From the NCBI RefSeq assembly GCF_000225505.1, contig NZ_BACI01000077.1, positions 1-64,000 on the forward strand: a DNA stretch of 64,000 nucleotides, given 5' to 3'. Position numbers and translations under genes: made by a program. Below the pieces are notes generated by a model. The model was not told the DNA's origin and did no database searches. It was given only the letters and a program-made list of their open reading frames with translations. Shown piece by piece: positions 1 through 64,000 of the stretch. The stretch's first letter is position 1. Every line of letters begins with the position of its first letter. Origin of the DNA: Gordonia alkanivorans NBRC 16433. Lineage in GTDB: Bacteria; Actinomycetota; Actinomycetes; Mycobacteriales; Mycobacteriaceae.

Positions 1-2834
1 CTGAGCCGTCTCGGTCCGGTGTCCCGTCTTCCGGGCACCGGGCCGACTCGTATCTGGGCGTTGAGCACCGAGGCGCCCTCGACCGACACGAGGATCGGGT
101 CGCAGAGCACGTCGCGCACCTCGGGGATGTCGTCGACGAGTGTGGAGATCCGCAGCAACAGGTCGACGAGTGCCTCCTTGTCGGCCGGTTCCTCACCTCG
201 ATACCCGGAGAGGAGCGGCGCCGAACGCGGTTCGTCGATCAGTTCACGGGCGTCGGGTTCGGTGAGCGGGATCGCCCGGTAGCCGTGGTCCCCGAGCAGG
301 TCGAAGGTCCGCCCGGACAACCCGAACGAGATCACCGACCCGAACGACTCGTCGTCGCGGACGCGGATGACCGTGCCGACGCCCTTCGGGGCCATCTTCT
401 GGACATGCAGGACGTGATCGCCGGTGAGTTCGCTCAGCTCGGCGAACGCGTTGACGACCGCCGTCGCGTCGGGCAGGTCGAGCCGGGCACCCTCACGGTC
501 GAGACGACCCCGCCACTTGGGCGAGGTGGCCTTCACCGCCACCGGGAAGCCGAGTTCCCGCGCTGCGGCCGACGCCTCGTGCATCGTCCTGACCTCACGG
601 AACGGGACGACCGAGACGCCGTACCAGCGCAGCAGTCTCGCCGACTCGACCTGGCCGAGGAGACGGTCCGACGACTGCCCGTCCGAGTCCATCGCCTCGC
701 GGACGTACATACGGGCCGCCTCGGGGTCGGTGCCCTCGGCCCGGTGGATCGCCGACTCCGGCCGCAACTTCCACTTCGCGTACTGCCACGCACGGGCCAA
801 TGACGCCGCGGCGCGCTCCGGGCTGGCATATGACGGGATGGACCCGCGTTCGGGCATACCGTTCGGGCCGGGTTTGGTGAGACCCGGCGGGATGCCGTCG
901 ACGGCGAGGAACGTCGTGACGATCGGCTTCTCGCCATCGGCACCCGGCGTGTTGGCCGCGGCCATCAGTGCGCGGGCGTGCCAGTCGGCGTCCACCGCCA
1001 CCGGCGGCACGAAGACGACGATGATCGCGTCCACGCCGGTGTCGGTCATGGCCGCCGAGACGGCATCTTCGAACAGTTCCTCCGACGCCCCCGCACCGAG
1101 GTCGATGTTGTCGACGACCTCGAGGCCGCCGTTGCGTGCCTGGTCGGCGGCGAGACTGCCCAGCACCGACGAGTTGCCGATGATCCGAACGCGGGGTCCG
1201 CGCGGTAGCGGCTGATAGGCGAACAACGCCGCGCAGTCGAACAACTCGGGGATCGTCTCGACCTGGATGACACCGGCCTGTTCGAGCATCATGCGCGCGA
1301 TCTGGTCGTCGAAGTTGGCCGTCGACCGGGCCGCACGGACCGGGCTCATCGCTCCCCTGCCCGACTTCACCGCGACGATCGGCTTGGCCCGCGACACCCG
1401 CCGCGAGATGCGCGAGAACTTGCGCGGGTTACCGAAGCTCTCCAGGTAGAGCAGGATCACGTCGGTCGAGGCGTCGCTGTCCCAGTACTGCAGCAGGTCG
1501 TTGCCGGAGACGTCGGCACGGTTGCCCGCCGAGACGAAGGTCGACAACCCGATCTGCCGCCGGGCAGCGGTGTCGAGGATCGCGATGCCCAGCGCACCGG
1601 ACTGGCAGAAGAACCCGACCCGGCCGGCAGCCGGGATCCGCGGTGCAAGTGTGGCGTTGAGCGCGATCCCGGCGTCGTTGTTGGCCACGCCGAGCGCGTT
1701 CGGCCCGACGAGCCGCATGCCGTGTTCGCGGACCTGCGCGACGAGGCGACGCTCGTTCTCGAGGCCCTCCTCCTCGCCGGAGTCACCGAAACCCGCCGAC
1801 ACGACGACCAGCGTCCGCACACCCTTCACCAGACAGTCGTCGAGGACGTCGTCGACCCGGGACGCCGGGACCGCGACCACCGCGAGATCCACCGGGTCCG
1901 GGATGTCACGCACCGTCTCGTAGGCACGGATGCCGCGGACCGACGGCGGCCGTTCGCGGGTTCGCTTCCGGCTCGGGCTCGTCATGCGACCGAGCCGCTG
2001 CGCGTCGCTACCGGGCTCCTCCTCGACGCGGGCCGGTCCGTTCACCGGGAAGACCGGACCGGTGAACCCGCCGGCGATGATGTTGGCCAGCAACGCGTTG
2101 CCGACCTTGTTCGGATCGGTCGACGCACCGATGACCGCGACCGAGGTGGGGCGCAGCAGGTTCGCGACGCTGCGGGCCTCCGACGCGTTCTCGCGGGCGT
2201 TGCGCACCGACAGGAGCGCCTCGGTCGGGTCGATCAGGAACTCCACGTGCACCGTCGAGCCGTCGAAGCTGCGGGCGAGTTGGTAGCCGGCGTCGCGGAA
2301 CACGGCGACCATGTTCGGGTTCTCGCTGAGCACCTCGGCCTCGAAGCGGGTGAAACCGTTCTCGGCCGCGGCGCCCGCGAGGTGTTCGAGCAGGATCGGT
2401 CCGAGACCGCGGCCCTGGTGTTCGTCGGCCACGACGAAGGCGACCTCGGCCGATTCCGGCTTGCCGTCGAAGGCGAGTCCCTCGTAGATGCCGACGGCGA
2501 TGATCTCGCCGCCGAGCACCGCCACGATCGCCACGCGCTGCTGATGGTCGACGGTCGTCATCCGGGCGACCTCGCGGGGCGGCAGCGTCGGTGTCGGGCC
2601 GAAGTACCGCATGTAGCGGGTGCGTTCGGAGAGCTTGGAATGGAAGGCGACGATCCGCTCGGCGTCGTCGGGGACGATCGGACGCAGGTGCACGACCCCG
2701 CCGTCGGAGGCCAGCACGTCGGCGATCCAGTGTCGCGGATAGTCCCACGCGCCACGGGGTTCGGGCTGATCGGCCAGTGTTTCCGGCGTGGTCGGCGTTT
2801 GCTCTGGGGTGGACGACACGTCCTGATCAGTCAC
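1..2834 (-). CDS. GNAT acyltransferase fused to NDP-forming acyl-CoA synthetase-like domains (Pat-like), 3' end cut by window
   Basis: A 944-codon frame with no stop starts at GTG 2834, inside the last codons of acuC (GTGACTGA overlap), and runs off the window start, so the C-terminus is missing. Order of domains: GNAT N-acyltransferase at about residues 50-210 with the acyl-CoA loop QGRGLG; a CoA-binding Rossmann domain near 230-340; a succinyl-CoA-ligase-like domain near 370-540; and an ATP-grasp domain from about 640. Known relatives are the Pat/PatA lysine acetyltransferases that inactivate acyl-CoA synthetases. The segment where active ADP-forming synthetases carry the phosphohistidine (SHT-type motif) reads AARSTANF, with Ser504 at the expected place, so the synthetase half is probably regulatory only. 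Overlap with a deacetylase gene supports a role in reversible protein acylation. Substrates are not visible. Confidence 0.85.
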   Translation of the reverse strand, partial: MTDQDVSSTPEQTPTTPETLADQPEPRGAWDYPRHWIADVLASDGGVVHLRPIVPDDAERIVAFHSKLSERTRYMRYFGPTPTLPPREVARMTTVDHQQRVAIVAVLGGEIIAVGIYEGLAFDGKPESAEVAFVVADEHQGRGLGPILLEHLAGAAAENGFTRFEAEVLSENPNMVAVFRDAGYQLARSFDGSTVHVEFLIDPTEALLSVRNARENASEARSVANLLRPTSVAVIGASTDPNKVGNALLANIIAGGFTGPVFPVNGPARVEEEPGSDAQRLGRMTSPSRKRTRERPPSVRGIRAYETVRDIPDPVDLAVVAVPASRVDDVLDDCLVKGVRTLVVVSAGFGDSGEEEGLENERRLVAQVREHGMRLVGPNALGVANNDAGIALNATLAPRIPAAGRVGFFCQSGALGIAILDTAARRQIGLSTFVSAGNRADVSGNDLLQYWDSDASTDVILLYLESFGNPRKFSRISRRVSRAKPIVAVKSGRGAMSPVRAARSTANFDDQIARMMLEQAGVIQVETIPELFDCAALFAYQPLPRGPRVRIIGNSSVLGSLAADQARNGGLEVVDNIDLGAGASEELFEDAVSAAMTDTGVDAIIVVFVPPVAVDADWHARALMAAANTPGADGEKPIVTTFLAVDGIPPGLTKPGPNGMPERGSIPSYASPERAAASLARAWQYAKWKLRPESAIHRAEGTDPEAARMYVREAMDSDGQSSDRLLGQVESARLLRWYGVSVVPFREVRTMHEASAAARELGFPVAVKATSPKWRGRLDREGARLDLPDATAVVNAFAELSELTGDHVLHVQKMAPKGVGTVIRVRDDESFGSVISFGLSGRTFDLLGDHGYRAIPLTEPDARELIDEPRSAPLLSGYRGEEPADKEALVDLLLRISTLVDDIPEVRDVLCDPILVSVEGASVLNAQIRVGPVPGRRDTGPRRL

Positions 2835-4083
2835 GGGGATCCTCCGGGTCGAGACCGTGCAGAGGGTACACCGCGCGGCGGGTCGCCAGGATCGCGCGAT
2901 CGGTCTGTCGCTGTGCCGTTGCACTCACCCCCTCGAATGGCTCCTGACCCGCATCGCCGTCCCACGGCTGATAGTCGACGTCGCCGCCGTCGCCCATCAC
3001 CCCGACCGGCGGCCGGGCATAGTCGGAGTGCACCTGGGTGGAGATCTGTTCGGCTGTGGCGCACCAGGATTCGTCGATGGTCGTGGTCGGGTCGATCTCC
3101 CGGTCGAGAGCGACGCCGAGCAGGTGGGTCCAGCTGCGCGGCACCACGTTGACGACGCCGTAGCCACCACCGCCGACCGCGATCCACCGTCCCTCACAGT
3201 ATTTGTCGGCGAGATCACGCATCGCGATCATCGCCGCGCGCTGCCCCTCGACGGTGAGCGACAGGTCGGTGAGGGGATCGGCGCGATGACTGTCGGCGCC
3301 GCACTGACTGACGATGATCTGCGGTTTGAACCCGGCGATCAGTGACGGCACGACGGCATGGAATGCCCGCAGCCACAGGCGATCCTCGGTGTTGGGCATC
3401 AGCGCGAGGTTGACCGCACTCCCCTGCGCGTCGCCGTCGCCGACCTCGGTCGGCCAGCCCGTCCCCGGCCACAGCGTCGCGGGATGCTGGTGCAGCGAGA
3501 CGGTCATCACGCGCGGGTCCGCCGCGAACTCCACCTGGACGCCGTCGCCGTGGTGGGCGTCGACGTCGATGTAGGCGATCCGGTCGAAGCCTTTGTCCAG
3601 CAGGTATCGGATCGCGATCGCGCAGTCGTTGTAGATGCAGAACCCGGCGGCCCGGGCCTTCATCGCGTGGTGCATGCCACCGCCGATGTTGACCGCGCGG
3701 GTCGCGGCACCCGACGCCACGGTCTGCGCGGCGGCGAGGGTGCCGCCGACGAGGAGCCGGGCGGCCTCGTGCATCCCGGCGAACACCGGGTTGTCCGCGT
3801 CGCCCAGTCCGAACAGCCGCTCGAGCAGCGGACCCGACAGCGACGCGGTGCCGGAACCCACCGCGCGGACGGCGTCGATGTAGTCGCGGGTGTGCACCGC
3901 GGTGAGGGCGTCGTCGTCGATGGCCTGCGGCGGCACCGTCTCGACGTCGTCGAGCACCCCGAGGCTCTGGGCGAGGGTCATCGTCAGCGCGAGCCTCACG
4001 GGATTCATCGGGTGGGTGTGGGCCCACCGGTAGGACAGGAAGTCCTCGCTCCAGATGACGGCCGTCGTGGAAGTGTCGGTCAC
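2827..4083 (-). CDS. acuC: AcuC-like class I histone deacetylase family protein
   Basis: This 418-residue protein has the arginase/deacetylase fold signature: the His pair in GGGMHHA (His138-His139), the zinc ligands in DVDAHHGDG (Asp175, His177) and QCGAD (Asp264), and the glycine-rich GGGGYG loop near the C-terminus. The length fits AcuC, which in Bacillus deacetylates and reactivates acetyl-CoA synthetase. Its stop overlaps the GTG start of the Pat-like acyltransferase gene, so writer and eraser of lysine acylation look translationally coupled. It is divergent from ideR across about 160 bases. The alternative of a polyamine deacetylase is less likely given the neighbour. Confidence 0.88.
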   Translation of the reverse strand: MTDTSTTAVIWSEDFLSYRWAHTHPMNPVRLALTMTLAQSLGVLDDVETVPPQAIDDDALTAVHTRDYIDAVRAVGSGTASLSGPLLERLFGLGDADNPVFAGMHEAARLLVGGTLAAAQTVASGAATRAVNIGGGMHHAMKARAAGFCIYNDCAIAIRYLLDKGFDRIAYIDVDAHHGDGVQVEFAADPRVMTVSLHQHPATLWPGTGWPTEVGDGDAQGSAVNLALMPNTEDRLWLRAFHAVVPSLIAGFKPQIIVSQCGADSHRADPLTDLSLTVEGQRAAMIAMRDLADKYCEGRWIAVGGGGYGVVNVVPRSWTHLLGVALDREIDPTTTIDESWCATAEQISTQVHSDYARPPVGVMGDGGDVDYQPWDGDAGQEPFEGVSATAQRQTDRAILATRRAVYPLHGLDPEDPRD

Positions 4084-4188
4084 AGGTTCAGGCTAGTGGT
4101 TCACCTGGCGGGCGGCTGGACGATGTCGGTTCGACCACATGTGGGTACGGTCGGGGTCGTCGCCATGTGCCGCGGCCTCGTGAGAGGG

Positions 4189-4216
4189 CTGTCACCGTGG
4201 GCGAACAGGGTAATCT
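4189..4216 (+). promoter_or_regulatory. Possible SigA-type promoter of ideR
   Basis: CTGTCA (4189-4194) and TAATCT (4211-4216) lie 16 bases apart, 28 bases ahead of the ideR GTG. The -10 element is a reasonable match and the -35 is weak. No clear IdeR box was seen here. Confidence 0.35.
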
Positions 4217-4243
4217 TGGCGGGGACGAAAGGGATTGGGCACA

Positions 4244-4939
4244 GTGAACGATCTGGTTGACACCACCGAGATGTATCTGCGGACGATCTACGACCTCGAG
4301 GAAGAGGGGATCATGCCGCTGCGGGCGCGTATCGCCGAGCGCCTGGACCAAAGCGGCCCGACCGTCTCCCAGACCGTCGCCCGGATGGAACGCGACGGAC
4401 TTCTGCGCGTCGCGGGCGACCGCCATCTCGAACTGACCGAGCGCGGCCGGTCGCTGGCCGTCGCGGTCATGCGCAAGCACCGCCTGGCCGAGCGGCTCCT
4501 GGTCGACGTCATCGGCATGCCCTGGGACCAGGTCCACGAGGAGGCCTGCCGCTGGGAGCACGTGATGAGCGAGAACGTCGAGCGTCGTCTGCTCGCCGTG
4601 CTCGAGTACCCGACGACCTCGCCCTACGGCAACCCGATCCCGGGTCTGGATCTGCTCGGCGTCGAGGTGTCCTCGACCGACGACGGTGCGACCCGGATCG
4701 CGGATCTGCCCGCAGGCGACACCGTGGCGGTCATCGTGCGGCGACTGTCCGAGCACGCACAGTCCGACGTGGGTCTCATCTCGCATCTGCGGGAGGCCGG
4801 CGTGGTTCCGAACGCCCGCGTGACCGTGACCAACGTCGCCGGCACCATCACGATCAACACCCCCGGACACGAGGGCCTGGAGCTCTCCGCCGACATGGCG
4901 CATTCGGTCTTCGTCGAGAAGGTCGTGGAGAAGGTCTGA
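4244..4939 (+). CDS. ideR: Iron-dependent transcriptional repressor IdeR (DtxR family)
   Basis: The 231-residue product is almost colinear with mycobacterial IdeR. GTG 4244 was chosen because the protein then starts VNDLVDTTEM like IdeR, placing Met10 correctly; a TTG nine bases upstream is possible but adds residues not in the family. All metal ligands are present: His79, Glu83 and His98 for one site, Met10, Cys102, Glu105 and His106 for the other. An N-terminal winged helix (about 1-73) is followed by the dimerisation domain and a C-terminal SH3-like domain. With Fe2+ bound, IdeR represses siderophore and uptake genes and activates iron storage. A purine-rich AAAGGG lies upstream of the start. 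Confidence 0.95.
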   Translation: MNDLVDTTEMYLRTIYDLEEEGIMPLRARIAERLDQSGPTVSQTVARMERDGLLRVAGDRHLELTERGRSLAVAVMRKHRLAERLLVDVIGMPWDQVHEEACRWEHVMSENVERRLLAVLEYPTTSPYGNPIPGLDLLGVEVSSTDDGATRIADLPAGDTVAVIVRRLSEHAQSDVGLISHLREAGVVPNARVTVTNVAGTITINTPGHEGLELSADMAHSVFVEKVVEKV

Positions 4940-4984
4940 CGCGGCAGCGGTCTGGCCCAACGAGGCCGGCACCACAAAATCTCG

Positions 4985-5015
4985 GAGATCACCCGGCGGC
5001 GCGCCGGGTGATCTC
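4985..5015. terminator. Bidirectional hairpin between ideR and the DUF4192 gene
   Basis: GAGATCACCCGGC (4985-4997) pairs perfectly with 5003-5015. The arm overlaps the last codons of the convergent DUF4192 gene. No strong T run follows on either side, which is usual for actinobacterial terminators. Confidence 0.6.
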
Positions 5016-6080
5016 TGGCATCTGGACCCCGAGTTCCCGGGCGGTGCCGTAGGAACCGTCGATCATCTCCCACAGCATCGTCGGCCGGACGCCGGCCCGC
5101 AGGGCGGTGTCGAGGAGTCGGGCCAGGTTCGCGTCCGGGTCGGCTTCGAGGGCGACGTCGAGTGCGACTCCGGCGTACGCCCCTTCCCCGCCGATGTAGT
5201 GCAGATGTGCCAGGAGGGTGGCCGCTCCTGCACGGCCGGGTCCGGCCAGGCGGCGTGTGAGTTCTCGCCACACCGATTCGGCGTCTTCTCGTAGGTCGGT
5301 GACGGCGAGCGCCAGCGCGGCGTCGCGGACCTGAGGTCGTCGGACGGCCTGTTCCAGCACGGCGACCTCCGCGCAGTCCAGCGGTCCCCCGCCGTCGGCG
5401 ACCGATCCGATCGTGAGGTCCAGCAGCTGCGCGTCGGACATCGCCCGCCCGAGTGGAACGACGCCGCGGGTGCAGTCCGGGCAGGGCCGTCCGGCGCTGC
5501 ACTCCCCGGCGACCGGTTCGAGCATGGCCCGCATCTCCGACCGGCGCGGCAGGATGCGCCGGCCGGATTTCACCGCCTCGGCGATGGCGGTCGGACAGGT
5601 CTGCGGATCGTCGAGGACGCCCTCGCGGTCGTCGAGGACGTCGACCGACCACGCTTGCCCGTCGGGACACCAGATCACCGACCACGCCGCCCCGGCATCG
5701 AAGGCGGACAGAGCGAATCCGGCGGCGACACCCCCGATGGCGTCGAAGTGGCGGTCGGCGATCGCGAGCACCCGTCGATACCGAGGACTGTCGGCCGGAT
5801 AGCGGTTGTCGGCGATGATCGCCACCACCTCGTCGGCGCCGTAGGAGTGGGTGATCGCCCCGAGTCCCGCGAGCACAGTGGACAGCTCGGATGTCGGTTC
5901 GCCGGCGTCGTCGAGGGCGAGATCGTGGCGCATGGTGGCCGAGATCCCCCGGTCGGGCGCGAAGGCGACCACGATGATCGAGCGTTCCGGGATGAAGCCG
6001 AGCAACGCCGGTATCGCCGTCAGCAGCGTCGTCGGGTCGATGGGGTCACGGACGGAACGGGAGGACGCGAAGGCGGGCAT
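4989..6080 (-). CDS. DUF4192 domain-containing protein
   Basis: ATG 6080 gives a 363-residue protein beginning MPAFASSRSVRDP. The frame is open further upstream, but that extension has unusual, Arg/Pro/Cys-rich composition and is probably not translated. The N-terminal half, with LLTAIPALLGFIPERSIIVV, is characteristic of the actinobacterial DUF4192 family, and hydrophobic strands alternate with acidic loops throughout. No catalytic motif, signal peptide or membrane segment was seen. It is convergent with ideR and follows the lipoprotein gene on the same strand by 91 bases. Function unknown. Confidence 0.75.
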   Translation of the reverse strand: MPAFASSRSVRDPIDPTTLLTAIPALLGFIPERSIIVVAFAPDRGISATMRHDLALDDAGEPTSELSTVLAGLGAITHSYGADEVVAIIADNRYPADSPRYRRVLAIADRHFDAIGGVAAGFALSAFDAGAAWSVIWCPDGQAWSVDVLDDREGVLDDPQTCPTAIAEAVKSGRRILPRRSEMRAMLEPVAGECSAGRPCPDCTRGVVPLGRAMSDAQLLDLTIGSVADGGGPLDCAEVAVLEQAVRRPQVRDAALALAVTDLREDAESVWRELTRRLAGPGRAGAATLLAHLHYIGGEGAYAGVALDVALEADPDANLARLLDTALRAGVRPTMLWEMIDGSYGTARELGVQMPEITRRAAG

Positions 6081-6171
6081 GCACGAAGCATCGGCCGCGT
6101 GAGGGCGCCTCGACGGCGCGCCGGCTGACCTGTGGACAACCGCGGCGGCCCGTCCACAGGCCGTGGTCTTC

Positions 6172-6888
6172 TCAGCCGAAGGCGGCCGACACCGCCTTGG
6201 TGAACAGCTCGTCGAGCGCAGCCGAATCCTCGGCGGGCACCGGACCTGCTGCGGGCCAACGATATTCGGCGTACACACGGACCCCGTCGCGCTGGCCTGT
6301 CAATGCGAGCGAGCTGGTGGTGACCGGTGCGGTACCACCGCCGGTGACGATGGTGCGGCGGATGGTCGCGGTCTCGACGCCGTCCCGTGCGGGCGGGGCG
6401 GGCAGGACCTCGGTGGTCACCGTCGACGACGCCCCGAAGGTGGTCGTTGTCAGTTCCGGGCACCTCTCGGCGCGCTGCACGACCTCGGCGAGCGGGGTGT
6501 CGACGTGGGCGACGACGGTGGTCAGGGTCGAGCGTTCCGCGGTGCCGGGGCCGAGGAAGGCGACGGCGCCGTCGGCGGAGACCGGGGCAGGTGCGCAGTC
6601 GGCCGGTGAGACCTCGGTGTCGGCCCCCTGCCCCGGCGCCGGGCTGCCGGTCACGTCGGCCAGTGCGTTGGCCACCGCCTGGGGCGGGATCGGGCTCGCC
6701 GGTCCACCCGGGAAGTCCGAGGCCAGCACCGACCTCGACGAGAGGTCCGGGTTCGCCGACTGGGCGTCACCCGCGATCGAACACGCCGAGAGGACACCAC
6801 CGGCGAAAAAGACGCAGGCGGCGGCCAGCACGAGCACGGGCAGGCGGCGTCCGGAGGACGTACGGGGTGCAGCGGTTGCCGGGGTCAC
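6172..6888 (-). CDS. Predicted secreted lipoprotein
   Basis: The 238-residue product from GTG 6888 has a classical lipoprotein signal: Arg14-Arg15, a hydrophobic core, and the lipobox LSAC with Cys36 as the lipidation site. The mature part is Ser/Thr/Ala/Pro-rich with two further Cys that could form a disulfide (near DCAP and RCPE). It resembles uncharacterised mycobacterial and gordonial lipoproteins, and no enzymatic motif was found. It would be anchored on the outer face of the cytoplasmic membrane. It is divergent from the PAC2 gene across about 200 bases that should hold both promoters. Confidence 0.7.
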   Translation of the reverse strand: MTPATAAPRTSSGRRLPVLVLAAACVFFAGGVLSACSIAGDAQSANPDLSSRSVLASDFPGGPASPIPPQAVANALADVTGSPAPGQGADTEVSPADCAPAPVSADGAVAFLGPGTAERSTLTTVVAHVDTPLAEVVQRAERCPELTTTTFGASSTVTTEVLPAPPARDGVETATIRRTIVTGGGTAPVTTSSLALTGQRDGVRVYAEYRWPAAGPVPAEDSAALDELFTKAVSAAFG

Positions 6889-7091
6889 AGCGATCTACTG
6901 TGCCACCGCGAGAGCCCGCCCGTGCGGGTGACACACCCGACGAGGGAATCCCTGGCGCGGCTATGTCGTTACATATTCGGTGTCTCGCCGGACGCCGGTG
7001 CCCAACCGCGACCGGAGGTGCGAGACAATGAGACATATGACGAGAATCCGGCCGTGCTGTGCCACGGCCGCCACGTACAAGGAGGGATGAC

Positions 7092-8072
7092 GTGGACGAG
7101 CAACCCGCGCGGAACGACGCGCTGTACGAACTCGCCTTTCCCGCTCCGAAGGTCACCCGCGCCGACGGCACGGGCCCCGTTCTGATCCATGCTCTCGAGG
7201 GGTTCGCCGACGCCGGCCACGCCGTCGCTCTCGCGGCCGCCCACCTCCGGGACAGCCTGGAGTCGGAACTGGTCGCGACGTTCTCGTCCGACGAGCTGAT
7301 GGACTACCGCTCCCGCCGCCCGACGATCTCGTTCAGCGGTGAGACCTTCACGGAGGTCGAGATGCCGGCGCTGACCCTGCACGCGATCCGCGACAACTCG
7401 GGGAAGGGCTTCCTGCTGCTGGCCGGCGCCGAACCCGATCTGCGCTGGGAGCAGTTCGTCGACGCGGTGCGCCGCCTGTCCGACCGGCTGGGCGTCACCG
7501 ATGTGATCGGACTCAACGCCATCCCGATGGCCGTGCCGCACACGCGTCCGCCGTCGATCACCGCGCACGGGAGCGACCCCGACGCCCTTGGCGACCTCCC
7601 GCGCTGGGGTTCGGCGATGAAGCTGCCCGCGAGCGCCTCGATGCTGCTCGAACTGCGGATGGGTGAGCACGACTACCGGGCCTCCGGCCTGTCGGTCCAC
7701 GTGCCGCACTACCTGGCGCAGACCAACTACCCGGCGGCCTCTGCGCGACTGTTGTCCGCGGTCGCCGAACTGGCCGGTCTCGACCTGCCGCTCGCCGCGC
7801 TCGAGAGCGCCGCCGAGAAGGTGCGCGCCCAGGTCGACACCGAGGTCGAGGGCAACTCCGAGATCGAGTCGGTCGTCGCCGCATTGGAGACGCAGTACGA
7901 CACCTTCACCCAGGCCGCCGAGGAGCGCGCGTCGCTGCTCGCCGCCGAGGAGTCGCTGCCCAGCGGCGACGAACTGGGCGCCGAACTCGAACGGTTCCTC
8001 GCCGAGCAGGCAGCCGAGCAGACCCCGAAGGACGATGAGCCCGGAGACGAGGGACCGCGATCGTCGATCTGA
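7092..8072 (+). CDS. PAC2 family protein (proteasome assembly chaperone-like)
   Basis: GTG 7092 is preceded at good spacing by GGAGGG (7081-7086), giving a 326-residue protein. The body (VLIHALEGFADAGHAV, then IPHTRP-type and SHGSDP-type loops) matches the PAC2 family and the Rv2714 orthologue, which lies at the same place after ideR in M. tuberculosis. The C-terminal 100 residues are acidic and probably helical (EERASLLAAEE, ELERFLAEQ). Actinobacterial PAC2 proteins form oligomers, but their cellular role is not firmly established. A GGCCGTG...CACGGCC hairpin (7050-7069) lies in the leader just ahead of the ribosome binding site. The helicase gene follows after 20 bases. Confidence 0.82.
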   Translation: MDEQPARNDALYELAFPAPKVTRADGTGPVLIHALEGFADAGHAVALAAAHLRDSLESELVATFSSDELMDYRSRRPTISFSGETFTEVEMPALTLHAIRDNSGKGFLLLAGAEPDLRWEQFVDAVRRLSDRLGVTDVIGLNAIPMAVPHTRPPSITAHGSDPDALGDLPRWGSAMKLPASASMLLELRMGEHDYRASGLSVHVPHYLAQTNYPAASARLLSAVAELAGLDLPLAALESAAEKVRAQVDTEVEGNSEIESVVAALETQYDTFTQAAEERASLLAAEESLPSGDELGAELERFLAEQAAEQTPKDDEPGDEGPRSSI

Positions 8073-8092
8073 CCGCGAGCCCGACGGCCCTG

Positions 8093-10174
8093 GTGCCCGT
8101 CGACGATGAGGACCAGGCGCTCGACACCTACACACAGTGGTGGACCGATCGTGGCCTCGACCTGTACGAACACCAGGAAGAGGCCCTGCTCGAGCTGCTC
8201 GCCGGCAGCCACGTCATCCTGGCGACCCCGACCGGTTCGGGCAAGTCGCTCGTGGCCGCCGGCGCACTGTATTTCGCGCGCTGCCGGGGCGAGCGGGCCT
8301 TCTACACCGCGCCGATCAAGGCCCTCGTCAGCGAGAAGTTCTTCGAACTGTGCGGGATGTTCGGCGCCGACCAGGTCGGTCTGCTGACCGGTGACGCGTC
8401 GGTCAACCCGGATGCGCCGATCGTCTGCGCCACCGCCGAGATCGTCGCGAACCTGGCCCTCGCCGCCGGTGGCGACAGCGACATCGGCACGCTCGTCGCC
8501 GACGAGTTCCACTACTACGGCGAACCCGACCGCGGCTGGGCGTGGCAGGTCCCGCTCATCGAGCTGCCCTCCACGCAGTTCCTGCTGATGTCGGCAACGC
8601 TCGGTGACGTCTCGTTCTTCGTCGACGATCTCGCGCGCCGCACCGGCCGCGACACGGTCGAGGTCACCGGCGCCCAGCGGCCCGTGCCGCTCGTCCACGA
8701 CTATGCGATGACCCCGATCCACGAGACCATCGCCGATCTCGTCGACCGCGGTCGCGCCCCGGTCTACGTGGTGCACTTCACCCAGGCCGCCGCGGTCGAA
8801 CGCGCCCAGGCTCTCCTGAGCGTCAAGATCTGCGACAAGGAGGAGAAGGCCGCCATCGCCGAGGCGATCGGCGACTTCCGCTTCTCCACCGGCTTCGGCA
8901 ACACCCTGTCGAAGCTGCTGCGTTCGGGTGTCGGCGTCCACCACGCCGGGATGCTCCCCCGCTACCGTCGCCTCGTCGAACGTCTTGCGCAGCAGGGACT
9001 CCTGAAGGTGATCGCCGGCACCGACACGCTGGGCGTGGGCATCAACGTGCCGATCCGCACGGTGCTGTTCGCCGGGTTGAGCAAGTACGACGGTCGCCGC
9101 GTCCGTCGCCTCCGGGCGCGGGAGTTCCATCAGATCGCGGGCCGCGCCGGCCGCGCCGGCTTCGACACCGTCGGGTACGTCGTGGCTCAGGCACCCGAGC
9201 ACGACGTGGAGAACGCCCGCGCCGTCGCCAAGGCCGGCGACGATCCGAAGAAGCTGCGGAAACTGGTGCGCCGCAAGCCTCCCGAGGGTTTCGTGTCGTG
9301 GGGAGAGAAGACCTTCACCCAGCTGATCGACGCGCCCGACGAGCCGCTGCGGTCGCACTTCCAGATGACCACCGCGATGCTGCTCGAGGTCCTCGGCCGT
9401 CCCGGCGACTGTTTCGCCGCCATCCGGCACCTGCTCGAGGACAACCACGAACCGCGAGATCGGCAGCTGCGCCACATCAAGCACACCATCGAGCTCTATC
9501 GCGGCCTGCGCGATGCCGGCATCGTCGTGCAGCTCGACCAACCGGACGAGACCGGCCGGCACATCGCGCTCAGCGTGGACATGCCGGAGAACTTCGCGCT
9601 GACCAACCCGCTGTCCGCGTTCGCGATGGCCACGTTCGAGATCCTCGACCCCGAATCCTCCACGTACGCCCTCGATGTCATCTCCGTTCTCGAGTCGACG
9701 CTGGAGAACCCGCGACCGTTGCTGCTCGCCCAGCGCAAGGTCGCCCGGGACGCCGCGATCGCCGAGATGAAGGCCGACGGCATCGAGTACGAGGAACGGA
9801 TGACGCGGCTGGAGGACATCACCTGGCCGCAGCCGCTCTTCGAGGAGATCTTCGGCGCCTTCGAGATCTACCGGCGCGGTCACCCCTGGGTGGCGTCGTT
9901 CCCACCCAACCCGAAGTCGGTGCTCCGCGAGATGCTGGAGAAGGCGATGACCTTCACCGAGCTGATCTCCGCCTACGGTCTCGCCCGCAGCGAGGGCGTG
10001 GTGCTGCGCTACCTGTCCGACTGCTATCGGGTTCTCCGCCAGGGCGTTCCGACCAGTGCGGTGACGCCGGAGATCGAACAGATCGTGGCCGATCTCGGCA
10101 CCATGGTCCGCGAGGTCGACTCGAGTCTCGTCGACGAGTGGGAGGCACTCGCCGCCCAGGCCGCGGAGGTCTGA
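8093..10174 (+). CDS. Superfamily 2 DEAD/DEAH-box helicase with DUF3516-type C-terminus
   Basis: The 693-residue protein contains motif I ATPTGSGKS, motif II DEFH, motif III SAT (LLMSATLGD), and motif VI in QIAGRAGRAG. The second RecA domain ends near residue 380. The remaining part (REMLEKAMTFTELISAYGLARSEG and following) fits the DUF3516 region found in actinobacterial Ski2-like helicases. It is probably an RNA helicase, but DNA cannot be excluded. GTG 8093 has no clear ribosome binding site and lies 20 bases after the PAC2 stop; translation might begin slightly upstream through coupling, because the frame is open into the PAC2 end (reading ...DLTASPTAL). It converges with oxyR. Confidence 0.85.
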   Translation: MPVDDEDQALDTYTQWWTDRGLDLYEHQEEALLELLAGSHVILATPTGSGKSLVAAGALYFARCRGERAFYTAPIKALVSEKFFELCGMFGADQVGLLTGDASVNPDAPIVCATAEIVANLALAAGGDSDIGTLVADEFHYYGEPDRGWAWQVPLIELPSTQFLLMSATLGDVSFFVDDLARRTGRDTVEVTGAQRPVPLVHDYAMTPIHETIADLVDRGRAPVYVVHFTQAAAVERAQALLSVKICDKEEKAAIAEAIGDFRFSTGFGNTLSKLLRSGVGVHHAGMLPRYRRLVERLAQQGLLKVIAGTDTLGVGINVPIRTVLFAGLSKYDGRRVRRLRAREFHQIAGRAGRAGFDTVGYVVAQAPEHDVENARAVAKAGDDPKKLRKLVRRKPPEGFVSWGEKTFTQLIDAPDEPLRSHFQMTTAMLLEVLGRPGDCFAAIRHLLEDNHEPRDRQLRHIKHTIELYRGLRDAGIVVQLDQPDETGRHIALSVDMPENFALTNPLSAFAMATFEILDPESSTYALDVISVLESTLENPRPLLLAQRKVARDAAIAEMKADGIEYEERMTRLEDITWPQPLFEEIFGAFEIYRRGHPWVASFPPNPKSVLREMLEKAMTFTELISAYGLARSEGVVLRYLSDCYRVLRQGVPTSAVTPEIEQIVADLGTMVREVDSSLVDEWEALAAQAAEV

Positions 10175-10177
10175 CCC

Positions 10178-11110
10178 TCACACCGGCGTGACGGCGCCGG
10201 TGTCGGCGACGATCTCCCCGATGATCGTCGCGAGCTGTCGATACGCGTCGTCGTGGCGTGCGGACCGGCGGAAGACGACCCCGATCCGCCGCCCCGGTCG
10301 CGGCGAGGCGAAGGTGGCGATCGCCAGGTCCCCCGAAGCCGTCTCCGACGCGACCGCGGTCTGCGGGATGAGGGTCACCCCGAGCCCGCCCACGACGCAG
10401 TGCACGGCCGTCGTCAGCGATGCCGCGCGCGTCTGCCCCAGGTCGGGCCGGACCCCAGCGAGAGCACACACCTCCAGCGCCTGGTCCCGCAGGCAGTGCC
10501 CCTCGTCGAGCAGCAGCAACGGCAGGTCGGCCAATGCGCTCGGGTCCACCCGTCGTTTGCCGGCAAGAGCGTGCCCGGCCGGCAGGGCGAGGACGAAATC
10601 CTCACGGTAGAGCGGTATCTCGGCGATTCCGGGCACGTCGAGCGGCAGCGCCAGGAGCGCCACGTCGAGCGTGCCGCCCCGCAGCTGTTCGACGAGCCGC
10701 CCGGTCTGTTCCTCGACGACGCGGGGCCGCAGGTCCGGAAGCCTCTCGGCGAGTCCGCGCAGCACCGCGGGCAGCACGTAGGGCGCGACCGTCGGGATGA
10801 CTCCCAGCCGGATCGCCCCGTGCAGCGGCTGACCGGCACCCGCGGCCGCCGCGGTGAACTCGTCGACGGCGTCCACGGCCGCGATCGCCCGCGGCAGCAG
10901 TTCCTCGCCGTCCTGGGTCAGCAGCACCCGGCGCGTCGTCCGTTCGACGAGCGTCACCCCGAGACCCGTCTCGAGCGCCGACAGGGCCTGCGACAGCGAC
11001 GGCTGGCTCACTCCCAGGTCCGCGGCGGCGGACCCGAAGTGTCTGCGCTGGGCGAGCGCCACGAACGCGCGCAGACCGGCGATGGTGGGCTGATAAGTTT
11101 TATCGGGCAT
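10178..11110 (-). CDS. oxyR: Hydrogen-peroxide-sensing LysR-type regulator OxyR
   Basis: ATG 11110 gives 310 residues starting [13 protein letters not shown]. The N-terminal helix-turn-helix covers about 7-65 ([19 protein letters not shown]). The redox loop GHCLRDQ...C carries Cys206 and Cys215, equivalent to Cys199 and Cys208 of E. coli OxyR, so peroxide sensing by disulfide formation is expected. The frame upstream of 11110 runs antisense into ahpC and is not coding. It is divergent from ahpC-ahpD, its classic targets, with 126 bases between. The gene appears intact, unlike the decayed oxyR of M. tuberculosis. Confidence 0.93.
10180..10203. terminator. Hairpin at the helicase/oxyR convergence
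   Basis: ACACCGGCG (10180-10188) pairs with CGCCGGTGT (10195-10203) around a six-base loop. It lies directly after the helicase stop and inside the last codons of oxyR, so it may terminate the plus-strand transcript. Confidence 0.5.
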
Positions 11111-11180
11111 GGCTATCAGTGTAGTGCTACTAATCACGTTTCGCTTTTGTCGAATTTCCGGCACGATAGTACTCGTACGT

Positions 11181-11197
11181 CGCGAAAGTCTTTCGCG
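11181..11197. promoter_or_regulatory. Inverted repeat in the oxyR-ahpC intergenic region
   Basis: CGCGAAAG T CTTTCGCG is a perfect 8+1+8 inverted repeat 40 bases ahead of the ahpC start. It could be a regulator site or a hairpin in the ahpC leader. ATAGTACTCGTAC (11166-11178) just upstream is the more LysR-like sequence. No binding site is proven. Confidence 0.45.
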
Positions 11198-11236
11198 CGC
11201 AATTCCGGTACACCCCCTCAGCTGAAGGAGCGATAC

Positions 11237-11824
11237 ATGGCCCTGCTCACCATCGGTGACCAGTTCCCCGCCTACAACCTCACCGCCGTGATCGGTGGCG
11301 ACCTCAGCAAGGTCAACGCCCAGCAGCCCGATGACTACTTCACCACCGTCACCTCCGACGACCACCCCGGCCAGTGGCGCGTCGTCTTCTTCTGGCCGAA
11401 GGACTTCACCTTCGTGTGCCCGACCGAGATCGCCGCGTTCGGCAAGCTGAACGACGAGTTCGCCGATCGTGACACCCAGGTGCTCGGCGCCTCGGTCGAC
11501 AACGAGTTCGTCCACTTCCAGTGGCGTGCACAGCACGAGGACCTGAAGACCCTGCCGTTCCCGATGATGAGCGATCTGAAGCGTGAGCTGGCCACCGCTG
11601 CAGGCGTTCTCAACGCCGACGGGGTCGCCGATCGCGCCACCTTCATCATCGACCCGAACAACGAGATCCAGTTCGTGTCGGTCACCGCCGGTTCCGTGGG
11701 CCGCAACGTCGACGAGGTGCTGCGCGTCCTCGACGCCCTGCAGTCCGACGAGCTGTGCGCCTGCAACTGGAAGAAGGGTGACCCGACGATCGACGCCGGC
11801 GAGCTCATGTCCTCGGGCGTCTAG
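11237..11824 (+). CDS. ahpC: Alkyl hydroperoxide reductase peroxiredoxin subunit AhpC
   Basis: This 195-residue 2-Cys peroxiredoxin has the peroxidatic motif FTFVCPTE (Cys near residue 61) and a C-terminal ELCACNW segment carrying the resolving cysteines, as in mycobacterial AhpC. A strong GAAGGAG (11225-11231) precedes ATG 11237. It reduces peroxides and peroxynitrite, with electrons supplied by AhpD. ahpD begins 14 bases after the stop and OxyR is divergent, so OxyR-controlled co-expression is expected. Confidence 0.97.
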
Positions 11825-11838
11825 AGAAGGAGATCAAG

Positions 11839-12372
11839 ATGAGCATCGACAATCTCAAGGAAGCCCTTCCGGAGTACGCGAAGGACCTCAAGCTCAACCT
11901 CGGTTCGATCAGCCGCACCACCGCGCTGAACGAGGAGCAGCTGTGGGGAACCCTGCTGTCGACCGCCGCTGCCACCAAGAGCGCCAAGGTGCTCAGCGAG
12001 ATCGCCGACGAGGCCGCTGACAACCTGTCGGCCGAGGCCTACAACGCCGCACTCGGTGCCGCGTCGATCATGGGTATGAACAACGTGTTCTACCGCGGTC
12101 GCGGCTTCCTCGACGGCAAGTACGACGACCTGCGTCCCGGCCTGCGGATGAACATCATCGGCAACCCGGGTGTCGACAAGGCCGCGTTCGAGCTGTGGTC
12201 GTTCGCCGTGTCCTCGATCAACGGCTGCGGACACTGCGTCGCCGCCCACGAGAACACCCTGCGTGAGGCCGGCGTCGACCGCGAGGCCATCTTCGAGGCC
12301 CTCAAGGTCGCCTCGATCGTGACCGGTGTGGCCCAGGCCATCGCCACCACCGAGGTGCTCGCGAACGCCTGA
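11839..12372 (+). CDS. ahpD: Alkyl hydroperoxide reductase AhpD
   Basis: The 177-residue protein carries the AhpD active site [11 protein letters not shown], with the CxxC pair and following His that work with lipoamide to reduce AhpC. The length equals that of the mycobacterial enzyme, which is trimeric and linked to the dihydrolipoamide dehydrogenase/succinyltransferase relay. GAGAAGGAG precedes the ATG. It is the second gene of the ahpCD operon and is followed by a strong terminator hairpin. Confidence 0.96.
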
Positions 12373-12379
12373 TCCAGGC

Positions 12380-12427
12380 AACACGACGAAGCCCGGCTGC
12401 CTTTCGGCAGCCGGGCTTCGTGGTGTT
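12380..12427. terminator. Strong bidirectional terminator after ahpD
   Basis: GAAGCCCGGCTGCC (12388-12401) pairs perfectly with 12406-12419 around a TTTC loop, and the stem extends outward to 12380-12427 with one mismatch. It lies eight bases after the ahpD stop and before the convergent aminotransferase stop, so it can end both transcripts. Confidence 0.85.
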
Positions 12428-12444
12428 CGACAGTGTTCGGGCCG

Positions 12445-13683
12445 TCAGCTCAGCGCGGCACGGATGCGGTCGGCCATCTCGCCGACCTCGTCGGTCGTCA
12501 TGACGAACGAGGGCGAGATCTGCAGCGCACCCTGCCCGGCGGCGCGTGTGCTGACGCCGTGCTCACGCAGCTTCACCACCGTGGCCGGCGCCGTCGCCGG
12601 ATCGGCGAGCTGCACCGCGGTGACCGCACCGAGCCCGGTGCGCACCTCGGCCACCGCGTCGAGGTCGGCCAGCGGGGACAGGGCCGCCGCAAGGTCGCCC
12701 TCGAGTCGGGTGGCCTCCGCGAGCAGGTTCTCCCGGCGGATGATCTCGAGGTTGGCCAGTGCGGCGGCCGCGGCCGCGGCATGACCGCCGTAGGTGTAGC
12801 CGTGGCGCCACCAGACGCCGCCGGCGAAGAACGGTTCGGCGAGGCGCGGCGCGATGAAGACCGCACCCATCGGCACGTAGCCCGAGGTGAGCCCCTTGGC
12901 GGTGGTGATCATGTCCGGCTGCAGGTCGAAACGTGCCGAGGCGAACCACGAGTTGCCGGCGATACGGCCGAAGCCGGTGACGACCTCGTCGACGACGAAC
13001 AGGATGTCGTGGTCCCGGCAGATCGCACGGACCTCGTCCAGGTATCCGGCCGGCGGCAGGTAGATGCCACCGGCGCCGATGATCGGCTCGCAGAAGAACG
13101 CGGCGATGTTCTCGGCGCCGACCCGCTCGATCAGACCGAGCAGGCTCTTCGCGTCATCCCAGTCGACGTTCTGCACGTCGTGCATGAGTTCGCCGTAGCC
13201 GTCGTGGTTGAGCGGGATGCCCGCCAGCGACGTACCGGCGGCGTGCATGCCGTGATAGGCCTTGGTGCGGCTGATGACGACGCGCTTGGCGGGCTTGCCC
13301 TGCTCCACCCAGTAGCGGCGGGCCAGCTTGACCGCGGTGTCGATCGAGTCGCTGCCGCCCGAGGTGAAGAAGATCTTCGACCCGGGCACCGGCGCGATCG
13401 CGGCGAGCTCGTCGGCGAGCTGCAGCGTGACGTCGCTCGCGATGTCCCCGAAGTTGGAGTAGTGCGCGATGGTGCCGAGCTGACGCGACACCGCGTCGGC
13501 GATCTCGGTACGCCCGTGGCCCACGTTGGTGAACCACAGACCGGCGGTCGCGTCGATGTATTCCTTGCCCTCGCGGTCCCAGATACGGGTCCCCTCACCC
13601 TTGGTCACGACGAAGGGGCCACTCGCGGTCACCGCACCCATGTCGGCGAAGCCGTGCCACAGAGCACCAGAAGTTTCAGACAT
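12445..13683 (-). CDS. Class III (omega) pyridoxal-phosphate aminotransferase
   Basis: ATG 13683, with GGTGGGC just upstream, gives 412 residues. Fold-type I class III features are present: the cofactor-binding SGGSDSIDTAVKLAR, VVDEVVTGFGR with the Asp contacting the pyridine nitrogen, and the Schiff-base Lys263 in TTAKGLTSGYVPMG. WFTNVGHGR and WRHGYTYGGHA are typical of the omega-amino acid/pyruvate, taurine and beta-alanine group, so the donor is probably an omega-amino acid or amine. The exact substrate cannot be read from sequence. It is divergent from hrpA across about 60 bases. Confidence 0.85.
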   Translation of the reverse strand: MSETSGALWHGFADMGAVTASGPFVVTKGEGTRIWDREGKEYIDATAGLWFTNVGHGRTEIADAVSRQLGTIAHYSNFGDIASDVTLQLADELAAIAPVPGSKIFFTSGGSDSIDTAVKLARRYWVEQGKPAKRVVISRTKAYHGMHAAGTSLAGIPLNHDGYGELMHDVQNVDWDDAKSLLGLIERVGAENIAAFFCEPIIGAGGIYLPPAGYLDEVRAICRDHDILFVVDEVVTGFGRIAGNSWFASARFDLQPDMITTAKGLTSGYVPMGAVFIAPRLAEPFFAGGVWWRHGYTYGGHAAAAAAALANLEIIRRENLLAEATRLEGDLAAALSPLADLDAVAEVRTGLGAVTAVQLADPATAPATVVKLREHGVSTRAAGQGALQISPSFVMTTDEVGEMADRIRAALS

Positions 13684-13744
13684 GCCCACCATGATGCCGG
13701 GCGAGGTGAGCGCCCCCGGCATCGACCCATATCCTGGAGTCATC

Positions 13745-16700
13745 ATGTCGGTCGAGTCCTCAGATCCAGCCCCGCGAGATCCTCAGCCCGGCATCTCCCG
13801 TTCCGAACTGCTGCGGTCGCTCGACGCGGTCGCGATCGTCGACGCCCACCGTCTGCGCCGCCGGGTCGACAAACTCGGCCGCACCCCCGATCCGCACAGA
13901 TGGGAACAGCTCGTCGCCGACGTCGAGAAGGCCCGGCACCGCCTCGACCGTCGCCGGGCCACGGTGCCGGTGCTGCGCTTCCCCGACGAACTCCCCGTCT
14001 CGGCCGCCCGCGAGGAGATCGCCGCCGCGATCCGGGACCACCAGGTCGTGGTCGTGGCCGGTGAGACCGGTTCCGGCAAGACCACGCAGCTGCCGAAGAT
14101 CTGCCTCGAACTCGGCCGGGGCATCCGCGGCACCATCGGCCACACGCAGCCGCGTCGTATCGCGGCGAGCTCGGTGGCCAAGCGCATCGCCGACGAGACC
14201 GACACCGAACTCGGTGACGCGGTCGGCTATTCGGTCCGGTTCACCGACCGCTCGGGCGCCGACACCCTGATCCGCGTGATGACCGACGGCATCCTGCTCC
14301 GCGAGATCGCCACCGATCCGATGCTGCGGCGCTACGACACCCTCATCATCGACGAGGCCCACGAGCGCAGCCTCAACATCGATTTCATCCTCGGCTATCT
14401 GCGACGGCTGCTACCGCAACGACCGGACCTGAAGGTGATCATCACCTCGGCGACGATCGAACCCGCCCGCTTCGCACGGCATTTCAGCACACCCGAGATG
14501 TCGGTCCCGGTCATCGAGGTGTCGGGTCGCACCTACCCCGTCGAGGTCCGTTACCGGCCGTTGAGTCTGCAGGAGCGCCCCGACAGCGGCGACGACACCG
14601 GCGGCGGCGAACACGCCGACCTCGACCAGATCCAGGGCATCGACGCCGCGATCGACGAACTGTGGGCCGGCGGCCGCGGCGACATCCTGGTCTTCCTCCC
14701 CACCGAACGCGACATCCGCGAGACCGCGGATGCGTTGAAGCGCCGGACGGGAACGGGCCGCAACGGCGGCGCGGAGATCGTCCCGCTGTTCGCGCGGTTG
14801 TCGATCGCCGACCAGCAGAAGGTCTTCGCCCCGTCGAACGGTCGCCGCATCGTGCTGGCCACCAACGTCGCCGAGACGTCGGTGACTGTCCCCGGCATCC
14901 GCTACGTCATCGACACCGGCACCGCTCGTATCAGCCGGTACTCGACCCGCACCAAGGTCAATCGCCTTCCCATCGAACCGGTTTCGCAGGCCAGCGCCCG
15001 CCAGCGCGCCGGGCGGTGCGGTCGCGTCGCCCCCGGTGTGTGCATTCGGCTCTACAGCGAGAACGACTTCGACGCCCGGCCCGCGTTCACCGACCCGGAG
15101 ATCCTGCGTACCAACCTCGCCGCCGTCATCCTCCAGATGACCTCGCTGAAACTCGGTGAGATCGCGGACTTCCCGTTCGTGCAGCCGCCCGACGAGCGCG
15201 CCATCCGCGACGGCATGGGTGTGCTCACCGAACTCGGGGCGATCACCGTGAGCCGTGAGGGCGGCCCGCCGCGCCTCACCCCCGTCGGGCGCTCGATGTC
15301 CCGGATCCCGGTGGATCCGCGGATCGCACGGATGCTGATCGCGGGTCGCGAACTCGGCTGCCTCGACCACCTGCTGGTCATCGCCTCCGCGATGTCCCTG
15401 CCCGACCCCCGCGAGCGTCCGGCCGAACATCGCGAGGCCGCCGACGCCTCGCACCGGCGCTTCGTCGTGCCGCAGTCGGACTTCCTGTCCTACGTCGAGC
15501 TGTGGCGCTACCTCGACGAACAGCGCAAGGAGTTGTCCAGCAGCAAGTTCCGTCGGATGTGCGAACGGGAGTTCCTGCACTTCCTGCGAATCCGGGAATG
15601 GCGGGACCTGCATCGCCAGCTCACCGAGATCGTCAAGGACCTCGACTGGCCGGTGAGTCCGGCCGGTTCCGACCTGCCCGAGGTCGACGCCGACGCCGTC
15701 CATCGCGCGATCCTGTCAGGACTGCTGTCCAACATCGCCGCCCGCAACACCGAGGGCCGCGAGTTCACCGGGGCGCGCAACACGACGCTGATGATCTTCC
15801 CGGCGTCCCCGCTCGCCAAGAAGCCGCCGCCGTTCATCATGGCCGCCGAGGTCCTCGAGACCTCGCGACTGTTCGCGCACACGGTCGCCGGCATCGACCC
15901 GCTGTGGGCGGAGAAGCTGGCCGGCGATCTGGTCAAGCGCACGCACAGCGAACCGCACTGGTCGTCCAAGCGCGGTGCCGCGATGGCCTACGAGCGGGTC
16001 ACCCTCTACGGGGTCACCCTCGTCGCGCGTCGTCGTGTCGACTACGGCCCCATCGACCCGGTCGTCTCACGCGAACTGTTCATCCGCCATGTCCTCGTCG
16101 AGGGCGACTGGCGTACGCAGCACCCGTTCTTCGAACGCAACCGCGCACTGCTCGAGGCCGCCTCCGACGTCGAGAACCGTATGCGCACACGCGGACTAGT
16201 GATCACCGAGGACCAGCTGTTCGAGTTCTACGACAAGAGGGTGGGCGCCGAGGTCACCTCCGCACGGCACTTCGACACGTGGTGGAAGAAGGCCCGACGC
16301 TCCGATGCGGCTCTGCTCGATCTCAAGCCGGAGGACGTCGCGGCGAGTACCGAAGCCGCCCCCACCGACTATCCGGGCGCCTGGCAGCAGGGCGACACCC
16401 GACTCGAACTCCGCTACCGGTTCGAGCCCGGCGCCCCCGATGACGGTGTCACCGTGATCATCCCGCGCGCACTGCTCCCCCACGTGCGCCCGGCGGGTTT
16501 CGACTGGTCGGTGCCCGGCATGCGGACGGAACTGGCCACCGCACTGGTGAAGTCGTTGCCGAAGCAGCTACGCAAGTCGATGTCGCCGGCACAGCGTTTC
16601 GCCGAACTGGCACTGGCCCGCCTCACCCCACGGAGCGAGCCGCTCACGGTCGGGCTCGCTCGCGAGCTCACCACGATCACGCAGATGACGGTCACCGCAG

Positions 16701-17731
16701 GCGATTTCGACGTCGACCGGATTCCGGCCCACCTACGGATGCATTTCGCGGTCGCCGACGACGCCGGGGAGATCACCGCGCGAGCCGATTCCATCGCCGA
16801 ACTGCAGCGCGCGGCCACCCCGGCAGCGTCGAAGACGGTGAAGCGCACCCTGTATCGCGCCTGGACCGACGAGGGCATCGGCACTCTCGCCGCACAGCGG
16901 ACCGTCGACATCGCCGGACAACGCCTCACCCGTTACCCGACCATCGACGCGATCACCGACGACGCCGGACGCACGCGCGGGGTGGTCGTGATCGACGCCG
17001 CGTCGGAGCAGACCCGTGATCGATTGGCGGCGAGAGGAATCGTCGCGCTCCTCGACCTGGCGATCCCGCCCCTGCACCGCCGCGTGGCCGGTTCCCTCGG
17101 GGCCGCGGGTCGACTCGCGCTGAGCCAGAGCCCCTACCCGGATCTCGATGCGTTGCTGGCCGACTGCACACGTCGCGCCATCCGCGATGTCGTGGCGGGC
17201 CTCGACGCCGGCACCCTGTCGGCGGTGCGCTCTCCCGAGACATTCCGCGTGCTCACCGAGAAGTTGCGTCCACGGATCACCGAGTCGGCACCGGACTACT
17301 TCTCTCTCGCCGTCGAATCCCTCGGTTGGGTGGCACCGGTCCGTGCCGCGATCGACCGACATGCCGGTTCACTCGCGGCCGATGACGTCGCCGAACAGCT
17401 GGACAATCTCGTCTTCGACGGATTCGTCGCCGCCACCGCACGACGACATCTGGAGAATGTGCCGCGCTACCTCGCGGCCGCCGAGGCCCGCCTGTCGGCG
17501 CTCCCTGCATCGGCGGCCCGGGATCAGGCCGGAGTAGCCGTCGTCGACCGGGTGACCGAGCGGTGGGCGCAACGACTGACTCAGGTGCCCGACCACCGGA
17601 AGGCGCACGTCAACGACGAGGCCCAGTGGCTCGTCGAGGAGCTGCGGGTGGGATTGTTCGCCGAACGGCTCGGCACCGCGTACCCGGTGTCGGAGAAGCG
17701 GGTCCTACGAACTCTTGACCGACTCGGCTGA
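13745..17731 (+). CDS. hrpA: ATP-dependent RNA helicase HrpA (DEAH/RHA family)
   Basis: At 1328 residues the protein has the usual HrpA length. Motifs: Walker [11 protein letters not shown] near residue 115, DEAH in [12 protein letters not shown] in [11 protein letters not shown], and QRAGRCGR (motif VI). A helicase-associated winged-helix/ratchet domain, an OB-like domain, and the long DUF3418-type C-terminal region specific to bacterial HrpA follow. ATG 13745 was chosen because the frame upstream runs antisense into the aminotransferase gene. In E. coli HrpA is linked to mRNA processing and rescue of stalled ribosomes. Its 3' end overlaps the convergent nrdR by 27 bases. Confidence 0.92.
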
Positions 17732-18172
17732 GGCGGCTCGGAGGTCGTCGATCTCGCGCTGGAAGTCCTCGACGGAGTCGAACGAGCGATAGACCGACGC
17801 GAACCGCAGGTAGGCGACCTCGTCGAGGTCGCGCAGCGGCTTGAGGATCGCGAGACCGACCTCGTTGCTGGGGATCTCGGCCGATCCACTGGCACGTACG
17901 GTGTCCTCGACCTGCTGGGCGAGCTGCGCCAATGCGTCCTCGGCGACGTGGCGTCCCTGGCATGCGCGCCGGACGCCCCTCATCACCTTCTCGCGACTGA
18001 ACGGTTCGGTGACGCCGTTGCGTTTGACCACCGCGAGCACCGCGCTCTCCACGGTCGAGAAGCGTCGCCCGCACTCCACGCAGGAGCGGCGGCGCCGGAT
18101 GGCCTGCCCCTCATCAGCGACACGCGAGTCGATGACCTTGGTGTCGTCGTTCTTGCAGAAGGGGCAGCGCAT
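17705..18172 (-). CDS. nrdR: Transcriptional repressor NrdR
   Basis: ATG 18172 gives a 155-residue protein starting MRCPFC. The zinc ribbon is formed by Cys3, Cys6, Cys31 and Cys34 (CPFC and CVEC), followed by an ATP-cone domain ([16 protein letters not shown] onward). NrdR senses the ATP/dATP balance and represses ribonucleotide reductase operons through NrdR boxes. The frame upstream of this Met lacks family resemblance. As in M. tuberculosis it lies next to the LysM gene and lexA. The stop falls inside the hrpA coding region. Confidence 0.95.
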
Positions 18173-18271
18173 CGTATCCTCACGCAGGTCACGGGACACT
18201 CTGGTGCAGCCGCGCCGCATGCCAGGCCGGTAGTCGGCCGGTCCCTGTGACATCGAGGATACCGCCCGTGC

Positions 18272-18808
18272 TCAGTGGTACCGGGGGGCGAGCAGCGGCT
18301 GACCGACGCGCAGCCCGCTCGACGGGAGGTCGTTCAGCTGGATGATCTCGTCGACGACCGCCTCACGCGGCATCTCGGGGGCGACGCGCGATGCGATGGT
18401 GCTCAGCGAGTCGCCCGACCGCACGTGTACGACCTCGGTGCCGACCGAAGAAGGTGTGACCGTCGCGGCGTAGTTCTGACCGACGACCGCGATGACCCAC
18501 ACGGCCAGAGCGAGCCCGACGCCGGCGAGAATTGCCGTCGCCGTGCGCCGACGCCGCCGGATGACGGCCGAGGGCGCGGTATGCGCAACACGCGAGACGG
18601 GTACGACCGGTGCACGACCCCGCATACCGACCGGCGAGGCGCACCGGGTGGAGGCGACCCGGCGGACCCGGACCGCCGACTCCGGCACCGGACGCCCGTC
18701 GACGGGCCGGCGGCCGTCGCCGCGGCGCATCGGGCGCGGACGCTCCAGGACGTCACCACGGACCGAATCGGTGGAGCGGTCGGGGTCGATGAGAGTGGCG
18801 GTGCGCAT
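18272..18808 (-). CDS. LysM-domain membrane protein (Rv2719c/ChiZ position)
   Basis: This 178-residue protein has an Arg/Pro-rich cytoplasmic N-terminus (about 1-88), one transmembrane helix (about 90-111, AILAGVGLALAVWVIAVVG) and a C-terminal LysM domain (about 122-175: VHVRSGDSLSTIA...LRVGQPLLAP). The product would be anchored in the membrane with the peptidoglycan-binding domain outside. In M. tuberculosis the orthologue Rv2719c (ChiZ) is induced by DNA damage, affects FtsZ ring assembly and has been reported as a cell-wall hydrolase. It is divergent from lexA, with LexA half-sites close to its start codon, so damage-induced control of division is likely. Confidence 0.88.
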   Translation of the reverse strand: MRTATLIDPDRSTDSVRGDVLERPRPMRRGDGRRPVDGRPVPESAVRVRRVASTRCASPVGMRGRAPVVPVSRVAHTAPSAVIRRRRRTATAILAGVGLALAVWVIAVVGQNYAATVTPSSVGTEVVHVRSGDSLSTIASRVAPEMPREAVVDEIIQLNDLPSSGLRVGQPLLAPRYH

Positions 18809-18828
18809 GATGCCCTCCGTGTTTCCGG

Positions 18829-18844
18829 TCGAACGCTTGTCCGT
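18829..18844. promoter_or_regulatory. Weak LexA-box-like site near the LysM gene start
   Basis: TCGAACGCTTGTCCGT keeps one perfect half of the actinobacterial TCGAAC-N4-GTTCGA box. The other half is degenerate. It lies 21 bases upstream of the LysM gene ATG. Confidence 0.35.
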
Positions 18845-18866
18845 GCTCCGACTGCGTCGTCGGCGT

Positions 18867-18879
18867 TCGAACTGTTCGA
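18867..18879. promoter_or_regulatory. Two perfect LexA half-sites with 1-base spacing
   Basis: TCGAAC T GTTCGA holds both perfect half-sites of the SOS box, but one base apart instead of four. It lies midway between the LysM gene and lexA. Confidence 0.4.
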
Positions 18880-18897
18880 TTGTCGATCATCTGTTCG

Positions 18898-18913
18898 ATG
18901 AACTGATGTTCGA
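18898..18913. promoter_or_regulatory. LexA-box-like site, two mismatches
   Basis: ATGAAC TGAT GTTCGA matches the TCGAAC-N4-GTTCGA box at 10 of 12 positions with correct spacing. Confidence 0.5.
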
Positions 18914-18951
18914 TTTGTAGCACGGCACTCCGACACTTGTCTCGCAACACG

Positions 18952-18967
18952 TCGAACAAATGTTTGA
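18952..18967. promoter_or_regulatory. LexA box (SOS box) upstream of lexA
   Basis: TCGAAC AAAT GTTTGA matches the mycobacterial SOS box with correct N4 spacing and one deviation, 78 bases ahead of the lexA start. It is the likely autoregulatory operator and may also serve the divergent LysM gene. Confidence 0.8.
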
Positions 18968-19045
18968 TGCGGTCGGCATTCTCGGCTAGGGTCGTCGTCA
19001 GACAAGCGATCTACCAGCACGTTCGGAATCGAGAGGAACCCGATC

Positions 19046-19753
19046 ATGAGCGATGACGGCGGTAAGCGCACCGGAGCGCGGGGCGCCGACGAGCCCGTCG
19101 CCCCGGCAGACATGGCGGCGGCCGAGGCCTCGCTGACGCCGCGGCAGCGCGGAGTTCTCGAGGTGATCCGCAAATCCGTGCGCGAGCGCGGTTACCCGCC
19201 GAGCATCCGCGAGATCGGTGACGAGGTGGGTCTCACGTCGACCTCCTCCGTCGCCCACCAACTGCGGACGCTCGAACGCAAGGGCCTCCTCAAGCGCGAC
19301 GCGAATCGTCCGCGAGCGGTCAACATCGCACCGAGCGAGCCGCCGACGCCCACCTCACCGACCGGTGGTGCGCTACCCGAGCCCACCTTCGTGCCGGTGC
19401 TCGGCCGGATCGCCGCAGGCGGCCCGATCCTCGCGGAAGAAGCCGTCGAGGACGTCTTCCCGCTCCCCCGCGAGCTCGTCGGCGAGGGTTCGCTGTTCCT
19501 GCTGAAGGTCGTCGGTGAGTCGATGATCGACGCCGCGATCTGCGACGGCGACTGGGTGGTCGTCCGCCAGCAGAACGTGGCCGACAACGGCGACATCGTG
19601 GCCGCGATGATCGACGGCGAGGCCACGGTCAAGACCTTCAAACGCCAGAAGGGTCATGTCTGGCTGATGCCGCACAACGAGCTGTTCGACCCGATCCCGG
19701 GCGACGAGGCCGTGATCCTCGGCAAGGTCGTCACCGTGATGCGGCGTATCTGA
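19046..19753 (+). CDS. lexA: SOS regulator LexA
   Basis: The 235-residue repressor has an N-terminal winged helix at about 30-92 ([16 protein letters not shown]...[18 protein letters not shown]) and a C-terminal S24 autoprotease domain. The scissile bond is Ala124-Gly125 in RIAAGGPI, with catalytic Ser159 (GESM) and Lys196 (TVKTFK). Activated RecA filaments trigger self-cleavage, which derepresses the SOS regulon. AGAGGAAC precedes ATG 19046. A LexA box lies upstream. The last 23 bases overlap the convergent ptsI gene. Confidence 0.97.
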
Positions 19754-21431
19754 CCTCTTCGTTCTCGAGAACCGCGGCGGCAGCCTCGCGCGCCGCAGCC
19801 GGATCGGTGGTGGCGAGCGCGGCTGTCGCCGCGTTTTCGCAGGTCGACCGTGAGACGCCGCCGAGGCGGGCACCGACCGCGGCGGCCGCCACCGGAGCAC
19901 TCGACAGCGAGGTGACACCCAACCCGACGAGCACACAGGCGAGGATCGGGTCCGCCGCGGCCTCGCCGCACACGCCCACCGGTTTCCCCTGATCCCGTCC
20001 GGCCCGCGCGACCGTCGCGATGAGGTGCAGGACCGCCGGCTGCCACGGATCGGTCAGCGATGCGAGATCGGCCGACATCCGGTCGGCGGCCATCGTGTAC
20101 TGCGTGAGGTCGTTGGTGCCGATCGAGACGAAGTCGACCTCGGCCAGGATCGCCGGCGCGAGGATCGCGGCGGCGGGGACCTCGATCATCACCCCGGCGA
20201 CCAGTCCGCGTTCCCGTACCTGAGCGGCGAAGGCGGCCGCCTCGGCCGGTGAGGCGATCATCGGCGCCATGACCCAGGGGCTCGTCTCGGAACCCTCCGC
20301 GGCGCGTGTGATCGCGTCGAGCTGATGGGCACGGATCTCGGGGTGTGCCAAGGCGATCCGGTCGCCGCGCACACCGAGCGCCGGGTTGGCCTCCTCGGGC
20401 TGGTGCACGAAGCGCAGCGGCTTGTCCGAGCCGGCGTCGAGCGTACGGATGACGACCCTGCGGCCGCCGAACGCGTCGAGCACCTCGCGATAGATGTCCG
20501 CCTGTTCCTCCACCGACGGCTCGTCGGCGCGTTCGAGGAAGGCCAGTTCGGTGCGGAACAGTCCGACGCCCTCCACCGGATGATCGGTGGCCGCACGGGC
20601 CGACGATCCGTCGGCGACGTTGGCCAGGATCGCCACCTCCACACCGTCGGCGGTGCGACCCGGGCCCGACCAGCCGGCGACCCGTGCGGCCTGACGCGTG
20701 TACTCGTCGACACGGGCCCGCGCGGCGGCGTTGTCGGGTTGCACGACGATCTCGCCTGTCGTGCCGTCCACGAGTATCACCGTGCCCGAGTCGATCCCGG
20801 CGAGACCGGGGACCGCGACGACACACGGGATGCCGAGCTGCCGGGCGATGATCGCGGTGTGGCTGGTGGGCCCGCCCAGGCGGGTGACCAGCGCGATGGT
20901 GGTGGCGGGATCGAGCCCCGCGGTGTCGGCGGGCGCGAGGTCGTCGGCGAGGAGGACCGAGGGCACGTCCGGCGTGGGCACGCCGGGCTCGGGGAGGCCC
21001 AGGAGTTCGGCGAGGACGCGGTCGCGGACGTCGTTGAGATCGGTGACGCGCTCGGCCATGAGCCCACCGAGCTTGGTGAACACGGCGGCGAACTGTTCAG
21101 TGGCGGCGACGGCGGCCGACGGCGCCGAGGCGCCCTTGGCGATCAGACCCGAGGCGGCACCGATCCAGCCGCGGTCCTCCGCGAGTCCGGCCGTTGCGGT
21201 GAGCACCTCGGCGGCGACGCCGGTGTTCTGCGATGCACGCTCACGTAGGCGCGCGGCGACCGCGGCCGCCGCGGCGGTGAACCGTTCGGCCTCGTCGGCG
21301 CGACGGTCCTCGGCGATCTCGACGCCTGCGCCCAGTGCCTCTGCGGAGTGGTCGGGTCGGCGTCCCGGCCAGAGTGCGGGCCCGAGAGCCACACCACCGA
21401 CAACCGGCGTCCCCGTCAGAATCTGCGTCAT
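19731..21431 (-). CDS. ptsI: PTS phosphoenolpyruvate-protein phosphotransferase, Enzyme I
   Basis: ATG 21431 gives 566 residues. The swivelling phosphohistidine site is [10 protein letters not shown] (His191). The C-terminal barrel contains [12 protein letters not shown], the [10 protein letters not shown] substrate motif, and the Cys of [10 protein letters not shown]. Enzyme I passes phosphate from phosphoenolpyruvate to HPr, starting the chain to fructose. It is divergent from fruR, and together with fruK, fruA and ptsH it forms a self-sufficient fructose PTS. Its 3' end overlaps lexA. The 30 codons open upstream of this Met cross the AT-rich operator region and are unlikely to be translated. 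Confidence 0.95.
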
Positions 21432-21462
21432 GTGACCACGGTTACAAATTCTTCTTGACTTG

Positions 21463-21484
21463 TCAACATAAACAGGCGTAAACA
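21463..21484. promoter_or_regulatory. Direct repeats in the ptsI-fruR intergenic region (probable FruR/SugR-type operator)
   Basis: TAAACA occurs at 21469-21474 and 21479-21484, ten bases apart (one helical turn), with the related TCAACA at 21463-21468. The A/T-rich composition contrasts with the surroundings. DeoR-family sugar regulators commonly bind such repeats; which one acts here is inference. Confidence 0.5.
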
Positions 21485-21567
21485 CAATTACTACAACACG
21501 CAAAGCCACATGTTCCCACATTGGACGGCCCGATCAGCGCCACGGGAACGATCAGAACGGAGCCGGT

Positions 21568-22338
21568 GTGTACGCCGAGGAGAGACAGCAGGCCATCGCC
21601 GAGGAGGTACGCGTCGCAGGACGCGCCTCGGTCGCCGAGCTCGCCGCGAAGTTCGACGTGACCAGTGAGACGGTCCGCCGCGACCTCGCGGTGCTCGAAC
21701 GTGCCGGGCACCTGCAGCGAGTCCACGGCGGTGCCGTCCGCCCCGAGGTCCTGCGCGTGATCGGTGAACTCGGCATCGACGAGCGCGAGACGGAACAGAC
21801 CGAGGAGAAGGCCGCGATCGGCCGTGCCGCGCTTCGTTTCCTCCCGCCCGACGGCGGATCGGTGCTCTTCGACGCCGGCACCACCACCTTCCGGGCCGCC
21901 GAGGCCATGCCGCGCGACCGCGATCTCACACTGATCACCAACAGCCTCCCGATCGCCGGGCTGCTCGCCGGACGCCATGCCGACGGTCTCCACTCCCTCG
22001 GCGGTCGCGTCCGCGGACTCACGCAGGCGACGGTCGGCGCCGAAACGGTCGCCGCGCTCGGCCGACTCCGCGTGACGACCGCGTTCATCGGCACCAACGG
22101 CCTGAGCGAGGCGCACGGTCTGTCCACCCCCGATCCCGACGAGGCGGCGGTGAAGGCGGCGATGGTCGCCGCAGCCCGCCGCGTCGTCGTCCTCGCCGAC
22201 AGTTCGAAGATGGAGCGCGAGGAGCTGTCCGGTTTCGCCGGCATCGACGACATCGACGTTCTCATCACCGATTCCGGCGTCGATCCGCAGTTCTCGGCCG
22301 CACTGTCCGCCCGCGGCGTCGAGGTCGTGATCGCGTGA
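21568..22338 (+). CDS. fruR: DeoR-family transcriptional regulator of the fructose PTS
   Basis: GTG 21568 starts a 256-residue protein with a DeoR winged helix (about 5-60: RQQAIAEEVRVAGRASVAELAAKFDVTSETVRRDL) and a sugar-phosphate-sensing domain (GSVLFDAGTTT, LITNSLPIA, STPDPDEAAVKAAM, VLADSSKM). Actinobacterial FruR proteins respond to fructose phosphates and repress fruK, fruA and ptsI. Its stop overlaps the GTG start of fruK by four bases (GTGA), indicating translational coupling. Confidence 0.9.
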   Translation: MYAEERQQAIAEEVRVAGRASVAELAAKFDVTSETVRRDLAVLERAGHLQRVHGGAVRPEVLRVIGELGIDERETEQTEEKAAIGRAALRFLPPDGGSVLFDAGTTTFRAAEAMPRDRDLTLITNSLPIAGLLAGRHADGLHSLGGRVRGLTQATVGAETVAALGRLRVTTAFIGTNGLSEAHGLSTPDPDEAAVKAAMVAAARRVVVLADSSKMEREELSGFAGIDDIDVLITDSGVDPQFSAALSARGVEVVIA

Positions 22339-23294
22339 TCCTCACCGTCTCCGCCAATCCCAGCGTCGACCGCACCCTCGAACTCGCCACCCCGCTGCGA
22401 CGCGGCGAGGTCCAGCGGGCCGGCGTCGTCCGCGCCGAACCGGGCGGCAAGGGCGTCAACGTCGCCCGCACCGTCGCCGCCGCCGGTCTCTCGACACGGG
22501 CCCTGCTGCCCGCTCGCACCGGCGACCCCCTGCTCGCCGCGCTCGACGACCTCGGACTCCCCTACGACGCCGTCCCCGTCGACGGCGAGGTCCGTTCCAA
22601 CGTCACCATCGCCGAATCCGACGGCACCACCACGAAGATCAACGCCCCGGGCGTGACCCTGACAGCAGCTCAGCTCGAGTCGCTGTCCACTCTGATCCGC
22701 ACCCACGCGAACGGCGCGGAGTGGGTCACGCTGTGTGGATCACTTCCACCCGGCGTGCCGGAGGACTGGTACCGGACGGTCGCCGACGCGCTGGTCACCG
22801 CCGGATGCCGCGTGGCCGTGGACACCTCGGGAGCACCGTTGCGCGCAGCCGCGGCAGGACGTGTCGACCTGATCAAACCCAACGAGGACGAACTCGCCGA
22901 ACTCACCGGCGCCGATGCCGCCGAGCTCCGTGATTCCCTGTCGCGCAACGATCTCCGGCCGGTCGTGACCGCCTCGCAGGCCCTTGTCGAGCAGATCGGC
23001 GGCAGCGTCCTGGCGACGCTGGGGGCGCGGGGCGCCGTCCTCGTCACCGCTGCGGGCACTTGGTGCGCGACCCCACCGCCGATCGTCCCGCGCAGCACCG
23101 TCGGCGCGGGCGACTCGTCCCTGGCCGGCTTCCTCATCGCCCAGACGCGCGGTGCGTCGGCTCCGGAATGTCTCCGCTCCGCCGTCGCCTACGGTTCGGC
23201 GGCCGCCGCGCTCGCCGGCACCGCCTCCCCCACTCCCGATCATCTCGACCTGTCCGGGGTCACGATCACGGAACTCTCCGGGGCCGGCCGATGA
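22335..23294 (+). CDS. fruK: 1-phosphofructokinase FruK (PfkB family)
   Basis: The 319-residue protein has PfkB signatures: the N-terminal GGKGVNVAR sugar-binding motif and the C-terminal STVGAGDSSLAGF anion hole with catalytic Asp. It phosphorylates fructose 1-phosphate made by FruA to fructose 1,6-bisphosphate, feeding glycolysis. GTG 22335 overlaps the fruR stop. fruA starts 67 bases downstream. Operon context favours fructose 1-phosphate over tagatose 6-phosphate as substrate. Confidence 0.93.
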   Translation: MILTVSANPSVDRTLELATPLRRGEVQRAGVVRAEPGGKGVNVARTVAAAGLSTRALLPARTGDPLLAALDDLGLPYDAVPVDGEVRSNVTIAESDGTTTKINAPGVTLTAAQLESLSTLIRTHANGAEWVTLCGSLPPGVPEDWYRTVADALVTAGCRVAVDTSGAPLRAAAAGRVDLIKPNEDELAELTGADAAELRDSLSRNDLRPVVTASQALVEQIGGSVLATLGARGAVLVTAAGTWCATPPPIVPRSTVGAGDSSLAGFLIAQTRGASAPECLRSAVAYGSAAAALAGTASPTPDHLDLSGVTITELSGAGR

Positions 23295-23361
23295 GATGAA
23301 GCCGATCCCGCGCCCACAGGACCCCCACAAACCCCCGACCCACATTGCCGAAGGACATCCC

Positions 23362-25425
23362 ATGACCGAGCAGATCATCACCGCGCAGACGGTGAGTCTC
23401 GACGTCGACGCCGGCGCCGACCCCGCCGCCGTCATCACCACTCTCGCCGATGCTCTGGCCGCGGCCGGACGGACCACCGATCCCGCCGACCTGGCCCGGG
23501 CGGCACTCGAGCGAGAGGCCAAGTCCGCCACCGGACTACCCGGTGGCATCGCGATCCCGCACGCCCGCACCGCATCGGTGACGTCGGCGAGCCTCGCCAT
23601 GGCGCGCCTGTCCCGCAAGGTCGACTTCGGCGCACCCGACGGTCCGGCGGATCTCGTCTTCCTCATCGCCGCCCCCGAGGGCGGTGCGGCCGCGCACATG
23701 AAACTGCTGAGTTCCCTGGCGCGCTCGCTCGTCCGCCCCGACTTCGTGGCGAGCCTCCGCGAGGCCGAGACCGACGACCGCGTCATCGAACTGGTCACCG
23801 CGGCCATCGATCCCGACGCCGGGAAGGCCGCCACTCCCCCGGCAGCCCCGGCGGCGAGGGAGACCCCGGCCGCCACCGAGAAGCGCAGCGAGACGGTCTC
23901 CGAGAACCGGCCGCGCATCCTCGCGATCACCGCCTGCCCCACCGGGATCGCGCACACCTACATGGCCGCGGACGCACTGAAGTACGCTGCCGAACGGGCC
24001 GGGGTCGACTTCGCGGTGGAGACGCAGGGCTCCTCGGCCACCACACCGTTCGATCCCGAGGTCATCGCGTCCGCCGACGCCGTCATCTTCGCCACCGACA
24101 TCGGGGTCAAGGGCAAGGGCCGCTTCCACGGCAAGCCGGTGATCGCCTCGGGCGTCAAGCGCGCCATCAACGAACCCGACACGATGATCGCCGAAGCCGT
24201 TGCGGCCGGACGGAATCCGGATGCGGCTCGCGTGACCGACGACGGCGGCACCGAGTCCGCCGAGGCGGGTTCATCCGGCGTCGGACTGGCCGGGCGCACC
24301 CGTCAGGCACTCATGACCGGTGTCAGCTACATGATCCCGTTCGTCGCGGCGGGCGGTCTGCTCATCGCGCTGGGCTTCCTGCTCGCGGGCTACGAGATCG
24401 CCAACAGTACGCTCGATGCCGGCGGTTCCCTCAACGACGCCGCCTTCATCGCCCTGAACAACAGCCTCTGGGATCTCCCCTCCGGGGGTCTCCTCCAGTA
24501 CCTCGGCGCGGTCAGTTTCGCGATCGGGTCGGGGGTGATGGGACTCGCCGTCCCGGTCCTGGCCGGGTACATCTCCTTTGCGATCGCCGATCGTCCCGGC
24601 ATCGCACCCGGTTTCGTCGCGGGCATCGTGTCCCTCGCAGTCGGCGCGAGCTTCATCGGCGCACTCATCGGCGGCCTCATCGCCGGTGCCGCGTGCCTGT
24701 GGATCTCGCGACTCCCCGTGCCGCAGTGGGCCCGTGGACTGATGCCGGTCGTGGTCATCCCGTTGTTCGGCAGCCTGATCGTCGGCGGTCTGCTCTACCT
24801 GGTTCTCGGCAAGCCGCTCGCCTGGCTGACCGAGCAGATGAACTCCGGACTCGAGAGCATGTCCGGCGGATCGGCCGTCGTCCTGGGCATCGTGCTCGGT
24901 CTGATGATGTGCTTCGACCTCGGCGGCCCGGTCAACAAGACCGCCTACCTGTTCGCCACCGCCGGTATCGCCGATGCCGCGACCGCCGGTCCCGCACAGT
25001 TCCAGATCATGGCCGCCGTCATGTGTGCCGGCATGGTCCCGCCGCTCGCCCTGGCGCTCGCAACGGTGTTGCGTCCCGGCCTGTTCACCGAACCCGAACG
25101 CGAGAACGGCAAGGCCGCATGGCTTCTCGGGGCGTCGTTCATCTCCGAGGGCGCCATCCCGTTCGCCGCGGCCGACCCGTTCCGAGTCATCCCGTCGATG
25201 ATGGCCGGCGGCGCCCTTTCCGGCGCACTGATCATGGCATTCGGTGTCGAGCTCCGCGCCCCGCACGGCGGCATCTTCGTCTTCTTCGCCATGAACAGCT
25301 GGGTGCTGTTCCTCGTGGCCCTGCTCGCCGGCACCGTCCTGAGCGCGGTCGTGGTGATCGCGGCGAAGCAGTTCGGCCGGACCCGCGAGATCGCCGCGGC
25401 CGATCTCGAGGCCGTGGCAGCCTGA
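23362..25425 (+). CDS. fruA: Fructose-specific PTS permease FruA (EIIABC fused)
   Basis: A single 687-residue polypeptide contains EIIA (about 5-150, phosphorylated His67 in IPHAR), EIIB (about 183-290, phosphorylated Cys192 in ITACPTGIAHTY) and the membrane channel EIIC (about 310-680, with DLGGPVNKTAY and SEGAIPFAAADP). Domains A and B are joined by an Ala/Pro linker. It imports fructose and phosphorylates it to fructose 1-phosphate. ATG 23362 follows AAGGAC at good spacing; ATG 23296 would add 22 residues of non-homologous sequence. Confidence 0.93.
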   Translation: MTEQIITAQTVSLDVDAGADPAAVITTLADALAAAGRTTDPADLARAALEREAKSATGLPGGIAIPHARTASVTSASLAMARLSRKVDFGAPDGPADLVFLIAAPEGGAAAHMKLLSSLARSLVRPDFVASLREAETDDRVIELVTAAIDPDAGKAATPPAAPAARETPAATEKRSETVSENRPRILAITACPTGIAHTYMAADALKYAAERAGVDFAVETQGSSATTPFDPEVIASADAVIFATDIGVKGKGRFHGKPVIASGVKRAINEPDTMIAEAVAAGRNPDAARVTDDGGTESAEAGSSGVGLAGRTRQALMTGVSYMIPFVAAGGLLIALGFLLAGYEIANSTLDAGGSLNDAAFIALNNSLWDLPSGGLLQYLGAVSFAIGSGVMGLAVPVLAGYISFAIADRPGIAPGFVAGIVSLAVGASFIGALIGGLIAGAACLWISRLPVPQWARGLMPVVVIPLFGSLIVGGLLYLVLGKPLAWLTEQMNSGLESMSGGSAVVLGIVLGLMMCFDLGGPVNKTAYLFATAGIADAATAGPAQFQIMAAVMCAGMVPPLALALATVLRPGLFTEPERENGKAAWLLGASFISEGAIPFAAADPFRVIPSMMAGGALSGALIMAFGVELRAPHGGIFVFFAMNSWVLFLVALLAGTVLSAVVVIAAKQFGRTREIAAADLEAVAA

Positions 25426-25502
25426 AGTCCAGACCCCGACGCGCGACCACATCGCCACGCACAACCACCAACCGACAAGCAATCGCCAACACAGGAGGCA
25501 CC

Positions 25503-25763
25503 ATGCCCAGCACCACCGTCACCGTCGGATCGGCAGTCGGCCTGCACGCCCGGCCGGCCACGATCATCGCCGAGGCCGTCGCCGACACCGGCAGCACCGT
25601 GACCCTCGGACTCGAGGGCGGCGACCCGGTCGACGCCGGTTCCGCGCTGATGATCATGACGCTCGGCGCCGAGAAGGGCACCCGGGTCGTGGTGACCGCC
25701 GAGGACCAGGCGGCGCTCGACAAGATCGTCACCCTCGTCGAAACCGACCTGGATGCCGACTGA
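25503..25763 (+). CDS. ptsH: PTS phosphocarrier protein HPr
   Basis: The 86-residue protein has the phosphorylated His15 in GLHARPA. The later regulatory-serine region (GSALMIMTLGAEKG) aligns with HPr, but firmicute-type Ser46 kinase control is not expected in this group. AGGAGG precedes ATG 25503 by four bases. It lies 77 bases after fruA as the last gene of the fruR-fruK-fruA-ptsH operon, and it carries phosphate from Enzyme I to FruA. Its stop is three bases from the convergent hflX stop. Confidence 0.95.
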   Translation: MPSTTVTVGSAVGLHARPATIIAEAVADTGSTVTLGLEGGDPVDAGSALMIMTLGAEKGTRVVVTAEDQAALDKIVTLVETDLDAD

Positions 25764-25766
25764 CAG

Positions 25767-27224
25767 CTAGACCTCGAGGTCCGCGATCTCGCCCGCGAAA
25801 GCGGCCGGGACGCGGACCTTCATGGTGGTACCCGACTCGGTGTGCTCGGAGGTGAGGACCTCGCCCTCGCTGTGGATCCGGGAGACGATGTCGCCGCGGG
25901 AGAACGGCACCTCGATGGTGAGCTCGACGTCTTCGCGGCCCACGAACTCGCGGACCCGGTCGAACAGTTCGGGCAGTCCCTCGCCGGTGCGTGCCGAGAC
26001 GAACACCGCGTCGGCGCCGACCGCGCCGCGCAGCTCGGTGAGCCGGTTACCGTCGATCGCGTCGATCTTGTTGATCACCAGCAGTTCCGGCGGCGCCTCC
26101 GCCTTCTCCTCGGCGACGACCTCGCTGATGACCTGACGTACCGCCGAGATCTGTTCCATCGGGAACGGATCCGATCCGTCGACCACGTGCAGGAGCAGAT
26201 CGGCGTCGACGACCTCCTCCAGCGTCGACCGGAACGCCTCGACGAGCTGGGTCGGCAGGTGGCGGACGAAACCGACCGTGTCGGTGAAGACCACGGCCCG
26301 CCCGTCGTCGAGGGTGGCCCGGCGCGTCGTCGGGTCGAGGGTCGCGAACAGCGCGTCCTGGACGAGCACACCGGCGCCGGTCATCGCGTTGACCAGGCTC
26401 GACTTGCCGGCGTTGGTGTAGCCGGCGACGGTGATCGACGGGATGGCCGAACGGTTGCGCGCCGCACGCTTGGTGGTGCGCGCCTTCTTCATGTCGCGGA
26501 TCTCGCGGCGCAGCTTGGCCATCCGCTCACGGATGCGCCGGCGGTCGGTCTCGATCTTGGTCTCACCGGGCCCACGCAGACCCACACCGCCGTTGCTGCC
26601 GGCACGGCCACCGGCCTGCCGGGACATCGACTCACCCCAACCACGCAGGCGCGGGAGCATGTATTCCATCTGCGCCAGCGAGACCTGCGCCTTGCCCTCT
26701 CGGGACGTGGCGTGCTGGGCGAAGATGTCGAGGATCAGGGCGGTCCGGTCGATGACCTTGACCTTGACGACCTTCTCCAGCGCGGTCAGCTGGGCGGGCG
26801 TGAGCTCACCGTCGCAGATGACGGTGTCGGCCCCGGTCGCCAGGACGATCTCGCGGAGTTCCTCGGCCTTGCCGCTACCGATGTAGGTCGCCGAGTCCGG
26901 CTTCGAACGGCGCTGTATCAACGCGTCGAGCACCTGCGAACCGGCGGTCTCCGCCAGGGCGGCGAGCTCGGCCATGTTGGCCTCGGCCGACGCGGCGCTG
27001 CCCTCGGTCCAGACACCGACGAGGACCACCTTCTCGAGGCGGAGCTGCCGGTACTCGACCTCGGTGACGTCGGTGAGTTCGGTGGAGAGCCCGGCGACGC
27101 GCTGGAGTGACGCACGCTCGGAGAGTTGGAGTTCGCCGACGGTCGGATCGTCGTCGCGGTGGGGGTCACCGGGGCGATCGTCGAGGTCCGCGTCGGACAG
27201 GATCTGTGCTGATGATTCGGTCAT
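25767..27224 (-). CDS. hflX: Ribosome-associated GTPase HflX
   Basis: The 485-residue protein has the HflX N-terminal domain (SKPDSATYIGSGKAEEL...DGELTPAQ), a helical linker, and a GTPase domain with G1 GYTNAGKSS, G3 DTVGF and G4 NKID. HflX binds the 50S subunit and splits stalled or stress-arrested ribosomes; in mycobacteria it is linked to macrolide tolerance and hypoxia. The N-terminal 45 residues are acidic and poorly conserved. It is transcribed with dapF and miaA on the minus strand. Confidence 0.95.
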   Translation of the reverse strand: MTESSAQILSDADLDDRPGDPHRDDDPTVGELQLSERASLQRVAGLSTELTDVTEVEYRQLRLEKVVLVGVWTEGSAASAEANMAELAALAETAGSQVLDALIQRRSKPDSATYIGSGKAEELREIVLATGADTVICDGELTPAQLTALEKVVKVKVIDRTALILDIFAQHATSREGKAQVSLAQMEYMLPRLRGWGESMSRQAGGRAGSNGGVGLRGPGETKIETDRRRIRERMAKLRREIRDMKKARTTKRAARNRSAIPSITVAGYTNAGKSSLVNAMTGAGVLVQDALFATLDPTTRRATLDDGRAVVFTDTVGFVRHLPTQLVEAFRSTLEEVVDADLLLHVVDGSDPFPMEQISAVRQVISEVVAEEKAEAPPELLVINKIDAIDGNRLTELRGAVGADAVFVSARTGEGLPELFDRVREFVGREDVELTIEVPFSRGDIVSRIHSEGEVLTSEHTESGTTMKVRVPAAFAGEIADLEV

Positions 27225-27275
27225 ACGGGATCCATGGTCTCACGCCCCGCCCCCGCCGAGCACGTGATTATCGGC

Positions 27276-28178
27276 TCAGCGGTCCCAGCCCGGTCGCAGG
27301 ACGCCGTCGGCGACCAGCATCGACGGGCCACGCAGGGTCGAGCCGTCGGTCCGGATCGTCACGGTGACCTCGCCGCCCGGGATGCCGATGCGCAGCTCGC
27401 CGGTGTCCTGGCCGCGCGCGTCGAGGGCGGCGCGCGTGGCCGCGACCAGGCCCGTTCCGCAGCTACGCGTCTCTCCGACGCCGCGTTCGAAGACCCGCAT
27501 CCGCGCGTACAGACGTCCGTCGACGTCCTCGACCGGCGGGGTGAGCAGCTCGACGTTGGCCCCGTTCGGGAAGTCGTCGGCCTCGATGACCACGCCGGCG
27601 GTGAAGTCGACAGCCGCGAGGCCGTCGGCGGTGAGGTCGGCGACCACGCACGCCAGGTGCGGGTTCCCGACGTCGACCTTGACACCCGGATAGATGTCGT
27701 CGCCGATGCGCACGACCGAGGTGCCGTCGAGGCGGGCGACACCCATCTCCACGGTGACCTCGGCGTGCACGTCGTCGAAGGAGTGGATGGTCACGGGCCG
27801 GGCTCCGGCACGCGAGCCCACGGTGAAGGTGTCGGTGTCGGTGAGTCCGGTCGCGCGGACGAAGTGGGCGAAGACCCGGACGCCGTTGCCGCACATCTCG
27901 GCGATCGAGCCGTCGCCGTTGCGGTAGTCCATGAACCAGTCGTCGGCCGCGACGCCGTCCGGCAGTGCGTCGAGGACGCCGCGTTCGACGAGCGCACCCG
28001 TGCGCGCCACGCGCAGCAGACCGTCGGCACCGATGCCCCGCTGCCGGTCGCACAGTGCCGCGACCATCTCGGCGTCGAGCGACAGCTCGGCGGCCGGATC
28101 GGCGAGCACGACGAAGTCGTTCTGGGTGCCGTGGCCCTTGACGAAGCGCAGACCCGTCTGATGAGAACTCACGCGCAC
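27276..28178 (-). CDS. dapF: Diaminopimelate epimerase DapF
   Basis: The enzyme converts LL- to meso-diaminopimelate for lysine and peptidoglycan. The two catalytic cysteines lie in EMCGNGVR and RSCGTGL, with substrate loops GHGTQNDF and VGNPHL. Up to 300 residues are encoded from GTG 28178; GTG 28172 is an equally plausible start, as neither has a strong ribosome binding site. The family core begins at [10 protein letters not shown]. It sits between hflX and miaA as in mycobacteria. dapA and dapB are elsewhere in this window. Confidence 0.94.
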
Positions 28179-28217
28179 CAGACTACTTCTCGCGCAGAGC
28201 GTCAGGCGCCGGTGACC

Positions 28218-29135
28218 TCAGACAGCGGCGGCGGCGAGGGCGCGGTCGGCGAGGTCGGGGGCGGCGGCGTCGAGCCAGACGGCGCGGTGATCGCGGCGGA
28301 ACCACGACCGCTGCCTGCGCACGTACCGGCGGGTGCCGATGAAGGTGAGTTCCTCGGCCTGGGCCATGTCGTACTCACCGTCGAGGGCGGCGAGCACCTG
28401 CTTGTAGCCGATCGCCTGCGAGGCCGTGCGCCCCTCCCGCAGTCCGCCGGCGCACAGGGTCTCGACCTCGTCGGGCAGCCCGGTCTCGAACATCAGCCGG
28501 GTACGACGCGCGATCCGGTCGTCGAGTTCGGCGGTCTCCCGGTCGAGCGCGAGGATCACGGTCCCCCACCGGGGTTCGCCGATCGTCGGCTGCGACGCCG
28601 CGAACGGTTGCCCGGTCAGTTCTACGACCTCCAGTGCGCGGACGATGCGCCGGCCGTCGGTGTCGAGAATCGTTGCGGCCGCGGCGGGGTCGACCGACGC
28701 CAGCAGCCGGTGCATCTCGGCGACGCCGCGTTCGGCGAGCATCTCCTCGTACCGGCCGCGGACCTCGGGGTCGGTCGCCGGGAACTGCCAGTTGTCGAGC
28801 AGCCCCTGGACGTACATCATCGAACCGCCGACGATGACCGGGACGCGACCTGCGGCGAGGAGTCGCTCCACGTCGGCGGCCGCGGCCTGCTGGTACCGGG
28901 CGACGGTGGCCACCTCGGTCACGTCGAGGACGTCGATCTGGTGGTGCGGGATGCCGCGGCGTTCGGCGACCGGGACCTTGGCCGTGCCGATGTCCATGCC
29001 GCGGTACTGCTGCATCGCGTCGATGTTGACGATCTCCCCGCCCAGCCGCTCGGCCAGGTCGAGGGCGAGGTCGGACTTCCCGCACGCGGTCGGGCCGACG
29101 ACCATGATCGGCCGCAGGGCCGGTTGGTCGCTCAT
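28218..29135 (-). CDS. miaA: tRNA dimethylallyltransferase MiaA
   Basis: This 305-residue protein has the P-loop [10 protein letters not shown], the DMAPP transferase segment ([22 protein letters not shown]) and the tRNA-contact [14 protein letters not shown]. It adds the isopentenyl group to A37 of tRNAs reading UNN codons, the substrate for MiaB, which is also in this window. It overlaps the preceding LigB-like gene by four bases (ATGA), so the two are coupled. Confidence 0.95.
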
Positions 29136-29866
29136 GAACGGTCACCGGTGACGGTCCACGTGCCGACGACGTAGCCGACCCCGAACGGGGCTTCGGCGTA
29201 CCTCGTCTTCGCGACGACGCCGGAACCGGAGTGGTCGACCGCGGCGGCGGCGACCTGCCATGCGACCCGGCCGCCGACTCCCTCCGTGTCGCAGGGCGCG
29301 TCGTCGAGGTCCAGGAGGGCAGCGGTGTCGGCGGCGGCGATCGCCGCGACGATCGAGTCGTTGAGGGCAACCGCGGAATCCCGTCGGCCACCGCCCGGCG
29401 CCTTGGGGGTCAGCGCGGTCGAGCCGTCGCCGACGACCAGGAGTCCGATCCGCTCCGGCGACTTCCTCAGCCGTGCGCCGAGATCCGCACCGATGACCGC
29501 GCACTCGGCGGGCGTCGTCGCCCGGCCGACGATCGACATGCTCGTCGGTCCCAGCGCCGCCCACTCACGCAGCCAGGCTCCGATCAGGGCGGACAGACTC
29601 ATCCGACGACCGGTCCGATCGCTCACGCTCACCCGGACGTCGACCCCGTACCGGGCGAAACCGCCCGACCCCGACTCCTCCACCGGTCCGGTCACCGGGT
29701 CGTCGGAGGCGCCGACCACGACCCAGCGATCGATCCCGGTCGACGCCGCGTCGGCAAGGGCATCCCGCACCGCCGATCGCACGGGTTCGGTGTCGAACGC
29801 CGACGGACCGGCCAATTCGGGTACCAGCAACGGGGCACTCGGTACGAAGACGACGGCCGCAAGCAC
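29132..29866 (-). CDS. Class III extradiol dioxygenase-like (LigB-fold) protein lacking metal ligands
   Basis: The 244-residue protein from GTG 29866 corresponds to Rv2728c by position and by its opening [15 protein letters not shown], the place where active LigB-type dioxygenases have a metal-binding His (HPP-type motif). Here Ser replaces that His, and no second His cluster is apparent. [10 protein letters not shown] and [11 protein letters not shown] look like retained fold elements. A catalytic dioxygenase role is therefore doubtful, and a binding or tRNA-modification-linked function is open. The 3' end overlaps miaA. Confidence 0.7.
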
Positions 29867-30080
29867 ACCACGACGCTAGTCGAACCAGACATCGCGACCG
29901 ACGCCCGAACCCCGACACGGATTCCGACAACTCGCCGCGCACGCCACATGCACGCGCCTGAACTGCTTGAATGGATCCGTACTGTCGGCTGTCGACGGGG
30001 CGTTACGATGCCCCGCGAGAACCGACCCAGCGACCGGCAGCCGTGACGCGCGGCACCACTGAGCGGCAGGACATGTGCAG

Positions 30081-31445
30081 ATGACCCACCCGACCGATCC
30101 CTCCACGGCCACCGAGGCGCCGCAGACGAGCACTCCGGTCCCGACGCCCCGCCCCAAACCCGGTCCGCGTCCCAAGCCGGGCCCACGACCCGGTCCGCAC
30201 GAACCCGTCATCACGCACATCAGTGCCGGCGACCCGCACCGATACGGTCGCATCGACTCCTCCGGTGTGGTGTGGCTCAAGACCGCCGACGGCGAGCGCG
30301 AGATCGGCCAGTGGCAGGCCGGCACCGTCGAAGAGGGTCTGGCCCACTTCGCGCGCCGCTTCGACGACCTCGCCACCGAGGTCGAGATCCTCGAGGAACG
30401 TCTCAGTGCACGGTCCGGTGACCCGCGCAAGGCCCAGGCAGCCGCCAAGCACCTGCTCGACGACCTGCCCGACGCCCACGTCATCGGCGATGTCGCCGCG
30501 CTACAGCGTCGACTGGAGGCCATCGTCGGTTCCGCCGACGAGGTCGCCGAGTCGCTGCGCGCCGAGCGTGAGAAGACCCGCGCCACCGCCATCGCCCGCA
30601 AGGAGACCCTTGCCACCGAGGCCGAACAGATCGGCGCCGAGGCCACCAACTGGAAGGGTGCCGGCGATCGACTCCGCGAGATCCTCGACGAGTGGAAGAC
30701 CATCAAGGGTATCGATCGCAAGACCGATGACGCCCTGTGGAAGCGCTACGCGAAGGCACGCGATGCCTTCAACCGCCGCCGTGGTGCCCACTTCGCCGAG
30801 CTCGACCGCGAGCGCGCCGGGGCCAAGGAACGCAAGGAAGCGCTGATCGCCCGCGCCGAGGAACTGTCCTCGTCGACCGACTGGGGTCCCACCTCGGCCA
30901 GGTTCCGCGAACTCCTGGGTGAGTGGAAGGCCGCCGGCCGCGCGCCCCGCGACACCGACGAGGCACTCTGGCAGCGGTTCAAGGCCGCTCAGGACGTCTT
31001 CTTCAACGCCCGCAACGCCGCGACCTCCGAACGCGACGCCGAGTTCGCGGCCAACGCGACCGCCAAGATCGCGCTGCTCGAGGCCGCCGAGAAGGCCATC
31101 GACCCGGCCGCCGACCTCGACGCGGCGCGTCGTGAGTTCCGGGCGTTCCGCCACAAGTGGGACGAGATCGGCAAGGTCCCGCGCGATCAGATGCACTCGC
31201 TGGAGGGACGCGCACGAGCGATCGAGAAGCGCATCCGCGACGCCGAGGACGCCCAGTGGCAGCGCACCGACCCGGAGGCCCAGGCGCGTGCCGCCCAGTT
31301 CGCCGACCGCGCCGCGCAGTTCGAGGAGCAGGCCCGCAAGGCTGTGGAGAAGGGCAAGGACCGTGAGGCGGCGTCGCTGCGCGAGCAGGCCGCGCAGTGG
31401 CGCGAGTGGGCCGAGGCCGCCCACAGCGCCGTCACCGACCGCTGA
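30081..31445 (+). CDS. DUF349 coiled-coil protein (Rv2731-like)
   Basis: The 454-residue protein has a Pro-rich N-terminus with short PKPGPRP-type repeats (about 18-40), a small domain ([24 protein letters not shown]), and a long highly charged helical region with repeated DUF349 units ([56 protein letters not shown]). The periodic W...LW/F-x-R pattern shows at least three copies. GTG 30075 is an alternative start; ATG 30081 is better spaced from GGCAGGAC. Function is unknown. M. tuberculosis has the gene at the same place upstream of miaB. Confidence 0.8.
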
Positions 31446-31467
31446 GCGAACCCGCTACAACGACCCG

Positions 31468-31508
31468 AGGACCCCGGGCCGCCGACTACTTCGGCTGTTC
31501 GGGGTCCT
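31468..31508. terminator. Terminator hairpin after the DUF349 gene
   Basis: AGGACCCCG (31468-31476) pairs with CGGGGTCCT (31500-31508), and the loop contains a second GCCGA/TCGGC stem. It overlaps the last codons of the convergent membrane protein gene. Confidence 0.55.
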
Positions 31509-32103
31509 TGTGGTAGAGCGCCGAGGCATAGGCTTCCTGCTCGGCAGCCTGGCGGCGACGCTCGGCCTCCATCGCCAGTTGGTAGGACGAGCGCGCCCAC
31601 ACCACGCGTGACCAGTGGAAGGTCAGGACGAAGACCGAGATCCAGCCGAGGACCAGTCCGATGCCCACACCCGACGGAGGCTCCACGCCACCGACGCCGG
31701 GGGTGTTGCGCGACCACCAGGCGAGCATTCCGGCCACGCAGGCGATCGCACAGCCGCACAAGGCGATCCACGCCAGAATCCACCGGCGGGTCAGCAGCGC
31801 GAGCATCGAGACCACGATGCCGAAGATCGCCACCAGGTAGACGAAGATCTTCGACACGATGGTGACTCGTTCGGCTGCGGCCTCCGGCGCGAAGGACAGC
31901 ACCTCGAGGCCGGTGACCGAGCCGGTGTGCGGCAGGACCAGCGACACCATGGCCAGCAATACGGCGATGGCCACGACCACCGCGCGTGCGCCGGGGTCGA
32001 TCTCACCGGCGACCTTGCGCTCGGCCTTCCTCAGGTCCTGTTCGTATTCCTTCAACGCGTCCCGGTCGGAAGCGCCGGGTGTGCGGTCCGGGTTCTCGGA
32101 CAT
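31486..32103 (-). CDS. Four-helix membrane protein (Rv2732c-like)
   Basis: ATG 32103 gives 205 residues. A charged N-terminal stretch (KEYEQDLRKAERKVAGEID) precedes four predicted transmembrane helices near 41-60, 78-100, 106-128 and 140-162. An acidic/Gln-rich C-terminal tail (AMEAERRRQAAEQEAYASALYHKD) is probably cytoplasmic and helical. The same family lies just downstream of miaB in M. tuberculosis (Rv2732c). No transporter motif was seen and the function is unknown. The longer Pro-rich upstream frame overlaps the miaB 3' region and is not favoured. Confidence 0.78.
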   Translation of the reverse strand: MSENPDRTPGASDRDALKEYEQDLRKAERKVAGEIDPGARAVVVAIAVLLAMVSLVLPHTGSVTGLEVLSFAPEAAAERVTIVSKIFVYLVAIFGIVVSMLALLTRRWILAWIALCGCAIACVAGMLAWWSRNTPGVGGVEPPSGVGIGLVLGWISVFVLTFHWSRVVWARSSYQLAMEAERRRQAAEQEAYASALYHKDPEQPK

Positions 32104-32146
32104 GTCATCGCCTCTTCTCACGAGTGGGTCTGGTGTGGCGCGCGCT

Positions 32147-33727
32147 CTAGCCGCAGGAGCCGCATCCGGCGGACGCGGGTGCAGCGGCGGTGGCGGGGGT
32201 GGGTACGGGGGGACCAATCGTCGGCAGGCCGAGGCCGACTCCGACGGGGGCGGTCGTGGGCGTGCGGCTCTGCTCGTGGGCGTCGCCGGCGCGCGTGCGG
32301 CGGTGCGAGAGCACCCCGGCGTCGGCGATCAGGTGGTGCGGCGCGGCCGCGGTGACCACGGTGTGGATCACGTCGCCGGGTCGGATGCCCGCGGTGTCGC
32401 CGGGCGCGAAGTGCACCAGGCGTCCGTCCCGCGCGCGACCGGTCATCCGCCGGGTCTCGGCGGACTTGCGTCCCTCGTCGGCGACGACGAGCAGTTCCAC
32501 CTCGGTGCCGGTCAGGGATTCGTTCTCGGACAGGCAGATTCGTTCCTGCAGCGCGATGAGTCGCTGGTAGCGCTCACCGACGACGTCGGCGGGCACCTGG
32601 TCGGGCATCGTCGCGGCCGGGGTTCCCGGGCGCGGCGAGTACTGGAAGGTGAAGGCGCTGGAGAACCGGGCGCGTTCCACGACGTCGAGGGTCGCTTGGA
32701 AGTCCTCCTCGGTCTCCCCCGGGAACCCGACGATGATGTCGGTGGTGATCGCCGCATGAGGCATCGCCGCGCGGACCTTGTCGAGGATGCCGAGGAACCT
32801 GGTCTGGCGGTAGCTGCGTCGCATCGCCTTCAGGATGCGGTCGGAGCCGGACTGCAGCGGCATGTGCAGCTGCGGGCACACGTTGGGGGTCTCGGCCATC
32901 GCCTCGATGACGTCGTCGGTGAACTCGGCGGGATGCGGCGAGGTGAACCGGACCCGTTCGAGTCCTTCGATGTCGCCGCAGGCACGCAGCAGTTCGGCGA
33001 AGGCGCCGCGGTTGCGCGGCTGGTCCGGATCGGCGAAGGACATGCCATAGGCGTTGACGTTCTGACCGAGCAGCGTCACCTCGACGACACCCTGGTCGAC
33101 GAGTGCCCGGACCTCGGCGAGCACGTCACCGGGTCGGCGGTCGACCTCCTTGCCGCGCAGCGACGGCACGATGCAGAAGGTGCATGTGTTGTTGCAGCCC
33201 ACCGACACCGACACCCAACCGGAGTAGGCCGAGTCGCGCTTGGCGGGCAGCGTCGACGGGAAGCGCTCCAGGGAGTCGAGGATCTCGACCTGCGCCTCCT
33301 CGTTGTGACGGGCACGGTCGAGCAGCGCCGGCAGCGAGCCGATGTTGTGGGTGCCGAACACGACGTCGACCCACGGCGCCTTGGCGATGACGGTGTCCTT
33401 GTCCTTCTGCGCGAGGCAACCGCCGACGGCGATCTGCATGCCGGGCCGCTGGGATTTCACCGGCGCCAGGTGCGACAGGTTGCCGTAGAGCTTGTTGTCG
33501 GCGTTCTCGCGGATGGCACACGTGTTGAACACGACCAGATCGGCGTCGTCGTCCTCGCCGGCACGCACATAACCCGCGTCCTCGAGGAGCCCGGAGATGC
33601 GTTCGGAGTCGTGGACGTTCATCTGGCAGCCGTAGGTTCGAACCTGGTAGCTGCGGGGTGCTTGATCGCCGAGGGGGCCTGGGGCTGATGCAGCCTGGTC
33701 AGGCCGATCCGACAACTCGATACTCAC
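32147..33727 (-). CDS. miaB: tRNA-2-methylthio-N6-dimethylallyladenosine synthase MiaB
   Basis: GTG 33727 gives 526 residues. An N-terminal MTTase domain ([21 protein letters not shown]) binds the auxiliary [4Fe-4S] cluster. A radical-SAM domain has CNNTCTFC (CxxxCxxC), and a TRAM domain follows (about 395-460). The product thiomethylates i6A37 made by MiaA. The C-terminal tail is Ala/Pro-rich and ends in GCGSCG, a Cys pair outside the usual domains. It is divergent from gluA by 86 bases. Confidence 0.95.
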
Positions 33728-33813
33728 TCCTACCAGGGTACGGTGCCGACGCAAATCGCCGACGTTGCGTGACCGGTACCGCTCCTCGGCACGAATTTGG
33801 TTAGGGTTCTCCA

Positions 33814-34587
33814 ATGACCGTTTCGCCGAGCAAGTCCGCGGACCCCGGGTCCCAGCCGATGATCGCGATGCGCGGGGTGCAGAAGCACTTCGGGTCGCTG
33901 CACGTCCTCAAGGACATCGACCTCGAGGTTCCCGCCGGACAGGTGGTCGTGGTCCTCGGTCCGTCCGGATCGGGCAAGTCCACTCTCTGCCGGACGATCA
34001 ACCGCCTCGAACCGATCGACGAGGGTGAGATCCGGGTCGAGGGTCAGCTCCTGCCCGCCGAGGGCAAGGACCTCGCTCGACTCCGTGCCGACGTCGGCAT
34101 GGTGTTCCAGTCCTTCAATCTGTTCTCCCACAAGACGATCCTCGAGAACGTCACCCTCGCACCGACGAAGGTGCGCAAGAAGTCCAAGGCCGACGCCGGC
34201 AAGCGGGCGCTGGAACTGCTCGAGCGGGTCGGCATCGCCAGCCAGAAGGACAAGTACCCCGCCCAGCTGTCCGGCGGCCAGCAACAGCGCGTCGCCATCG
34301 CCCGCTCCCTCGCCATGGATCCGAAGGTCATGTTGTTCGACGAGCCGACCTCGGCGCTCGACCCCGAGATGGTCAACGAGGTCCTCGACGTCATGGTCGC
34401 CCTGGCCAAAGAGGGCATGACGATGCTCGTGGTCACCCACGAGATGGGCTTCGCCCGCAAGGCCGCCGACCGGGTGATCTTCATGGCCGACGGCGCGATC
34501 ATCGAGGACGCCGAACCCGACACCTTCTTCACCGACCCCAAGACCGACCGAGCACGCGATTTCCTCGGCAAGATCCTGGGGCACTGA
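33814..34587 (+). CDS. gluA: Glutamate ABC transporter ATP-binding protein GluA
   Basis: The 257-residue ATPase has Walker [11 protein letters not shown]-loop VFQSFNLF, signature LSGGQQQR, Walker [13 protein letters not shown] and the switch His in VVTHEMG. The sequence places it in the polar amino acid uptake group. It starts the gluABCD operon; gluB begins one base after its stop. The same four genes next to recX-recA encode the glutamate uptake system of Corynebacterium glutamicum, which guides this name. Confidence 0.92.
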
Positions 34588-34588
34588 G

Positions 34589-35620
34589 ATGCGGATGAGT
34601 CAGGAAACACACCGAGTACGCCCGCAGGTGTCCCGATGGCGTGGCGCCGGACTGGTCGTCGCGGTCGGGGCACTGCTCGCCGGACTGCTGTCGGGATGTG
34701 GCAGCACCGAACCCCGCAACCTGCTCAGCTCGATCCGTGACGGAGCGGTCGTCCTGGGCGTCAAGTTCGACCAGCCCGGCCTCGGCCTGTACGAGCCGGA
34801 CGGCAACGTCACCGGCTTCGACGCGTCGGTCGCCACCTACGTGGTCAACTCCATCGCGGACGACCTCGGCGTCGATCACCCGGAGATCACCTGGCGCGAG
34901 ACGCCGTCGGCCCGCCGCGAGGCGATGATCGACAACGGCGAGGTCGACCTGATCGCCGCCACCTACTCGATCAACGCCAGCCGTTCCAAGAAGGTGTCGT
35001 TCGGCGGCCCCTACCTGCAGACCTACCAGGGCCTGATGGTGCGTGACGACGACAACTCGATCTCCGAGCTGGCCGACCTCGACAACGGAAAGAAGCTCTG
35101 TTCGGTCACCGGCTCGACGTCGGCGCAGAACGTGAAGGCGCAGCTGCCGACCGTGCAGCTGCAGGAGTACGACTCCTACTCGGCCTGCGTCGAGGCGCTC
35201 CGCCGCGGCAAGGTCGACGCGCTGACGACCGACGAGGCGATCCTCGCCGGCTACTCCAACTTCTGGAAGGACGAGTTCAAGCTCGTCGAGATGACGTACC
35301 TCAAGGACGCGTGCGTCAAGGACGCGCTGAAGACGGCGGGCAGCCCGTTCTCGACCGAACGCTACGGCGTGGGTGTCGCACTCGGCGACACCGCCGCGGT
35401 CGAGGCGATCAACAAGGCCCTCGACACCATGCTGACCCCGGCCGAGGGCATCGAGTCGCCCTGGAACGCCGACCTCCGCGAAGCACTCGGCAACGAGTAC
35501 GTGGACGAGATCATCGCCCGCGCGGACCGTCCCGGTTCGAAGTTCCCCTACCTGCCGGACCCCGGTGACCTCGAGTTCCTCGATTCACCGTCCACGCCGT
35601 GCCCGCCCGGACTCGAGTGA
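34589..35620 (+). CDS. gluB: Glutamate-binding lipoprotein GluB
   Basis: A lipoprotein signal ends in LLSGC near residue 37, followed by a family 3 solute-binding domain (VLGVKFDQPGLGLYEPDGNVTGFDASVA...DLIAATYSINASRSKKVSFGGPY...DALTTDEAIL). The 343-residue protein would be tethered outside the membrane and deliver glutamate to GluCD. ATG 34595 is a possible alternative start. Several Cys pairs in the mature part (CSVTG, SACVEAL, DACVKDA) may form disulfides. Confidence 0.92.
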   Translation: MRMSQETHRVRPQVSRWRGAGLVVAVGALLAGLLSGCGSTEPRNLLSSIRDGAVVLGVKFDQPGLGLYEPDGNVTGFDASVATYVVNSIADDLGVDHPEITWRETPSARREAMIDNGEVDLIAATYSINASRSKKVSFGGPYLQTYQGLMVRDDDNSISELADLDNGKKLCSVTGSTSAQNVKAQLPTVQLQEYDSYSACVEALRRGKVDALTTDEAILAGYSNFWKDEFKLVEMTYLKDACVKDALKTAGSPFSTERYGVGVALGDTAAVEAINKALDTMLTPAEGIESPWNADLREALGNEYVDEIIARADRPGSKFPYLPDPGDLEFLDSPSTPCPPGLE

Positions 35621-35632
35621 GAGGAGTAATCG

Positions 35633-36310
35633 ATGAATGACGCCTCTCTGTGGGAGAGCATGGGCCCCCAGCTGTGGCCCGCCTTCTGGGTGACCATCCA
35701 GTTGACCTTCTATTCGGCGATCGGCTCGCTGGTCTGGGGCACGATCCTCGCCGCGATGCGGGTGTCCCCCGTCCCGGTGATGCGCGCCTTCGCCGGGGTC
35801 TACGTCAACGTCGTCCGCAACACCCCGTTGACGCTCGTCGTGCTGTTCTGCGCGATCGGCCTGTACCAGAACCTGGGGCTGACCTTCGCGCCGACGATCA
35901 AGTCCAACAATTTCTGGCTCGCGGTGCTCGCGTTCGTCCTCTACACGTCGACGTTCGTCTGTGAGACGCTGCGCTCCGGCTTCAACACCGTGCCCCTCGG
36001 GCAGGCGGAGGCAGCGCGGTCGCTGGGCATGCCCTTCACCCAGGTGTTCGGGATCATCGTGCTGCCGCAGGCCATTCGAGCCGTCATCGGTCCGATGGGC
36101 AGCGTGCTGATCGCGCTGACGAAGAACACCACGGTCGCCTCGGTCATCGGCGTCGCCGAGGCCGCGGCCCTCATGAAGACCGAGATCGAGACCTTCTCCG
36201 ACCAGCTGTTCGTGATCTTCGGCGTCATCGCCGTGGGCTTCATGATCATCACCCTCACCGAGGGAGCCGTCTTCGGCTACCTCGCCAAGCGACTGGCGGT
36301 GAAACGATGA
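35633..36310 (+). CDS. gluC: Glutamate ABC transporter permease GluC
   Basis: The 225-residue inner-membrane subunit has five or so helices and the HisMQ-type coupling loop ([37 protein letters not shown]). AGAGGAG precedes ATG 35633. Its stop overlaps the gluD start by four bases (ATGA). It forms the translocation pore with GluD. Confidence 0.92.
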
Positions 36311-37185
36311 GCGCCGAATCGACTGTCCTGTACGACGCCCCCGGCCCACGCGCACGAACCCGGAACCGCCTGACAGCGATCCTGTTCATCGCGATCCTCG
36401 CGGCGATCGCGATCTACGTGATCACCGTGCTCGCTGCCAACGAGCAGTTCACCGGCGAGAAGTGGAGCCCGTTCGTCACCTGGTCCACCTGGACCGGCTA
36501 CATCCTGCCCGGCCTGTGGCGCACGCTCGCGGCGGCCGCCGTCTCGATCGTGCTGTCGCTGATCCTCGGTGCCGTCCTCGGCATCGGCCGGCTGTCGGAT
36601 CATCTCTGGGTGCGTGCCGTCTCGAGCGTATTCGTCGAGGTGTTCCGCGCGATCCCGGTGCTGATCCTGATGGTGTTCACCTGGTTCTTGTTCGCCATCT
36701 ACGGCATCTTCCCGTCGTCGATGCTGGCGTTCGCCGCCGTGGTCACCGGCCTCACGCTCTACAACGGGTCGGTGATGGCCGAGATCCTGCGCTCGGGCAT
36801 CAACTCGCTGCCGAAGGGCCAGACCGAGGCGTCGATGGCGCTGGGTCTGCGGAAGAGCCAGATGATGAGGATCGTGCTGCTCCCCCAGGCGATCACCGCG
36901 ATGATGCCGGCACTGATCTCGCAGATGGTGGTGGCCCTGAAGGACAGCGCGCTGGGCTACATCATCGGCTACTCGGAGGTCGTACGCAGCGGTCTGCTGT
37001 CGGCCTCGCGCTACGGCAACTACATCCCGGCGCTGATCGTGGTGGCGATCATCATGATCCTCATCAACTTCGGGCTGTCGAACCTGGCGACCTACGTCGA
37101 ACGACGGCTGCGTCAGGGGCGTCGGGCGACCGAGCCCGCGGACCCGGAGAAGACCGAGCAGGCCGCGTCGGAGAACCTGCTCTGA
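36307..37185 (+). CDS. gluD: Glutamate ABC transporter permease GluD
   Basis: The 292-residue permease has a cytoplasmic N-terminus, one extra N-terminal helix (about 25-48) and the permease core with coupling loop [28 protein letters not shown]. The C-terminal tail is charged ([20 protein letters not shown]). Pairing with GluC by overlap indicates equal expression. It converges with recX. Confidence 0.92.
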
Positions 37186-37203
37186 TCCGAGTGATCCCGT
37201 GAC

Positions 37204-37245
37204 GGGGAGGCGTCAGGCGTCGTCCAACGCGCCGAGCGCCTCCCC
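37204..37245. terminator. Hairpin between gluD and recX
   Basis: GGGGAGGCG (37204-37212) pairs with CGCCTCCCC (37237-37245), with the second arm inside the recX 3' end. It probably terminates the gluABCD transcript. Confidence 0.5.
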
Positions 37246-37752
37246 CACCACGTCGAAGGCCAGCGACTGCGAATAACCGCGCCGCACAAGGAATGCGACC
37301 AGCCGGCGCAGCGTCTTCTCGCGCTCGGCACGATCGGCGACGACGCGTTCGACGACCGACGGCGTCAGTTTTCGCTCGACGAGTCCCGCCGCGACCCCGC
37401 GTTCGTCATCGGGATCGATGTCGGCCAGGGTCTCGGCGATGATCGACTCCGAGATCCCCTTGGTGCGCAGTTCGTGACGGAGCGCCACACGTCCCTTACC
37501 CGAGTTCAGGTGTCGGGAACGCACCCACTCCGCGGCGAAATCGGTGTCGTCGAGCAGCTGGTGCTTGTCGAGCCGTGCCATCACCTCGTCGACGGTGTCG
37601 GCGTCGAATCCCTTGCGGGTCAACCTCTCCCGCATCTCGTGCCGTGAACGCGCACGGACCCCGAGCAGCCGCAGTGCGGAGTCCCATGCACTGGGTCCCT
37701 TTTTCTGCGTCCGCTCGGGGTCCGTCCGTTCGGGGCTTGATGCCTCGTTCAT
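37213..37752 (-). CDS. recX: RecA-modulating protein RecX
   Basis: The 179-residue protein has the three-helix repeats of RecX (SALRLLGVRARSRHEMRERLTRKGF, FAAEWVRSRHLNSGKGRVALRHELRTKGIS, LRRLVAFLVRRGYSQSLAFDVV). RecX caps RecA filaments and limits recombinase and coprotease activity. It starts 20 bases after the recA stop on the same strand, so SOS-induced co-transcription is expected. Confidence 0.95.
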   Translation of the reverse strand: MNEASSPERTDPERTQKKGPSAWDSALRLLGVRARSRHEMRERLTRKGFDADTVDEVMARLDKHQLLDDTDFAAEWVRSRHLNSGKGRVALRHELRTKGISESIIAETLADIDPDDERGVAAGLVERKLTPSVVERVVADRAEREKTLRRLVAFLVRRGYSQSLAFDVVGEALGALDDA

Positions 37753-37772
37753 ATCGGATCAGGCGGGACCGA

Positions 37773-38816
37773 TCAGAATTCGACTGGCGCCGGGGCGACG
37801 TCGTCGGCGTCGACGGTGGCGCCGACGCCGAGCTTCTCCTTGATCTTCTTCTCGATTTCGTCGCGGATGTCGAGGTTCTCGAGCAGGAACTTGCGGGCGT
37901 TCTCCTTGCCCTGGCCGAGCTGATCGCCCTCGTAGGTGAACCACGAGCCGGACTTGCGGATGAAGCCCTCGGCGACACCCATGTCGATCAGCGAGCCCTC
38001 CTTGCTGATGCCGTGACCGTAGAGGATGTCGAACTCGGCCTGCTTGAACGGCGGCGCGACCTTGTTCTTGACGACCTTCACGCGGGTGCGGTTACCGACG
38101 GCATCGGTCCCGTCCTTGAGGGTCTCGATGCGCCGGACGTCGAGGCGCACCGACGAGTAGAACTTGAGAGCCTTACCGCCCGTGGTGGTCTCGGGCGTAC
38201 CGAACATGACGCCGATCTTCTCACGCAGCTGGTTGATGAAGATCGCGGTGGTCTTGGACTGGCTGAGCGCACCGGTCATCTTGCGCAGCGCCTGGCTCAT
38301 CAGGCGGGCCTGCAGGCCGACGTGGCTGTCGCCCATCTCGCCCTCGATCTCGGCCTTGGGCACCAGTGCGGCCACCGAGTCGATGACCAGGATGTCCAGA
38401 GCGCCCGAACGGATCAGCATGTCGGCGATCTCGAGAGCCTGCTCACCGGTGTCGGGCTGGGACACCAGCAGCGCGTCGGTGTCGACACCGAGCTTGGCGG
38501 CGTAGTCGGGGTCGAGAGCGTGCTCGGCGTCGATGAAGGCGGCGATGCCGCCCTGGGCCTGGGCATTCGCGACGGCGTGCAGCGCCACCGTGGTCTTACC
38601 CGAGGATTCCGGACCGTAGATCTCGACGACGCGGCCGCGGGGCAGACCACCGATACCGAGGGCGACGTCGAGTGCGATCGAGCCGGTCGGGATGACCTCG
38701 ATCGGCTGACGAGTCTCCTCACCGAGACGCATGACCGAACCCTTGCCGAAGTTCTTGTCGATCTGGGCGAGGGCCAGATCGAGGGCCTTCTCACGGTCTT
38801 GAGGCGCAGATGCCAT
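37773..38816 (-). CDS. recA: Recombinase RecA (no intein)
   Basis: ATG 38816 is preceded by GAGGAGAA and gives 347 residues. Features: Walker [10 protein letters not shown], Walker [18 protein letters not shown]-binding loop L1 ([20 protein letters not shown]) and L2 ([28 protein letters not shown]). The frame is uninterrupted, whereas M. tuberculosis RecA contains an intein. It catalyses strand exchange and stimulates LexA self-cleavage. A near-perfect LexA box lies about 190 bases upstream. The C-terminus is short and acidic. Confidence 0.98.
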
Positions 38817-39004
38817 CGGAGTTCTCCTCGGTTGTGAGCCGGATTTCCGGCGGGTGGTCGGTGCGGTCCGGGCGTTCATGTCTGAAAGGTATCGCGTGGG
38901 TCCGACAAGTCTTGGCGGCGCTCCCGGCGACCCATTCTTCTCCTCGGTCCCGATACTTCAGACGCGGCGGCGGCCCGTTCGGTTCCGTCTGATCACCAGA
39001 ATGA

Positions 39005-39020
39005 ACGAACAGGTGTTCGA
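39005..39020. promoter_or_regulatory. LexA box upstream of recA
   Basis: ACGAAC AGGT GTTCGA matches TCGAAC-N4-GTTCGA at 11 of 12 positions. It lies between the DUF3046 stop and recA, so recA can be induced separately from the upstream genes. Confidence 0.8.
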
Positions 39021-39045
39021 TGGCAAGTGCGACACGCGGGGCGTG

Positions 39046-39240
39046 TCACCACCGCTGTCGCGGCACGTCGAAGTCGCGGCAGATCGCCACCCAGACATCG
39101 CGGGGGTCGATCCCGTCGTCGATCGCCTGCGCACCGGTGCGGCCGGCGAACTCGGTGAGCACATGGTCGACGAGGATCGAATCCGCCCGTGTCACACCGA
39201 ATTCGGTGCTCATCAGTTCGTTGAACTCGGTCAGGCGCAC
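39046..39240 (-). CDS. DUF3046 small protein (Rv2738c-like)
   Basis: The 64-residue protein from GTG 39240 (MRLTEFNELMSTEFG...DPRDVWVAICRDFDVPRQRW) matches the conserved actinobacterial DUF3046 family that precedes recA. It is acidic with no membrane segment. Its start overlaps the end of the glycosyltransferase gene by ten bases. The function is unknown; the constant recA linkage suggests, but does not show, a DNA-repair connection. Confidence 0.85.
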   Translation of the reverse strand: MRLTEFNELMSTEFGVTRADSILVDHVLTEFAGRTGAQAIDDGIDPRDVWVAICRDFDVPRQRW

Positions 39241-40424
39241 AGCCCCACCCTACGTTCGGCCACCACCACCGGGTCGACGGTGTCGGTGCCGCTCTCCCCG
39301 ATCCGCTCGGCGCAGCGGGCGTGTCCGGTGTCGTCGAGGACCGCGCGGACGGCGTCGGCGACGGCGTCGACGGTGAGCGGGCGGACCCACCGGCCCGCAC
39401 CCGCGCGCTGGAGACGGTTCGCCAGCTCCCACTGATCGCCGCCGCCGGGTACCGCGACCACCGGCACCCCGGCGGTCATCGCCTTGGCGAGGATGCCGTG
39501 CCCGGAGCCGCAGATGAGTACCCGGGCATGGGCCAGCACCTCGTCCTGCCGTCCCAGTCCCGCGGTGATCGGGGCGGGTACGCCGCCGCCGAAGCGGGCC
39601 AGGTCCTCGGCCGTCGGCCGGTGCAGCCCGGAGACCACCACCCGGACACGCCGTCCGAGAACCGGCTCGGACAGCGCCTCGAGCACCACACCGACCATGT
39701 CGGCGGCGCCGGTCTCGGCCGTGGACGGCGCGAGTACCACCAGCGGCTCGTCACCGGCGGGGCGGTCGAAGAGGTCGTCGGTGGGTTCCCACAGGAGTGG
39801 GCCGATCAGATGGGTGTCGGCGGGCCAGTCGGGCCGTGCCACCTCGAGGCCGGGCAGGGTCGCCACGAACCGCGCACTCGGGCCGTCGTCGGCGGCGGGC
39901 AGACCGATCGACACCCGCGCAGCGGCACGCTGCCGTTCGCCCTTGCGGATGGAGGTCGCGGTCGCGGCACGCATCAGCGCGTCCCGGACGCGACCACGAA
40001 ACCCGGTTCCCGGGGCGAGACCCGAACCGATCGGCGGTAGTCCGCGGGACGGCAGGTACAGCGGATGTGGCGAGAGCTCGATCCACGGCAGGCCGTTCAG
40101 CTGCGCCGCCCATCCCCCGCAGACGGTGATGACATCGGAGACGACGAGTTCGGCGCCGGACTCGGACAGCACGGGTGCCAGCAGCTGCGCCATCCGCGCC
40201 GCACGGGCGCCGAGTTTGTCCCCGGCGTCGGCGTCGTCGTCGACATCCGTGGCCGCGAGACCCGGGAGTTCGGCGATGTCGATGCCGCGACGACGCGCGG
40301 CATCCGACCAGTTCAGTCCGGTGTAGACCGTCGCCCGGTGCCCCGCCGAGACAAAACGCTCGGCGAGGGCGAAGGCCGGAAAGGCATGTCCTGCATCAGA
40401 ACCCGCGACAAGTGCGACATGCAC
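39231..40424 (-). CDS. GT-B fold glycosyltransferase (Rv2739c-like, UGT/MurG type)
   Basis: GTG 40424 gives 397 residues. The N-terminal Rossmann half opens HVALVAGSDAGHAFPAFALAERFVSAGHRATVYTG, and the C-terminal nucleotide-sugar half contains VLICGSGHGILAKAMTAGVPVVAVPGGGDQWELANRLQRAGAGRWV, which fits UDP-glycosyltransferases. Acceptor and sugar are unknown; macrolide or lipid glycosylation are options. It begins 10 bases after the pspA stop, so it probably belongs to the clgR-pspA transcript. The upstream open frame is Arg/Pro-rich antisense sequence. Confidence 0.8.
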   Translation of the reverse strand: MHVALVAGSDAGHAFPAFALAERFVSAGHRATVYTGLNWSDAARRRGIDIAELPGLAATDVDDDADAGDKLGARAARMAQLLAPVLSESGAELVVSDVITVCGGWAAQLNGLPWIELSPHPLYLPSRGLPPIGSGLAPGTGFRGRVRDALMRAATATSIRKGERQRAAARVSIGLPAADDGPSARFVATLPGLEVARPDWPADTHLIGPLLWEPTDDLFDRPAGDEPLVVLAPSTAETGAADMVGVVLEALSEPVLGRRVRVVVSGLHRPTAEDLARFGGGVPAPITAGLGRQDEVLAHARVLICGSGHGILAKAMTAGVPVVAVPGGGDQWELANRLQRAGAGRWVRPLTVDAVADAVRAVLDDTGHARCAERIGESGTDTVDPVVVAERRVGLCA

Positions 40425-40434
40425 GTGCCGCGGA

Positions 40435-41256
40435 TCAGTTCTGCGCGGGCGGCTCGGTGGTCGGCGGGGTGGCCTGCGTCGCCGGCTGACCCTTCTGCAG
40501 CGGCGGTGCGGTCGCTCCGGCGGACGGCAGGGCGTCGCCGCGCATGCTGGCGCGGATCTGCTCGAGGCGGGAGTGACCGGCCATCTGGATGCCGGCCTGC
40601 TCGACCTCCTGCATCCGGCCCTGGACCGAGTTCTTCGCCAGTTCGGCCGAGCCGAGGGCATTGGCGTAGCGGCGCTCGATCTTGTCGCGCACCTGGTCGA
40701 GGCTCGGGGTGTTGCCGGGCACCGACAGCTCGCTCATCTGGTTGAGCGACGCGCTGACCTGCTCCTGCATCTTCGCCTGCTCGAGCTGGCTGAGCAGCTT
40801 GGAGCGCTCGGCGAGCTTCTGCTGGAGGATCATCGCATTGCGCTCGACGGCCTTCTTGGCCTGGCCGGCAGCCTGAAGCGACTGATCGTGCAGCGACTTG
40901 AGGTCCTCGACGCTCTGCTCCGCGGTCACCAGCTGGGCTGCGAACGCCTCGGCGGCGTTCGTGTACTCGGTGGCCTTGTGGGTGTCCCCGGCGGCCGCGG
41001 CCTGATCGGCGAGCGTCAGCGCCTGACGGGTGTTGGCCTGCAGGCGTTCGATGTCCTCGAGCTGCCGGTTCAGCTTCATCTCGAGCTGTCGCTGGTTGCC
41101 GATGACCGAGGCGGCCTGCTGCGACAACGCCTGATGCTGACGCTGAGCATCTTCGATCGCCTGCTGGATCTGGACCTTCGGGTCGGCGTGTTCGTCGATC
41201 TTCGCGTTACCGAGTGCCGTCAGGTAGCGCCACAACTTCACGAACGGGTTCGCCAT
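40435..41256 (-). CDS. pspA: Phage-shock protein A / 35 kDa antigen (PspA/IM30)
   Basis: The 273-residue protein is almost wholly coiled coil (about 25-220) after an amphipathic N-terminal helix ([21 protein letters not shown]), as in PspA/Vipp1. A disordered Pro/Thr/Gln tail follows from about 240. It binds stressed membranes as oligomers. In M. tuberculosis clgR, pspA, Rv2743c and Rv2742c form one stress operon; here clgR and pspA are present but the genes after pspA are not those two. Confidence 0.92.
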
Positions 41257-41317
41257 GCTCTACGTCACTCCATTCAAGGGTTTGAGGACTGTGCAGACCA
41301 ATCTAGTGGCTGCGCGT

Positions 41318-41656
41318 TCAGGCCGCGGCCAGCGCGGTCGCGTCGCGGCGTCCGGCAGGCGCGGGGATGACCACCTTGGTCGCGGTGAGACCGGCCTCGG
41401 CGACCTCGGGGGCCACCGTCTCGGCGGGACGCATCGCGTGCCCGACGTCGAGGAGGAGGTCGGCGATCTCCACGTCGAGTGCGTCGCAGATGGCCGCGAG
41501 CAGTTCGCTCGAGGCCTCCTTCTGACCGCGCTCGACCTCGGAGAGGTAACCGAGACTCACGCGTGCACCGGTGGACACCTCACGAAGGGTCCGACCCTGC
41601 TGCGTGCGGACCCGACGAAGGCTGTCGCCGAGCGCCTCACGTAAGAGCATCGCCAT
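41318..41656 (-). CDS. clgR: Helix-turn-helix regulator ClgR
   Basis: The 112-residue Xre-type protein has its helix-turn-helix at about 10-65 ([53 protein letters not shown]), the ClgR signature. ClgR activates clp protease, hspR-linked and psp genes under envelope stress, and is itself turned over by ClpP. The C-terminal AALAA-like end (ATALAAA) resembles Clp degradation signals. ATG 41650 is an alternative start. pspA follows after 61 bases. Confidence 0.9.
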
Positions 41657-41744
41657 CGAGTCTCCTCTCCCTGTTCACTCCTCAGCCAACGCCTCACGCG
41701 GCCGGATCGTTCCCCGGCCGCGGTTCCCCCGACAGTAGTCGAAC

Positions 41745-42455
41745 TCAGCGGCCCGCGCCGGTTCCTCCGACGGCCCGTCGCGCCTGCGGCGCCGACCCCG
41801 GATCGGGGGTGCCGGTGCCGGACCCGCCGGAGCGGACCTTGATCGCCTGCCAGGTGTAGTCGAGCCCGGTGTAGATGGTCACGACCACCGCGAGACCCAT
41901 CAGGATCCCGGCGGCGATCTGCCATCCCCCGCCGAGCGGCGCGAGGTACAGACCGATCGCGACCGCCTGCAGCAGGGTTTTGAGTTTCCCGCCGCGGCTG
42001 GCGGGGATCACCTTGTGGCGCAGCACCCAGAAGCGCAGCGCCGTGACCCACAGTTCGCGCGCGATGATGACCGCGGTGACCCACCAGGGCAGGATGCCGA
42101 GGATCGAGAGCCCGACGAGCGCACCGCCGATGAGGGCCTTGTCGGCGATCGGGTCGGCCATCTTGCCGAAGTCGGTGATCAGGCCGCGCTGCCGGGCGAT
42201 GCGCCCGTCGTACCGATCGGTGAGGGCCGCGACCGCAAAGACGACCGTGGCCACCGTGCGCCACAGCGTGGATTCACCGGACTCCATGAACAGGGCCGCC
42301 AGGAACACCGGGACCAGGAGGATCCGGAAGACAGTCAGTGCGTTCGCGATGTTGACCACCGGGACCGGGTCGACCGGATCGGTGATGTGATCCGGCCCGC
42401 GGCCCACATTCGCGATACCTTTTTCGTCGACGGCCCGCCGAATGCGATCGGTCAT
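41745..42455 (-). CDS. pgsA: CDP-alcohol phosphatidyltransferase (phosphatidylglycerophosphate synthase)
   Basis: ATG 42455 gives 236 residues. The complete CDP-alcohol motif DRYDGRIAR...G...D...D, with all four Asp of the DX2DGX2AR-X8-GX3DX3D pattern, lies near residues 80-105, and about five to six helices span the membrane. It makes phosphatidylglycerol phosphate from CDP-diacylglycerol and glycerol 3-phosphate. An acidic 30-residue N-terminus and a Gly/Pro tail are extra to the core. Position before clgR matches pgsA3 of M. tuberculosis. Confidence 0.9.
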   Translation of the reverse strand: MTDRIRRAVDEKGIANVGRGPDHITDPVDPVPVVNIANALTVFRILLVPVFLAALFMESGESTLWRTVATVVFAVAALTDRYDGRIARQRGLITDFGKMADPIADKALIGGALVGLSILGILPWWVTAVIIARELWVTALRFWVLRHKVIPASRGGKLKTLLQAVAIGLYLAPLGGGWQIAAGILMGLAVVVTIYTGLDYTWQAIKVRSGGSGTGTPDPGSAPQARRAVGGTGAGR

Positions 42456-42593
42456 GAGCACACCCCCGGGCGCGGACGGGTTCCGCGATACACGGGAATT
42501 CTCATACGCACGCTCAACAGGGTATCGGCCCACGCCGCGCAGAAGGTAAACCGGGCCGATGCGCATGTCCGCACAGGACTAAGGTGATGTCCC

Positions 42594-43169
42594 ATGTCCC
42601 CCGTCTCCCCGGAGCCCGCCGAACCCGAATCCACGGCGGATCCCGTTGCGCCCGAATCGACTACTGGCGATGTCGTGGTGCGACGCGCGCGTGCCTCGGA
42701 CGTGCCGCGCATCAAGGAACTGATCGACGAGTACGCGGGCAAGATCCTCCTGGAGAAGAACCTCGTCACCCTGTACGAGTCGGTGCAGGAGTTCTGGGTC
42801 GGCGAACTCGACGGGGAGGTCGTGGGCTGCGGGGCCCTTCACGTGCTGTGGGCCGATCTCGGTGAGGTCCGCACGGTCGCGGTCGACCCCACGTTCTCCG
42901 GTCGCGGGATCGGTCACAAGATCGTCGGCCGGTTGATGGAGATCGCCCGCGAACTCGAACTGTCCCGCGTCTTCGTGCTGACCTTCGAGACGAGCTTCTT
43001 CGCCAAGCACGGGTTCAGCGAGATCCAGGGCACCCCGGTCACGCGTGAGGTGTTCGAGGAGATGTGCCGCTCCTACGACACCGGTGTCGCCGAGTTCCTG
43101 GACCTGAGTTACGTCAAACCCAACACCCTGGGGAACACCAGGATGCTGGCCACCATCTCCGAGGAGTGA
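42594..43169 (+). CDS. argA: Amino-acid N-acetyltransferase, GNAT type (ArgA/Rv2747-like)
   Basis: The 191-residue protein has a GNAT core (VVVRRARASDVPRIKELIDEYAG; LGEVRTVAVDPTFSGRGIGHKIVGRLMEIAREL with the acyl-CoA loop RGIGHK). Position and resemblance indicate the short N-acetylglutamate synthase of actinobacteria, the first step of arginine biosynthesis. The first 24 residues (Pro/Glu/Ala-rich) are extra compared with Rv2747. It is divergent from pgsA, and a YciI gene follows after four bases. Confidence 0.88.
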   Translation: MSPVSPEPAEPESTADPVAPESTTGDVVVRRARASDVPRIKELIDEYAGKILLEKNLVTLYESVQEFWVGELDGEVVGCGALHVLWADLGEVRTVAVDPTFSGRGIGHKIVGRLMEIARELELSRVFVLTFETSFFAKHGFSEIQGTPVTREVFEEMCRSYDTGVAEFLDLSYVKPNTLGNTRMLATISEE

Positions 43170-43173
43170 GCAG

Positions 43174-43452
43174 ATGCCCTTTTTCGCCGTCCAGTACACC
43201 TACCGTCCGGCCAAGGCCGCACTCCGCGACCAGCACCGTCCGCTGCATCGGGAGTGGCTCGGCGAGGAGAACAAGGCGGGCAACGTGCTCCTCGCCGGGC
43301 CGTACCCGGACGGGTCGGGCGCGCTGATCATCATCAGCGCGGCCGACCTCGAGGCCGCCGAGGCCTTCCTCGCCAACGACCCGTTCCAGGCTCACGAGGC
43401 CGTCGACGCCGTGCGGATCGACGAGTGGAACCAGGTCTTCGGACCGTTCTGA
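43174..43452 (+). CDS. YciI family protein
   Basis: This 92-residue dimeric ferredoxin-like protein shows typical YciI features (FFAVQYTYRP...HRPLHREWL...AGPYPDGSGALIIISAADLEAAEAFLANDPF). YciI proteins bind small ligands or act in ring-cleavage and dehydrochlorination pathways. The conserved His/Asp pocket is present, but no substrate can be assigned. It is coupled to argA by a four-base gap and converges with terC. Confidence 0.85.
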   Translation: MPFFAVQYTYRPAKAALRDQHRPLHREWLGEENKAGNVLLAGPYPDGSGALIIISAADLEAAEAFLANDPFQAHEAVDAVRIDEWNQVFGPF

Positions 43453-43461
43453 CGGGTCGCG

Positions 43462-44457
43462 TCAGGTCTGCGCCTGATCCTTGTCAGCCCCTGACCTGCT
43501 CTTCACCAGACTCGCGACGGTGGTGACGACGAGGACACCCAGGATCACCGACAGCGACAGCGGCGTCGAGATCTCCGGGACGCTCACGTGCTCGCCGCCG
43601 TTGACGAAGGGCAGCGTGTTCTCGTGCAGGGCGTGCAGGACCAGCTTGGTGCCGATGAACGCCAGGATGATCGACAGGCCGATCGAGAGGTACACCAGCC
43701 GGTCGAGCAGTCCGCCGAGCAGGAAGTACAGCTGGCGCAGGCCCATGAGCGCGAAGGCGTTGGCGGTGAACACCAGGTACGGCTCGGAGGTCAGGCCGTA
43801 GATCGCCGGGATCGAGTCGAGTGCGAACAGCAAGTCGGTGAAGCCGATGACAATGAGCACCATCAGCATCGGCGTCGCGAGCCGCTTGCCGTTGACGCGG
43901 GTGAAGAGCTTGTCGCGGTCGTAGGAGTCATGCGTGCGCAGGAACCGCTTGACGAAGCGTTCGAGCCTGGTCTCCCGCTGCTCCTCGTGTTCGACGGGGT
44001 CGTCGCTCTCGCGGAGCAGCTTGACCGCGGTGAAGATCAGGAAGGCCCCGAACAGGTAGAACACCCAGCTGTAGGCGTTGATGGCGGCCGCACCGACGGC
44101 GATGAAGACGGCGCGCATGCCGAGCGCCATCACGATGCCGAGCAGCAGCACCTTCTGTTGGTACTCCGGCGGCACCGCGAACTTCGCCATGATGATGACG
44201 AAGACGAACAGGTTGTCCACCGAGAGCGCCTTCTCGGTGACGTACCCGGCGAAGTACTCGCCACCGAACGTTCCGCCCCACTTCCACCAGACGAAGACAC
44301 CGAAGGCAATGGCGAGCGAGATGTAAACCGCCGACCAGGTGCCCGACTCCTTGAGTGACGGTGCATGGGGCACGCGCACGTGTGAGAAGAAGTCGAACAC
44401 GAACAATCCGAGGATCACCGCAACGGTGATCAGCCATAGGGATAAAGAAACGTCCAC
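43462..44457 (-). CDS. terC: TerC family integral membrane protein (probable Mn2+ exporter)
   Basis: GTG 44457 has the ideal GGAGG-ACTACT spacing and gives 331 residues with seven to nine transmembrane helices. Two acidic TerC motifs are present: EKALSVDNLFVF and FTDLLFALDSIPA, the proposed metal-binding aspartates. A long charged cytoplasmic loop lies between them (about 165-205, RESDDPVEHEEQRETRLERFVKRFLRTH). Members under yybP-ykoY control export manganese or metallate exoenzymes. An apparent riboswitch of that class lies in the leader. Confidence 0.92.
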   Translation of the reverse strand: MDVSLSLWLITVAVILGLFVFDFFSHVRVPHAPSLKESGTWSAVYISLAIAFGVFVWWKWGGTFGGEYFAGYVTEKALSVDNLFVFVIIMAKFAVPPEYQQKVLLLGIVMALGMRAVFIAVGAAAINAYSWVFYLFGAFLIFTAVKLLRESDDPVEHEEQRETRLERFVKRFLRTHDSYDRDKLFTRVNGKRLATPMLMVLIVIGFTDLLFALDSIPAIYGLTSEPYLVFTANAFALMGLRQLYFLLGGLLDRLVYLSIGLSIILAFIGTKLVLHALHENTLPFVNGGEHVSVPEISTPLSLSVILGVLVVTTVASLVKSRSGADKDQAQT

Positions 44458-44486
44458 AGTAGTCCTCCAGCAGGCAGCATCAGCTG

Positions 44487-44616
44487 ATGAGCCAGAGGTC
44501 TCTCCCACCCGGGATTCGGGGGCCGACGCTCCGGGTCACCGAGGCGGTGATGATCGGCATCACCGCGGATCGGCACCGTACTGACGGAGACGCCGCGTCG
44601 GGGATACTCCCCTCAT
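44487..44616 (-). promoter_or_regulatory. yybP-ykoY (Mn2+) riboswitch in the terC leader
   Basis: Read on the minus strand, the leader opens with ATGAG then GGGGAGTATCCCC (44612-44600), continues with a GTCAGTACGG segment, and closes with GGGAGAGACCTCTGG (44506-44492) then CTCAT, which can pair with the opening ATGAG. The paired loops GGGGAGTA and GAGACC are the two most conserved elements of this class. The element ends 29 bases from the terC GTG, where the ribosome binding site could be masked or freed. Confidence 0.85.
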
Positions 44617-44681
44617 GGATCTGGCGGCCAGCCTACCGGATGCCGGTAGGCGGCCACGGAAATCCCTGTTCAGCCACTTCC

Positions 44682-47600
44682 TCAGCTCTCGGCCGACTCG
44701 TCGTCCCCGCCGCCGGTGATGGAGGCGATGACCCCGGCGAGGTCGTCGGGCTTCACGAGCACCTCGCGCGCCTTGGAGCCCTCACTCGGTCCGACGACGC
44801 CGCGGGTTTCCATGAGATCCATCAGGCGGCCGGCCTTGGCGAAGCCGACGCGTAGCTTGCGCTGCAGCATCGACGTCGAACCGAACTGGCTGGAGACGAC
44901 GAGTTCGATCGCCTGCAGCAGGTCGTCGAGGTCGTTGCCGATGTCGCTGTCGATGTCCTTCTTCTCGCCGGCCTTCGCCGCGGTGACGCCCTCGGTGTAC
45001 TCGGGCTCGGCCTGCTCCTTGGCGAAGTCGACGACGGCCGCGATCTCCTCGTCGGAGATGTAGGCGCCCTGCATGCGGATGGGCTTGTTGGCGCCCATCG
45101 GCAGGAACAGTCCGTCGCCCATGCCGATGAGTTTCTCGGCGCCGGGCTGGTCGAGGATGACTCGCGAGTCGGTCAGCGACGACGTGGCGAAGGCGAGGCG
45201 AGACGGCACGTTGGTCTTGATCAGACCGGTGACCACGTCGACCGACGGACGCTGGGTCGCGAGGACCAGGTGGATGCCGGCCGCGCGCGCCTTCTGGGTG
45301 ATGCGCACGATCGCCTCTTCGACGTCGCGCGGTGCGGTCATCATCAGGTCGGCCAGCTCGTCGACGATCGCGAGGATGTACGGGTACGGCTTGTACACCC
45401 GCTCGCTGCCGAGCGGGGTGGTGATCTCGCCGGAACGCACCTTCGTGTTGAAGTCGTCGATGTGGCGAACCCGCGAGGCCTTCATGTCCTGGTAGCGCTG
45501 TTCCATCTCCTCCACCAGCCACGCGAGGGCGGCGGCAGCCTTCTTGGGCTGCGTGATGATGGGGGTGATCAGGTGTGGGATGCCCTCGTACGGGGTGAGC
45601 TCCACCATCTTCGGGTCGATGAGGATCATCCGGACCTGCTCGGGAGTGGCGCGGCTGAGCAGCGACACCAGCATCGAGTTGACGAAGCTCGACTTACCCG
45701 AGCCGGTCGAACCGGCGACGAGCAGGTGCGGCATCTTCGCCAGGTTCGCGCTGACGAAGTCACCCTCGATGTCCTTGCCGAGACCGATGACGAGCGGATG
45801 CTTGTCCTTGCGGGTCGACGGCGCGCTGAGGACGTCGGCCAGGCGGACCATCTCGCGGTCGGCGTTGGGCACCTCGATACCGACCGCGGACTTGCCCGGG
45901 ATCGGCGCGAGCAGGCGGACGTTGTCGGTCGCCGCGGCGTAGGCGATGTTGCGCTGGAGCGCGGTGATCTTCTCGACCTTCACGCCCGGTCCGAGCTCGA
46001 CCTCGTAGCGGGTGACCGTCGGTCCGCGGGTGTAGCCGGTGACGGCCGCGTCGATCTTGAACTGTTCGAGCACGCCGGTCATCCGGTCGATCATCTCGTC
46101 GTTGGCGCTGGTGCCGGCCTTCGGCGGATCGCCCTCGAGCAGCAGGTGCGGGGGCGGCAGGATGTAGTCACCCTCGGCTGCCGGTTCCGAGGGTGCGAAC
46201 GCCTCGTCGTCGAGCTCTGGTTCCGGCTCCGCTGCGGGTGCCGGCTTGGGCGCCGGACGCGCGGCCGGCGTCGTACGACGTGCAGTGGCCGGGCGGGCCG
46301 GTGGCTCGATGACCTCGGTCATCTGCTCGTCGGCGGCGTTGTCGCCGAACGGCTCGGTGTAGGCGTCGGCGAAGTTCTCGGTGACCGCTTCCTCGATCGG
46401 CTCCTCGGCGACCTTGGCCGGCTTGCGGCGCGATCGGCTCACCGGCCGCGACGGGGTCTCGTCGGGCGGGTAGTTGTCGTACGGGTTCGACGAGTACGAG
46501 CGACGTGTCGCGCGGGAGCCGAAGGCGTCATCGTCGGCGTCGTCCGCCGCGGGATCGCCGAAGTCGGGATCCTCGTAGTTCTCCGCGTCCTCGTCCCAGT
46601 CGAGGTCGCTCTCCCACGGCGCGTCGTCGGCACCGGGCACACCCAGTCCGAGATATCCGGCGGCGGCGTCGACGACCTCACGCACCGTGCGTCCACTGAG
46701 GATCAGGACGCCGAAGGCCATGCACAGCAACAGGATCGGGACGGACACCCAGGCGGTGACGCCCGTGGTGAGCGGCGTGCCGATGGCGAAACCGACGAAA
46801 CCCGCCGCCGACGATCGGCCCGGCAGATCCAGCGGTGCACCGGCGATGAGATGCATGATGCCCAGCAGCGGCAGCACGACGAGGGACCCGCCGCCGAGAT
46901 AGCGGCCACGTCGTTCGGGTGCCGCGGGGCGTCGCATCAGCATGATCGCGACCACGACGAGCGCCACCGGCACCACGACCGCCGCCGAGCCGACGATCGC
47001 GCGGATCAGCGCCTCGATGAATGCGCCGACGGGTCCGGCGGCCCCGAACCAGACACTGGCCGCGAACAACAGACCCAGCGCGAGCAGTCCCAGAGCAACA
47101 CCGTCGCGGCGATGACTGTGTCCCTGCCCGCGCGGAGCCGGTCCACGCGGACCGGGCGCACCATCGGCGTCGACCTCGTCGTCGTAGTCGGCGTCGACGG
47201 CATCCAGTTCGAGATCATCGTCGTCGAACGGTCGCGACTCGGTGCGCGGCCCCCGGCCGACGCCGGAACCCACGCGAGCCGCGCTGCCGACACCGCGGGC
47301 GAACAGCGACCAGCCTGCGCCGATCCCCTTCCCCACCGCGGAGGCGCCGGCGGCGGCCACCGAACGGCGGTGCAGATCGACCGACTCGGCCGACGCGGAG
47401 GTGTTCCGGCGACGCGGTGTCGCGGTGGCGGACTGCCGGCTGCGGGACCCGGTGCTCGTGGATCGGCTCGACGTGCGCGAGGCCCCGGACTTGCCCGCAC
47501 CGGACCGTGCGGAACCGGCACGGGTCGACGACTTGCTCGCCCCGCGGCTGTTCGCAGTGCTCTTGCCTGACCGGCTCGCGCCGGAACGTGCCGCCGACCC

Positions 47601-47690
47601 GGTCGACCGTCCGGTGCTCGTGCCACCCGACCGTGTGCCGGATGCCTTCGACGCGGACGTGCGCGTACCCGTGCTTGCCTTCGAAGCCAT
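44682..47690 (-). CDS. ftsK: DNA translocase FtsK/SpoIIIE
   Basis: The 1002-residue protein has a Ser/Arg/Lys/Thr-rich basic N-terminus (about 1-105), four predicted transmembrane helices between about 185 and 330, an acidic and Pro-rich linker (about 350-525) and the RecA-like motor. Walker A is [10 protein letters not shown] with Lys666; Walker B is VRMILIDPK. The C-terminal gamma winged helix ([35 protein letters not shown]) reads polar sequences. It pumps chromosome ends through the septum and activates XerCD. Confidence 0.95.
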
Positions 47691-47788
47691 ACCGACAGAC
47701 TAGTCGGCTCTGTTCACTTCAGTCACACGGGCAACACTGATAACGGCGACGTGTCGAAGTTGTTACCCGCCTGCATCGCCGACACGCC

Positions 47789-48421
47789 CTACAGGCCGTG
47801 AGAACTGTCACGAACCGCGGCGATCGCGCTCGGATCGCCGTCGAAGGTGACTGCGACGGGGGCGCGTCCGAACGCGAACAGGACGAGTTCGCCGATCGAT
47901 CCCGTGACCACGACTTCTTTCCCGGAGCCGACGGTGACGAGGTCCTCGCCGGCGGTCGTGCGCAGGGTGACGCGCGCGGGGATCTTCTTGAGGGTCATCT
48001 TCGCCATCGACGTGGCCGGACCGCGCAGCTCGGCCTCGAGTTCGGGCGACAGCATCCGCGGCGTCCAGCGCCCCGCCGGGTCCGCTCCCCCACGCAGCAC
48101 GTCCTCGTGGTGGACGAACATCTCGGCGAGATTGGCGAACCGGTCGACGAGTTTGAACGGCGAGTAGACCGGCGGCCCGGATGCGAGTTCGTCGAGAAGT
48201 TCGTCGAAGTCCCGCCGGGCGGCCTTGGTCCTCACCTTCTCGGTGTAGCCGGCGAAGGCCGGGATCAGGATGCCCGGCCCGGTGTCGGGGCGTCGTTCGC
48301 GGACGACGAGATGAGCCAACAGATCGCGGGTGGTCCAACCTTCACAGAGGGTGGGCGCGTCCGGGCCCACCTTCTTCATGGTCTCGACGAGAGCCGCTCG
48401 TTCCTCCTGTGCACCGGTCAC
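47789..48421 (-). CDS. TIGR03085-like / maleylpyruvate isomerase N-terminal fold protein
   Basis: GTG 48421 gives 210 residues opening VTGAQEERAALVETMKKVGPDAPTLCEGWTTRDLLAHLVVRERRPD, the signature of the TIGR03085 family. The helical DinB-like fold of relatives binds a metal through three His, candidates being His37, His105 and His106 (LAHLV, VHHEDVLRG). Relatives include mycothiol-dependent maleylpyruvate isomerase, but the substrate here is unknown. It lies between ftsK and rnj. GTG 48430 is an alternative start. Confidence 0.8.
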   Translation of the reverse strand: MTGAQEERAALVETMKKVGPDAPTLCEGWTTRDLLAHLVVRERRPDTGPGILIPAFAGYTEKVRTKAARRDFDELLDELASGPPVYSPFKLVDRFANLAEMFVHHEDVLRGGADPAGRWTPRMLSPELEAELRGPATSMAKMTLKKIPARVTLRTTAGEDLVTVGSGKEVVVTGSIGELVLFAFGRAPVAVTFDGDPSAIAAVRDSSHGL

Positions 48422-48441
48422 CCAGCCCACAGTAGCGAGAA

Positions 48442-50435
48442 CTAGTCGGCGCCCACGGCGAGCACCGTCGGCACGATCATCGGCCGGCGACGGTAGACGT
48501 CGGAGACCCAGCGGCCCACGGCGCGCCGGATTCCCTGCGCGATGCGATGCGCGTCGTTGACGCCCTCGGCAGCGAGCGAGTCGAGGACCTGGTTGACCAG
48601 GTCGGCGGCCGACTTGAGCGCGTCCGGGTCGTCGGAGAAGCCTCTGCCGGAGACCTCCGGCGAGCTGACCGCGCGACCCGTCGTGGCATCGATGGCGACG
48701 GTGATCGCGATGAAGCCGCCCTCGCCGAGCACGAGACGCTCGGACAGGGTCGACTCGCCGACGTCGCCGACGGACAGTCCGTCGACGTAGACGTGTCCGA
48801 CCGGGACGCGGCCGACGATGTCGGCGCGGCCGTCGACGAGGTCGACCACCACACCGTCCTCGGCCAGCACGACGCGGTCCTCCGGCACGCCGGTCGCGAC
48901 CGCGAGTGCGGCGTTCGCGCGCAGATGACGCCATTCGCCGTGCACCGGCATCACGTTCGACGGGCGCACCGCGTTGTACAGGTAGAGCAACTCGCCGGCC
49001 GAGGCGTGGCCGGACACGTGCACCTTCGCGCTCTGCTGCGTGATCACGGTGGCACCGCGCTTGGCCAGACCGTTGACCACGGCGAAGACCGAGTTCTCGT
49101 TGCCCGGGATCAGCGACGACGCCAGCACGACGAGGTCGTCGGCGCGGATGTTGATCTGGCGGTGCTCGCCGCGCGCCATCCGCGACAGCGCCGACAACGG
49201 CTCGCCCTGCGAACCGGTGGAGATCAGCACGATGCGGTGGTCGGGAAGCGTCGCGGCGGTGTCGAGGTCGACGACGACACCGTCCGGCACCGACAGGTAG
49301 TTCAGGTCCTGCGCGATCTGCATGTTGCGCACCATCGACCGGCCGACGAAGCAGACGCGCCGATTGTGGGTGTGCGCGACGTCGATGATCTGCTGGATGC
49401 GGTGCACGTGGCTGGCGAAGGACGCGACGATGACACGCTGCCTGGCCTTGCCGATGACCTGGTCGAGCACGCCGCCGATCTCGCGTTCGGGGGTGACGAA
49501 GCCGGGGACCTCGGCGTTGGTCGAGTCGACGAGGAACAGGTCCACACCCTCGTCGCCGAGGCGGCTGAAGCCGGCGAGGTCGGTGAGCCGACCGTCGAGG
49601 GGCAGCTGGTCGAGCTTGATGTCTCCGGTGTGCAGCGCGAGACCCGCGGGGGTGCGGATCGCGACCGCGAGGGCGTCTGGGATCGAGTGGTTGACGGCGA
49701 AGTACTCGCACTCGAACGGGCCGTGGTCGGTCCGCTCCCCCTCGGCGACCTCGACGAGCTTGGGCCGCAGGCGGTGTTCCCGGCACTTGGCCTCGACGAG
49801 GGCGAGCGTGAATTTCGAACCGACGACGGGGATGTCGCTGCGCAGCCGCAGCAGGAACGGGATCGCGCCGATGTGGTCCTCGTGGCCGTGGGTGAGGATC
49901 ACCGCGTCGACGTCGTCCATGCGGTCTTCGATGTAGCGGAAGTCCGGCAGGATCAGGTCGACGCCGGGCTGCTGGTCCTCGGGGAACAGCACACCGCAGT
50001 CGACGATCAGCAGACGTCCGTCGTACTCGAAGACGGTCATGTTGCGGCCGATCTCGCCGATACCGCCGAGCGCGACGATCCGCAGTCCACCCTTGGGCAG
50101 GCGGCGCGGGGTGCCGAGGCGATCGACCGGCGCCGGGGTCGCCTGCTCGTTGCGGCGACCGCGAGAGTCGCCGCCGCGTTCGTGCCGGCCGCGCCGGCCA
50201 CCGGACGACGAACCGGACTTCTGCTTGGCGGAATGCCTGGGTGCGGTCTCGGTCTTCGCGGGGGCCTGGCGAGCCGGGCCCGCGTCGGGCGCGGTGGTGG
50301 CCGGAACCGTGTCGACCGGGACCGCTTCCACCGGCGGCGTACTCGGCGGTCCGGCCTTACGGGAGGCGGCACGGCGTCGGGGGCGCGTGGTCCGTGCTTC
50401 GGGACCGTTGGTGTCAGTGCCGGTGTTGTCAGACA

Positions 50436-50436
<1 letters not shown>
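48442..50436 (-). CDS. rnj: Ribonuclease J
   Basis: ATG 50436 gives 664 residues. A disordered basic N-terminal extension (about 1-105, RRGRHERGGDSRGRR) precedes the metallo-beta-lactamase core with HGHEDHIGA zinc ligands, the beta-CASP domain (GSQGEPLSALSRMARGEH, SGHAS, MPVHGEWRHL) and a C-terminal domain. The family has 5' exonuclease and endonuclease activity in mRNA and rRNA processing. Its ATG shares one base with the dapA stop (TGATG), so translation is coupled. Confidence 0.94.
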
Positions 50437-52232
<1,796 letters not shown>

Positions 52233-52236
52233 CTAT

Positions 52237-53901
52237 GTGTCCACTCGGCATGAGTCCACCCGACGGACTTTCCTGCGAACCGGTGCGGTCGTCACCGGCG
52301 CCGCCCTCACCTTGCCCGCCGTCGCCGAATCCGGCTCGGCGCAAGCCGCCCCGCGAAACGTTTTCGCTCACGGCGTGGCCTCCGGCGACCCGCTGCCCGA
52401 CGCGGTCATCCTGTGGACCCGCATCACCCAGTCCCCCGCATCGACACCGGGTTCCGGTGTGGGACAACCATGTTCGGTCCGCTGGGAGATCGCTCGGGAC
52501 GCTGGTTTCGGTGCGATCGTCGGTTCCGGGGTCGAGCAGACGTCGGCCGAGAAGGACTTCACCGTCAAGGTCGACGCCACCGGGCTGAGTCCGCGGACGA
52601 CCTACCACTACCGGTTCACCGTGACGTCCGGACCGGCCGCCGGGGCCGTCTCGCCGGTCGGCCACACCCGCACCGCTCCCGCGACCGGGGCCGACGTCGC
52701 GCGGCTCCGCTTCGGCGTCGTGTCCTGCGCCAACTGGGAGGCCGGGTACTTCTCGGCCTACCGGCATCTGAACAACCAGCCGGACCTCGACGCCGTGGTG
52801 CACCTGGGCGATTACTACTACGAGTACCAAACCGGCCGGTACACCGGGAAGACCGGCGCGGTCCGCATCCACGACCCGCGCCACGAGATCCGCACACTGC
52901 GCGACTACCGAACCCGCCACGGGCAGTACAAGACCGATCCCGACCTCACCGCACTGCACCGGTCGACGCCGTTCATCTGCATCTGGGACGACCACGAGTC
53001 GTCGAACGACAGCTGGCGGGACGGCGCGGAGAACCATCAGCCCGGCGAGGGCTCGTGGATCGTGCGCCGCAGCGCGGCCCTGCGCGCCTACTCCGAGTGG
53101 ATGCCGATCCGACCGGGCGTCGACCCGCAGGGCCGACATCTGTACCGCCGACTCAGGTTCGGAAAGCTGCTCGAGCTGTCGATGCTGGATCTGCGTTCCT
53201 ACCGCGACCTCCAGGTCGACGCGGTGTCGTCACGCATCGACGATCCCGCCCGCACGATGATGGGCCGCGCCCAGATGTCGTGGCTGACCAACGGACTCGC
53301 GTCGTCGGAGACCCGGTGGCGGATCGTCGGCAACCCGGTGATGATCACGCCGGTGCTGATCCCGCCGCTCGACCCGCAGACCACCGGCGCGGTCACCGAG
53401 CTGCTCGGCGTTCCGCGGGAAGGCATCCCCTACAACGCCGATCAGTGGGACGGCTACGCCGCCGACCGCCGGCGTCTGCTCGACTCGATCACGAGCAACG
53501 GCGTCGACAACGTCGTGTTCATCACCGGCGACATCCACTCGTCGTGGGCCTGTGACATCCCCGTCGACGTCGCGAACTATCCCGGCGCCGGAACCGTCGC
53601 GACAGAACTGGTCGGGACGTCGGTGACGTCGACCAACATCGACGAGATGTTCAACGTGCCGGAGAACACCGCCGGTCCGACGATCGCGGCCGCGTTCGGG
53701 GCCGCCAATCACCACATCCGCTACTGCGAGTTGGACTCGCATGGATACTCGGTGCTGACCGTCACGCCGTCCGCCACCCAGATGGACTGGTATTTCCTCA
53801 ACGACAAGACCAACCCGCGTTCGGGGCAGTATTACGCCAAGTCCTTCCGGGTGCGCAGCGGAACGCAGCGGGTCCAGCCGGTCGGGCGACCCGCGGTCTA
53901 G
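52237..53901 (+). CDS. phoD: PhoD-like alkaline phosphatase, Tat-exported
   Basis: The 554-residue protein starts with a Tat signal ([10 protein letters not shown], hydrophobic region to about 38, AQA-A cleavage). An N-terminal Fn3-like PhoD domain ([21 protein letters not shown]) is followed by the metallophosphatase core with [28 protein letters not shown] and [10 protein letters not shown]. It would hydrolyse phosphodiesters or monoesters outside the membrane with Ca2+/Fe3+. GTG 52237 has little ribosome binding site. Its stop overlaps the convergent HAD gene. Confidence 0.9.
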
Positions 53902-54665
53902 CTCTGATCCAGGATCGCCGACAGCTTGGCGTGGGTGTCGGGCCAGCCGTGCACGGCGATCGAGGTGATGCCGAGTGCCTTGACCGGGTAGTCGTTGCCA
54001 CCCTCGTCGAGGCGGTCGCCGAAGAACAGGATGTCGGAGGTGGTCAGGCCGAGGATGTCCATCAGCTTGAGCGCGCCGTACGCCTTGTCGATGCCCTTCT
54101 TGGTGACGTCGACCGACGTCGAACCGCCGCTGCGGACCTCGAGGTCGGGCAGACGTTCGGCAGCGTAGGCGCGCAGCGACTCCTTCTTCGCGCCATCCGG
54201 GTCCCAGGCGGCCTTGGCGTCGACCGGGGCCTTCTGCCCGAGCGCACTGAAGGTGATCTGGCTGCCGCGGTCCTCCAGGATCTCGCCCCAGGTCTCGCTC
54301 TCCCAGATGCCGAGCGCCTTGGCACCGGTCTCGAGGACGTCGACCGTGCGCTTCTTCTCATCGTCGGTCAGGTACTCGGCGTAGACGGTCTCCCACTCGC
54401 TGCCCGCCCAACGGACGTACTGGGTGCCGCAGGTGGGCATCAGATGGAGGTTGCCGACGGAGTCGAAGGTGCCGAGGCGCGCGAGGACCTGCTTCTCGAA
54501 CTGGGTGAAGTTGCCGCCGGAGATGATGCACCCGAGGCTCACGTCGAGCATTCGATGGAGCAGGTCCACCATCTGGTCATCGAGCGGGCTCTTCGAGGGG
54601 GCAAGTGTGTCGTCGAGGTCGAACATCACCAAGCGGTAGTCGTTGCCTTCATACGACACGGTCAT
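53898..54665 (-). CDS. HAD-superfamily (subclass IIB) phosphatase
   Basis: The 255-residue protein has motif I FDLDDTLAPSK with the nucleophile Asp, motif II SGG (CIISGGNFTQFEK), a cap domain, and motif IV FFGDRLDEGGNDYPV. Resemblance is to phosphomannomutase-like and sucrose/trehalose-phosphatase-like Cof hydrolases. VDVTKKGIDKAYGALKLMDILGL is typical of sugar-phosphate phosphatases. The substrate is unknown. ATG 54665. Confidence 0.85.
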   Translation of the reverse strand: MTVSYEGNDYRLVMFDLDDTLAPSKSPLDDQMVDLLHRMLDVSLGCIISGGNFTQFEKQVLARLGTFDSVGNLHLMPTCGTQYVRWAGSEWETVYAEYLTDDEKKRTVDVLETGAKALGIWESETWGEILEDRGSQITFSALGQKAPVDAKAAWDPDGAKKESLRAYAAERLPDLEVRSGGSTSVDVTKKGIDKAYGALKLMDILGLTTSDILFFGDRLDEGGNDYPVKALGITSIAVHGWPDTHAKLSAILDQS

Positions 54666-54726
54666 CGTCGCTACTCTCCTTCTGGTCCCCGGATGTTTGT
54701 TCCGCTGGTTCGCGTTCTCCCGGTGC

Positions 54727-55953
54727 TCAGCATCCCATCACGACTCGGAGATCGCGCGCGAGGTCACCCTTCGTGCCGACCGACACGTCGTCGAGGTCGA
54801 GCCACCGCGCGAAAGTCCGCAGGTCGGCGGCCAATCGTTCGGCGACGGTGCCGCGATCGTGCCCGGACTCACAGAAGGCACCGAGTACCAACAGGGTTCG
54901 GGACCTGCGGTCGGCCTTGAGGTCGACGCGTGCGGCGATGTCGGTGCCCAGCAGATAGGGCAGCACGTAATAACCGTGGATGCGTTTGTGCTCGGGGACG
55001 TAGATCTCGATGCGGTAGTGGAAGTCGAAGAGGCGCTCGGCTCGCGGCCGGAAGAACACGAGCGGGTCGAACGGCGAGAGGATCGCCGAGGTGTCGATGC
55101 TTCGCGGCATCGGCGCACCGTCGGCGAGATAGGCGGGGTCGCGCCATCCGTCCACCGAGACCTCGTGCAGCACAACCGAATCCACCAGGTCGGCAACGGC
55201 CGGCCGGGCGTCGGCAGGTTTGATGCGGTAGTAGTCGGCGAGGTCGGCGACGGTCGCGACGCCGAGTGAACGCGCGGCCCGGGCGAGAAGATCCCGGTGT
55301 GCCTGCGCGCGATCCGGACGCTGCGCGGCGATGTCGGCGCCCACGACCCGTTCGGTGAGGTCGTAGTGGCGCATGAAGTTGCCGTTCCGCACCGCCGACA
55401 GGTCGCCTGCGGCGAACATCGCCTCGCACAGGTGCTTGACCTCGCCGCGCTGCCACCAGCTCCCCGCCGTGCCCGGCTCGCGTTCGATGCCGAGCTTCTC
55501 CTCGATGGTCCGCGGCATCGCGGCACCGGTCTCCTCGATCACGCTGCGGACGTCCGCGGCGAGACTTTTGTTGCGGCGCATGACCTCACGCGTGTGTCGG
55601 TACCGCCCGTCGGCGAATTCGTACATGCGCCAACGGAACAGCGGCCAGTCCTCGACCGGGATGAGTGCGGCCTCGTGAGCCCAGTACTCGACGAGGAGCC
55701 GTCGGCCCCTCGTCGGCTGCCACGCGGCGCGATGGAGGAGGTCGGGGTCATAGGGACCGAGCCGGCTGTACAGCGGCATGAAGTGCGCCCGCGCGACGAT
55801 GTTGACCGAGTCCATCTGGAGCAGACCCGTCCGGCCGACGACGCGCTTGAGGTGGGCCATGGTCGGGGTGCCCGACGGTGCGCGATCGGCGAAACCCTGT
55901 GCCGCCAGCGCGGTTCGACGCGCCTGAGCCGGAGACAGCCGGTCCGGCGCCAT
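54727..55953 (-). CDS. YcaQ/AlkX-type winged-helix DNA glycosylase (HTH_42, DUF1006)
   Basis: ATG 55953 gives 408 residues of the HTH_42 family. The catalytic segment GLLQMDSVNIVARAH has Gln46-Met47-Asp48, the QxD pattern of E. coli YcaQ, which unhooks interstrand crosslinks and N7-alkyl adducts, rather than the QxQ of Streptomyces AlkZ. Three winged-helix units and a beta-barrel are expected. Its ATG shares a base with the dfrA stop (TGATG), so a repair glycosylase is coupled to the thymidylate operon. Confidence 0.85.
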   Translation of the reverse strand: MAPDRLSPAQARRTALAAQGFADRAPSGTPTMAHLKRVVGRTGLLQMDSVNIVARAHFMPLYSRLGPYDPDLLHRAAWQPTRGRRLLVEYWAHEAALIPVEDWPLFRWRMYEFADGRYRHTREVMRRNKSLAADVRSVIEETGAAMPRTIEEKLGIEREPGTAGSWWQRGEVKHLCEAMFAAGDLSAVRNGNFMRHYDLTERVVGADIAAQRPDRAQAHRDLLARAARSLGVATVADLADYYRIKPADARPAVADLVDSVVLHEVSVDGWRDPAYLADGAPMPRSIDTSAILSPFDPLVFFRPRAERLFDFHYRIEIYVPEHKRIHGYYVLPYLLGTDIAARVDLKADRRSRTLLVLGAFCESGHDRGTVAERLAADLRTFARWLDLDDVSVGTKGDLARDLRVVMGC

Positions 55954-56459
55954 CAGCGGGTGTAGTCGATGAAGCGGTAGGGCGTACCGGTGGTCGAGGT
56001 CCGCCACTCCCCCTTGTCGGCCACCGTCCATTCCGGCCCGATCTCCGGCGCGAACGCGTCGGCTCCGGGGACGTCGACGTCGATCTCGGTGAGGCAGAGT
56101 TCGGTCGCGAACTGCATTGCCGCCCGATAGATCTCGCCACCGCCGATGACACCGACGGTGTCGCCGTCGGCGAGAGCCAACGCCTCCTCGACGGATCGGG
56201 CCACCACCGCACCGTCGGCGGACCAGTCCGGATTGCGTGTCACCACGATGTTGGTGCGGCCCGGCAACGGCCGGAACTTCGGTGGCAGGGAAATCCACGT
56301 CCTGCGGCCCATGACGACCGGGTTGCCGAGGGTCTTCTCCTTGAACCGGGCCATGTCCTCGGGGACGCGCCAGGGGATGGTGTTGTCCCGTCCGATCGCG
56401 GCCCCTTCACCGGTGACCTCGCGGCCCTGCGCCCAGACGAGCCGGACTCGGCGGGTCAC
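55953..56459 (-). CDS. dfrA: Dihydrofolate reductase
   Basis: GTG 56459 gives 168 residues with the substrate-site Asp35 in [13 protein letters not shown], the NADPH loop GRRTWISLP and [12 protein letters not shown]. It regenerates tetrahydrofolate from the dihydrofolate made by ThyA. The start overlaps the thyA stop (GTGTGA), and the stop overlaps the glycosylase ATG. Confidence 0.94.
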
Positions 56460-57289
56460 ACCGCCACCGGCGCCTTGATCCCGGGATGCGACTGGTAGCC
56501 GACGATCTCGATGTCGTCGTACTCGTAGTCGAAGATCGAATCCCGCTTGCGTAGCTCGAGTTTCGGATACGGGTAGGGTTCGCGCGAGAGCTGCAGGTTC
56601 ACCTGGTCGAGGTGGTTGTCGTAGATGTGGCAGTCGCCGCCGGTCCACACGAACTCGCCGACCTCGAGGCCCGCCTGCTGCGCCATCATGTGGGTCAGCA
56701 GCGCGTACGACGCGATGTTGAACGGCACGCCGAGGAACAGGTCGGCCGAGCGCTGGTAGAGCTGGCAGGAGAGCTTGCCGTCGGCGACGTAGAACTGGAA
56801 GAACGCGTGGCAGGGCGGCAGCGCCATCTGCGGGATCTCCCCCACGTTCCACGCCGACACGATGTTGCGTCGTGAATCCGGATTGGTCTTGAGCATCTCG
56901 AGAGCTGCGGAGATCTGGTCGATCTGCTCCCCTGACGGAGTCGGCCAGCTGCGCCACTGGACGCCGTACACCGGTCCGAGCTCACCGTTCGTGTCGGCCC
57001 ACTCGTCCCAGATCGTCACGCCGCGCTCCTGGAGCCAGCGGACGTTGGAGTCGCCGCGCAGAAACCAGAGGAGCTCGTAGATGATCGACTTGAGGTGCAC
57101 CTTCTTGGTGGTGATCAGCGGAAAGCCCTCGGCGAGGTCGTAGCGCAGCTGATGCCCGAAGAGACTTCTTGTGCCCGTGCCGGTGCGATCCGCCTTCGGG
57201 GTGCCCGTCTCGAGCACGAGGCGCAGCAGGTCCTCGTAAGGAGTGGGGATCGTCCCGGTCGATGAGATGTCGCGGATGGCCGTACTCAC
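56456..57289 (-). CDS. thyA: Thymidylate synthase ThyA
   Basis: GTG 57289 gives 277 residues with catalytic Cys in [12 protein letters not shown], the dUMP-phosphate arginine region ([22 protein letters not shown]) and the [10 protein letters not shown] motif. It methylates dUMP and oxidises the folate cofactor. First gene of thyA-dfrA-glycosylase. Frames further upstream run through the divergent HNH gene and are rejected. Confidence 0.95.
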
Positions 57290-57397
57290 GGGTGTCAGTC
57301 TAGGCAAAGCCCCCGACACGTCGCCGCCCGCACGACACGCGGCAACCACCTGCTGTGACTGCAGTGACGCATGTGGCGTCGGGGGTATCCTCCTCCC

Positions 57398-57748
57398 GTG
57401 GCCACTCGCAGCACCACCCGCGCCAACCGCTATGCCAAGCGGCGTCGCAAGCGCGTCGCCTCCCGCGACAACGACCTCACCGACACCCAGTGGCTCGCAC
57501 TCCAGGAGGCCTGGGGTGGGTGCGCGTACTGCGGCGCGGACGGCGTCGCCCTCCAGCGCGACTGCATGCTGGCGATCTCGCGGGGCGGCCGCTACACCGT
57601 GACCAACGTCGTCCCGTGCTGCGGTTCGTGCAATGCCAGCAAGTGCAATTCCGAGGTCACCTCCTGGATGCGCCGCAAGAAGCTCGACGAGAAGGCGTTC
57701 CTGGTGCGGCAGTACGAGGTGAGCAGGCTCCTCGCCGACGTCGAGTAG
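57398..57748 (+). CDS. Small HNH-type endonuclease-like protein with His-to-Cys change
   Basis: GTG 57398 gives 116 residues after a basic leader ([20 protein letters not shown]). Two zinc-type pairs, CAYC and CCGSC, frame the core [31 protein letters not shown]. In HNH nucleases the usual motif before the SRGG turn is DH-V; here the metal-activating His is Cys. It may be a zinc-binding relic, a variant nuclease or a DNA-binding protein. It is divergent from thyA, and a GTTCCGCGGAAC palindrome lies 30 bases after its stop. Confidence 0.75.
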
Positions 57749-57774
57749 TGCGGAGCCCGATCTGGCAGGTCCGA

Positions 57775-57792
57775 AGTGTTCCGCGGAACACT
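57775..57792. repeat. Palindrome copy 1 (core GTTCCGCGGAAC)
   Basis: AGTGTTCCGCGGAACACT is an 18-base perfect palindrome between the HNH gene and the Ddn-like gene, ending 44 bases before the latter's ATG. Confidence 0.9.
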
Positions 57793-57836
57793 CGGGAGGC
57801 GCACACTGAGACCATCTGGCGAAGGAGAGTTCGACG

Positions 57837-58286
57837 ATGAGTTTCGAGACCTCGGCGGGTACGCGCGGCGGCCGGGTGCCGAAGGGCCCCTTCATGCGCA
57901 TCGTGAACAAGGTCGTCGCGCCGATGATCCGCCGTAAGGGACAGTTCGGCGGGATGAATGCGCTCGTGCTGACGACCGTCGGCCGCAAGAGCGGTCAGGA
58001 GCGGGCCACCCCGCTCGCCTGGTTCCCGGGCCCCGACGGCAGCTGGCTGATCGTGGCGTCGGCGAACGGAGCCGTGAACAACCCCGGTTGGTACCACAAT
58101 TTGAAAGCGAACCCCGAGAAGGCCCGGATCGAGGTGGGCGGCAAGACCGTCGAGGTCCGCGCCCAGCAGCTCCACGGCGACGAACGCGCCCAGGCCTGGA
58201 ATCAGATCAGCAAGAACGAGCGGTTCGCCGGGTATCAGGAGAAGACCGATCGAGAACTGCCGATCATCAAGCTGACCCCCAGGTAG
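57837..58286 (+). CDS. F420-dependent Ddn/DUF385-type deazaflavin oxidoreductase
   Basis: The 149-residue split-barrel protein has the family signature [21 protein letters not shown] and [38 protein letters not shown]. Relatives in mycobacteria (Ddn and paralogues) use reduced F420 to reduce quinones or nitroimidazoles. GCGAAGGAGAG precedes the ATG. A palindrome copy lies upstream and another directly after the stop. Confidence 0.9.
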
Positions 58287-58287
58287 G

Positions 58288-58301
58288 TGTTCCGCGGAAC
58301 A
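58288..58301. repeat. Palindrome copy 2 (core GTTCCGCGGAAC)
   Basis: TGTTCCGCGGAACA starts two bases after the Ddn-like stop and lies just before the stop of the convergent channel gene, so it may also act as a short hairpin. Confidence 0.9.
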
Positions 58302-58310
58302 TTGCCGCGG

Positions 58311-59180
58311 TCAACGGTCCTCGGGCCTGTCGACCATCGACAGCCGTGTTCCCGGAGTCAACAGGTCATCCACCACCTCGACGACATGTGGTGTCCGAGT
58401 CGCAATTCCCATGAGGCGCCCCGCGGTCGCCGCGGAGACGACGACGGTGTCGGCACCCGATCGGCGCAGCAGCGACACGTTCTGCGCGTCGCGGACCACA
58501 CCCGCGATGTTGGCCCCGGGACTGAGCTGGCGGGCGGTAAGGGTGATGAGGACGGCTGTCGCGTCGCTGTGAACAGCGATGAGGATGGCACGGGCCGCGC
58601 CGGCCTCGGCCAGCTTGAGGACCTCACTCCGTGTGGCGTCTCCACGAACAGCCACCAGGTTGAGCGATTCCGCGGCGTCGAGCGCATTCGGGTCGCTGTC
58701 GACCACCACGAGACTCGCGGTGTCCACGCCGGCGTCGATGAGCGCGCGGGCCGCACTTCGACCTTTGGTGCCGAAGCCGACGATCACGTGATGGTCGCGC
58801 AGGTTGTGCCGCCACCGTTGAATCCGCCACGCCCGACGAGACCGTTCGGTCAGCACCTCGAGAGTCGTCCCGATCAGCACCACCAGGAACAGGACGCGCA
58901 ACGGCGTGACCACGAGAACGTTGACGACTCGAGCTCCCGGGGTCATGGGAGCGATGTCGCCGTAACCTGTGGTCGAGAGCGACACGGTGACGTAGTACAG
59001 ACAGTCCAGGAGTGTGAGTGGAGCATCCAGTGCGTGGCTGTAGGCATCCCGGTCGACGTAGACCACCGCCGTCGCGATCGAGATGACGCCGACGGCGATG
59101 GCGACGCGTATACCGATCGCACGTACTGGATTCTGTGCGCGTTCGGGAACGTTGATCACGCCGAGTCCGGTCTGCTGCAT
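58311..59180 (-). CDS. Two-helix potassium channel with RCK/TrkA-N domain
   Basis: ATG 59180, one base after the nhaA stop, gives 289 residues. Transmembrane helices are at about 21-42 and 84-107, with the selectivity filter TTGYGD at 70-75. The cytoplasmic RCK domain begins near 125 (HHVIVGFGTKGRSAARAL) and binds NAD or ions. ATG 59231, inside nhaA, would add 17 Thr/Ser-rich residues. Transcribed with nhaA, it suggests joint control of Na+, K+ and pH. Confidence 0.88.
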   Translation of the reverse strand: MQQTGLGVINVPERAQNPVRAIGIRVAIAVGVISIATAVVYVDRDAYSHALDAPLTLLDCLYYVTVSLSTTGYGDIAPMTPGARVVNVLVVTPLRVLFLVVLIGTTLEVLTERSRRAWRIQRWRHNLRDHHVIVGFGTKGRSAARALIDAGVDTASLVVVDSDPNALDAAESLNLVAVRGDATRSEVLKLAEAGAARAILIAVHSDATAVLITLTARQLSPGANIAGVVRDAQNVSLLRRSGADTVVVSAATAGRLMGIATRTPHVVEVVDDLLTPGTRLSMVDRPEDR

Positions 59181-59181
59181 G

Positions 59182-60498
59182 TCACTGCTCTCGCTGGTAG
59201 ACGTCGGGTATTCCGTCGTGGTCGTCGTCACGCGACTCTTCGCGAGCGACTGCGCGGTAGTGACGATTTCGTAGGCGAAGGAGAACCGCGGCCGCCGACG
59301 CGGAGATGAGGGAGCCGGCCAGGACCCCGATCTTCACCAGCTCGTCGCGTTCGGTGCCCGATTCGTAGGCGAGGTCACCGATGAGTAGCGACACCGTGAA
59401 TCCGATTCCGGCCAGCATCGCGACGCCGACCACGTCGATCCACCGCACGTCGGCGTCGAGCGATGCGCGGGTGAAGGTGGCCAGCAGGGCGCTGGTGCCG
59501 ACGATCCCCACCACCTTGCCGATGACGAGCCCGAAGACGATGCCGAGCGCGATGGGATCGCCGAGGGCGTCGCGGAGACCGTCGAGCCCGCCGATGGCGA
59601 CGCCTGCGGCGAAGAAGGCGAACACCGGGACCGCGAAACCTGCTGAGAGGGGCCTGATCCGGTGCTCGAACTGTTCGGCGAGACCTGGCTTGGCCGAGTC
59701 GTCGGATATCCGGTGCAGGACCGGGACGGTGAACCCGAGCAACACCCCCGCGACGGTTGCGTGCACTCCTGACTCGTGGACGAACGCCCATGTCAGCACC
59801 GCGAGCGGAAGCAGGATCCACCAGGCGCGTATCCCCCGCTGTACACAGATCGCGAACGCCGCGAGTGGCAGCAGCGCGAGCGCCAGGGCCGAGCCGTTGA
59901 TCGTGTCGCTGTAGAACACCGCGATGACGGTGATCGCGAGCAGGTCGTCGACCACTGCCAGGGTCAGGAGGAAGGTACGCAGCGCCGCGGGCAGGTGTGT
60001 GGAGATCACCGCCAGCACCGCGACCGCGAAGGCGATGTCGGTGGCCGTCGGGATGGCCCACCCCTGTACTGCGCCGTCGCCGGCTCGTGCGGTGAATGCG
60101 ACGAAGATGACGGCCGGTACCGCCATGCCCCCGATGGCGGCGACCACCGGCAGCGCGGCCCGGGCGGGGTCACGCAGGTCGCCGGCGACGAATTCTCGCT
60201 TCAACTCCAGGCCGACGATGAAGAAGAAGATCGCGAGGAGGCCGTCGGCCGCCCAGGTGGCGAGGGTGAGGTCGAGGTGCAGGCCGAGGGCGTCGGTACC
60301 GACTCGAACATCGGCGAGATCGAAGTACGCCGCCGACCATGGGGAGTTCGCCCACGCCAACGCCGCCACGGTGGCAACGAGGAGGAGCATCCCGCCGACG
60401 GTTTCCTTGCGGAGGATGTCGGTGATGCGGGAGGTCTCCGGCCAGGAGCCTCGCGCGAACAGGCGTGGTTTCGGTTCAGGGTGCTGAAGTGAGTGCAT
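59182..60498 (-). CDS. nhaA: Na+/H+ antiporter NhaA with C-terminal Ca-binding-like tail
   Basis: The 438-residue antiporter has about twelve membrane helices, including the Asp pair ([10 protein letters not shown]) and the [14 protein letters not shown] segment. It exchanges Na+ for H+. Beyond the NhaA core the tail reads DDDHDGIPD at 424-432, an exact DxDxDGxxD calcium-binding loop as in EF-hand or thrombospondin type 3 repeats. This is unusual in the family. A channel gene is coupled downstream and a 20-base palindrome lies about 135 bases upstream. Confidence 0.9.
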
Positions 60499-60632
60499 GG
60501 TCGTCCTCAGTGGTGCGGCAACGTACGCGTCGCCGCCGACCGCGGATCACGACCAACGACAAACACGCAGCCGACCAGACTTCCCGGCACTCCGGGAGAA
60601 AGCTTAACAGCGCACCGGACAATCGGCGTCAC

Positions 60633-60652
60633 GAGCGTTCCGCGGAACGCTC
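60633..60652. repeat. Palindrome copy 3 (core GTTCCGCGGAAC)
   Basis: GAGCGTTCCGCGGAACGCTC is a 20-base perfect palindrome between the nhaA promoter region and the 3' end of the DUF222/HNH gene. Arms outside the core differ from the other copies but stay self-complementary. Confidence 0.9.
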
Positions 60653-60677
60653 TGCACTCTGGGCGGGCCGGCCGGAA

Positions 60678-62102
60678 TCAAGCAGCCGCAGGATTGGCCG
60701 TCGACTGGCGCTCCTTCCATTCCCACACCGCGTAGATCACCTCGGTGGCGTACCCGAGATCGAGCTTCCCGCCACCGATCGGCACCGTCGCACCCGCGGC
60801 AATCCGTCCGTCCGGTCGCCATTGTCCGGACGCGCCTGTCGGTGGACTCGACTGAATCACCGAACCATCGGACATATGGAACGAAAACCGTTGCTGCCCA
60901 AGTCCCTTGATCGCAAACTCGCCCCGATGCAATGCTCGATGACACGAGCCGCACAACAGAATCAGGTTGTCCAACTCGGTCTCCCCACCGGCCGACCAGA
61001 ACACCACATGATGCGCATGCAGATGCCGCGTCCGCCCACATCCCGGCGTCTGACAACACCGATCCCGCAGGAACAACGCCCGAATCATCGCCTTGGACGG
61101 AGCCCGCTGCTTGCGCCCCAACCCCAACAACGCCCGCTTCCCCGGACTCCCCGCCACCCGGCGGGACAACGCTTCCCGCAACGACGCACCACACGCCGCT
61201 TCCTCTACCTCGGCCTCCGACAACGCCGGACCGTCATCCAGATGCGCATGCTCCACCCCGTCTCCGACATGGATCAAGATCTCGGCCCCGGGAGCGAGGT
61301 CGGGCATCGCGATTCCCTCATGCACCGCATCGGCCATCGCCACCACCGCCGCAGCAATATTTGACGGTACGTTTCGCCACAGATCCCGACGATTCGCCGG
61401 CTTCACCTCCGAATCCGTCTCCCCGGATTCGGTTTCCAGTTCGCCGGGAGTGTTCCGCGGAACACTCGGCAGGTCCGGATCGCCCATCGTGCGGGCGCGT
61501 TCATACTCCGCGCGCACCGTCCCCGCCAGAAACCGCGCCCCATCAAGAGGCGTCAGTGTCATCGACACCGACAACGATCCATCCGCATTCCACTTCCACC
61601 GAGCCGACGACTCCGCCGGCGGCGTCAACTCCCCACCATCGCTGTAGCCCCGGTCGATCTGCCGCATCGCCCGCACCGCCTTCTCCAGCTGCGACGCCGT
61701 GCACGACAACGCCAGATTCACCAACTCCGGCTCCCGCATCGGCGTGGCCACCCGCGTCAACGCTCGCACCTTGGAATACGTCAGCCGACCTTCGCTGAAG
61801 TGCTGCCGGATCAGCGGGAGCTCGCGCAATGCCTTCGCGACCCGCACCTGTTCGTGCGCCGTCCGCGGCGCAATCCCCGCCTTCCAGGAAAGCCAGTGCG
61901 CCAGTGAGTGAATCCCCGGCCCCCGCCACGACTCCCGCTCATCCAACTCCGCCACCAAATCAAGAAGATCGGCCGTCAACGCTGTGATCTGTGCGGCGTA
62001 ACCGAGCACCCGAACCTCGAGCACCTCGTCCGACAACGACTTCGGATCCGCGCCATCGAACATCGACGACACACCCTCGGCACGTAACGCGGTAACAGAC
62101 AT
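60678..62102 (-). CDS. DUF222/HNH endonuclease (13E12 repeat family)
   Basis: The 474-residue protein has the helical DUF222 domain (about 20-230: LTADLLDLVAELDERESWRG...GIHSLAHWLSWKAGI) and a C-terminal HNH nuclease with CQTPGCGRTRHLHAHHVVFWSAGGETELDNLILLCGSCHRALH, all zinc Cys and catalytic His present. It belongs to the family of the REP13E12 proteins of M. tuberculosis, several of which are LexA-controlled. A LexA-like site lies 18 bases upstream of ATG 62102. One palindrome lies inside the gene (encoding SVPRNT) and one on each side. Confidence 0.88.
   Translation of the reverse strand: MSVTALRAEGVSSMFDGADPKSLSDEVLEVRVLGYAAQITALTADLLDLVAELDERESWRGPGIHSLAHWLSWKAGIAPRTAHEQVRVAKALRELPLIRQHFSEGRLTYSKVRALTRVATPMREPELVNLALSCTASQLEKAVRAMRQIDRGYSDGGELTPPAESSARWKWNADGSLSVSMTLTPLDGARFLAGTVRAEYERARTMGDPDLPSVPRNTPGELETESGETDSEVKPANRRDLWRNVPSNIAAAVVAMADAVHEGIAMPDLAPGAEILIHVGDGVEHAHLDDGPALSEAEVEEAACGASLREALSRRVAGSPGKRALLGLGRKQRAPSKAMIRALFLRDRCCQTPGCGRTRHLHAHHVVFWSAGGETELDNLILLCGSCHRALHRGEFAIKGLGQQRFSFHMSDGSVIQSSPPTGASGQWRPDGRIAAGATVPIGGGKLDLGYATEVIYAVWEWKERQSTANPAAA
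61448..61467. repeat. Palindrome copy 4 (inside the DUF222/HNH gene)
   Basis: GAGTGTTCCGCGGAACACTC is a 20-base perfect palindrome within the coding sequence, in the variable linker between the DUF222 and HNH domains. Confidence 0.9.
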
Positions 62103-62120
62103 CCCGACCCCCCAGCCAGT

Positions 62121-62136
62121 TCGAACAGGTATACGA
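62121..62136. promoter_or_regulatory. LexA-box-like site upstream of the DUF222/HNH gene
   Basis: TCGAAC AGGT ATACGA keeps one perfect half-site with correct N4 spacing and 10 of 12 matches, next to the start codon. Known 13E12 genes of mycobacteria carry SOS boxes. Confidence 0.5.
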
Positions 62137-62184
62137 ACAAGCTATCGCCGGGCACCGACAATTCTGCAGGTCACAGACTCGCAA

Positions 62185-62200
62185 GTGTTCCGCGGAACAC
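62185..62200. repeat. Palindrome copy 5 (core GTTCCGCGGAAC)
   Basis: GTGTTCCGCGGAACAC is a 16-base perfect palindrome between the DUF222/HNH start and the end of the flavoprotein gene. Confidence 0.9.
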
Positions 62201-62278
62201 ACGGCGCCAATGGACGACGGGGGTTGATCGAGGCGAAAAGGAACGAAGCCGCCGGCCCAGGGGACGCGGCCGAGGACA

Positions 62279-62743
62279 CTAGCCCATGAGCTGCGCCGCA
62301 ACCGTCGCGCCCAACTCCCAGCACGCTTCGCGGTCGACTTTGGTCGGCTTCTCCGAAACCACCACGTACTCAGCGGATTTCACCCAGCCGAGGCCGGTGG
62401 TGATGGAGGTGAGGGCCTTCTCCGCGCCCTCGGTTCCCTGGTTGCCGTGGAAGTACGCACCGAACGGGCGACCCTGCGTCGAGTCGAGGATCTGGTAGTA
62501 GCTGACGTCGAAGGCGTGTTTCAGTGCGCCACTGATGTATCCGAGGTTGGCGGGGGTGCCGAGGATGTAACCGTCGGCCTCCAGGAAGTCGCTCGCGGTC
62601 ACCGCCAGCGCGGCTCGACGGACCACCTCGACGCCTTCTATCTCCGGGTCCGTCGCACCGGAGATGACGGCCTCGAACATCTCCTGGCAGTGGGGCGACG
62701 GCGTGTGGTGAACGATCAGGAGTCGCTTGGCATCGTCGGACAT
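62279..62743 (-). CDS. Flavodoxin-like NAD(P)H-dependent FMN reductase family protein
   Basis: ATG 62743 (GTG 62746 also possible) follows GGGGAGG and gives 154 residues. The flavodoxin fold shows LLIVHHTPSPHCQEMFEAVISGA as the phosphate loop, ADGYILGTPANLGYISGALKHAFD and YFHGNQGTEGAEKAL, all FMN-contact regions. The reaction partner is unknown; roles in quinone or flavin reduction are possible. Confidence 0.85.
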   Translation of the reverse strand: MSDDAKRLLIVHHTPSPHCQEMFEAVISGATDPEIEGVEVVRRAALAVTASDFLEADGYILGTPANLGYISGALKHAFDVSYYQILDSTQGRPFGAYFHGNQGTEGAEKALTSITTGLGWVKSAEYVVVSEKPTKVDREACWELGATVAAQLMG

Positions 62744-62822
62744 CACGACCTCCCCGCGAACGCCAGCAACCTATCAGCCGCGTTCGCACCCTCGAGCAGA
62801 ACCATCTGGCCCTCCCGGGTCC

Positions 62823-63362
62823 CTACTGCTCGCTGCCGTGAAACTGCGCGACCGCGCGTTTCATCATCGCGCGGGCTCGGGGGCGGTCGCCGGCGTAGTC
62901 GTAGGCGCGGGCGATGCGGTATGTGTTCCGCCAGTCGTTCGGATCGGCCTCCCACTCGGCCTTGACCTGGGCGAACAGCTCGTCGGCGGCGCCGCGTTCC
63001 ATGCGGCCGGAGGCGCGGTGCGGAAGGTTCGAGATGTCGAGCTCGCGACCCTCCTCGGCCATGATCGCGGCGAGCTTCTGGTGTTCCAGGCCTGCGCGGA
63101 GCGTCGCGTAGATCAGCCAGGCGCCGATGAGCGGTAGGGCGATGACACCGAGCCCCAACCCGATTCCCGCTGCGGTCCCCGTGGCGATGAGCTGGAAGCC
63201 ACGCCAGCCGAGCAGCACGAAGTAGACGATCAGCGCCACGACGAGGAACCCGATCATCCAGACGATCGGTCGCGCGTCCTTCTTCTTCGGCCCCAGCTGC
63301 GGCGCGCCGCCCTCGGTGTCGCCGGTGTGGGTGCCCTCGTCGTGAGTGCCGTCATCGACCAT
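62823..63362 (-). CDS. Two-helix membrane protein with TPR-like C-terminus
   Basis: The 179-residue protein has an acidic His/Gly-rich N-terminus (about 1-30), two transmembrane helices at about 33-52 and 58-88, and a cytoplasmic domain ending in WEADPNDWRNTYRIARAYDYAGDRPRARAMMKRAV, which looks like a tetratricopeptide-type helix pair. It starts five bases after the dapB stop, so it is likely co-transcribed. A similar membrane protein lies by dapB in M. tuberculosis. Function unknown. Confidence 0.78.
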   Translation of the reverse strand: MVDDGTHDEGTHTGDTEGGAPQLGPKKKDARPIVWMIGFLVVALIVYFVLLGWRGFQLIATGTAAGIGLGLGVIALPLIGAWLIYATLRAGLEHQKLAAIMAEEGRELDISNLPHRASGRMERGAADELFAQVKAEWEADPNDWRNTYRIARAYDYAGDRPRARAMMKRAVAQFHGSEQ

Positions 63363-63367
63363 GGTGA

Positions 63368-64000
<633 letters not shown>

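What the first reader, a model, noticed from the sequence alone, without database searches (positions are those of the whole stretch)
57775..62200. Five copies of a GTTCCGCGGAAC palindrome confined to one 4.4 kb block
Perfect palindromes of 14 to 20 bases sharing this 12-base core occur at 57775, 58288, 60633, 61448 and 62185; I saw no other exact copy in the remaining ~60 kb, where chance at this base composition predicts far fewer than one. The arms differ between copies (AGTG/CACT, GAGC/GCTC, GAGTG/CACTC) yet stay self-complementary, so symmetry itself seems selected. Copies sit before the Ddn-like gene, after it, before nhaA, inside the DUF222/HNH gene and before it, between two HNH-type genes. 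Ideas: operator of a dimeric regulator for the ddn, nhaA and HNH promoters; target or immunity site of the HNH protein; or a small mobile palindromic element. Known actinobacterial LexA (GAAC-N4-GTTC) and parS sites have different symmetry or sequence.
Basis: partly seen in the sequence, partly recalled or inferred. Interest (0 to 1): 0.78.

Follow-up and report, generated by a model that had tools for sequence, protein, structure and literature searches.

The report
Palindrome read by parS-like HNH nuclease
A short DNA palindrome brackets and punctuates an HNH nuclease gene with a DNA-damage-type promoter in Gordonia and its relatives, and the evidence suggests that the nuclease reads it with a chromosome-partition-like (ParB/Noc) head and that gene and sites form a small mobile unit, which would give a testable function to a very common gene family of unknown role.

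Summary
The five GTTCCGCGGAAC palindromes are real (shuffle expectation 0.01). They belong to the DUF222/HNH gene at 60678-62102, not to ddn or nhaA. In the genus (Gordonia, from named matches), 37 of 39 rows of this DUF222/HNH subfamily carry the word: 67-111 nt upstream in 28, inside the gene in 28, 1-5 nt after the stop in 12. Of 59 genomes, the 35 with the subfamily hold a median of 7 sites, the 24 without hold 1. The five lowest of the 35 carry variant words around their gene. Among non-Gordonia homologues of the class, 15 of 27 examined have TTCCGCGGAA nearby (shuffles 0.025); 0 of 20 other Gordonia DUF222 loci do. The predicted N-terminal domain folds like the parS/NBS-reading domain of ParB/Noc, and two residues of its putative recognition helix track the site sequence. 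In 64 of 102 comparisons of copies at different loci, homology starts at the upstream palindrome; all end near the stop codon; eight genomes lack the unit at one locus. Best reading: a ParB-like-HTH + HNH nuclease with its own parS-like site and a damage-type promoter, forming a REPtron-like mobile unit. Binding is strongly inferred; cleavage and movement mechanism are untested.

The parts
62185..62200 (.). upstream palindrome GTGTTCCGCGGAACAC (16 bp), core 84 nt before the DUF222/HNH start; left end of the conserved unit
62139..62160 (-). promoter-like TGTCGGTG-N8-TAGCTT, matches the RecA-independent (P1/PafBC) DNA-damage promoter consensus
   Evidence: consensus quoted from PMC5656591
60678..62102 (-). 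DUF222/HNH gene (474 aa): residues 35-152 predicted ParB/Noc-like DNA-reading domain, residues 333-418 HNH nuclease domain
61448..61467 (.). in-gene palindrome GAGTGTTCCGCGGAACACTC (20 bp) in the linker, core read in frame as VPRN; exact in 19 of 20 close-clade rows
60633..60652 (.). downstream palindrome GAGCGTTCCGCGGAACGCTC (20 bp), core 29 nt after the DUF222 stop
58288..58301 (.). palindrome (14 bp), core 2 nt after the stop of the Ddn-like gene; copy away from DUF222, shared with G017
57775..57792 (.). palindrome AGTGTTCCGCGGAACACT (18 bp) between the small HNH gene and the Ddn-like gene; copy away from DUF222, shared with G017 and G018

Best explanation
GTTCCGCGGAAC (full form GAGYGTTCCGCGGAACRCTC) is the DNA site of the protein made by the DUF222/HNH gene that it brackets. 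The DUF222 part is a ParB/Noc-type helix-turn-helix domain that binds the palindrome as a dimer (strongly inferred); the HNH part cuts or nicks DNA at or near it (inferred from the intact HNH motif only). Gene plus upstream site, damage-type promoter and, in some copies, a site right after the stop form a unit of about 1.5 kb that is found at several loci and is absent from the same locus in relatives (seen); how it moves is not seen. Cutting at the site, followed by copying or fold-back repair, would spread the unit, scatter lone palindromes and regenerate symmetric arms (inferred). Binding upstream of the promoter would also let the protein limit its own expression (inferred). It works like a REPtron (transposase gene flanked by its cognate palindromes) but with unrelated protein parts.
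Confidence: 0.7

Rival explanations
1. Autoregulation only: the palindromes are operators of the DUF222/HNH protein, which represses or tunes its own damage-type promoter, and the in-gene and downstream copies are auxiliary operators; the gene spreads by ordinary horizontal transfer and recombination, not by its own action at the site.
For: Upstream site in 28 of 39 rows and a P1/PafBC-type promoter in 30 of 38; ParB/Noc-like head.
Against: Distance from site to promoter changes from about 20 to 40 and 66 nt between clades, unusual for an operator; sites also sit right after the stop, after other genes and in arrays; the homology boundary of the unit coincides with the site in 64 of 102 pairs.
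Confidence: 0.2
2. Defence: the protein restricts incoming DNA bearing the palindrome, and the chromosomal copies are protected or incidental.
For: HNH domain resembles those of the modification-dependent enzymes EcoKMcrA and TagI; three sites lie in what reads like a type I restriction locus in G021 (L218).
Against: Hosts carry more sites than genomes lacking the gene, the reverse of the avoidance expected for a restriction target; only 3 stretches of the viral collection hold the 16-bp form; no methylase among the seven neighbours scanned.
Confidence: 0.07
3. RNA or terminator element: the palindromes are hairpin terminators or REP-like RNA structures near gene ends, unrelated to the DUF222/HNH protein.
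For: Many sites lie just after stop codons; the five folded strands give -10.4 to -16.9 kcal/mol.
Against: Hairpins are unremarkable (z -0.8 to -2.6) and no U-run follows in the window sequence; the in-gene copy is kept within a variable coding linker; presence tracks one protein subfamily and its helix residues.
Confidence: 0.03

Closest known systems
RAYT/REP (REPtron): REP-associated tyrosine transposase flanked by its cognate extragenic palindromes (PMC2817692, abstract and section 7 read)
   Same: Gene with its own palindromes beside it; gene presence correlates with palindrome abundance; palindrome and protein co-vary; flanking palindromes change between orthologues but stay palindromic; protein less conserved than its neighbours (DUF222 83% against thymidylate synthase 97% between G000 and G018).
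   Different: No match to a tyrosine transposase; ParB-like head plus HNH nuclease instead; 0-31 cores per genome rather than over 100; palindromes also lie inside the gene, and both flanks have one in only 11 of 39 rows.
ParB/parS and Noc/NBS (passages of PMC7383237)
   Same: Predicted DNA-reading domain fold; palindromic site; Arg at the helix start goes with G at the first base of the half-site GTTCCG, as ParB R173 with guanine 1 of parS. (The parS and NBS sequences themselves are recalled.)
   Different: No ParB-CTPase domain detected, HNH nuclease instead; sites are scattered and beside its own gene. ParB-CTPase-HNH fusions are in print (PMC12704722, passages) but involve another domain of ParB.
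REP13E12 / DUF222-HNH repeats of Mycobacterium (PMC10589994, PMC13061034, passages)
   Same: Same domain names (HNH, DUF222), multi-copy; gene-conversion hotspots.
   Different: No site or mechanism in the passages seen, one of which says the regions lack defined biological function; I did not examine mycobacterial copies.
Free-standing HNH homing endonuclease genes (recalled)
   Same: Selfish nuclease gene with sporadic distribution.
   Different: Here the presumed site is kept beside and inside the gene's own copy instead of being destroyed by insertion.

Membership tests
DUF222 (PF02720) with HNH (PF01844) | matches both models above the curated cut-offs | tested here: met
   DUF222 41.6 bits (cut-off 24.4), HNH 42.4 (21.4)
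RAYT/REPtron | gene always flanked by two palindromes of its cognate type | tested here: inconclusive
   upstream site in 28, after the stop in 14, both in 11 of 39 rows
RAYT/REPtron | Y1/HUH tyrosine transposase of the IS200/IS605 type | tested here: not met
   the window protein matches only DUF222 and HNH models
RAYT/REPtron | abundance of palindromes tracks presence of the gene | tested here: met
   median 7 against 1; weaker beyond the gene itself
ParB/Noc | HTH DNA-reading domain fold | tested here: met
ParB/Noc | ParB-CTPase N-terminal domain | tested here: inconclusive
   no Pfam match; model residues 175-332 are low confidence
ParB/Noc | binding to a palindromic site | not testable with these tools
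   inferred from covariation
PafBC (P1) regulon | tTGTCRgtg-8 nt-TAnnnT upstream | tested here: met
   30 of 38 upstream regions by a pattern close to it; expression not tested
Homing endonuclease gene | insertion disrupts the recognition site, which the empty allele keeps | tested here: not met
   sites beside and inside the gene; eight loci without the unit lack the word. The FMN-reductase locus of G012 does keep a word without the gene

The most novel reading that the evidence does not exclude
A new class of selfish site-marked nuclease: a parS-type reading head fused to an HNH nuclease, induced by DNA damage, that cuts at its own palindrome to move its gene and to seed and re-symmetrise palindromes by fold-back repair, so that part of the DUF222/HNH family across Actinomycetes are sequence-specific mobile elements with readable, evolving target codes.
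Probability: 0.4. Interest if true: 0.88.

Novelty: new variant of a known kind. Interest (0 to 1): 0.78.

Why it matters
DUF222/HNH genes are common in Actinomycetes (57 of 59 Gordonia genomes match) and the REP13E12 repeats of mycobacteria belong to them, yet no function was given in the papers I saw. A cognate DNA site, a predicted reading head and a two-residue recognition pattern make the function directly testable. If right, it is a second, unrelated solution to the gene-beside-its-palindromes design known from RAYT/REP, built from a chromosome-partition DNA reader and a nuclease.

Tried and rejected
Rejected: link to the small HNH gene (present without sites in other genomes); link to ddn or nhaA; a cassette model in which palindromes bound TrkA-nhaA (of the loci compared only G000 and G017 show it; G065 has nhaA beside DUF222 without an exact site between); GTTCAGCTGAAC as the variant site (0-2 per genome in 59; the variant word is GTTCCGCTGAAC). 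A note of mine that one flank was swapped at the element in L191/L193/L199/L202 was wrong: one search shows extra stretches of 0.3-3 kb beside the unit instead. Many 16-mer matches outside Actinomycetes (Brucella, Rhizobium, Firmicutes) look like chance coding matches in transporter permeases (by my reading of the letters, not a call of its own). Sequence searches of the PDB gave at E below 0.1 only HNH relatives; plasmids gave one homologue covering 92% of the query and phages none over 80%. Rows dropped before counts: L269, L270 (Gordonia); L200 (gap at the helix) from the helix counts and from the tree. L149 and L199 are the same gene and both stand among the 39 rows; 9 of the 39 rows were added by me, the other 30 came from the tool. 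The 27 non-Gordonia loci are those for which one search gave loci, out of 51 non-Gordonia matches listed. L268 probably repeats L114, which was picked by the 16-mer, and alignment A1 holds three non-Gordonia proteins picked that way; without L268 the count is 14 of 26. In one search the five variant rows were set to 'no TTCCGCGGAA' by hand; one search confirms it. The genomes whose sites I listed and fetched in detail were mostly those with high counts.
Full report
OBSERVATION. The word GTTCCGCGGAAC occurs five times in the window, all within 57778-62198; 100 dinucleotide-preserving shuffles give a mean of 0.01 and never more than 1. With two mismatches allowed there are 11 in all against 6.8 expected, so the rest of the window holds no excess. 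Perfect palindromes are 18, 14, 20, 20 and 16 bp. The genome (5.07 Mb, 131 contigs) has nine copies, the reversed control none.

WHAT IT BELONGS TO. Genes around it: thymidylate synthase 56456-57259(-), a small HNH gene 57371-57748(+), a Ddn-like F420 reductase 57837-58286(+), TrkA-type channel 58311-59231(-), nhaA 59182-60498(-), DUF222/HNH 60678-62102(-), FMN reductase 62279-62746(-). Named matches show the genus is Gordonia: G. amicalis and G. paraffinivorans carry the same locus. In the relatives compared the sites stay with the DUF222/HNH gene, not with ddn, nhaA or the small HNH gene.

POSITION. A search of 59 genomes of the genus separates a DUF222/HNH subfamily (full-length matches at 48-100% identity) from the many other DUF222 genes (E 7e-19 or weaker). 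In 39 rows (38 genes) of the subfamily, 37 have the core: 67-111 nt before the start in 28, in the gene in 28, 1-5 nt after the stop in 12 and 28-29 nt after it in 2; upstream and downstream together in 11. In the close clade the in-gene copy sits at nt 609-651 in frame and is exact in 19 of 20 rows; the twentieth, L200, has it too, but its gene is broken near the start. Bases beyond the arms are far less conserved (mean 0.57-0.62), although the rows were picked for an exact core. Four other members have two in-gene copies exactly 349 nt apart, in other frames (L165, L170, L171, L173).

CO-OCCURRENCE. 35 genomes with the subfamily (E below 1e-25, fragments such as those of G025 and G027 included) have a median of 7 cores, 24 without it a median of 1 (Mann-Whitney p 7.6e-9; at least four cores in 30/35 against 4/24; species are related, so p is indicative). 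Subtracting three cores per gene copy still leaves a median of 3 against 1 (p 0.013; 0.0006 without the five variant genomes), so lone sites exist but are a modest excess, and 10 of 35 genomes have none left. Four genomes without the subfamily hold 4-5 cores (G010, G034, G063, G007), unexplained; G007 has a weak partial match.

VARIANT SITES. The five subfamily genomes with 1-2 cores are G024, G070, G079, G009 and G016. Around their gene lie GTTCCGCTGAAC or GTTCAGCGGAAC (its complement): 91-149 nt before the aligned start in G016, G070 and G079, 108 nt in G024, and in G009 only 1.1 kb away upstream; and beside the gene end in all five (in G024 as GTTCAACTGAAC), 4 nt past the stop in G016, G024 and G009; G070 and G079 have damaged reading frames there. 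GTTCCGCTGAAC occurs 6-13 times in these genomes and 0-6 (median 1) in the other 54.

BEYOND THE GENUS. A search of 394 genomes of the class found close homologues in 35, three of them Gordonia. I examined the 27 non-Gordonia loci that the tool gave, of 51 non-Gordonia matches listed. 15 have exact TTCCGCGGAA within 400 nt upstream to 250 nt downstream (expected 0.025 from mononucleotide shuffles). The outer bases differ by lineage and mostly symmetrically: GTTCCGCGGAAC, CGGTTCCGCGGAACCG, ACGCTTCCGCGGAAGCGT (L275, L277), AACGTTTCCGCGGAAACGTT (L293). None of 20 other DUF222 loci from Gordonia (4 kb each) has TTCCGCGGAA.

UNIT AND MOVEMENT. Blastn among 18 copies gives 102 pairs at different loci: homology begins at -91 to -116, where the upstream core lies, in 64; inside the gene in 33; between -90 and -1 in 4; at -144 in one. 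All 102 end within -40 to +45 of the gene end. At the locus next to fpg (gene named by my reading of its zinc-finger end), four genomes carry the unit at full length (G017, G021, G002, G030); in G018 it reaches a contig end. Eight others do not: six have only 52-249 bp between the conserved flanks, two (G000 and G073) have 4.1 and 4.9 kb of DNA that I did not examine, and none of the eight stretches has the core. The left junction is the palindrome, close to the fpg stop; the right one is about 10-15 nt past the DUF222 stop (by eye). In G030 the left arm has grown into a 44-bp perfect palindrome that runs through the end of fpg, as fold-back copying would do (inference). At the FMN-reductase locus G012 keeps a core about 18 bp after that gene without DUF222. 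I saw no target duplication in the one locus aligned.

REGULATION. 30 of 38 upstream regions match TGTCRG-N2-N(7-9)-TAnnnT, close to the RecA-independent DNA-damage promoter (P1) tied to PafBC (consensus in passages of PMC5656591). In the window it is at 62139-62160 on the minus strand. In Mycobacterium tuberculosis five putative HNH endonucleases are switched on by mitomycin C, but in a RecA-dependent fashion (passage of PMC8151990), which does not speak for PafBC; I did not identify which genes.

INTERPRETATION. Shown: the site-gene association, its specificity within DUF222, site-protein covariation, the boundary of the unit in most comparisons and loci without it. Inferred: binding by the DUF222 domain, cutting by HNH, mobility through the site, self-regulation. 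Autoregulation without mobility is the main rival. The nearest known design is RAYT/REP (PMC2817692, abstract and section 7); the catalytic part is different and flanking on both sides is not regular, so this is not filed as a RAYT. ParB-CTPase-HNH fusions have been reported (passages of PMC12704722) but involve a different ParB domain.

IN PRINT. Searches for DUF222 + HNH + palindrom, DUF222 alone (15 papers, some probably holding longer numbers such as DUF2220), 13E12 + HNH endonuclease + repeat, REP13E12 + tuberculosis, the 12-mer itself (one unrelated paper) and HNH endonuclease + palindromic repeat + Gordonia listed no title or abstract describing this pairing; I opened passages of only two of those papers. 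Subscription papers are mostly not covered.

Noticed in passing
L206:4117-4619 (G003 C127): Array of 13 exact or one-mismatch palindromes in about 500 bp, part of it a regular 27-bp tandem repeat, with no DUF222 hit in the 9 kb fetched; a similar cluster lies upstream of DUF222 in L207.
   Followed up: partly
L218 (G021 C34:4396800-4404400): Three palindromes lie in what reads like a type I restriction-modification locus (genes named by my reading of the ORFs), one in the end of the methylase-like gene.
   Followed up: no
L219 and L222 (G021): Two loci share about 420 bp at 83% identity around a 20-24-bp palindrome, each after an oxidoreductase-like gene: a larger dispersed repeat carrying the site.
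   Followed up: no
L202:5439-5482 and L208:7073-7112: Perfect palindromes of 44 and 40 bp built on the same core; the 44-bp one runs into the neighbouring coding end, suggesting fold-back copying.
   Followed up: partly
L034-L141 (Frankia, Protofrankia, Parafrankia, Ornithinimicrobium): The 16-bp form recurs on several contigs of single genomes in these genera, mostly without a subfamily DUF222 gene in the stretch: scattered sites there too.
   Followed up: partly
window 57371-57748: A small phage-type HNH gene (best PHROG 2214, E 2.5e-14) stands next to thymidylate synthase in many of the Gordonia loci compared, with or without palindromes.
   Followed up: partly
L200 (G017) and L196 (G018): Broken copies of the DUF222/HNH gene (split reading frames) that keep palindromes; described only.
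   Followed up: no
L260 and L264: At the fpg-side locus G000 and G073 hold 4.1 and 4.9 kb of other DNA, not examined, so this spot may be an insertion hotspot.
   Followed up: no
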